Shown in pieces: positions 1-64,000 of a stretch of 64,000 bases of DNA. Position numbers and translations under genes: made by a program. The stretch comes from Anoplopoma fimbria. Its lineage: Eukaryota; Chordata; Actinopteri; Perciformes; Anoplopomatidae. Position 1 is the first letter of the stretch; each line of letters begins with the position of its first letter. Location of the stretch: assembly GCF_027596085.1 (NCBI RefSeq), contig NC_072458.1:18274384-18338383 (forward strand), given 5' to 3'. The notes below the pieces were generated by a model, which worked only from the letters and a program-made list of their open reading frames with translations, ran no database searches and was not told where the DNA came from.

Positions 1-1327
1 TTTATCAGAGATGTTCTAATAAGTTTCATTCAGCATTAAAAAAAACATAGAAAACATATAATTGACAATAAAAAATCTAGGTTGACAAAGACCAATATGA
101 CAGATTAATCCATTAAGAGGGGGCAGTCCTAATTAAGAAATCTATTTTATTCATTATAATACTCTCATAGCCTTAAATCCTAGGTTGTGTAATAGAGTGA
201 CGTTGTTGCGATTTTGACAACTTAACATGTATTCTCCATTTATCTTTTTTTGCTGTCGAACAACTTTATCATTTAAAAGAATGTTAAAATGTTAACTTTA
301 TTTTTTAATGCTGAACTCAACTATTGCACAATTTAGTAATTCTAAACTATGTTTTAGCAAATGTACATTTCTGTGAAACTTCTGCTCAACTCTACTAGAT
401 ATTTATTATTAAAATGTTGCGGTGTGTCACTTTAAATATTAACGAGTGTCATTTCAGTGTGGGAGGTCATGTATGTATGTGCGTGCGTGTTCTACGTGGG
501 GTTCCTCTGACTCTCCCGGTATCCCAAAGGAAACCTCTCAGGTTAAATTTAGAGCCAGTGTCGGGTCAGCCAGAGCAGCAACCTGAGCCTCCATGAGCAT
601 GTGTGCAGCTCCCTCTACTCCTTTCCTTCCTCCGACTTACTTCATTTCCACACAAAGTTACCTATTGCCTCCAGAGCGTTACACCACTACTGGTTCAGCC
701 CTCTCTCAGTGATGTCAACAAGAGGCTTCCTCTTTTCTCACTGTGTTTCCTCTGTGAGATGAGGCTCCTTGAGTTCACTGAACTCTGTGTTTTTTCTCAG
801 AGCCTGGTAGACTGTTGCTCAGAAACTTCTTTATGCTGACGATCCTTTAATCTGCCCTCAGGTGTTAAAATAAAGTACAGCACTCCATGTGACACTGCAC
901 TCATGATTAGAAACCGATAAGAAGCAGAGATTAAGTCGTGTTGGCATTTAATTATCAGATAAACATCAGGAGATATTTTAGCTTTAGAGTTAACCACTGT
1001 GTCCCTTCATGTATTCAAGCCCCTGTGGGGTTTTTATGTTTGCTATACAATGCTCTGATTCTCATCATTCTCATAAGCCACAGTGTCATTAGCTGGCACT
1101 TATGTCTTATAATGTACAGTTCTGCAACATTACTACTAATATTGCTTTGACAGTTAAACAGTTATTACAAGTGATTTATTTACCAGGTTTCTGTGGATCT
1201 CTGTCTAAGTCAGCCGAAATTAAAACTACAATCAACATTTACGTCATTTCCAAATCAAGAAGTGCAACCGACAACAAATCTGGTGTCTGTGCGTAGTGCT
1301 GACAAAATGTTCTCCTTTCTGTTGCAG
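1..1327 (+). other. Intron of eepd1, no exon seen
   Basis: AT-rich sequence upstream of the first recognisable eepd1 exon. I see no coding exon, RNA gene or clear mobile element in it. The N-terminal eepd1 exons (in the known family they encode two helix-hairpin-helix motifs) must lie left of the window. Confidence 0.6.
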
Positions 1328-4300
1328 TTCTGCGTGGAGTTAAACCTAGGAACTCTAGCCAGCGTACGGAAGTGGAAATGGCCACGAGGGCTGTGGAAAA
1401 GTGTCGTGTCTGAAAAACCAACGGGACATTCGAGCAAGGTACATCAGCAATTTTGAACAACACTGAGATTGACTATCATGGGACAGAAAACTGCTGCTCC
1501 TCTGCTGTATTTATTCAAATTTAGCAGCTGATGCGGTTTTAATTCAGAAATACTCAGAAATCCAGAAAAAAAGATGTCTGTGAGAGAGTGAGGGGAGATG
1601 CGATATCGCTTAACTATGATGAAATTGATGCACAATTTCCTTTTCTTTAATGCAAGACAAAAGACAAAACATTAAGTAGTAAAGTTAAGGATGCAACTGA
1701 AGACATTCAGTTCTTTCATCATCCATAGATCCTATGGTATTGCCTTTCAAATTTAGATCCTATACTATGTGAGGATAAAAATCTTGTATTTTTTCCTTTT
1801 TTGCATCTCCATATATGCTTGAATGGTAATTGAAAAGGGTTTACTTACAATTAAAACCTATTCCTTAGTTTATGTTACCTTTCTAAGGAGACCAGACATA
1901 TATATATAAGTCCTATATGATTCATTTGGGTATGTTATTTTATATGTATATATCTGACTCCATTTCCCATGATCCTCTTGTCCCAGGGAGTGAGCTACTC
2001 TGGCTTTCTGTGGGACACTTCGTCAGGTATTGACATGAAGGATGCAGCAGTCCTGGAGTCTCCTGTTGTCAACGGCAACGGAAATCATAGCTACCCTCGC
2101 CTCTACTTGGCTCACTTCTCTGTAAGTAATGATCGATTCCCAAACAGATTTAAGCTGAAAGATTAGCAGGAACGTCATACAGCTTTTTTTTCAGGGAATG
2201 TTGCAACAGACACAAAGTTCATAATACTGCAGATATTCAAATATTGCAATACTTTTATAATGTTGCGTAAGCTCATTTGGTATTATCTAGTGACTCAACA
2301 GACATTTATTTGGATGAAAATCTTTGAGGTTACCACTTTAAATTCAACTTATTGCACTATTTGCAGAAGTGGCATTATTGTTTGTAAATTATGTAAAAGA
2401 ATATGGCAAAAAGATGCCATATTTTTGTTATTATGGAAACATAAAAGTTACTGCAGTAAGATAAACATAATTTCACATGGACAGAAATTTCCTTGTTGAA
2501 GAATAACTCCAGTTAATTACAGCTTGGGTCTTGTTTTTGGAGTTTTAAAAAAATTATTTCTATTAGTAATTATAAAACTGAACTCACTAAAGTAATTGCT
2601 GATCTCTGGGGAAATTATTATAATAATATCATTGCTAAAAACATTGTCAGACAGGACAAGAAACAGGAATTAAAAGGAATTATGTATAATTTATTGTACC
2701 AACAACACATTTTGTAACCCACATGCATTTCTCTGCATTTTTTTTTTTTTTTCTTACCAACTTGATTCTGACCAAAATGAAATTACTGACTTTTCCCGTC
2801 AGGTTGGTTCATACGAGCTGACAGTGGTGAACGTCCACATGCAGACCACAGCTGCATCAGGAGAGTCCAACGGCAAGAACCACAACACAGAAGAAGCCAA
2901 GTGTCCGCACCTCCCCCCCACCATCCAGGAAACACTCAGAGGTCAGTTCTATCAGGCCCGACCAGTGAAAGTCACCTCTTTTTCCACATCACAGCACATC
3001 TGTCCATTGGGAGTAATGGATCAAAACTAAAGTGATCTGAGACCAAACTTGCTAACCGTCCAGATTTCCCCGGTATTTTATCGTTTTCATTGCCCTCTCT
3101 GGTTTCCTCAGGGTCATAACTCTCCTGTATTTCACCCGTTTTTTTGTTTTTTTTCCTTTTTATTGTTGAAAATCGTTTTCTGGCACTATAAAGCTATAAG
3201 CCCAAAGACTCTAAAAGTCTTTGGGCTGTCCATTCAGTGAAAGACAATTTTGTCCCAGCCGGACAACAATACAGCTCCACCAAATGTTGTTTCCAGGCAT
3301 CAACATGACGCTAAAGAGAGCTGCTTGCGTCTCGTCTTCAGTGGGTGAGAGGCGGAGAGAAAAATAGAGTTTTATGAGAAGGAAAGCAATTTCAGACTTC
3401 CTTGACGGAAGAATTCATGTTTTTTAGGATAAGTTTTAAAGGAAAGGTGCATGCATTTAGTAAAATATGGGCAGTGGCGTGCATAGACTCTCTAAGGGGA
3501 GGGGCAAAAAAATTATAATAATTGAATGAAAACTGATGAATATTAGTTTAAGCCAGACTTTATTCTGTTTTTTCTGATAATTATTAGTCAAATTATCAGA
3601 AAAAAATTGACTAATAATGAAGCCAAGAACCAGGTGTGGACCTGAGCCTGCTCCGACTATGTACAGGTACGACTGACGTCTACCACGTGGACGTCAGTCG
3701 TAAAAGCATTTTTAAACATAAAAATGCTTTTGCAGTCTACTTTTATTTTGTTATTAATTTTTTTTAAAGTCACCAAAATGATTGAAACAAAGTCTCTGCA
3801 AACATTGAGTCTTTGCGTCCCTCCATCTCTACATGGAGGTGAATTAAGATAATGTCCTCCTATTCTCAATCTTTTTTTCTATGCATCTTTTCTCTGCAGG
3901 TGAGAAGGAGTTGCTGGTGCTGGGAGATTTCAGCTCGCCAGCTCAGAGCTCGGAGTTCGACATACTGAGAAAGGAGAAGCTCTGTGCCCTGGTACCATCC
4001 TCCCAGTTCACCAACATCAGCACCCGCTCACCACAGGGCACCCGCTGCCTGGACAACATCTGGGTGAGCCGCTCCCTCAAGAAGATCTATTCCGGTAGGT
4101 GCACTGTGTGGACGTTTTCTGACAGTGGTAGATTTTGTGTCTCAAGTCAGTCAATCGAGACGAATGAAGGGAAGAACAGTCAAAACAAGTCTTCAGTCAT
4201 TCGTGACAGGACAAATTCAAGTCTGGAGTCAAAGTATATCGAGATAAATATATTTTGAGTTGTAATAGGAATTTCTCAACTCTCAAATAAAACAAGTTTT

Positions 4301-5153
4301 AGTCTCTGCTACGACTCAAAGTCAAGTCTCAAGATCAGTGAACATTGAGCCTCAAGTTAGACAAGTCAGGTCTATAAAAAGCAAAGTCAAGATATGAGTT
4401 TTTCTGGACAGAAAATTTAAAGAATGAATCATTCAATCAATCAAAGAGCTGTGAGCTTTTTACATGACTGACCAAGACCTCAATGCATAGACCTGAGAAT
4501 TAAATGTCCTTGAAAAGACCTGCTAGTTGCTTCATTTCATGACTTCAGTCTGACTCGACCTGACTGTCCTGATATTTACATGTACAGGACACCTGGTTTT
4601 CCTTTTTTATGTTTATATTTACATAAAAACATTTACATATGTATTTGGGTTGTCCGTCCATCCATCCTAGTAAACGCGATATTTGGCACAAACATCCACT
4701 TGAACTCAACATTGAACTGATAAGACATTGGTGGTCAAAGGTCACTGTGACCTCACAAAAACACAAGTATTCATATGCTAATTATGACAATTTCACACAA
4801 ATGTCTGATGACTCCTTAAAGCACTTATGGATATAAACTGAAACATGATACAACCATGAGGCAATGGTCGTAGTTATTTATAATGAATGGAGTCCAGTTT
4901 CATTTTCAGCTAATGCTTGAGTTCATGATAGGTCATCTCCTCATATCTTTTCCCTCCAACAGGCCACTGCCTGGTGGTGCGGGAGGGCCTGACCAACCCC
5001 TGGATCCCAGACAACTGGTCGTGGGGCGGCGTGGCGTCGGATCACTGCCCCGTGGTGGCCGAGTTCTACGCAGACGTCTCCACTAAGGAGTTGAGCAGGC
5101 CTGGTATGGCAGTGGTGGACCGAGGAGACATTATTCCCAAGCACGAGCGGTGA
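1328..5153 (+). CDS. eepd1: Endonuclease/exonuclease/phosphatase family domain-containing protein 1, 3' part
   Basis: Five exons give the C-terminal 256 residues: 1328-1438, 1987-2121, 2803-2941, 3900-4094 and 4963-5153 (TGA at 5151-5153). All junctions are GT-AG and the phases agree (0,0,1,1). The product carries the second half of an EEP (DNase I-like) fold: a VVNVHMQ strand, the LVLGDFSS motif, LDNIWVS, and the catalytic SDHCPV near the end. The tail ends in KHER. Known family members are nucleases acting at stalled replication forks, with a membrane-linked role in cholesterol efflux also reported. The upstream exons with the helix-hairpin-helix region are outside the window, so the gene is partial here but not broken. 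The usual GDFN loop reads GDFS. The gene is convergent with matcap2. Recognition of the family is confident. Confidence 0.93.
3199..3227. repeat. Perfect 12-bp hairpin in an eepd1 intron
   Basis: The arms AGCCCAAAGACT (3199-3210) and AGTCTTTGGGCT (3216-3227) flank a 5-nt loop. It is intronic, so it is not a gene terminator. Confidence 0.85.
3573..3731. repeat. Cluster of perfect short-loop inverted repeats in an eepd1 intron
   Basis: Adjacent hairpins lie in the intron between 2941 and 3900. They are 3580-3591 with 3607-3618 (12-bp arms), overlapped by 3573-3582 with 3591-3600 (10-bp arms); 3668-3680 with 3690-3702 (13-bp arms, 9-nt loop); and 3702-3714 with 3719-3731 (13-bp arms, 4-nt loop). 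All arms are perfect by eye. A further one lies at 3199-3227. They do not look like a known transposon end. Confidence 0.8.
4640..4870. mobile_element. Dispersed fish repeat fragment in the last eepd1 intron
   Basis: The stretch with 'aacgcgatatttggcacaaa' followed by 'ggtggtcaaaggtcactgtg' matches a repeat I recall as very common in percomorph genomes. The assignment is from memory, no ends or target duplication are visible, and the class is uncertain. Confidence 0.45.
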
Positions 5154-5352
5154 CGGCATCCAGCAGTCACAGAAAAAAAAAGACAGTAGTGACGTAAGAC
5201 TTTGTCTCTGCCCGGATCACGCTCCGTCTTGGTTCGCTGTGGAGCAAAGACTTTCCTGATGAATGTGAAGAAGTGCCAAGATTGCCTTTTTGGTTTCAAT
5301 TTATCAAAGTATGATAGTAACTGGTGATAGAGCCATAACAATGTTCCGACAA

Positions 5353-5415
5353 AATAAATATAATGTACTTTAAAAAGAAATGTGCCAAACATTTTCTATA
5401 TGTATATAAAATAAA
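5353..5415 (+). terminator. eepd1: Poly(A) signals of eepd1
   Basis: AATAAA occurs at 5353-5358 and again at 5410-5415, 200-260 nt after the eepd1 stop codon. They imply a short 3' UTR. Confidence 0.55.
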
Positions 5416-5979
5416 GAGAAGTTGATAGATGTTCCGGCTGTGTTCGACCTCTCATTAATCAGGATGTTCTGAATGACCCAGCTCTCCAACGGGCCGTTGG
5501 CCGCTGTGACGCTCATCCGTTCTGTCAGTTGAGAGGGTGATAACATCCTCATGATGGCTGAGCTCCTACATTATGTAAGCCGGGCCTCTGTGTGCACACG
5601 TGAGCCGCTATCTTCCTCTGTGATGTAAATGAGCTGCCGGGGCAGAGTGCCAGGGATTATTTTAAAGGGGCAAACACAAAACTGACTCATTGTTTTTTTG
5701 TATCAATCACTGATCACAGATGCAAATAGATCCACATTACAACACAAATGATCTTATTCTAAGGAAGCCTGGCAGAGGATATAACAAATTTGTTGGCCAT
5801 TTTGCATAATGCAAAATATATACTATAAAAACATCCGTTCTTCCCATTCATGGATTAGCAATCAAGCAAGATTAAGCACAAATTGGTCAAATTATTTTTT
5901 AAATTGAAAATGTACATTAAAGCAGCAGAACAGATTTGAATGCTATTGAAAATCATCACGAGGCAAGATCAACAAGCAA

Positions 5980-6230
5980 GCCCCTGCTGTTAACGCAACA
6001 AAACTACTTAGTTAGGTTTAGGAAAGGTTCTTGATTTGGGTTTAAATAATTACGGAAATGGCATTACTTAAATACGGAAGATACATGACATAAGTTAATG
6101 TCGACTTCTGATTTTACACGGGAAACAAACAGTAATCTTCTGGGTGAAAGTCAGCTGCTTTTAATCTTTGACCTACTTCCTACATGGACTTTGTCACAGT
6201 TTAAACTACATCACTTGTCCTGACTCACGA
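5980..6230. mobile_element. Dispersed teleost repeat fragment
   Basis: The run 'gttaggtttaggaaaggttc', then 'aaatacggaagatacatgac' and 'cacgggaaacaaacagtaat', matches a repeat I recall as abundant in many fish genomes. It is diverged, with boundaries estimated by eye. Class not assigned. Confidence 0.45.
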
Positions 6231-6721
6231 TTATATGGGTTATATATCAATTAATTACGGAGGTTATAAATACATTTTAGTTATCATTTCAAACAGTGGT
6301 ATAAACAGCCTTATGTCCAAAGATTACAATTCATATATATGTAAATACAGTATATACAAAATATAATGAAATGAAACCAAGGTGATGACTTTTGCCAACT
6401 TTACTTATTATTTAAGTTCTTAGATAAAACCTCAATATCATAATAATATTTTGCTGAAAAATTTAAATTGCAAAACCTATGATGCTTGGTTTACCGTAGT
6501 TATAATTCAATTTGTGCATACTTATATTAAGTACTGAATAGCCATATTCTCAAACTTAAAAGGTATTTACAATATGTAAAATACATATTTTCATGTGTTG
6601 AGTATATGTGTTTTATCTGTACAGTATATTCAAACATGTTGAAATTCATGAATTTCCCAGTGTGTGTATATATATATATATATATTAATAATTATAGGGG
6701 GTTTTAAATGTACACTTCAAA

Positions 6722-6775
6722 AACTCAGTTTGTGTAAATAAATATATATATATATATATTTACACAAACTGAGTT
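6722..6775. repeat. Perfect palindrome with AT core
   Basis: The 19-bp arms 6722-6740 and 6757-6775 are exact inverse complements around a 16-bp alternating AT spacer, so the whole segment can fold into one long hairpin. Confidence 0.85.
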
Positions 6776-8278
6776 CATGTATAGCATAAACATTTGTATT
6801 CCATTATTTAATATACACTTTATGTGGCTTGCTTTCTGATGGCAGTTAGATGAAGTCCTACATTTAGAATATCTGGTGGATTTTATGACTCGTGGGATTT
6901 CAGGATTTCTCTTCATGTTTTCTGCTGTTGTAGTTCACTTCTGGAAATTGTTTTATAATGAGCTGCTGTCCTCTAGTGGAGATTCAGCTCTATTTCACAA
7001 CAGCCACTTCAACTGTCTCCTCATCTGACGACGGCGTGTCTTTACTTCTAAACAACAAGTTTCAATATATTAATTCCTAAAATCATGGAAATCAAACAAT
7101 TCAGGTTACAAGAATGAAGATATTAATAAAGATAAAATAAAACATAAGGAGATAAATAAAGAGATATAAACAACACACATATTCCAGAAGCAATTTAAAG
7201 TGTTAAAAATGTTGAGGTTAGAAAACCTTGTAAGGAGAGTGCATTCTCATTAGAAGTGCAATACTTTTTGTGCATATTGCGTAACAGATCCAACTGTAGT
7301 GAGTTGGGAGGGGAAAGCTTCAGTGTGATCGCTGTGTACTTCAGACTGATACCTTTTGTGCAGCATGTCACTGCTTGTAGCCGTCAGTCACCACTCAGTT
7401 CCTCAATGGTTTCCAGTTTCCCAGTGAAACCAGACTCTGGTGAATGGGAAGTGTGACACCTCTGGACAGGGTTCGGAGAGGCCAGCAGTGTATGTCGTGA
7501 CAGATTGAGTTACTGCGGTCACTCTGTCACTTGTGGTTCAGCATGTTCGACTGTGGAAACTTTCCTTATTGGTCTCTGACACTGAGAAGAGCTCCAGATA
7601 CTTAACCCATGTTCACTGTGGTTTCCAATGTCCTGCTACAATTGACTATGTTGGAAAAAGATTTAGTCCTTCCAAATACATAGTATGTCAAATGCAGTGA
7701 TCCTAAAAAAAACAGGATTCATTTGGTATTACACTGTGTCTATGTTATACTTCAGAAATCAACATTGGATAGATACAGGGTACACTGGACTCAAATGTTT
7801 GGGGTTTTACAAGTCTTACTGATAGTTTTAGTCTTACAAAAGTAATAACGGAGAGCATGCATTAAAACAGCACAAATCAATATTCTTACATTTAGTAATG
7901 TATCACTTTTACTATGGTTAATGTGAAAGGTGAAAAGTGATCAACCAACAGAGAATCACCACCTAACACTTCAGTTGCCCCTAAATGTATGGGAGCCTTT
8001 TCCAGCATCTTTCAGCTCATTGTTTTAGATTTCTGACCTACATACTCCACTCTCAACAACCTGGTTTTCAGTGTCAAAGTAAGCGAGTACTTAGAAAAAA
8101 AAAGTGTAGCATTTAGCAACTAAAGAGCTAGATGTTTCCTCTAGAGGAAAGACACAAATAAAGTAAAAATGGCTTATCATAAGAAACCACTGTGGCACGT
8201 ATCATTCAGCACGTACAAAAAAAATAAAGAAAAACTTTGGGAGACACAAAGCACAGAACAAATTTTCAGGTAGTCCAC

Positions 8279-8284
8279 TTTATT
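8279..8284 (-). terminator. matcap2: Candidate poly(A) signal of matcap2
   Basis: TTTATT on the plus strand reads AATAAA on the minus strand. Using it would give matcap2 a 3' UTR of about 2.4 kb. No transcript evidence is available, and other sites are possible. Confidence 0.35.
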
Positions 8285-8519
8285 TGAAGATTTTATCTAT
8301 GAATATCACCAAAAAAGTCACTCATAGAAAACATTACATAGGAATGCCGTGTAATTAAACTCTACTATTTAAGGGGCAGAGTAGCACACACGCTCTGGAT
8401 ATCAGGTCATTCCTGGTATCAACGACACAAAAACTCATCAAGTATCACAATAGAACCAAGAGGCATTTGGTTTGTTTTGTAAAACATAAATATATCATAA
8501 GTGACACCAACCTTAGAGT

Positions 8520-8985
8520 GTGAAAAAGAAGTGGACGTAGCCTCCGGGTCTGGAAAGTGAAGCCAATGCAGAAGCTCCTTAAACTTGCATTCTTTCTAAT
8601 CAAAATCTGGATGTCAAATGAAGTCTGATTGTATAGAAGTCTATGAGAAAATGACCCTACTTCTCACTTGATTTATTACCTCAGTAATCATTGTTAACAT
8701 GAGTTTATGGTCTCAATCTCTAGTTTCAAATCTTCTTCAATACAGCATGATGTTCATTTAGTAAATTATGGTTCTATTTAGTGTAAAATAGACGATAAAG
8801 CTGTGTATGCTTTAGGGCGGGGCTACCTTGTGATTGACAGGTTGCTATATGGTCACTTCTGGCTCCAAAAAACAAGATGGCGACGGCCAAAATGCCAAAC
8901 TCAAGGCCTCTAAACTGCCGTCCACAAGCCAACATATGACATCATGGTGACTACGTCCACTTCTTTAATACCGTCTATGACACCA
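8520..8985 (+). mobile_element. Dispersed repeat, related to an inverted copy at 44.7-45.1 kb
   Basis: The segment with 'aaaatagacgataaagctgt', 'gctttagggcggggctacct' and 'tgtgattgacaggttgctat' recurs, diverged and inverted, at about 44690-45115. It probably lies in the matcap2 3' UTR. No open reading frame suggests a transposase, so it is likely a non-autonomous element. Confidence 0.55.
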
Positions 8986-9489
8986 ACACAGTAACTGCCC
9001 ATATCAGTGCAGTTGAAAAAGGTAGATCGAAGGTAACAAAGTGCAAATAGTCAACCAGGGCTTCAAGTCAGTGCACACGGACCACAAAGGTTTCATAGGA
9101 ACTCACCTTCAAAATATACAGCTTTACAAGTGACTTTCACATTTCTTTTCTCCCGAGCAACAACTCCCTTTTTCAATTCCTAACATCAGTACTACAAAAA
9201 TATTCATCCTTAGTGGTAGCTAGAGGAAAAAAAGTGCAAGAATGTGTTTATCCCCACTCAAGAGACGGATATAAAACACTAGGTAAGTACACTTAGATCA
9301 CAGGTGCGTGAGAGAAAGACAAAGAATGCTTAAATTAGAACTAGATCAATGTGTTTTTGATGTTGAAGCTAACCATATTCATGCACAAGTCTACAAGAAA
9401 TTAAGCAACGGTTATGTCACATCTGATATCAATGGCTAATTATGAGCACAAATGAGATCCACGCGTGTGATGTATAGGATAGAAGATGG

Positions 9490-9575
9490 TGGTATATATA
9501 TATATACACCACATATATATATATGTATATATATATATATTACAATATATATATACATTGTAATATTAGCAAATT
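9490..9575. repeat. TA-rich imperfect palindromes
   Basis: A TATA-repeat tract flanked by ggtgg/caccac and then ttacaat/attgtaa forms two imperfect inverted repeats. Probably simple sequence in the matcap2 3' UTR. Confidence 0.6.
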
Positions 9576-10699
9576 AGCATGTAATTTGAACTAATCCAAA
9601 TGCAACCCAATTAGCCCAATATACTACAGAAAAACGCTGCTGAATTAACGTCTTACTGTTCATTCACAGTGACTCTGTTGCCTCACTGAGTAAAAAGCTA
9701 AGGTTGGTTAAAGGCAGTTGCATTTGAAAAGTCAGCATGGAGCTTTACATTTATCCAGATTTATTACCCTGTGTTAATTCCATCACTTCTCAGATGGTTT
9801 GGTGCAATGATTGTGACGATTATACTTTCAGCATAGCTAGCTGGTAACTCCATTTTACGTTAGCAAATAAAACAACAGTAGCCTGGTTCACGTATGGCAA
9901 CACGGCATGCAATGGGTCAAAGTGCATTTCACGAACCAGTACATGAGACACCCTCTGAACTAAGTGAAGTACAGCAATCCCTTATATGTGTGTGAAGTCA
10001 ATTTGAAAACAGTCTCACCATTACAAGTTTAGTGCACCACAAAGCACTGACAAGCGTGTTAATTAAGTTAAATTATATTAACCTTTCATAAATCTAAGGG
10101 ATCCTTATTAAACGTGTTTGTCCATGAGATGTGTTTATGTAAAAAAAAAACAAGATTTTCAAGTCTTAAATTTAAATATTAGACTTTAAAAAAATCAATC
10201 AGGCTCTAAATTAGGTCAAAATATTAAAAATGTATTTTCGCAATGGAGGAGATATTACTGCAAACCCTGCTTAATCCAAAACTGGGTATCAAACCTCGAA
10301 CCAAACTGATATCAGAGACTAACAAGTAAAATTAATTTGGCACAATGTGCTTGGAAAATGTTTCATTTCTGTATTGATCACTAATCAAGGTATTGTATTG
10401 GCACTGTTAAAAAAAATATAAACTACTTCCAATTGTAATCACAAAGCACTGAAATGATTCTCTGGATGCTCCCTATTGTATCGGTGGAGAAATGGCAATA
10501 ACAGATCTATAATTCAAAGCCAATGTAAACTAATGTATCTGTCTAACGTTTCACTGCATGCACTAAAGCATGCTGCACATATCACACACTCTGCTACCAT
10601 GCAGGATGATGGTGTTGAGGCATGCGGGCCGCGGCTGGCAGTGGTGGTGACGGGTTTTATTCAGGTGTGATCAGGTTTGTGCAGTGGAGCGGAGCTGAG

Positions 10700-10867
10700 T
10701 CAGATGATGGCCTTGAGCTCCTCGTCACTCAGCTGGTTGACCGCCATGATTTTCTCCAGCTGCTCGGCATACCTTGCCTGGTCCTGCATGAAGTGTGGTA
10801 TGCGGACGTTTTCCATCTGAGCCAGTGGTTTCAGGCGGTCCACGTCTTCAAACGACACCTGAACCCG

Positions 10868-10900
<33 letters not shown>

Positions 10901-13900
10901 CGGGATTAGCAACCAGCTGTGCTACAAATCAAGTGCCAGCATTTCATTTCACGTATTTCTGTGAGATCAGGTTGTTAAAGACACATCACTTCTTACGTCA
11001 GGTTCAACATCTACAGCTGGAATGAGCACCTTGTTAAATAATCAGTGCCTTCAGCTCCGTTGAAGCAGAAGATCATGGTCTGTTCCATCCTTGGAGAGGT
11101 TATTATATAAGCTTTATTCAGCCTTTTACTCTGTGTCTGAACTGTAACCATCTTCTGTTTCGTTAAACTTTTATTCCAAGCAACTGAATGTCAGACATGA
11201 TATTGCTCTTGGCGTTACTTTCTGCTACAGTGGTGTCGTAGAAGCATTGGTAGAGAGGAGATACTGTAAGAAACATGATGTCACCAACAGGACAATCGAG
11301 GAAGGAAAGTAGCTTTTGATGGCAACATAACTGTGTGTGAGATAAACAATTCATGCACCTTCCTAGAGGACACTGTCAACACAACAAAGAGGCCTCATCT
11401 GATACTCTGATACTGAACAGTCATCATCACCACCGTATGTTGGAGTGGAGGACATTCAAGAGGAAGCTGTGCGAATATTCGGAAAGAGAAGTGCCCGGCA
11501 GTGGAGGGTATCAAGGGAGGAAGTTCACTTCTAGCACTTAGCACTTTAATGGCCGAGAGAATGAAGTTGCACTTACAAGCAGCTGAAACTGCAGCTGCTT
11601 CTCATTGAAAGGAGTTACATGGGGTTGAGGTAGTAACTGCATTTCATTATGATGCCTGATGGACTATGAACCTGGTTAATACAGGTTGTCAATAACAGCA
11701 CTAACACATCTAATAGAAAGACTCGCACCGGTGGATAATCCAGGAAGCATTCATTCAATATAGCTGTTGCTAAGTGACCAGTAAATTGTCTTATAAAGCC
11801 GGATGTAGATAGTTGAGTAACTCACCTTTCCTAGAGCCATCAGCAGTGGGAAGTTGATCTTGTCTCTGTATCTCAAGATCTGCAGGATACCGTCCAGGTA
11901 GACCTGGTCTTTACTGAAGCAACCTGCATGGTGATTGTTAAAAAAAGAAGTCCAATACAAGATAATAAATGTTATTTTGAACATATCACATGTGAATCAA
12001 TTCAGGTTAAGCCTAACCGTGTTGTATTGTAGCTACATTAAATGTGTAATCCAGACAAACATTGGCGGTATGCAAAATAAAACCCTCCTTTGTTTCTTAA
12101 ACTTCATGAACATAGTGACCTGGCTGTGCTGTATCGGTCTGGCCCCTCTTGGCTCGGACGCAGTAGTCCCAGCGGGTGTTGGGGTCCTGGACGAAGCGTC
12201 CCAGATCGTGGAAGAGCTGGGAGAAGGACATGCGGCTGGCCTGGTAGACGGTGTAGTAGAGCAGGGCGGCGCGCCACAGCGTGGGGTCTTTCCTGAACAG
12301 GACACTGTGGATGCTGGCCAGGCCCTCCTCTGTGGGGTTCAGGGGCTTCAGGTTGTGCTTCTTCCTGCCCACAGTGCTGCTCCATGGCTGGTGGCAGTTG
12401 TTGAGGCCACGGTAATAATGTGTGCCTGGTGGACAGCCACAAGGAGTATTAACATGGTGGTATTTAACTTCAAATTCAGGCCAACTTCATTAGAAGAAAC
12501 ATCAATTAGATCCATAAATTGTTTATTAAAAATACAATCAGACCTTTGATTAAAGAGGTTAATGTCTTCTGATTAGCTTCATTACAGTTGAATTCAAATT
12601 ATTTTTTCATTAAGCTTGTGACCTCCAGGTGCCCTACATGAAGAATACAACATAACCTCCATATGGGAGCTACTGTGCCCACCGATCTCGTGCCGCAGCA
12701 TGCCATCAAGCCAGTGCTCTCGGGCAGTGGCGATGTTGACGGTCAGTGTGGGTCTGCCGTTCACCACCGTCATGGAGGCTCTGGACAGGAGGTCGTCTGT
12801 CACCTGGGCTACGATCTTTCAACAGAAAGAATTAAACATTCATTAAACATTTTTTGCTTTTTGCTGTAATTTCCACTTCCACCACTTCCCAACACTAGGG
12901 ATATATCGCATCAGTGACATTATGACAACACAAACGCTATAAGATTAGCTATTGTGTTAGCCGTGTTTTGTGTGTTCATTTGTAGGAATTCCCCAGTTGG
13001 AGCTGAAGGATGTGGCCGGGAGGAAGGATGTTTAGGCCTTCTGTGTGATTGCACCTAAAGCGAGGTACTTTCCATAAATTTCAATGAAGAAGGGGACAAG
13101 ATATATTAACTCCTAGTGGCGACATGATCCTATTTGCATCTACTTAACTTACTTAATCTGATTCACATAGCGAGGAATTGTGAGTGACTTGTTCTGATAG
13201 TTTTTATTTTTATTCTGCATTCAGATCATGTCCGCAAATATGTCAGTGTGATGGTTGTGTCAACCCTTTCAGATCCCCTCTGCTATACAGACGCTTAAAG
13301 AATAATTTGAGTTACTCCAAAATCACTGATGCTTTACATTTCTGTAATATCTTCTTCTATCATTTGTAGCTGGGCTCAACAAAATGCTTTAGGGGTAGGT
13401 TTTTCTTTTAGTGCAATTATCTCCCTTTATCTCTCCCGTATTCTATTTCCACTGTCTATTATGTCTAAACCCATTAAGACGTTACCAAGCATACACAAGG
13501 TGTGTGTATGTGTGGTGTAATGCGTTCAGTGGAACATTAATAACTTGATGATGTAACATGTCTTTGTTGACGGTTACATAACCACAGCTCAGCACGAGAA
13601 AACTTCAGGATGACTTCAGGCTTTTTGCAAGGTCTCACTTTTCCCTGGAGCTCTTTCACTTTGATACCCTGCTGTCTGCGGCTCTGCAATGATGATGTAC
13701 AAATTCTGCACGACACAGACTGCAGTGCAGCCACAGAAAGATAACAGGCTCCAAATGACAGCTTCTTAATGACCTTTTCACTGTATGTAATATACTCTAC
13801 AGTGGGAATTGTCAGAACTGTATGTATGTTTGTTGTTTTCTGTGAAAAAAATGTAAACTACAACGCCATGACAGTTTTCAAATTAAAAGCAATGCAGCTC

Positions 13901-16225
13901 CATTATCAAATAAGCCTGAGTCGCCAGTCCTCTTACCTCCCCCAGGCAGCCTTCCTTCTCCATGTATTTCTTGATGTTGAGCCAGACGCGACTCTTGGTG
14001 AGGAGGTTGCCCCCGGTGGCCTGCTCAAACTTCTCGTAGCTGCCATATCGCTGCAGGGCCAGCTCCATGATGCTCACTGCCTACAAGAGATGAGAAAGTC
14101 AAAATGTTAAAGCTGCATGTGGCTAATTACTGTTTTGACACCTTCTGTCGTTGATGCTTTGGACATGCAGTATTTGGTAACTTGGCAATAACTGCTACTT
14201 TATTAAAAAGAATTAGGATAAAACATTCAAGAAACACAAATGGACAATCAAGACAGAAAAAATAAATTAAAATGATGTGCGGCAGATAAGTTGCAACTTA
14301 CTGGAAAATTCCCATCATCCTATGGGGTTCCCCAAGGTGCTATGCTTGGTCCCGGTCAAATCTATTTCTCTATTTATATGCTGCTGTTAGGTGACATTGA
14401 CAAAAACACAATATCTAATTTCACTGCTACACAAATAAAACCCAAATGTACCCTCTCCTAGAGCCTAATAGCTACAGACTGACATATCAGCTGACACTGG
14501 ATATGAATCTCATAGATTTGTTTTTCATAGCTCTCTGGTCAACAAGCTACGTAATGGAGATAATCTTTGTAAATTACCTCTGACCTCTTTTGTCCTTCAA
14601 TTCCTTGTATGGTATTGTATTGTACTGACATGTACAAATACTGTTAATGTTATTTAAGACACCTCTGTGTCCTACAGTGTTTGCTAAAAAAAAAAGTATT
14701 GTGCATGCGTATCCTGAACCAGTTCATCCCGGCCACTTCCCACTTTCACTTAGTCAACAGACTCACACTGCACCAGCTCTGATCTGCCCTGACGCTAAAC
14801 AGCATTGACAGCAGGTCTCTGTGGGCGTAGCGTCCAGCCTGATTGCTGCCACGTGGAGGTTGCTGACCTCAAACCAGCCAGTTCTGCAGCAACCTCATGC
14901 ACCAGGGACTTTGAAGTGGATGTGATTAATGACATGTCACTGCCTCTGGGCTAAAATTGGTGGGCTATGCACTTACTGACTGTAGGTTCTTGAATTTCTC
15001 TTTGCCTGTTTTCACTTTGAAAGATACCCCTGATACTTTCAGATCAATACAGAGACTTATGATAAACCTGTGTTTGATATCAGTAAGAATAGGTCCAAAG
15101 TTGATATGTCTTTATAGGCAACCGAGGGGAAAAACATTGCACACGTTTGATGAAAGTCTCCATCAACTCCTGACAAAAATATCTGTCTCTTTAGCTGATA
15201 AATGCTCCACTATGTTCACTGCTAAATGCTGCAATGGTCTGCTGTTTAGGTTTGTAATGAACAATCAGCAGTTGAAACTAGGAGCTGTAACTTAGAATCC
15301 CAGTAAATTTGCAAAAAAATAAACAAAACAAAACCATGAGCTGAAAGATGCTAAAATGTTCCAAAGAGCTGAGGGGAACTGCAGAGTTGACAATCACTAA
15401 GAGACATTGCACATAGTCTTTTGATCCTTGTTGTCAGTGTCCTCATACAGATAGAAAGATGCAGTCCCATTGAAACACATCATTTAGCATTTAAATTAAG
15501 GTTATTCGTTGCAGAGGGTTATTGCTCTCACCCTGCCAAACAAGCCAAACAAATCATACAATTGTTCCAAAAACAAACACACCCCTTACCTGTGTCAGGA
15601 AGCGGTCTGAGGCATTGTTATGCCGGGCCAGAACAGCCGGAGAGACTGGGTTGCTGTACTCAAACTGTGGATTGTAGTTGAAGTCAGACTTGAAAAACGC
15701 GGCCTTCTCTTTCTGAACATTAGACGGCTTTATAGCTGTAAGGATGCAGAGCTTCTTGGCATTTTCCACGTCCCGTGTGATCGCTGCTTTGTGCAACGAG
15801 GGAAGTTTGGTGCGGAGGGAATTGGGGATGCCCATTTTTCTCAGGTGTGGAGCTGCACGAGGGGTCAGGCCCATGGTGCTGCCCACTATTGTGATGTTCT
15901 TTGATGGTTTAGGGTGATTGTTGCCTGAAAGAACACGATTTGTCTGTGCAGGTTTAGCTCCACTTTCCGGTGCACGCAGCTTTTTAGGAGCCACGACCGG
16001 GCGGTTTCTTCTACTAGATGTGACGGCACATTTCAGGGTTGTTTTTGGCCTCTTGTACGGGGACTGCTTCTGGTTCTTCTTCTCCTCAGCCTGCAGCAGG
16101 ACGTTGTAGCTGCTGGAGCCGGTACCGAAGATGTCTTTGAGGACAGTGGAAGAAATCTTCTCCAGGTACACTTGGCTTGGACTTAGTGCCTTGTCAGCAG
16201 AGTTTAAGATGTACTTTTTGGACAT
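10700..16225 (-). CDS. matcap2: Microtubule-associated tyrosine carboxypeptidase 2 (KIAA0895 type)
   Basis: Six exons read on the minus strand: 16225-15590, 14080-13937, 12815-12683, 12425-12120, 11923-11826 and 10858-10700 (TGA). Phases are consistent and give 491 aa from MSKKYIL. The family removes the C-terminal tyrosine of alpha-tubulin using a zinc metallopeptidase site. The HEXXXH motif appears as HEIGTH at residues about 302-307, split by the exon 3/4 junction, and a TEEG acidic pair follows at about 336-339, fitting the known third zinc ligand. The first 212 residues are basic and poorly structured apart from a conserved NYNPQFEYSNP segment, followed by a YGSYEKFE helix. All catalytic residues are present, so I see no sign of decay. 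The last exon's polypyrimidine tract is a CT microsatellite. A 17-residue N-terminal extension is possible (17387-17422). MATCAP1 is the alternative paralog but the flanking genes favour MATCAP2. Confidence 0.93.
10869..10896 (-). repeat. (AG)14 microsatellite serving as the polypyrimidine tract of the last matcap2 exon
   Basis: On the minus strand this is (CT)14, ending 10 nt before the acceptor of exon 10858-10700. No other pyrimidine tract is available at this acceptor. Confidence 0.85.
14318..14470 (+). mobile_element. Fossil reverse-transcriptase fragment of a non-LTR retrotransposon
   Basis: Plus-strand translation from 14318 gives SYGVPQGAMLGPGQIYFSIY followed by MLLLGD, which matches the conserved GVPQGS-LGP-LF-IYMLPLG block of L2/Rex-type LINE reverse transcriptases. 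The next residues, ISNF, resemble the region before the catalytic YADD, but that motif is degraded. It is inside intron 1 of matcap2, antisense to the gene. Only a short decayed piece remains. Confidence 0.7.
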
Positions 16226-17386
16226 TTCTACTTCGGGCCAGTGGAGTCTTTCTGAAAGAAGTAAGAGGAGAGACCAGTAAGGGAAGACAGTGAATCTGTC
16301 TGTTGCTTATTTTAGGATCACCTTCACGTGCAGACCTTTTACAAATAGCTTGATAGAGTAATCCTCTTATCAAAGCAGGATACAATTAGATCTCTTCCAA
16401 TGCCAAGCTAAAAAAAAACAAGTTTATAAATATACAGTATATATACCAAAACTTGTTATCAGTGCGGTTAACTTAAACTCTAAAGTAGCAACTATCTTTT
16501 CCCACTTTTTTGCTTTTTCCTAACAATCACAATGATGGGATCTGACTCAAATAACCATTCAGTTTCATCCTGCTACGCTATCACAGAGGAAATTATTCTC
16601 ATCTTGTCTCCAGAGACCGACAGTAAAGCACAGGAGTCAGGAATGCGTGGCTGTGCAATTTCCAGTAAGGTGACCTGGAACGTCATCACAGTCAGAGCTG
16701 GCACTGTGTTCGGACAGGAGCACTGAGGCAGAATCTGTGCAAACAGACAGCACCAACTAATGACCTCAACAGCACAGTAATGATCGGAGGAGCGGCAAGG
16801 ACAAATTGAAGCTTCATCGGCTTGCTCGGCAGCCAAATCAAATACTATTACCTAACACATTGGCTGCGAATCTTATCATTCAGTTACAGCTGATAGGATA
16901 GGCTAGTATCATAACATGCTGTCGGCAAAGAAGTCACCAACCCAGAATTCCTGGATAGTGGGTGTGTGAACGTTCATTTTCAACAGCTACCTTTAATGAA
17001 ATCTAAATTAATGAGAAAACCTGAGCATAGTTGAACTGCACAACCAAATGAATCAATGCTCACACGTCTCCACCTCATCCATCTTCATTGATCGAAAATA
17101 TAAAAGCACTACTGTCAATTTAAAGCATATGATAAGAAACACTCAGCATGAGTCATCACTGTGCAAGCTCACCAGAAATCTGCACAGAAGTCTTTACAAC
17201 ACTAATGCGTAATGCACAAAATAGGTTATATATAATACAATATAATATTAATAATAATATATAATATACCAAATAAAAATAATGCATAAGATACAATGTA
17301 ATATAAAGTAATAAATGCATTAATGCTTTTTTTATAATATATTCAAATTCTACATTTTTTGCACAATTATAAAAATGCATAATTAC

Positions 17387-17422
17387 CTGTTACTTTAATT
17401 GACTCCAGCATCTTCTGTAAAC
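17387..17422 (-). CDS. matcap2: Possible upstream coding exon of matcap2
   Basis: On the minus strand an acceptor (tttttttag) precedes 36 nt with an ATG at 17411-17409 and a gtaatt donor. Splicing to the acceptor before 16251 joins phase 1 to phase 2 and reads without a stop (MLESIKVT, then ERLHWPEVE) into MSKKYIL, adding 17 residues. The open frame across both pieces is suggestive, not proof. Confidence 0.45.
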
Positions 17423-17526
17423 CTAAAAAAATAAAAATAAAAATAATAAATTAATAATAAATAAATAATAAATGATCCGTGTTTATGTTGCCTGATTAAA
17501 AAAAACAAATGATTAAAGAGAATTAC

Positions 17527-17665
17527 CTGCAATAACAACGTGTTTAAGACACAATTTAAATATCTAAATGCCTCACAGCTGAGAGGGCTTCACGCACACA
17601 CCGCCTGCACCGAGGAGCTGAGCTGTCCGTGTGCGTGCGGTGCGGAGCTTGCGTTGACAGGTCTG
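17527..17665 (-). promoter_or_regulatory. matcap2: Probable 5' UTR exon and start region of matcap2
   Basis: A GC- and CpG-richer island (about 17580-17660) stands out from AT-rich surroundings. On the minus strand it ends in attgcag|gtaatt, a good donor at 17527. It is the likeliest first exon or transcription start area. Confidence 0.4.
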
Positions 17666-17763
17666 TTTCCATGGGTACGTTCATTACAACCTCACTGCGT
17701 AATACGCGTGAACACTCATGGGAAGTGGAGTCTCTATGAGGGAAGGTGGAGAAGAACAGCAGG

Positions 17764-19250
17764 GTTCATTCATAAATTGTAATTTAGGACTAATTTATTG
17801 CCAATAGATTCAATTGAAGGCACACTTATATGCATTACTTATGATACAAATATGTGGAAAAATATAAATAATAATAGAAATTATAATAAAATAATAAAAT
17901 AATGGGAAAATTTATATTTTTGTCTTTTTGTTACTTGTAAGTCGAATTTCTTTTACATTTTAAATTGGAATATACTTCTTTTAATGTACTCTTATTTGTA
18001 TTTTTTTCGTGCATAAATTGACGGAGATTCATTCATAAATTGTAATTTAGGACTCATTTATTGCCAATAGATTCAATTGAAGGCACACTTATATGCATTA
18101 CTTATAATACAAATATGTGGAAAAATATAAATTATAATAAAGATATAATAGATTAAAATAATGGGAACATACAGAATCTACAAAATAGCTTTAATTTATA
18201 TTTTTTTATTTACATTACAGCATATTACTAAATTCATACTGCCATTTTAAATTGGAATATACTTCTTTTAATGTACTCTTATTTGTATTCAAAGAGATTC
18301 ATTCATAAATTGTAATTTAGGACTCATTTATTGCCAATAGATTCAATTGAAGGCACACTTATATGCATTACTTATAATACAAATATGTGGAAAAATATAA
18401 ATAAATAATAAAATAATGGGAAAATACAGAATCTACAAAATAGCTTTAATTTATATTTTTTTATTTACATTACAGCATATTACTAAATTCATACTGCCAT
18501 TCTATGTGGGTCATTTTTATTAATAGTCTCCATGACATTTAATTCCCCACTTTTTGTTACTTGCAAGTCGAATTTCTTTTAAATTTTAAATTGGAATATA
18601 CTTCTTTTAATGTACTCTTATTTGTATTTTTTCGTGCGTAAATTGACGGAGATTCATTCATAAATTGTAATTTAGGACTAATTTATTGCCAATAGATTCA
18701 ATTGAAGGCACACTTATATGCATTACTTATAATACAAATATGTGGAAAAATATAAATAAATAATAAAATAATGGGAAAATACAGAATCTACAAAATAGCT
18801 TTAATTTATATTTTTTTATTTACATTACAGCATATTACTAAATTCATATTCTATGTGGGTCACTTTTTTTAAAGTCTGGAATAATTCCCCACTTTTTGTT
18901 ATTTGTATTCAAGTCGAATTTCTTTTAAATTTTAAATTGGAATATACTTCTTTTAATGTACTCTTATTTGTATTCGTAAATTGTGGAGATTCATTCATAA
19001 ATTGTAATTTAGGACTCATTTATTGCCAATAGATTCAATTGAAGGCACACTTATATGCATTACTTATAATACAAATATGTGGAAAAATATAAATTATAAT
19101 AAAAATTATAATAAAATAATGGGAAAATACAGAATCTACAAAATAGCTTTAATTTATACATTTTGTCTTTTTGTTACTTGCAATCGAATTTCTTTTAAAT
19201 TTTAAATTGGAATATACTTCTTTTAATGTACTCTTATTTGTATTTTTTAA
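17764..19250. repeat. Head-to-tail array of AT-rich 260-355 bp units between matcap2 and anln
   Basis: Five copies start with the same 'ttcattcataaattgtaatt' near 17766, 18027, 18298, 18653 and 18990. Each continues with 'aggcacacttatatgcatta' and an 'aagtcgaatttct'-like block. Units differ by internal deletions. A sixth partial copy is inverted at about 19775-19960. No protein is encoded. Confidence 0.85.
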
Positions 19251-19458
19251 CATATTTCATTGTAAATTTTCATATATTCTCTTCTTTAATTATGTCTATC
19301 ACTTGACCAAATTATTTGAATGTGTAACATACTTGGCATTAAACTGTTTCTGATTCTGGAAACATTGTAGCTTCTTTTTCTACCATATCTGCAAATCTTA
19401 TGTGGTGAATGGTATACAGTTAAACCGTTAAAAACCTTAAAACTTGTCTGTAAGTATA

Positions 19459-19683
19459 TACAGTACCAGAATCAAAAGTTCCAAACTCATCTTCTCATTC
19501 AACTACTTTGAAGAATCTAAAATATAAAACATATTCTGGTTTGTTGAGCATTTGTTTGTTTACCACATAATTCCATATGTGTTCCTTCATAGTTTGGATG
19601 TCTTCAATATCAATGTAGAAAAAAATAAAAATTAAAGAAAAAATCATTGAATGAGAAGGTGTGTCCAAACTTTTGACAAGTAT
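19459..19683. mobile_element. Tc1/mariner-derived miniature element
   Basis: The left end 'tacagtaccagaatcaaaag' and the right end, inverted ('tacttgtcaaaagtttggac'), match the Tc1-like fish terminus I recall as 'cagtaccagtcaaaagtttg'. Both ends run inward through 'cttctcattcaa'. The 225-bp interior has no transposase, so it is a MITE-like remnant. Flanking TA bases are compatible with the family's target site. Confidence 0.65.
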
Positions 19684-19774
19684 ATTAATTAAAGAAGAGA
19701 ATTTGTTGAATAAAATATGTTTGTTTAACATAATTAAAAGAATGTATTCCTTTAAAATTTGGATGTCTTGCAAG

Positions 19775-19960
19775 TAACAAAAAGTAAGTGGGGAATTAAG
19801 TGTCATGGAGACTATTAATAAAAAGTGACCCACATAGAATGGCAGTATGAATTTAGTAATATGCTGTAATGTAAATAAAAAAATATAAATTAAAGCTATT
19901 TTGTAGATTCTGTATTTTCCCATTATTTTATTATAATTTTTATTATTATTTATATTCCAC
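19775..19960. repeat. Inverted partial copy of the 17.8-19.2 kb array unit
   Basis: Read on the minus strand, it contains the same 'gggaaaatacagaatctaca', 'catattactaaattcatact' and 'ctccatgaca' blocks as the array. It places the array and its inverted copy on either side of the Tc1-like remnant. Confidence 0.75.
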
Positions 19961-20067
19961 ACTTTCCTGTATGTTGTGCATGTTGCAGATCATAACAAAG
20001 ACATTCTGTGAACATTCATTTCAACCGCTTCAGCATTTTGAACACACAGAATGACTGATTCATAAAA

Positions 20068-20204
20068 CACGTGACGTCCATGACGCAGCCATGCTGTGAT
20101 TGGCTGTTCGAGTGTAAAGCACGGCTGCTTCTGATTGGTCCTCAGGGGGCTTCGAACAGTTGGCGCATGCGCAGTAGTGAGCAGCGCTGAAATTCAAATT
20201 TGAA
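20068..20204 (+). promoter_or_regulatory. anln: anln promoter: E-box/CRE-like, two CCAAT boxes, NRF1 site, CHR
   Basis: Upstream of the anln ATG I see CACGTG at 20068-20073 overlapping a CRE-like TGACGTC, inverted CCAAT (ATTGG) at 20099-20103 and 20134-20138, a GCGCATGCGC NRF1-type palindrome at 20163-20172, and TTTGAA (CHR) at 20199-20204. CCAAT boxes plus a CHR are the known layout of G2/M genes controlled by NF-Y and MuvB/DREAM, to which mammalian ANLN belongs. There is no TATA box. Confidence 0.65.
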
Positions 20205-20364
20205 GTTGTTTTTGTGCAGAAAGCGAGAAGAGGAAGTGAAGAGAAGAGAAGAGAAGAGCAGCGTGCCTCGCATACGTCCTGTCTGTGAGCACATAGTGCG
20301 TGCTGCACTTAAACTGCATTCTTGAACTATTAAAATATCCATCTAAAGGGAGTAACTGGCCGAA

Positions 20365-33373
<13,009 letters not shown>

Positions 33374-34874
33374 TTACTGCGCTCTGTCACAAACAGCCCT
33401 TCTATCTTTTGGACTGTCGATATCTATATTACAAAGTGCAATACAGTATAAGAATGATTAAATGTTATCGATAATCAGACACATAAGTTCAAGATCAGAG
33501 GAGTAGTAAAATAAAGCCATTGAGACATTTCAGGACAGTATTTTGTGTAGGAGTCGGGGGTCGGCACTATATTTTTTATACGTTTCCAGACTGGTTTGAT
33601 ATTTTCTAATGTTTCGGGTGTTGAGTTGCCGCATTTTTATGTTAATGCCAATATTTAGTGTCCTTGACACACAATGCATGGCTTTAAATTATTTGGTTTC
33701 AAGGCTGAAATCAATGTATATAAGTTTTATTGAAGTTACAGATGAATGCTAATTTGAGGCACCACAGTTTTATCACATTTTATCCTGCATGACAGCACAG
33801 AACAATATTGATACTCTCGGAAAGTTTTTTACTTTATATATTAGCTTTCATAACTTGTGGGAAGATAAACACGTGGTTTTTTTTTTTCTTCATTGTCATG
33901 AAGTTTACCCCAGCTTTCCTTATAATTGTAATGTTAGTTAAGTGTGTATGTCTTTGTTTCAGTATGAAAGTTTGAGTTTTAGAGAACTGAGCGTAAGGTC
34001 TGTTACATAGTCTACTCTAGAACCTGATCAACACTGATTTTTATGTAAATGCATAACTATCATTTTTGATATTGGTCCAATTTTGGATCAAACTTATATT
34101 TCAGTGGATAAACCAAAGCATTTTTTTACAGTGTAAACATTTATTGTCAGTGCTCTTTGGTGGACAAACATCTGTAAGTCCCCTTAAACACATCTTACTG
34201 CAGTTTAATACATCTTGGCATATATGCTGGAACCTGTATATTTGTTTTAACGTATTGGCCTGCTTATATATAAGCCTGTTTTTATGCTTTACCTGGTGTT
34301 TTAAAAAAATGGCTCATCTACTCAAGATATTTTGTTCTATCCTCAGATTGGCATTTTTGCTGTGTGGCAATGGTCTAAATTCTCAAAGGCTGCAAACACA
34401 GTCTTTTGAAAACAATATGGCAGGCTCATGTACCCTGTACAATTTGTCAAAAAGCAGAGTTATTTATTTTAAAAGGAGACAGACTTTTTTATTTTTAGTT
34501 GCTCTATAAGGAGATGTCTGAAGTACGTGTTGTTGCGGAAAACAATGCGATCTAAAAACATTTTAGACTTAATATTTTCCCCTCACACGTCTGTGTTGCT
34601 AATGGAGTATGTAACAGACTTTTCAGTGACCCTGCAGGTGTTGGTAAATGTTATTTCAGATTGATGGATTTTCACTTCCGTCCAGGTAAAAAACAGCGCT
34701 TTTTTCATCATGTAGCTAATGAATACAAAGTACACCAGATGTGTTGTTTCTGCATACGCTCTACATATGTTTTCATCATGAGGAAGCAGGAAATATATTG
34801 GTGCTTTCAGCGGGTACTTTATCAGACTTCAGGTCTTCACTTTGTTAGGTAACTTTGTGGTTCTATGAAACTTC

Positions 34875-34880
34875 AATAAA
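34875..34880 (+). terminator. anln: Poly(A) signal of anln
   Basis: AATAAA in 'cttcaataaatgcctgcttt', about 1.5 kb after the stop codon. A nearer AATAAA at about 33511 is an alternative. The interval 33374-34880 reads as a 3' UTR without a second gene. Confidence 0.55.
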
Positions 34881-34899
34881 TGCCTGCTTTGACCAAAAT

Positions 34900-35640
34900 G
34901 GACCAAGTTATTAATGCTTAAGTTCCTTGTGATTTTATTTACATGTATCATTAAAATGAGTGTAAAATGCATTTTTAGTTCTGAGATATTTTAATGCCAA
35001 TGTCTCTTTAATATTCTAGAAAATGAAAATGGTGATTTCTGAATATTTATTACGTTAACCAAACTAATAAGCTAACGAGCAACGCCATAACCCCCATAAT
35101 CACAAAGGACTGAAGATTGCTGCTGTGGTCACGTGATTCTGATGGGGACCTGCTCGTCCATATCATATCACCAATGTAATAAAAAGTCATACTTAATTAT
35201 GTGGGGGAAAAAAATTAAAAGCCAGAGTATTTCATAGGAAGTTGTAAAAAAAGTAATTAAAATATCATATTAAAGTCATCGCTTTAGCCTGCCTGAAAAT
35301 CCTCAAAGTAGGGAGACCAGGTGAGTTTAAGAGTCATTAATAAGAATGTTTATTTACAACGTGACAACAAAACAAATGTGGAAATCAGCAATCGGTCATG
35401 TAAGCATTTGTCCGTGTGGGAAAATGTCTGCAGCAATAAAAAACAAAACAGCAATGGCACAAGAAGAGGAGGAGGAGAGAGAGGAACTCTGAGTGAAGGT
35501 GGTGAGTTTTTACATCCGGAACCTCACCGGGCCGAGGTCTTATGAAGCTGAGGACGACACAATGATGACTCAGATCCTGTAAAACAAAGAGGAGCCAGCA
35601 AAGAGAGACACAGGTCAGCCTTGTAGAGAGTAAGGGCCAT
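34900..35640. other. Intergenic, nothing recognised
   Basis: AT-rich sequence between the anln 3' end and the satellite. Reading frames here are short and unlike any family I know. Confidence 0.5.
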
Positions 35641-37745
35641 CAGAGATAGTATGTCAAGAGAAAATCATAAAATGTCATTAAAAGTCATATTCTATGTCAT
35701 GAATAAGTCAGAGTATAATATGTGGAAAAAGTCATAAATTGTCAAAGTATAGTATGTCATAAAAACTTAATTGTATAGTATGTAAAAAAAAAAAAGTAAT
35801 CGTATAGTATGTCGAAAAATCTTAGTCATAGTATAGAATGTTGAGAAAAATCATATTATAGTATGTCGAAAAAGTCATAGTATAGCATGTCAAAAAAATC
35901 ATAAAAAATAAAAAGTATAGTATGATGAAAAAATCATTAAAAATAAAAAGTATAGTATGCTGAAAAAAATCATTAAAAATAAAAAGTATAGCATGTGAAA
36001 AAAACATAAAAAATAAAAAGTATAGTATGTCGAAAAAAATCATTAAAAATAAAAAGTATAGCATGTGGAAAAAATCATAAAAAAGTCATACTATGGTATG
36101 TCGAAAAAGTCATAGTATAGCATATCGAAAAATCTTAAAAAAGAAAAAGTGTATGTCAAAAAAGTCATAAGTCATAAGTCATAGTGTAGCATGTCGAAAA
36201 AATCTTTAAAAAGTAATATTATAGTATGTCATACAAGTCATAGTATAGTATGTCAAAGAAAATCATAAAAAAGTCATAGTATGTCGAAAAAATCATTAAA
36301 AAGAAAAAGTTTAGTATGTCATACAAGTCATAGTATGTCGAATGTTGAAACAATCATAAAAGTCATAGTATAGTATGTCGAAAAGATTCAAAGTATAGTA
36401 TGTCAGAATATAATACAATATAGTATGACGTAAAAGGTAATGAAAAAGTTATATATTGAATGTCGAAAAAAGTCATAGTATAGCATGTCAAAAAAATCAT
36501 AAAAAATAAAAAGTATAGTATGATGAAAAAATCATTAAAAATAAAAAGTATAGTATGCTGAAAAATTCATTAAAAAGTATTTCTATATTATGTCTTGAAA
36601 AATCATGAAAAAGACGTAGTATAGTATGTTGAGTTATAATGACTGATGAAATAGCATGTAAAAAAAAATAAAGTCGTAATATAGTATGTTATAAAAGGTT
36701 ATAAAAAGTCATAGTATAGTATGTTGAAAACACTGACAGAAATATCATAGTATAATATGTTAAAAAAAAGTTTAAAAAAGTTATTATATACCATGTCGAA
36801 AAAAGTTCTAAAAAAGTATAGTTTGTCGAATATATCATATAAAGCCATGGTATAGCTTGTCGGAAAAAATGATAAAAGGGTCATATTAAAGTATGATGAA
36901 AAAAGTCATAAAGTCATAGTATATTAAAAAAAGTCATAAAAAAGTCATAAAAAAGTCATTAAAAAGTCATAAATAAGTCATATTACAGTACATCGAAAAA
37001 AGTCATAATATAGCATGTCATAAAAAGTCATAAAAAAGGCATAGTATAGTATGTCAAAAAATGATAGAAAATTCATAGTAAGTATGTGGAGAACAGTCAT
37101 CCAAACATCATAGTATAGTAAGTTGAAAAAAGAAATTGTACAGTATGGTTAAAAAAGTAACAAAAAAGTCATAGTATAGCATGTCGATTTTTTGTAAAAA
37201 AAAGTCATAGAATAAATTGAAAAAAGTCCTGAAAAAGTCAAAATAGTATGTCGAAAAAAATCGTAGTATAGCATGTCCAAGAAAGTCATAGTATAGTATG
37301 TTTGGGAAAAAAAAGAAAGTCACAGTAAGTTGAATATACCATATAAAGTCATGTCAATAAAAATCATAAAAAAGTCATAGTATAGTATGTTGAAAAATGA
37401 AGAAAAAAAATCATTGTATAGCATAATTAAAAAAGTCATGAAAAAGTCACAGTATAGTACATTTTAAAAGTCATAAAAGCTTATGTCAAAAAAAGTGATA
37501 CAAGTATGGAGTGTCAAAAGTCACAGTATGGCATGTCTTGAAAAGGCATAATTGTCAGAATTTCAGTATAGTATGTCATAAAAAAAATGTATAATATAGT
37601 TTTTAATAAAAAGTCATAGTATGTCAAAAAAAAATGTCATTAAAAATGTCAGTATAGTATGTCATAAAAAGACAGTATAGTATGTATTTAAAAGTCATAA
37701 AGAAGTAGGTCATTAAAAGTAATAATAAATAATGTCAGAAATTGG
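35640..37745. repeat. AT-rich satellite based on 'agtcatagtatagtatgtcg'
   Basis: About 2.1 kb of degenerate tandem repeats built from agtcatagtatagtatgtcg, aaaaa(g/t)tcat and aaaaataaaaagtatag with a unit of roughly 30-40 bp. Longer higher-order blocks recur: about 35878-35960 and 36478-36560 are nearly the same. No protein is encoded. Confidence 0.88.
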
Positions 37746-38490
37746 ATATTTTGTAGATGATATTTCATAAAATATTAGCAACAGTTTTTAAATAATATTC
37801 ATTGTTTTTAGATCAGGCTCATCTCCTGCCATTTTTTATAGTCCCAATATACGTAGACTTTAAGGAAAAATACCAGGTTGAGTAGCACTGCTCATGAATA
37901 GTCACTACAAAAATTCAGTGGAGTGCACCTTTAAGTAGTGAAATATTAGCATCAAGGCAGTTTTGGGTTACTCAAAAAGAAAAATATAAAGGCTTAATTG
38001 TCAAGGCAAACAAGACTCTGGAATAACTTTTCAAGAAAGCCAGTGAGATTTACCCAAGTAACAGTAACATTTCTCCAGACACTGAACGCTTAATGTTTTG
38101 CAGGTAGAACACTGTTGAGTTGGAAGACAGGCTTTAAAAAAAAAAATTAATCTTTGCATTCCCCCAACCTCACACATTAGTTTTTAAAAGCCATGATTAA
38201 AGTTTGACCTCTAAGTATTTTTAGTCACCAATAACATAAACCTGCATTTGAAGCAAAGTTCATTGAAGTCAGGTGACACAGGGTCTTTAGAATTTAGCTC
38301 TACATTGAGATTTACAGATTGCACATGCGGCACTCTGTCAGGCCTGGTTTAGAGGATTTTTGTTTGCAACACGTCTTTTACACACTAGATGGCACCAGGT
38401 CTACAGCAATATGAACACATGCTGGGCCTTTACCAGTGAAACACAGCTAAGAGGGGAAGTCAAGACACAAAACAAGATGTAAACCAAATA
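37746..38490. other. Intergenic, nothing recognised
   Basis: Unique-looking AT-rich sequence between the satellite and the 3' end of the secreted-protein gene. No feature is supported. Confidence 0.5.
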
Positions 38491-38493
38491 ACT

Positions 38494-38499
38494 TTTATT
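38494..38499 (-). terminator. Poly(A) signal of the secreted repeat-protein gene
   Basis: TTTATT on the plus strand (AATAAA on minus) lies 14 nt past the stop codon at 38515-38513, a very short 3' UTR. Confidence 0.6.
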
Positions 38500-38512
38500 T
38501 CAAAAACACAGA

Positions 38513-41408
38513 TTATTCATCCAAGGACACCTGCTGCACCTATTTGAAGAAGAAGAAGATTAGAAATCAGGTTTAATCTTATAGATCAGCAAGAAATAAT
38601 CAAGTACTCACCTGCAACGGTCCAAAACGTGGCCTGACCCTCTTCCATTTGGCAGAGGGCCGCTGGGGGGCCACATTGGCCTGCTGCGGGGAAGTCAGCC
38701 GCTGGGGGGCCACGTACGCCTGCTTCAGTGAAGACGGCCGCTGGGGGGCCATGTAGGCCTGCTGGGGGTCCACGTACGTCTGCTTCGGAGAAGACGGCCA
38801 CTGGGGGCCACGTCGGCCTGCTGCGCGTAAACGAAGGCTGGGGGCGAACAGTCGTCTGCTGGTGCCTGCTAGGGGCTGCCAGGTGGCCACGACGGGGAAG
38901 ACGGCCGCTGGGGGTCACGTACGCGTTCTACGGTGAAGACGGCCGCTGGGGGTCACGTACGCGTGCTTCGGAGAAGACGGCCGCTGGGGGCCACGTCGGC
39001 CTGCTTCGGCGAAGAAGGCCACTCGGGGCCACGTTGGCCTGCTTCGGAGAAGAAGGCCACTCGGGGGCCACGTTGGCCTGCTTCGGAGAAGAAGGCCACT
39101 CGGGGGCCACGTTGGCCTGCTTCGGAGAAGGCGGCCACTCGGGGGCCTGCTTCGGAGATGTCAGCTGCTGGGGGTCCACGTACGCCTGCTTCGGAGAAGA
39201 CGGCCGCTGGGGGGCCACATCAGCCTGCTGCGGGGAAGTCAGCTGCTGGGGGGCACGTAGGGCTGCTTGAGTGCCACGTAGGCCTGCTTCGGGGAAGTCG
39301 GCAGCTGGGGGCCACGTGGGACTGCTTGAGTGCCACGTACGCCTGCTTCAGTGAAGACGGCCGCTGGGGGCCACGTAGGCCTGCTGGGGGTCCACGTACG
39401 TCTGCTTTGGAGAAGACGGCCACTGGGGGGCCACGTCGGCCTGCTGCGGGGAAGTCAGCTGCTGGGGGTCCACGTACGCCTGCTTCGGAGAAGACGGCCG
39501 CTGAGGGGCCACGTACGCCTGCTGGGGGGCACGTACGCCTGCTTCGGTGAAGACGGCCGCTGGGGGCCACGTAGGCCTGCTGGGGGCCACGTACGCCTGC
39601 TTCGGAGAAGACGGCCGCCGAGGGGCCACGTACGCCTGCTGGGGGGCACGTACGCCTGCTTCGGTGAAGACGGCCGCTGGGGGCCACGTACGCCTGCTGG
39701 GGGTCCACGTACGCCTGCTTCGGAGAAGACGGCCGCTGGGGGCCACGTAGGCCTGCTGGGGGTCCACGTGCGCCTGCTTCGGAGAAGATGGCCGCTGGGG
39801 GCCACGTGGGACTGCTTGAGTGAAGACGACCGCTGGGGGCCACGTAGGCCTGCTGCAGGGAAGTCAGCTGCTGGGGGCCACGTACACCTGCTTCGGAGAA
39901 GACGGCCGCTGAGGGGCCACGTACGCCTGCTTCGGTGAAGACGGCCGCTGAAGGGCCACGTACGCCTGCTTCGGTGAAGACGGCCGCTGGGGGCCACGTA
40001 GGCCTGCTGGGGGCCACGTACGCCTGCTTCGGAGAAGACGGCCGCTGAGGGGCCACGTACGCCTGCTGGGGGGCACGTACGCCTGCTTCGGAGAAGACGG
40101 CCGCTGAGGGGCCACGTACGCCTGCTGGGGGGGCACGTACGCCTGCTTCGGTGAAGACGGCCGCTGGGGGGCCACGTACGCCTGTGGCTTTTTCACACTT
40201 CCGTCCTTCTGGTCAGCAGGTTCTTTCAGTCGTCTGATAGCGTAGCCACCAAAGTGTTGAGGGATGTTGTGGGTTGTAGTCGGGGCGAAGTGCTGACCAG
40301 AAGTCTCCGACCTGCTGGTCCCAGAGGAAGGGAGGTTACCGGCTCCCTGCGTCGGGTTTCTGCTTTTCCAGGACGCTTGGAGAGAACTCGTACTGCTGGG
40401 GATCTGCTCAGTGGAGGTGTAGCTTGAGAGAGTCTTTCCACTGTGTGGCTGGAAATGTGAAGGTGTAGAGGCTACAGAGCTACGACGTAAAGGCACTCTT
40501 CTACCAACGGCACTGGCTGATGTTCTCGTCCGAACAGGGATTCTGTTTGGTGCAGCAGCATCGGTGCTAGAAAAGCTGGAAGACTTCATAGACCTAAAAT
40601 AACCGTTTTGTCCAGAGTAGGCTGGAGTTTCAGCAACAGCTGGAACTTTTTGTTCTGCTGCCTGGTGGGAGGCAGATTTAAAGGAGTACGTTTCCCTCGG
40701 ACTTTGAAGAGATTCAGAACTGCTTGACTGATCTATACCAGTTCTTGGTGAGCCCTGCTGGACTGGCCAAGTTCTCGTCTTGCTAATCGGATTTTGAGCG
40801 TACTTACTAGCAGTACTAGCACTAGCAATAGGAGTAGAGAGTCTGAATGGCTGCTTTTTTGGCATCTTTTGCACAGTTTCCTGATTCAAGTTAGTCGTTA
40901 GCCAGTTAGGTTTTGACACCGAGCTTCTCAGCGCCAACCTGACTGAAGCATAGGCACTATCTGGTTGAGAAACAGTTTGTGTGTCGCCACTACTGGGAAA
41001 TCTCTGACCATAACCACCGCTAACGGCTGTGTCTGTGTTGAGGCTACTGCTCTGGGCCGAGCCGGTAGAAACAGAAGACCGTCTGAGTTGATTCTGGGGA
41101 TAACTGCCAGCAAATCCACCACCATGTTGCAAGAAGCCAACATTTGCGATGCTGTTTTGTCTCTGAGCTGCAACAGAAACAAGAGTATAAATCCACAGCT
41201 AGGAAATCACACCAATAAATGATAGCAACATCCGAGTTAGTTGCTCACCTTGTTGAGCCAACAAACAGCACACATGCTCTGCTTGAACTAAGCAAATCAG
41301 CAAGATCCTGCACAAAAATACAAGACATCCAGTCACAAATGGTACAGAAACTCAACAAATACTGAGAATAACTGCAAATACTTACCCCAAATTAACTCCA
41401 CAAACCAT
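38513..41408 (-). CDS. Unrecognised secreted Ser/Pro-rich protein with a frame-variable coding minisatellite
   Basis: I do not recognise this gene. Four exons on the minus strand have good splice sites: 41408-41386, 41307-41249, 41167-38612 and 38539-38513 (TAA). Start context is aaaATGG. The first 17 residues (MVCGVNLGILLICLVQA) form a signal peptide. About 310 residues rich in Ser, Thr, Gln and basic residues follow, with no known domain, ending in GGYAIRRLKEPADQKDG. Next comes an array of 13-residue units QAYVAPQRPSSPK and shorter QAYVPPQ pieces. The last exons encode KWKRVRPRFGPLQ and VQQVSLDE. As written, the frame from exon 1 stops at 39866-39864 (461 residues); the C-terminal end is in another frame, so summed exons are 2665 nt, not a multiple of three. 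Either indels are assembly errors or the gene is shifted. Few small exons, TATA-like element and signal peptide suggest a tissue-restricted extracellular product (egg-envelope or mucin-like), but that is inference. Confidence 0.7.
38650..40185 (-). repeat. GC-rich coding minisatellite with 38/39-bp units
   Basis: On the minus strand the 39-bp unit is CAG GCG TAC GTG GCC CCN CAG CGG CCG then TCT TCT CCG AAG. Many units have a C-run one base shorter (plus strand ctgggggcc against ctggggggcc or ctgaggggcc), giving 38 bp and a frame change. Shorter ~20-bp pieces (tacgtggcccccagcagg) are interspersed. Roughly 40 TACGTG/CACGTA cores occur. Long open frames exist in several frames on both strands. 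Confidence 0.9.
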
Positions 41409-41500
41409 TTTTATGTTCAAAAGCAAGCAGCCTGGTCAAAAGAAACAGCAGCCCAACTACCCTGAAGCTGCTTGCTCTGTCTGTGCATCAGAAGGCTAGA

Positions 41501-41506
41501 TTTTAT
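41501..41506 (-). promoter_or_regulatory. TATA-like element of the secreted repeat-protein gene
   Basis: ATAAAA on the minus strand lies about 93 nt upstream of the ATG, compatible with a transcription start 60-70 nt before translation. Confidence 0.4.
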
Positions 41507-41509
41507 TGC

Positions 41510-44500
41510 AACCTGCATCCAATTGCTCCCTAATTAACAGGTGCCTGCTGTTGTGGTTTCAGGGTGACTTTCAGAGAACAGTTCTGTTGATTATCTTACT
41601 TCCTGCCATGATCTGTTTTCAAATCCTGTGTTCATATACAAAGAACTGTAGGGTAAAAGCTTTAGTTTGCTAAAAAGAACCTTTTTTTTAAACACATATA
41701 ATGAGAGTGAACATTTCTAACCCACTTTGTTACGCTGAGCTTTCTCCTTTTCTCTGCATCAGGCCTGACCTTGGGAAACATCGTATTAGTCTTGACGGCC
41801 TTGTTAACATTATTAATGATGAATCCTGTACCCCCCGACGCTGAACAGACCCAGGCGGCTCACTGCAGTAACGATGCAGTCGACCCTAACTGTGACAAAC
41901 AACACATCAAGATCAGCGTGCTTCCACCTTCTGTTTGCGGAATATAAATCACATACTGTAAAACCCACACCACAATCTCCACATCGTACATTCCAATTTC
42001 ATTTGAATTATGTTTAAACTACCGTGAGGAATGATAAGCAAGATGCACAATGTCAAACCTTGCGTGTGTGAGTGTGATATCAGCAGCTTCCTGTGTCTGT
42101 TTGACTGATCTGAGACCATGTGGGATGCGCCACGTGAAAATGACCCCTTATACCGTCAGTGTAGGTGACACACACACACACACACACACTGGCACACTGG
42201 CACACAAGCACACACACACACACACTGGGACACACACACACTGGGACACACTCCCTGGTAGTCTGGCAGGTGTGAATCTTCTTCCCAGACTGTGCTCGGT
42301 CAATAATGTTCATTAGTGACACTCCCCTGCTGCAAGAAGAAGCATGATGCAAGTGCACGACAAGTGCATCTGTCACTCTGTCCTACTTCCCCAAGAACTG
42401 TATGGGCCTTCATCAGGTACTCTTCTTGAACCATGGTTTATTAAAAATGCGCAATCTGTTTTTTTCATCTTTAAGCCACATTCACACGGGCGTCCTGTGT
42501 GAGCAGCCATAGCTAGTTTCCTCCTCTCCGCCGTAGGAGTGACACCTCGCATGCGATGACCAGATGAGTGTGGTGGCTTAGATCAAAGACACAATTTCCT
42601 GTCAGAGGAAATAGCACAGAGGATTGTTTTTCAGGAACAGTTTCCTCCCTTCTGAATTCTTTCCATTAGGCTTATCAACATTCATATGAGCTAGACATTA
42701 AAAGCAAAGTGAAAGTCCTGCATTGGAATCAGCAAAAAACATTCCTGATAACACAGGCATTAAGAAAAGAAAAACGCAGACAAAACACGGAAGGGTAACA
42801 TAAATCAAATGACAAATGAGATCTATTCATCAAAGTAGGCGACTCTTTTCTCCTTGTGGATGATCTCTCTCATTTTAATGTAAAAATCTGCCTGCTTCAT
42901 GTCTCACAAGTGCACTCACTGAGACACTCACTGTTGGATCTGCACAGACCGCTGACCCGTGGACGAGTAAAAGACATGCTCATTTGAGGAGCCTTTCTCC
43001 TGTAAAGGTTACTCTGTGTCAGGTTCCACTCTGCTCAAGAGCTTTCTGCACGGTAAGATATATTTGTAGCCACAAAAGGGGGTCGTGATGGAGGAGAGAA
43101 AAACGCAGCATCGTCATATAATGTATGTGCAGAGCTGTGCAGGACACGGGGACATTCATGAGCAGGGTCAGTAACACAGCTGGAGACCACGTTTACACTA
43201 AGCCACTTGAATATGAAAACACATATTTTTCTCTCCATTTTGGCTCCAAGCCTATAATTCTTCACTGTGCTATCATTTGAAAAACTGCAATATCTCTGTG
43301 ATGCAATATATCAAACTCAATGTTTACCTTACTAGATTTTTTAGGAGCAAAATTGAACTTGCACAGGTGTATGAAACTACACTTTTGGTCATGTTTTAAA
43401 GGCTTTCTACCACATTTTATATTGGTACATTTAGTGCAAGACTCATGTCATCCAGATGCACCACAGAGTGAAACAGGAAGTCATTCCTACCTCACTGTCC
43501 TACCTCAATGTCAGACACTACGAGCCAATAGACTGGCCCTTGGATTTCACCCCTGTCAGCATATTTATTTATATCTAAACTGTGCAAAAGTGACTTAACT
43601 GTACATTAATCTGAGCAATAATTAACTTTTGCAATGGCGTTAATTATACTGTACATTTTAAGTAATATTCTTATTTATACTATTGCTGCTAATGAAAGAC
43701 AAGGAATTTTAGAACCCTGTAAGAGCGTGGCCTCTTCCAAGGTGAGCAGTCAGCATCATCTCCTCAAAGTCCTTAATGTAGCAAGAAACTGTGAAATTAG
43801 AAAAAGGCAGTCAGCAGATGGTGTCTCCAATCTACCCTTTGGCCTCCGAACCGTTCTTCTCCTTCTGACCAATCAGGTGCCTCAGATCCCTGTTGGGTGT
43901 GCCGGGCCCCCTCCTGCTCCGGCATCTGGTCCAGTATTTGAAATAACGAAGGTAATAATAATGAGCTTAAGTCTCCGCCCTCCAGGAAGGCGAGAGGTCA
44001 AACTACCTATGGAGAGTTCACACCCAACACATTCCACGAGCAGCTCGAGGATCCATCATCAGGGAGGCTGCTCTTTTTGCGCCTCAGTTTGAAAACTAAC
44101 ATTGATCTGAAGCTAAAGTTGAAGGACATAATCAAGTCTTTAGATGTAGGTATGCTCATCATTTCTATTGGTGATGATCATAGTTCTTATCAAAGTGATC
44201 GCTGAGATCTGGGAACACGGCTACATCACTAAAGCAAAGCCAACTGTTTGGCCAGATTGTCTAAACCACTTTTTTTTCTCAAGGTAAAACAGAAAGTGAG
44301 TACACCCTAGTATAGGTGTCTCTAACAAATGCATTTGGCAAGCCTGGTGGCTTGTTAAAATCTAATCAACTGGCTGCTCATTACTGTATGGACTTATTTT
44401 AGCATGGCTGCTCCAAACTCTCAACAATGAAGGTGTTGCGTCCAATGTTGTAATTGTTGATAGGAATGATGGCCAAAAGTACTAAAATAAGTAGTCATAC

Positions 44501-44690
44501 AATCAGAAATGTTCTTTTAGACTGCTATTTATAAAGCTACATTATTTGTTATTTTTGGCCCACTTGAAAGCAGAATAAACTGTAAACCTGCCAGCATGCT
44601 ACAGCAAACCATTGCTTTTTAACAAATCCAGCAGACACGGAGCAACCTGAGAATGTAAAGCTAAGGTTGGCAATATAATCTGGCCACCGG
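41510..44690. other. Intergenic, one CA-repeat cluster
   Basis: No gene-like frame is supported. CA microsatellite blocks with cacactgg interruptions lie at 42166-42246. A stretch at about 43840-44095 is GC-richer and open on the plus strand (ending QGGCSFCASV), but it has no recognised domain or convincing splice pattern. Confidence 0.5.
42166..42246. repeat. Interrupted CA microsatellite
   Basis: CA runs separated by ctggcaca or ctgggaca pieces, which form a small compound minisatellite. Confidence 0.85.
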
Positions 44691-45115
44691 CATATGTAAG
44701 TCAATATGGACTCTCGTTTTGGCTCTGGTTTGGTCTCCACAGTGATGTCACACATTGGTTTGTGGACTGCATTATAAAGCCTTAAGTTTGATACTTTGGC
44801 CATTGCAATATTGGTTTTTAGCCTTCATCATCTAGATTTTTTACAACCAAAACAGTCAAGATAGGGTGGATCTAATTACAACCGAATGCCGAATAAGGTA
44901 TTATAAGGTGACCTAAAAGGTTAAAATTGACTTTCATGAACAGAAAACACAATTAGAAAAGGTTAAAGTTGTAAAACGAAGACATGGACAACTCCCAGAC
45001 GGGCTTCAAGGTGCTAGTGACCTGTCAATCACAAGGTAGCCACGACCTAAAGCATACCCTGCTTTATCGTCTATTTAAAACTAGCGACTGAGACCATAGT
45101 TGATGAACCAAAACT
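44690..45115 (-). mobile_element. Inverted copy of the 8.5 kb dispersed repeat
   Basis: Shares 'gacctgtcaatcacaaggta', 'gctttatcgtctatttaaaa' and 'ggtttgtggactgcattata' with the reverse complement of 8520-8985, with clear divergence. Boundaries are approximate. Confidence 0.55.
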
Positions 45116-48100
45116 AAAATTGCGTGCCAGAAAACCAACTGCAGAGTTGGCTGTGAGTGGTTTCATCACTATGAGCAACATTTCTCACATGTAACACTTT
45201 TGATCCATTGTTTCACAGCTTTGAAATTCTCATGAAATGTCTGCTGCTGTTACTGGACTTAAAAGCAGAAGAAAACAATTAGTCAGCTTTGAAATTAAGT
45301 GATTGTATATTAACTATTGAAGGGGGATTATTTACTACACACACATCAGGCCAGACATATTGTATTTGCCCGGCTCACTGCTAAAAGCGAATCCGACTCA
45401 TTGATCCAGAGAGAAGATGATGAAGTAGTGCAGGAGTTGTGAGTATATTGTCCTTTAAAACGGATGAAGGCCATCTGTAATCAACCAGCTACAGAGGTCT
45501 TATTCCTTTTTCTCTGAGAGGACCATAAGAGGAACTCTTTAATGAATCATGGTGGGGCTTATTATGACTATGACAAAACAATGGAGGGCTTGATTAGGTT
45601 TTATCGCAATGGGAACAATTCTTTGTTATACTTTGCTGTTTTCCCTTGCGGATCTTTGCCAGAAGATAAAGCAGAGAGTTGTTTCCTTTCTTTTAGATTT
45701 CATCACATGAAGTAAACCTCAGCTTCAGAGTTTGAGAGAATGAGGCAGGATGGGACACAGGGAAAAAAAAAATCTAGTCTCTCTAATTGAAAACTCCCAA
45801 ACCTCCATCTCCTATAAACAACCACAGCAACAACAGAACAAAACTTCTGAAGAGCCACATTGATCGAGGGACTGATTCTTGGACAGCGGAGCCCACAACA
45901 AGGCTTCAGGACACTCTCTGCTCTGAGGCCCAGAGGAGGGGAAGTCGCGGGGGTTGGAGGTGATGGGGGGGCTATAAAGCCTGGCAGAGCCGTGCTGCTG
46001 CTCCATTTACAGTTGTAGTTGACTCTGAGATCAATGGAGAAACAGTCCTGAGGACTTCAGAGGGAAGCTGCATTGTTGCGGTGGAGACTTTTACATCAGC
46101 CTTTCATTCATACGAGACAGGACTCTGTTGAGAGCATTTGTTTCTCATTTTCCGCTGCTCTGGGGATCCATTGCGGTTAAGCACCAAGAGGTTTTTGTTA
46201 ACATTTCACGAGCATAAAGAATCCCATTTTGACATGTGAACACATACAAGTTGTTCAAACTCTGTGGTGAATATACCCAAATGGGAATGATGGATTATAC
46301 AATTAAATGAAAATTAGATCTATTTGCATTGTGAGTTTGAATTTAATTTGATTTCTCAACACTTTTTTTTAAGGAAATTGAAACTTTGATTGCTGTTGTG
46401 CAGATTTTCCCCGTTTTCTAAAAAGAGGATTAAACTGTTTTTTATACATGTGGAAACACACCCCTTAATTGACAGCAGGATAATTGCTTTCAACTTACCT
46501 ATACAGTTCAACAATTCAGTCTCTGATGTAGTTTGTACGGTTTTTTTCTAAACTAAGCAAACATTCAAATGTATTTCCGGATCCATAACGCCATGATGTT
46601 GGGCACTGAATCTGTTATGTTTCTGTGGCTTTCACCTACTTTCTGAAAGCTTTTAACAAGGAAGTAAATATGACAAGGTGTGTTGACATTTCTTGTTGAG
46701 AATTTTGGATACAAACTCTTTTTTTGTATCTAGAAAGAAGCCAGAGACCATCTGAATACAATTTTAACAAATACCATGATCCAGGTATGTGTGTGCTGTC
46801 TGCTACACCCTTTATAAAGGAGATAAATGGGTGTCCAGTTGGCTTTAATGGATAACTCCAACTACTAACAATTAGTCACATTGATCAAGTAAGCAGCAGA
46901 ACAATGGGTTATACCCCGCTGGAACCACTTACTTGGTTAAGTCACCACCTACACTGACCATACTGGTTTGGCATGATGAATAGGCAACATTAGGACACTG
47001 GGACAATGAATTCATTGATCTCAAATTGGTTCATTGTTTAAAAAAAGGAGAAGGAAGTGATGGGAGACTAGACTTTGCTTTACAGTCCTGTGCATGGTTT
47101 GGTCCTAAAAGAAGGAACCCAAATGTAAAGCAGAATGTATCAGATGACTGCGTAGCGATGGCGAATGTAAATGATGACATGTGTCCTGAGTTGAGAGAGA
47201 GACAGCTGTATTTGTCATACCATGCCAGTGGAGGGGAGTAGATGCCACTTTGTCTCCGTCGTCATGCTGCTGACTGTTGTGGTCTCGTTTTTTAACATGT
47301 TCAATTCCTCACAGATGTGGTTGCTCACTTTTAAGGCATATTCCCTATCACGGCCATTAAACCCATGTAATGGCGCCAAGATGTTCTCGGAGACAGGAGT
47401 CGTATAAAAAAGAACAGCCCGCTATGTTCCAGTGGGACATTCTCAACACTGAAAAGAAATACTTTAAATATGAATTTTGACTTTTGCAATAGCTAAAACC
47501 ACATACAGCAACATAAAGCTGTTAAAAGTTTTTTAAACTGCTTCCTTGAAAGAAACCGCAATGGTGAAACATATGACTTGTGGGAACACAAGACATAGCA
47601 AGCACAGTGTGAAATAAAGACGTGATCTTTTAATCTGATATGTGCAACATACAGTCTAAGAGAACACAGTAATTGGAGCAACTTCTCTGTTTTTTAACAA
47701 GCCTCCTCTTTTGCACAGGGAGTAATGGAGGACGTCTGGATGCATTTGCAGGGTTCCTCTCTTTTTCATTGCTTTCCTGCTGAGACAATCTTGCGCAGCC
47801 TATAGCAAACAGACCATATATCTTTCAAACAGCCAGACTCATAAAAAGACAGGAAAGGCACTGGTCCTAATCCACACTTTAATGAGCCAAAATGGAAGTA
47901 ATGACATCCAGGGAATAATCTTTCTTTTCTCTGCTCCACCAATTGACACCAATAACCCGTGGCCGGCCTAATGCCCCGGTTTGTGACACGTTGTGTTGTA
48001 GGAAAGATAAAAATTCTCCTGGGATTTTCTCCCAAAGGCAATTATCAAGAACGATGACGCTTTAACAATAGCTGGATCAGAGCGCTCAACTTTGTCATCA

Positions 48101-49540
48101 TGAGTGAATCCTATTATGCGGCGGCACAATGGCCGCCTGTGGAAACGGAACGAGGATGGGTATCACAAGGCATATTTTAGCGCCGGAAAACAAAGCTTAT
48201 TTTGAGGAGTATCGCCATCCGAGCCGCCCTTTGTGTCAGCGTCAGGGCCTCAATTGTTTTCTCCTCTGCGAGTAAATGCCCGGCTTAATGTGGTTCGGCA
48301 GCTCAGAGAAATAAAAACCACGGAGTTAAGTCCAAATATTATGAATACAGCTGATTACATTAAGGCTTAATGAGTATACAGACATTGTGATTTTCTACAG
48401 CTTTATTTTGTCATCACACATGCAGTAAAATGTCTCCATGTTATGAACATTTCTGGAACAATATTAAAAGGAGTTTGGAGAACATCTTGATAGGATGAAG
48501 ATGCTACTTTGGCTTTGAACTTTGAGAGGCTTTTTATCAGACAACTTCAGGCCTCCTTTCATCCGTCCCCTGTTCAAAATACTTAGATATCCAGCAATTT
48601 GGACAATGAACACTTTGAGGAATTGCAGCTTTCCATCCTCTCTGTCTCACTTTGTAGCATCATAAGGCCACAGAGAATTGCTTTTGTCATGTAGCCATTT
48701 AGAAAAAAACAAGGACGACACATGTGACATTTGAGAAAAGAGGACTTGAGGATTCATGCAGGTTATAAGTTGATTGACTTTAAGCATGCATGTAAAATGG
48801 AAGGCTTTCCATTTGCAGATAAATACATTCATTGACATACACCTCCGGATTTAAGTGTTACTCTGAGGAATTGCTCTTAGAAAACAATTTTTAAACATCT
48901 TTCCTGGCAAAAAAATCGAAGGTAGAGAAAACCAAAATGTTAAGAACATCTTCTTCCTTCTTTTCATAAGGCTCACTCCTAAACTGCTGAATGAAACAAT
49001 GCAGCTGGTGTTTCAGAATCATCTGTATCTTATCACTGGTGAAAGAAAAAAAAAAAAAAAAGAAAAGTCTCCTAAACAGAAAAACGTGGAGAAGCCAGAG
49101 TTTTCTTTCAAAGAGCCTCCAGAGCGGCTGTTGTCTTTAAGGAGGGAGGGGGGGATTGCTTTCAGCGGCCTCAGCCCAGGACTGGTTCTCATCATTTTGA
49201 CAATAAAACTCAAGCAGTTGAAACAAAGCAACGGTTCTTGAAAGAAAAAAAAAAAAAAAAAAAGAGAGAGAGAGAGAGAGAAAAAAAAAAATGAGGGGGC
49301 TAGGAGATTTCCGCTGGTCTGCACTGAATTGTCCTCCTTCTTCAAATCCAACAGCCAAAGAGGAGCAGAGTGGCGATTTTAAGGGAAAGCTTTGGAAAAA
49401 GCTTTGGGGGGGCTCAATTCCTCTGTGGCACCCTGGGGCTGAAGGACGCAGCGACCAAAGGCTTTGGAATAGTTCAAAGATGAATGAGTGATTGTGCTTT
49501 AAATTCCCAGAGGTTTGTTGTTGTTGTAGTGTCAGGGGTT
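45115..49540. other. Gene-free interval flanking tpbg with candidate conserved blocks
   Basis: No exon is supported. Two blocks differ in composition from the AT-rich background: about 45430-45760 and 47880-48340, the latter with SOX-like acaat and homeodomain-like taat cores. They could be regulatory elements of tpbg. A poly(A)/(GA) tract occupies 49042-49062 and 49243-49290. Confidence 0.4.
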
Positions 49541-49545
49541 TTATT
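49540..49545 (-). terminator. tpbg: Candidate poly(A) signal of tpbg
   Basis: AATAAA on the minus strand, about 400 nt beyond the stop codon. Tentative. Confidence 0.35.
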
Positions 49546-49677
49546 GCAGCATTTTGTTGCTTCTTTTTTTTTTTTTTTTAAACAAGCTAAATGACTGACG
49601 TGGAGTAGTGAATAGTTAAGTTCAGAACACTCTGATTAAGAAAACAATACCTCTAGCTGACTTCAGGCACTTGCTGT

Positions 49678-49684
<7 letters not shown>

Positions 49685-49711
<27 letters not shown>
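49685..49711. repeat. (GT)n microsatellite in the presumed tpbg 3' UTR
   Basis: A pure GT run of about 13 units. Confidence 0.9.
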
Positions 49712-49712
<1 letters not shown>

Positions 49713-49946
49713 ACATAAAGAGCAGGCATGAAAATAAGAAATGTCAGTCAATATACTCCCTGTTCAACATTCATGTCCATTTGACTCGTGTAATGAGTGC
49801 ATGCTTTAAACAACAAGGCTGAAGGATTATTAACACTATTGTTTATATTTACAGACAAATCTGTACACTTTTTACATTTTTTTTGGTCTACTGATAAATG
49901 CAATAGAAAAGAGTCACGAGAAAATACACCCGATGCGATTGTCCTC

Positions 49947-52496
49947 TCACACGTCAGCGCTCGAGGAGACCTGTGATAACCTGGGGTCAGAGTCGATCTC
50001 GAAGCGGTAGTGGTAGCCCTCCAGCACCTCCGTGCAGGCGTCCCGCATGTCGTTGATGCGCTTCTTGATGCCCCTGCGGTTGAGATAAAGTACAAAAAGG
50101 AAGACGAGGCCTATGAAGCCCAGGACGACGCCCAAGAAGACGTAGGAGGTCTGCAGAGCGAGGTCGGCCCCTGCACCCCACTGGTGGCATCCCAGAGTCA
50201 ACGAGCCCACAGCGAGCATGGACGTGTTCCTCATGCTGGCGGGGAAAGCGCACACAAGGTCCTCGGCATCGCTAATGCGTCCCTGCGATCTGTTGAGCCA
50301 CAGAGCGAAAGGTTCGATTCCGCACGAACACGTGAACGGGTTTTCCCCCAGCAGAAGGTCCGCTCCGGACAGGGAGTCCAGCTCTCGGAGACCCTCCTCG
50401 GGCACCGTCTTGAGGGCGTTGAGGGTCAGGTCCAGCTCCTCCAGACGCTCCAAACCCGAGAAGGTGGCGTTGTGGATGGCCACCAGGGAGTTGTTGGTGA
50501 GCTGGAGCCGCAGCAGGTTGCTCAGGTGGGAGAAGATCCGCGAGGGGAGATAGATGAGGCCGTTGTGAGAAAGGTCCAGTTTCTTCAGGTTCCCCAGGGA
50601 GCTCCAGCGGAGAGACGTGGACAAGTCCATCACCGACGAGTGGTTGTAGAGGGCTCGGCTCAGGTTCAGCTCCCGCAGAGACTGGTTCTGCACCCTGAAG
50701 GCCTCGGGGTGAATCACTGACAGCTGGTTGTTGCTCAGATCCAGGGAGCGGAGGCTGCGGAGCCCGGCGAAGGTTAGGGATTCCACCTCGGAAATTCTGG
50801 ATTTTGAAGAGATCAATGAGAAATCATTCACACTTTAATATCACATATAGGGAGCAAGAGAAGTGGGGGAAAAAATGATATCTGCAGACATAAAAACAGG
50901 ATTAATTAAGTCTTGGATCAAAGCTTGAACACAGTTTTTATATTAAGTCAATTTAATTACGCTTTGAAAGTCTGCAAAGCCATGTGCCATGTAACCAAAA
51001 TGATTTAATATTTCAGTAACAATGAGACACAACTGATGACTGAAACTGTATTTTGCTATTGAAACAAACTGTTCTATCTCATAAGAATCATTTGTTTTAC
51101 ATTACATTACATTACAGTCATTTAGCAGACGCTTTTATCCAAAGAGACTTACAATAAGTGTATTCAACATAGGTATTCAAGAGAACTACTAGTCACCAGA
51201 AGTCATAAGTGCATCTCCTTTCTTAAACAAGCATCTAAGAGCATAAACCAGAGCAAAAGTACAGAAACAAACTAATACGAATACAATAAGTGCAACAAAC
51301 TAATACGAATAAGTGCTATAAACTAATATGAATACAATAAGTGCAACAAACTAATATGAATACAATAAGTGCAACAAACTAATATGAATACAATAAGTGC
51401 AACAAACTAATATGAATACAATAAGTGCAACAGACTAATATGAATACAATAAGTGACTAATATGAATAATAAGTGCAACAAACTAATATGAATACAATAA
51501 TGCAACAAATAAGTGCAATAAGTGCACTAATATGAATACAATAAGTGCAACAAACTAATATGAATACAATAAGTGCAACAAACTAATATGAATACAATAA
51601 GTGCAACAAACTAATATGAATACAATAAGTGCAACAAACTAATATGAATACAATAAGTGCAACAAACTAATATGAATACAATAAGTGCAACAAACTAATA
51701 TGAATACAATAAGTGCAACAAACTAATATGAATACAATAAGTGACAAACTAATATGAATACAATAATGCAACAAACTAATATGAATACAATAAGTGCAAC
51801 AAACTAATATGAATACAATAAGTGCAACAAACTAATATGAATACAATAAGTGCAACAAACTAATATGAATACAATAAGTGCAACAAACTAATATGAATAC
51901 AATAACTAATATGAATACAATAAGTGCAACAAACTAATATGAATACAATAAGTGCAACAAACTAATATGAATACAATAAGTGCAACAGACTAATACAATA
52001 AGTGCAACAAACTAATATGAATACAATAAGTGCAACAGACTAATATGAATACAATAAGTGCAACAAACTAATATGAATACAATAACTAATATGAATACAA
52101 TAACTAATATGAATACAATAACTAATATGAATACAATAACTAATACTAATACAATAAGTGCTAAGTGGAAGGCTCAGGGTAGCACTTCTTGTCTTCCCCA
52201 TGCTCTGCAGGACTACAGCCAGCAGCAGACTCTTACCTGTTATTGCTCAGAGACAGGTTGGTCACATTCTCCAGCCCTCTGAACGACTCCGGACCGATCC
52301 GACCGATGAGATTCCCGGTGATGAACAGGTTCCTGGTGTACCCGGGGATCCCGGCGGGGACGCTCCGCAGCTCTCTGGAGACGCACTTGACGGTGTGAGC
52401 CGCCTCGGAGCACTCGCAGCGCGGCGGACACGACGACGCGTACACGGAGCCGAGCAGAGCGCACAGAAAGACGCACTGTGCCAACAGATCCAGCAT
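49947..52496 (-). CDS. tpbg: Trophoblast glycoprotein (5T4/Waif1)-like leucine-rich-repeat membrane protein
   Basis: Two exons on the minus strand, 52496-52237 and 50796-49947, join in phase 2 (LSNN-R-ISEVES) and give 369 aa. A signal peptide (residues 1-20) is followed by an N-terminal LRR cap with CPPRCEC (23-29), LRRs of LxxLxLxxN type, a C-terminal cap starting NPFTCSCGIEP, a membrane segment (about 302-323, VFLGVVLGFIGLVFLFVLY) and a short cytoplasmic tail ending SSADV, a likely PDZ ligand like the SDV end of mammalian TPBG. Several N-x-S/T sites are present. Family members sit on the cell surface and inhibit Wnt/beta-catenin signalling through LRP6. I chose the start directly before the signal peptide; an upstream in-frame ATG at 52583 would bury it. 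The protein is shorter than human TPBG (420). Which fish paralog (tpbga, tpbgb or tpbgl) cannot be settled here. Confidence 0.9.
51098..52192 (-). mobile_element. SINE/LINE-tail element carrying an expanded 28-bp minisatellite, in the tpbg intron
   Basis: The 51098-51290 part, reverse-complemented, reads 'gtcgctttggataaaagc'-type sequence ending in (aatgt)n, the 3' tail I recall for L2-related fish SINEs/LINEs (here with gtctctttgg). The middle (about 51255-52165) is roughly 32 copies of 'aactaatatgaatacaataa' plus gtgcaaca. A short copy with about four units lies at 60394-60710 in the opposite orientation. It fills most of the 1440-bp tpbg intron. Confidence 0.75.
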
Positions 52497-52738
52497 GGTG
52501 GGGAGAGGATGAAGGGAGGAGAAATACGCACAGGGGAGGAGAGGAGAGGGGAGAGAAGGAGAGAAAACACACAACACCAGCACAGATGGAACAGGATCAG
52601 CTCCTCCGGTGCGTCATTCTCCTCCGTCGTCCCGGTTGGGAATGCGCCTCAACTTTGCATCTCTGCAGAAAAAGAAGTGTGTGGCCGGGAGGCAGGGGTC
52701 TGATTTCCATGAGAACAGAACTGGGGGTCGCTTCTGAT

Positions 52739-52785
52739 CAGAGGAGGAGGAGGAGGAGGAGGAGGAGGAGAGGAGGAGGAGAGGA
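52739..52785. repeat. (GGA)n microsatellite upstream of tpbg
   Basis: GGA run in the GC-rich 5' flank of tpbg; a second GGA/GAG run is at about 52943-52984. The region 52500-53040 is probably the tpbg 5' UTR and promoter. Confidence 0.8.
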
Positions 52786-53111
52786 GGTGTTTGATCCCTT
52801 TTGCAGTGGCGGAGCGGGGCGTCGCTTCTTCTCCAACAATGAAGTTAAAAGGATGATCTGCGGGGAGGGGCTTCTCTCCTGTCTGCTCCCCTCTCTCTCT
52901 CTCTCCAGAGTGGGCTGAGACACTTAACAGGCACGAGAGAGAGGAGGAGGAGGAGGAGGAGGAGGAGGAGGAAGAGGAGGAGAAAGTGGTTCTGGGCTCT
53001 GGTATTTACCATTACGCGCGCCAAATATATCCTCTTGGCGCAGGTACTCACACACCTGAGCTTATGATGTGGAAATGTGCAGCTAAATATTGTAAGAAAT
53101 CTGTCTAGACC

Positions 53112-53365
53112 ACATGACACTAATACACTAATACAATAGTTACAATATTTATAATAGTTTCTGTCTGTATATATATAATATTTCAGTTACTGTGGATTCT
53201 CTACTGTTCTTTATTGCTCATTTGCTTATTTATAATACTTATTTTGATCTTGTTTTTTTTATTTACTATGTCTCTTGTTTTGCACTATCCTCTCTGCTGC
53301 TGTAATCCTGTACATTTCCCCGCTGTGGGACTAATAAAGGATTATTTTGATCTTATCTTATCTTT
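53112..53365 (+). mobile_element. Non-LTR retrotransposon 3'-end-like element, copy 1
   Basis: Runs from catgacactaatac through 'gtttctgtctgtatatat' to 'gggactaataaaggattatt' and a ttatctta tail. The AATAAAGGAT(TATCT)n ending is what I recall for fish LINE tails. Related copies lie at 60891-61080 and 61857-62325, all in the plus orientation. Confidence 0.65.
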
Positions 53366-57391
<4,026 letters not shown>

Positions 57392-58100
57392 TCACCGCAG
57401 GTTGATGGCCAGGGTCGCTGTGAAGATGATGCCCATCAGCATCAGGAAAGGCAGCCAGGTCTTCAGGAAGCTGGCACAGCTGGATGAGGCAGAGAGCAAC
57501 CGACAGAGAGGAGGAGAGAGAGAGAGAGAGAGAGACGGGTAAATGAAGGTGAGCAGAAGAAACGTATCTAAATGTTGTGTGATATCCCCCCCCACACTCA
57601 TACGTCCTGATAACACCCTGCTGAAGAAAACACACATATCATCACCCTGTAAAAGGCAGTTATGATACTAGAAGGAAAGCAAAGTAAAAGGTCATGATAT
57701 AGTTGCCACTGTACACCAAAGTGGTTGCAGAGGTAGGTGATGGCAGTTTGTGAAATATTCACAAAAAGCAATATCTAATAGTTTTTGTGCTGATATATCA
57801 GTCAAAAAAAACCCCCATAAAACAAAAGAAAGGTGGGTGCAGGATTCTTTAGGGTTAGGACAGACAAACATACATACTGTTTTTATATATATTTTTAACT
57901 ATCAATTAAAAATCAATAGTGTTTTATAATCTATGCAGTATCACAAAAATATATATTGTGATAATCAAATGTATCTACATTTACTTCCTACCAACATTCA
58001 CCAGAGAGCCACTGGGATGTGTAGTCCATCTCTGTAACACTAGTATTCAACGGCCTTCTGGTGGAATGTCCTATATTCTCTCTTAATACTTCCCAAGAAT

Positions 58101-58135
<35 letters not shown>

Positions 58136-61100
58136 TCCTGAGACACAACAGGTTCAAGGCATACCAGTAGAATCACCCCTGAGCCCCTGGGATCACGGTG
58201 AGAAACCTCCTTCACAAGTTCCAGCCCTACGTCTTGTGGAGGCTTTGAAGAGAGCAGCTTTAGGTTATAGGGTTTGGGCCTTTAGGGCAGATAAAATGCT
58301 GACATTTTTGGACAGAAGAGGCAAAGTGCTGAACTTTTTGGCCGGACAACAAAGTTAGACAAATCGTTGGAGGATTTGTCGTCATCCACCTGTGCCAGCG
58401 AAAATCGTCTGGAAAACGCGAGACAGAGCGGCGGAGCCCTTGCTGCTTTGTTTGGAAACGAATAAAATGACTAAAAGCGTTGAAGAGAAAGAGAAAATGA
58501 AGAGAAAAAAATGGCCAGTGTCCCTTTAATCATATAAACATTCGCAATATTCTTGAGCGGCGTTATGCACAAGCTGCAACGTCAGTGCAAGGTGCCACAC
58601 TCGTTGTCTTCTTGATTCTTCAGAGTAAGTTTTGTTCGTCTGCCCTCTGGCGTATTAGAGAATAATGATAGGAGCGTTGAGCATAAGCGCCTTTGTGCGT
58701 GCTCGGAGCTTGCGGGCCATCTGTGGAGGCTCGTGCTACGGTGGCAAGTGTGAGAATAAACAAAGCTTTGTACCAACAGTCTACATCCAGTGAGTCAGAC
58801 CAGTTTAACCTCAGCAGTTAACATCATTTCTGAAAGACTGGACTTGTTACCCTTTCTTACCTGATGTGTTTTCCATGGATCAGAGCGAGGAGGCAGAGGT
58901 TGACCATGTTCCACGACGTGCTGTTTTCATACCGCATCAGATTCAGAGCCATGGCGACATGTGAGTGACAGTTGTCACAGCAGAGGTTGTGCTTTTGGAG
59001 AAAACAAAAGTAGAAATCATTCCTGGTGTTTTTCTTATTTCATAAAGTAAATAAAAGACTCGCCCACAAGTGCCTTTTCTTACCATCCTGTGCTTATACT
59101 CCTCTGAGGCATCGTGCACCGCTGTGTCCCAGGCATTGGAGCCACTAGCGTAGACTTTGCTAACGTCAAGCATCCAGTACCTGCAGTCGAAGAGGAAAAA
59201 CAAACTGTAGTGTTGTGTAGGACGGACGTCAGGAAACAGGATTGTTTCTGACTATTTCTCTTTAGCTAATTTGTTCACTGAAAGATCAAGTTAATCAGAA
59301 AAAACGAAATATTTTAATTTACTCACTTTGTTGGTTTTCCAAAGGCCATGTTGTCTTCCTGCAAACAAGAAAAAATTGTTTGTTGCTATTTAAATTTCAA
59401 AAACAGATTAAGGGATAATTTGGGCAAATAATTTAATTTAATTTATGCAAACATAGCCAGACACCATGTTTACGTTCAAACCTGTGTTCATTTGTTGCCA
59501 GGAAAAAAATGAAACATTAAATCGGCCCTATGAAAGATTTTATAACTCAAGAACTAGTTGTGTAATTTTTGTCCATTGTTTATGAAATGGTTGACGCAAC
59601 TAAAGTATGTTATGTTGGTTGTAAGAGACAGAAAAACAATAATAAACCTGTGTTTTTAGCCAGATGTTTGGCAAAAACTGTGTCTGAAAGTACAGATGGA
59701 GAACAAAGAAGTGGAATATTTAGCATGAGGGGTTTGATACATTTCTTTGCTGTAAAACAGAGTAACCATAGGAAGCCATTGGAAGTGTCCCTGCAACTGC
59801 CATCTTCTGTAAAGGAGCAAGTTGCAAACTTTTCAGCAGCTACATTCAACCTTAACGGTTCTGATACCTAAAACATTACTTTACTTTTGTTAAAACAATT
59901 TAGGCTCAAACTAACCGTCCTATTGGCCTTCATTGTGCTTAAGTAGAGCCAGTAGCGCTATATTTAATTTCACATAGAGGCCATAATGTGCCGCAGCGCC
60001 AACCACAGTCATTACTCACTGAGACAAAGTAAGGTCCAGCAAAGTCCCGGATGACACCAGTGGAAGTGCAGATTCCCATGTGGCCAATGAATGGAACCAG
60101 CCATCTGAAGAAAAAAAACACAAACAACATTTTACAACATTGAAGTAGTATAGTGGACAGACAAGGGCATGTAATGTAATTTGCATATACAGCACTTATT
60201 GAGCTTATTGTAGTCAGATAGGACTACAATGCATGAGTGACATGGCTGTAGGGGGGGGATAGAGAGTGAAAACAATGTTGCTTTTCTCCCAAAACCAACT
60301 TTTCAACTTGTTGCTAAATTCAACATCTCTTGTCTTAATACAGCAGTCCTCAAATATGCTTGTTTTTGACTCACACATATACCATCACCTCTTCAAGAAG
60401 TGCTACCCTGAGTCTTCCACTTAGCACTTATTGTATTCATATTAGTTTGTTGCACTTATTGTATTCATATTAGTTTGTTGCACTTATTGTATTCATATTA
60501 GTTTGTTGCACTTACTTATTGCACTTATTCGTATTAGTTTGTTTCTGTACTTTTGCTCTGGTTTATGCTCTTAGATGCTTGTTTAAGAAAGGAGATGCAC
60601 TTATGACTTCTGGTGACTAGTAGTTCTCTTGAATACCTATGTTGAATACACTTATTGTAAGTCGCTTTGGATAAAAGCATCTGCTAAATGACTGTAATGT
60701 AATGTAATGTATAGTGGACAGACAAGGACATGTAATGTAATTTGCATATACGGCACTTATTGAGTTTATTGTAGTCAGATAGGACTACAATGCATGAGTG
60801 ACATGACTGTAGGGGGGATAGAGAGTAAAAACAATGTTGCTTTTCTCCCAAAATCAACTTTCCATCTTGTTGCTATTCAACATATCTTGTCTGTGCAATA
60901 CAATAGTTATAATAGTTTCTGTCTGTATATATAATATTTCAGTTACTGTGGATTCTTTACTGTTTTGTTTATTGCTCATTTGCTTATTTATAATACTTAT
61001 TTACTATGTTTCTTGTGTGCACTATCCTCTATGCTGCTGTAATCCTGTAAATGACCAATAAAGGATTATCTTATTGTATCTAGTCCTCATATATATGCTT

Positions 61101-61468
61101 GTTTTTGACTCAAGACTGCATTTTATCAATGGAAGACAATAGAAAAAGCAGATAATGGAAAATGCAAAAGGTGTGGCACCTTATGAACACACTTGAACAG
61201 GAAGATCACAAAAAAATAACCATGATGACACTATGCAAAGTCTCAAAATGTGTCTCTGCAGCTCTGCAGGCTGGCTAAAGAGGAGCTAATGAAGCTGGCA
61301 CTTAATCACGTGACCACGAGTTTTGACCAGAAAAAAAGCGAAAACTCACGAGAGTACGGGGATGGGCGTCCACACGACACAGTAGGGAAAACGGCCGCTC
61401 TCCGGGTTGATTTTCTCGGAAGCTATGTGGTAGTTCTTCATGGTCTCTTTTTCAACAACATCCGCCAT
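57392..61468 (-). CDS. tmem222: Transmembrane protein 222 (DUF778 family)
   Basis: Six exons on the minus strand: 61468-61350, 60104-60020, 59358-59327, 59180-59084, 58991-58861 and 57479-57392 (TGA). The phases agree and give 183 aa. The start [14 protein letters not shown] has an in-frame TAG upstream. Conserved stretches include [40 protein letters not shown], the [17 protein letters not shown] block, and [19 protein letters not shown], a Cys/His-rich segment. Hydrophobic spans are at about 40-60, 137-155 and the C-terminus ([20 protein letters not shown]), which ends in R. The family is a small endomembrane protein of unknown biochemical function, linked in humans to a neurodevelopmental disorder. 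Human TMEM222 is about 208 aa, with a longer N-terminus. Confidence 0.95.
57513..57534. repeat. (GA)n microsatellite before the last tmem222 exon
   Basis: On the minus strand a (CT)n run 34-55 nt upstream of the acceptor at 57480. Confidence 0.85.
58105..58132. repeat. (CT)n microsatellite in a tmem222 intron
   Basis: Pure CT run of about 14 units in the large last intron. Confidence 0.9.
60147..60374. repeat. Direct duplication, left copy (tmem222 intron 1)
   Basis: Begins 'gtatagtggacagacaaggg' and ends at 'tgcttgtttttgactca'. It recurs at 60709-61113 with few differences, the right copy being interrupted. Confidence 0.85.
60394..60710 (+). mobile_element. SINE/LINE-tail element, short copy
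   Basis: Same 5' start (caagaagtgctaccctgag), 28-bp unit (about four copies) and tail 'gtcgctttggataaaagcat' plus (aatgt)n as the 51.1-52.2 kb element, opposite orientation. Its tail abuts the right copy of the 60.1-kb duplication. Confidence 0.75.
60709..61113. repeat. Direct duplication, right copy, split by a retroelement tail
   Basis: Matches 60147-60374, but about 190 bp (60891-61080) of the AATAAAGGATTATCTTA-type element are inserted between 'attcaacat' and 'agtcctca'. Confidence 0.8.
60891..61080 (+). mobile_element. Non-LTR retrotransposon 3'-end-like element, copy 2
   Basis: Contains 'atagtttctgtctgtatata', 'ctgctgtaatcctgtaaatg' and 'aataaaggattatcttattg'. Inserted in the right copy of the local duplication. 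Confidence 0.65.
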
Positions 61469-61856
61469 CACCAGCTGTGGGAAAAGAGCTTCATTTGGCC
61501 CATTACAGAGCTACGGCAAGCCAGCAGGACCAACGCCGTAACATTTTGAGATGTAGGCTTCAAAATAAAATACAGGTAGTGTTAAATAGAGGCATACGCG
61601 GCATTAAAAACAAATTCAGCTACATATTTGGTGTTGTTGTAACATATAAGGGACTAAAAGTGAAATAGATTTGACTGTTGTGGTGAATAAGTAACAATAC
61701 AGTATATAAAAGTGCAATAGTTATTTTACTTTGAAAGGGTATAGTCGAGAGCTGGTTCTCTTATTCCTGTTTGCTTCATTCTGTTGTTGGTTTTGGCAAA
61801 ACTTTTGTCAAACAAGACAATTATGTTTAGTTTAACACACAACACTGCAAGTGCCA

Positions 61857-62325
61857 TGACACTAATAACATGACAATAAAAACATGACACTAATAACATG
61901 ACACTAATAACATGACACTAATAACATGACACTAAAAACATGACACTAATAACATGACACTAATAACATGACAATAAAAACATGACAATAATAACATGAC
62001 AATAAAAACCTGTGCAATACATTACACATTAAACTGTGCAATAATAGTTAAAATAGTTAAAATAGTTTTTTTTCTGTCTGTAAATATAATATTTCAGTTA
62101 TTGTTGTTTTTCTACTGTTTTTTTTTATTGCTTATTTATAATACTTGTTTTTTTAATTTAATTTTTAATTTTTTTATCTTGTCTTCTTCTACTATGTCTC
62201 TTGTGTGCACTTTACTCTAAGCTGCTGTAAGCCTGCAAATTTCCCCGCTGCGGGACTAATAAAGGATTATCTTATCTTATCTTATCTTATCTTATCTTAT
62301 CTTATCTTATCTTATCTTATCTTAT
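61857..62325 (+). mobile_element. Non-LTR retrotransposon 3'-end-like element, copy 3, with 15-bp repeats and (TCTTA)n tail
   Basis: Starts with about ten copies of catgacactaataa (61857-62010), continues through ttctgtctgtaaatataata and 'ttccccgctgcgggactaat', and ends in about a dozen ttatc/tctta pentamers (about 62266-62325). Confidence 0.7.
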
Positions 62326-64000
62326 TTCTCACAATTTCAGTAGTTCAATTAAAATACATTTGTAACTATATGTATTTAAAGTAATTGGACAATAGGCTAT
62401 GGTATACAAAAAACATTCACATGTTTAAAGTAATGTTTTTTTTTTTATTATTGCAAATTTGCAAATGTCAATTATGACAGCCTGCAGCAGAATAGTATTC
62501 AAACAAAATGATGCAAGTAATAGAAAATATGGGTTTACAACAGCATCATAATTTTATTAGCTATGATTATATAATGGTTTCAGGCAAAAACACTCAAAGC
62601 TTCCTTGTCTCAGTTTCTTCAATGTGAGGGTTTGCTGCTTTTCTCTGTTTGATACTATCTTTTGGTTTTGGACTGATGATAGGAACAAACAAGACAATGA
62701 ATATGTTATCCAAGGATATCATGATGGGCTTTTATCTCCACATTCTGACATTTTTTAGACCACCATACCCCTTGACTGATATAGAAAAGAGTCTGCAGAT
62801 CAATTGGTAATGAAAATATCATTAGTTGCCGCCCTAGCTAAATCACCTTGCTGACATTATGTGTCAAGGGTCCATGTCTAGAGCAGATGTCAGTGGTTCA
62901 CAAGCAAAGGTTAGCAAGCTACATCTGAGAGTCACAAGACGATTAAAGAAAGAAAAATAATCGGTTACACACAAGTATTTTTCTGTTTTCTGACCTTTTT
63001 ATATTTGAATTCTTTCCCCATGTCTTTAGGTTGTTAATTTGATTTGACTGACCTGCTCAGTGCTCACAACTCATGTTCTCCACACTAAGGCTGTCGTGAA
63101 TATTGATTAATAAAAAGGGGTTATAAGCCAAAATGCTTGAAAACCACCAGCATAGGGAACAATTTAGAAATACCAATAGTGAACTCTATACTGCCCTTTC
63201 CAGCAAAGCAATAAAGCTCATTTTGCACTGAGAGCTAAGGTTAGTAATGTTCTTCAAATTATTTTTGTTATATATTTGTTGAAATTCTCATTACATGGTG
63301 ACTGCAATCAATGAATCAAATGCTCTAATAATAAAATAAAATAAATCTGGTATCTGTGGATGTTGCAGGACTGTAAAGAGCCTGTTCAATTGGACTGTAT
63401 ACCTACTGCAGACCTGCATGCACTGATTGTTTGACTGCTAGCTTAACAGATTTGAGTACCTACAATAGCCATTTTTGTTATTTACTTTCTTTCTTTAGAG
63501 GGAGGCCTGTCAGTGTTGACAACTTGATGACTTTCACACAAGATTGAGCGACGATTAGAGCTAGTGCCGAGAGTTACTTTCATTGGAAAAGAGTTGGCAA
63601 CACTCGGCTGCATTTCCCAGTTGGATAATTTAAACAAATGTAGCGTACTCTTGCTAATTTCTCAACACTTACTATTAACTCTCACTAAATAGGTAACTTA
63701 ATATGGTTGCATTGTTTGATATGTATCTTAACCCTGAGAGGACAAAAACAATCCTATACATTACAGAATGATTAATATAACATACCAGCTGGGATAAATA
63801 TACCAATCATAATTAAAACAATCCCACTGAGATAAATGTCAATACTTTATCCAAGAACAACTAGACTTACAGCAACTTTCCAGAGTCAGCGGACAGAAAT
63901 TGTATATTGTTTGGGCCTAGTTGTATGTATTGATGTGGTTCTATTGTATACGGTATGGGATGACCATTAAGCAACTTTGTAGAACACTCAACCCAATACT
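62326..64000. other. Intergenic, nothing recognised
   Basis: AT-rich sequence upstream of tmem222. No exon, RNA gene or clear element could be supported. Confidence 0.5.

Follow-up and report, generated by a model that had tools for sequence, protein, structure and literature searches.

The sablefish gene and its annotated product

The window, by which we mean the whole 64,000-nt stretch of DNA analysed, contains a minus-strand gene of sablefish (Anoplopoma fimbria) with the exons listed in Table 1. The interval 38612-41167, which the first-pass annotation had delimited from the letters alone as a coding minisatellite, is exon 3 of this gene, and its boundaries coincide with a splice acceptor and a splice donor. 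About 0.8 kb downstream of the gene's AATAAA lie approximately 2 kb of AT-rich imperfect nested tandem repeats of the AAAAAAGTCATAGTATAG type (window 35741-37737).

Table 1. Features of the sablefish gene and its array, in window coordinates
Feature	Position	Strand	Remarks
Exon 1	41386-41408	-	Start codon and first part of the signal peptide (MVCGVNLG); donor GTAAGT
Exon 2	41249-41307	-	Remainder of the signal peptide; acceptor GTGCAG, donor GTGAGC
Exon 3	38612-41167	-	Unique Ser/Pro/Gln-rich part, minisatellite, then the tail AKWKRVRPRFGPLQ; acceptor TTGCAG, donor GTGAGT
Coding minisatellite	38680-40181 (first to last unit start)	-	43 units; consensus AYVAPQRPSSPKQ (39 nt) and AYVxPQQ (21 nt)
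TGA	39864-39866	-	Ends the annotated 461-aa model P0001; reached in a shifted register
Degenerate array stretch	38832-38962	-	Holds a non-repeat insert; stops also interrupt the other registers
TAG	38930-38928	-	In the main register, which leads into the next unit
TAG	38871-38869	-	In the register leading into unit 38817
Last coding exon	38513-38539	-	VQQVSLDE and stop, putatively in the AYVAPQ register; acceptor AAATAG before GTGCAGCAG
AATAAA polyadenylation signal	38494-38499	-	

Splicing of exons 1 to 3 and translation to the first stop codon (TGA, 39866-39864) reproduced an NCBI gene model, here P0001, at 461 of 461 residues. The window and the annotated assembly therefore share run lengths in this part of the gene. 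P0001 is annotated at window 39864-41408 (minus strand) as a 461-aa 'microtubule-actin cross-linking factor 1, isoforms 6/7-like' protein. It was also the closest protein among the matches listed for the exon-3 open reading frame (ORF), with 98% identity over 99% of ORF residues 1-345, and neither the exon-3 ORF nor P0001 had a match in Pfam. P0001 is probably cut short by a run-length artefact, and its MACF1-like name is probably wrong. A protein search with the C-terminal ORF returned 80 candidates, none with an E value up to 0.001, and a search with the read-through protein found no second sablefish protein among the 15 matches listed. When the genome (652.0 Mb in 7151 contigs) was searched, at least 15 matches of the gene were found, all at this locus, and no paralogue that could serve as an internal control was found outside it.

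The protein has a signal-peptide-like start, a short conserved core and a long low-complexity body rich in Ser, Pro and Gln. The predicted structure had a mean pLDDT of 48.7 and one helix (residues 2-33), beyond which it was unstructured, and this model suggests that the protein body is probably unstructured. Judged by these features, the product is likely to be a secreted, extracellular low-complexity protein.

A gene family in spiny-rayed fishes

At least 62 distinct family proteins, including P0001, were collected from two protein searches (56 and 15 matches; numbered P0001-P0062). The named relatives are from what we take to be spiny-rayed fishes, namely lumpfish, eelpouts, snailfish, rockfish, tuna, basses, groupers, wrasses, sticklebacks and notothenioids. 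The sablefish gene and family members such as stickleback LOC120825920, lumpfish LOC117739189 and Cebidichthys P0022 have a common start, MACGVHLGILLICLVQAEHV, and a common core with the consensus FAPTRTHxIPQRFGGYAIRRLKEP, and many members also have C-terminal YVAPQ-type units and a tail containing W and basic residues (W-basic tail). Using rough patterns, at least three YVxPQ-like units were found in 35 of the 62 proteins among the matches listed, and a C-terminal W-basic tail like AKWKRVRP in 26 of those 35. The nine array-bearing proteins without this tail were P0001, P0003, P0013, P0037, P0045, P0048, P0049, P0051 and P0055. There were 14 YVxPQ-like matches in P0022 and 17 in stickleback P0057, both of which reach the W-basic tail. 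Two stickleback records of 568 and 527 aa (P0057 and P0058, respectively) may be isoforms or come from different populations.

Unlike the sablefish assembly, most array-bearing relatives stay in one register. Because they remain in the AYVAPQ register through to the W-basic tail, the ancestral register is most likely the one in which the sablefish array is entered and left. When the 62 proteins among the matches listed were scanned from residue 201 for shifted-register motifs, at least two matches were found only in P0001 and P0040 and a single one in P0031, close to its end, so the shifted peptides were not seen as a conserved feature of these relatives. P0040, a 264-aa Gasterosteus aculeatus gene model with a start unlike that of P0057, changes register inside its C-terminal array. 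P0040 and P0031 suggest that such shifts may arise elsewhere too, and they may represent alleles, pseudogenes or model errors. The last residues of P0018, P0019 and P0034 are AAGVLG or AAGFLG, which correspond to another frame of the last exon than VQQVSLDE, and on comparison of these endings the tail past KWKRVRP looks unconstrained.

The automatic names carried by family members (zonadhesin-like, adhesive plaque matrix protein-like, MACF1-like) were not matched by any Pfam domain above the cut-off in the six members tested. Matches below the cut-off in P0022 (Lysostaphin_N) and P0057 (Drf_FH1, YLP) were taken for low-complexity matches. Six LOC names of relatives were looked up in the literature, and none was named in the papers searched; the gene family is apparently undescribed. 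A literature search for coding minisatellites with homopolymer frameshifts turned up two papers, neither of apparent relevance.

Structure of the array and its reading frames

Tandem Repeats Finder reported an array at 38893-40126 with a period of 38 and 32 copies, together with overlapping rows. Cutting the units at the A-Y-V codons gave 43 units, compared with 40 rows in an earlier cut; four compound rows were split and a 15-nt piece at 38832 became part of the 107-nt unit at 38924. The final unit, of 69 nt, extends below 38680 into the unique tail. Unit lengths were mostly 38/39 nt and 20/21 nt. The first-pass annotation had described the 38- and 39-nt units, which were found, and had passed over those of 20 and 21 nt. 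The plus-strand forms GGGGG, GGGGGG and GAGGGG that it distinguished are all present, and the array is indeed entered and left in one peptide register lying in different nucleotide frames (phase 0 for the first unit, phase 1 for the last). In the tally of all 43 units, 20 were 1 nt short and none was 1 nt long.

The units are arranged head to tail inside a coding exon of a conserved gene, as is expected of a variable number tandem repeat (VNTR), and the real feature here is an ordinary coding minisatellite in a gene family. The copy number of the array could shift by steps of 39 or 21 bases with the frame kept. The shifted frames had also been described as mostly free of stops. Each minus-strand frame does contain just 3 to 5 stops in 529 codons, but this is uninformative. 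Because none of the six frames of the consensus 39-mer has a stop, open shifted frames carry little weight; among random 39-mers of array composition that were open in one frame, 61% were open in both others too, and the array even contains antisense ORFs of 202-225 aa.

Position of the missing bases

The units were divided into those with an uninterrupted C-run, defined as a C-run between GTG, GTGG or GTGA and AG, and the 17 others, in which the run is interrupted, shorter, ended by T, A or G, or of the GTGGA-C5 (GGA-C5) kind. Short units made up 19 of the 26 in the first class and one of the 17 in the second (Fisher P 2.1e-5). Thirteen of the 19 have C5 where C6 would keep the frame, four have C6 where C7 would keep it and two are GTGA-C5 units (38962 and 38924), in which the missing base could be C or G and, in 38924, is unplaceable. 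Fisher P was 3.1e-5 without these two units and 5.6e-4 with both moved to the other class. All six GGA-C5 runs were in frame. The sole short unit among the other 17, at 39038, has C4 where C5 would keep the frame. The indels were all deletions (20 losses and no gains), and nearly all of them fell in uninterrupted C-runs. There was no simple cap at five C, because four of the short runs are C6 where C7 keeps the frame.

The seven full-length runs among the 26 uninterrupted ones were the first two, the last three and two in the interior (39440 and 39224). Given seven of 26, the probability of these five outer runs all being full length was 3.2e-4, a value calculated post hoc for a grouping chosen after the pattern had been seen; the comparison of full-length runs with distance from the array edge gave a one-sided P of 0.028. 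Uniqueness of the run context separated full from short runs weakly (P 0.31, 0.20 and 0.03 at 25, 40 and 60 compressed bases per side, respectively), and several short runs sit in fairly unique context.

Run length and relatedness of units

Two 98-nt blocks, at 39440 and 38817, are two substitutions apart, both outside the runs. Their two long runs are nevertheless C6 then C5 in one block and C5 then C6 in the other block. Close pairs of long-run units, compared at 20 compressed bases per side, were discordant in run state in three of six cases at a distance of up to 1, 4/8 at up to 2, 4/10 at up to 3 and 5/21 at up to 4, where the discordance expected if state is independent of relatedness is 0.41 and the numbers are small. 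The closest pairs were thus discordant about as often as chance predicts, as would be expected of errors or of very rapid slippage. When pairs at a distance of up to 4 were admitted, 16 of the 21 similar unit pairs agreed in run state, and such agreement would also be expected from the spread of real short units. For 18 distinct 33-nt pieces (of 28), pN/pS was 0.67 in the AYVAPQ register, 0.74 in one shifted register and 1.51 in the third, so this selection test did not separate the AYVAPQ register from the first of the shifted ones.

Origin of the frame changes

We regard the frame toggling as an assembly artefact within a real, ordinary coding minisatellite, with a probability of about 0.85. 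In the fish, the runs would be complete, at six or seven C, and almost the entire array would read in one register, AYVAPQRPSSPKQ. Nanopore R9.4.1 base-calling would have shortened the C-runs, and short-read polishing would have restored them mainly at the array ends, where unique sequence anchors the reads. Both the frame toggling and the 461-aa gene model would follow from the shortened runs.

According to the available part of PMC10320756, the sablefish assembly reported in 2023 (653 Mb) was produced from four pooled individuals using R9.4.1 flow-cells and Guppy 3.4.3. Flye and Racon were used, and Pilon was run twice on Illumina reads that had been mapped with bwa mem. The paper also names sablefish Illumina reads under BioProject PRJNA869752 and an older Illumina/PacBio assembly, GCA_000499045.2. 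From the species, the size and the identical gene model P0001, we infer that the window belongs to this assembly. For bacterial assemblies, the available text of PMC8812927 gives homopolymer-length errors as the most common residual errors of long-read assemblies, and states that most short-read polishers depend on alignment, which is unreliable in repeats, where homopolymer errors often persist. Homopolymers were consistently truncated in an early human assembly, in which one base-caller capped runs at about five and another overcalled short runs (PMC5889714, in the part available). The sablefish array resembles the cases in these two papers, as far as their available text goes, in that losses in uninterrupted runs survive inside a tandem repeat. 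It differs in being known from an assembly alone, and Guppy 3.4.3 is not among the base-callers measured in the available part of PMC5889714. Unit 39038, which is short in a run that would have just five C, runs counter to the artefact reading. So do the four C6 runs that lack a seventh C, the weak separation by context uniqueness, the near-equal pN/pS values of two registers, the agreement of unit pairs at the loosest cut, the overcalling of short runs by one base-caller and the register change in P0040. The earlier suggestion of one long repeat protein hidden by homopolymer errors has good support as to the errors, from the occurrence of losses only, their position in C-runs, the R9.4.1 assembly and the registers of the relatives; as to the one protein, a TAG remains (see below). 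Apparent frame changes in coding minisatellites of Nanopore R9 assemblies need verification before a biological meaning is given to them.

The short units could instead be real if replication slippage contracted the C-runs and unequal exchange spread them; this allele or species would then make a truncated 461-aa secreted protein, with the rest of the exon decaying. The main-register TAG at 38930-38928, and perhaps the second TAG, would suit this reading, as would the comparable shift in stickleback P0040 and the agreement in run state of the similar unit pairs, and one-C gains are described for the GC-rich coding VNTR of human MUC1 in the available part of PMC5843638. We nevertheless consider this unlikely, given that the losses are spread across many different unit types with no gains, that unit lengths need no other frame-breaking change (with the change in the 107-nt unit unplaceable), that the near-identical 98-nt blocks differ in run state in both directions and that full-length long runs occupy both ends of the array (two at the entry, three at the exit); the splice sites, tail and AATAAA are also intact. 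It is very unlikely that the C-runs are real and hypermutable, such that about half of the units are contracted by one base and alleles differ in the site of the register change and in protein length. If true, this would be a many-site counterpart of MUC1-fs. The human MUC1 VNTR and the sablefish array are both GC-rich coding minisatellites with one-base changes located in a C-run of the unit, but in the available part of PMC5843638 MUC1-fs has an extra C in a single unit (C7 to C8), detected by SMRT sequencing, whereas 20 sablefish units are without one base in an assembly only.

The second possibility raised by the first-pass annotation, that the locus truly makes several functional peptide registers, whether through slippage alleles or ribosomal frameshifting, is highly improbable. 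Shifted frames are open for up to 330 codons, a property expected of a consensus unit open in all six frames, and the near confinement of shifted-register motifs to P0001 and P0040 among the 62 proteins argues against it; beyond the assembly, P0040 and the hint in P0031, nothing was found in its favour. Toggling of this kind, if real, would make the locus an extreme example of a frameshifting VNTR. Equally improbable is the removal of parts of the array by splicing, which would keep out-of-frame or stop-bearing units from the mRNA. GT and AG dinucleotides are frequent in the units by inspection and splicing could deal with the TAG codons, but the predicted proteins of the relatives, mostly gene models rather than cDNA, contain the array.

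The degenerate stretch

An assembly artefact of run length alone does not account for the whole array. Run length cannot remove the first TAG in Table 1, because its register leads into the next unit. The other TAG is perhaps in the main register as well, but only on the condition that the 107-nt unit lacks its base at a point upstream of this codon. With a TAG, or two, in the main register, a single uninterrupted protein is not established. The stretch that contains them may be a mosaic consensus of the four pooled fish, a real truncating allele or a region affected by splicing.

Other features of the window

A probable anillin gene was found at 22448-23338 on the plus strand, where the Pfam Anillin_N match had an E value of 3.7e-5 and 24.7 bits against a cut-off of 27. 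A leucine-rich repeat (LRR) gene at 49947-52613 on the minus strand, presumably trophoblast-glycoprotein-like, is seemingly split by an intron holding a 28-bp minisatellite at 51266-52085. UnaL2 LINE 3' elements (Rfam RF00436) were found at 51112-51165 (minus strand) and 60644-60697 (plus strand). These two elements each lie near an array of the same 28-bp unit in opposite orientation, the first near that in the LRR gene and the second near one at 60424-60514.
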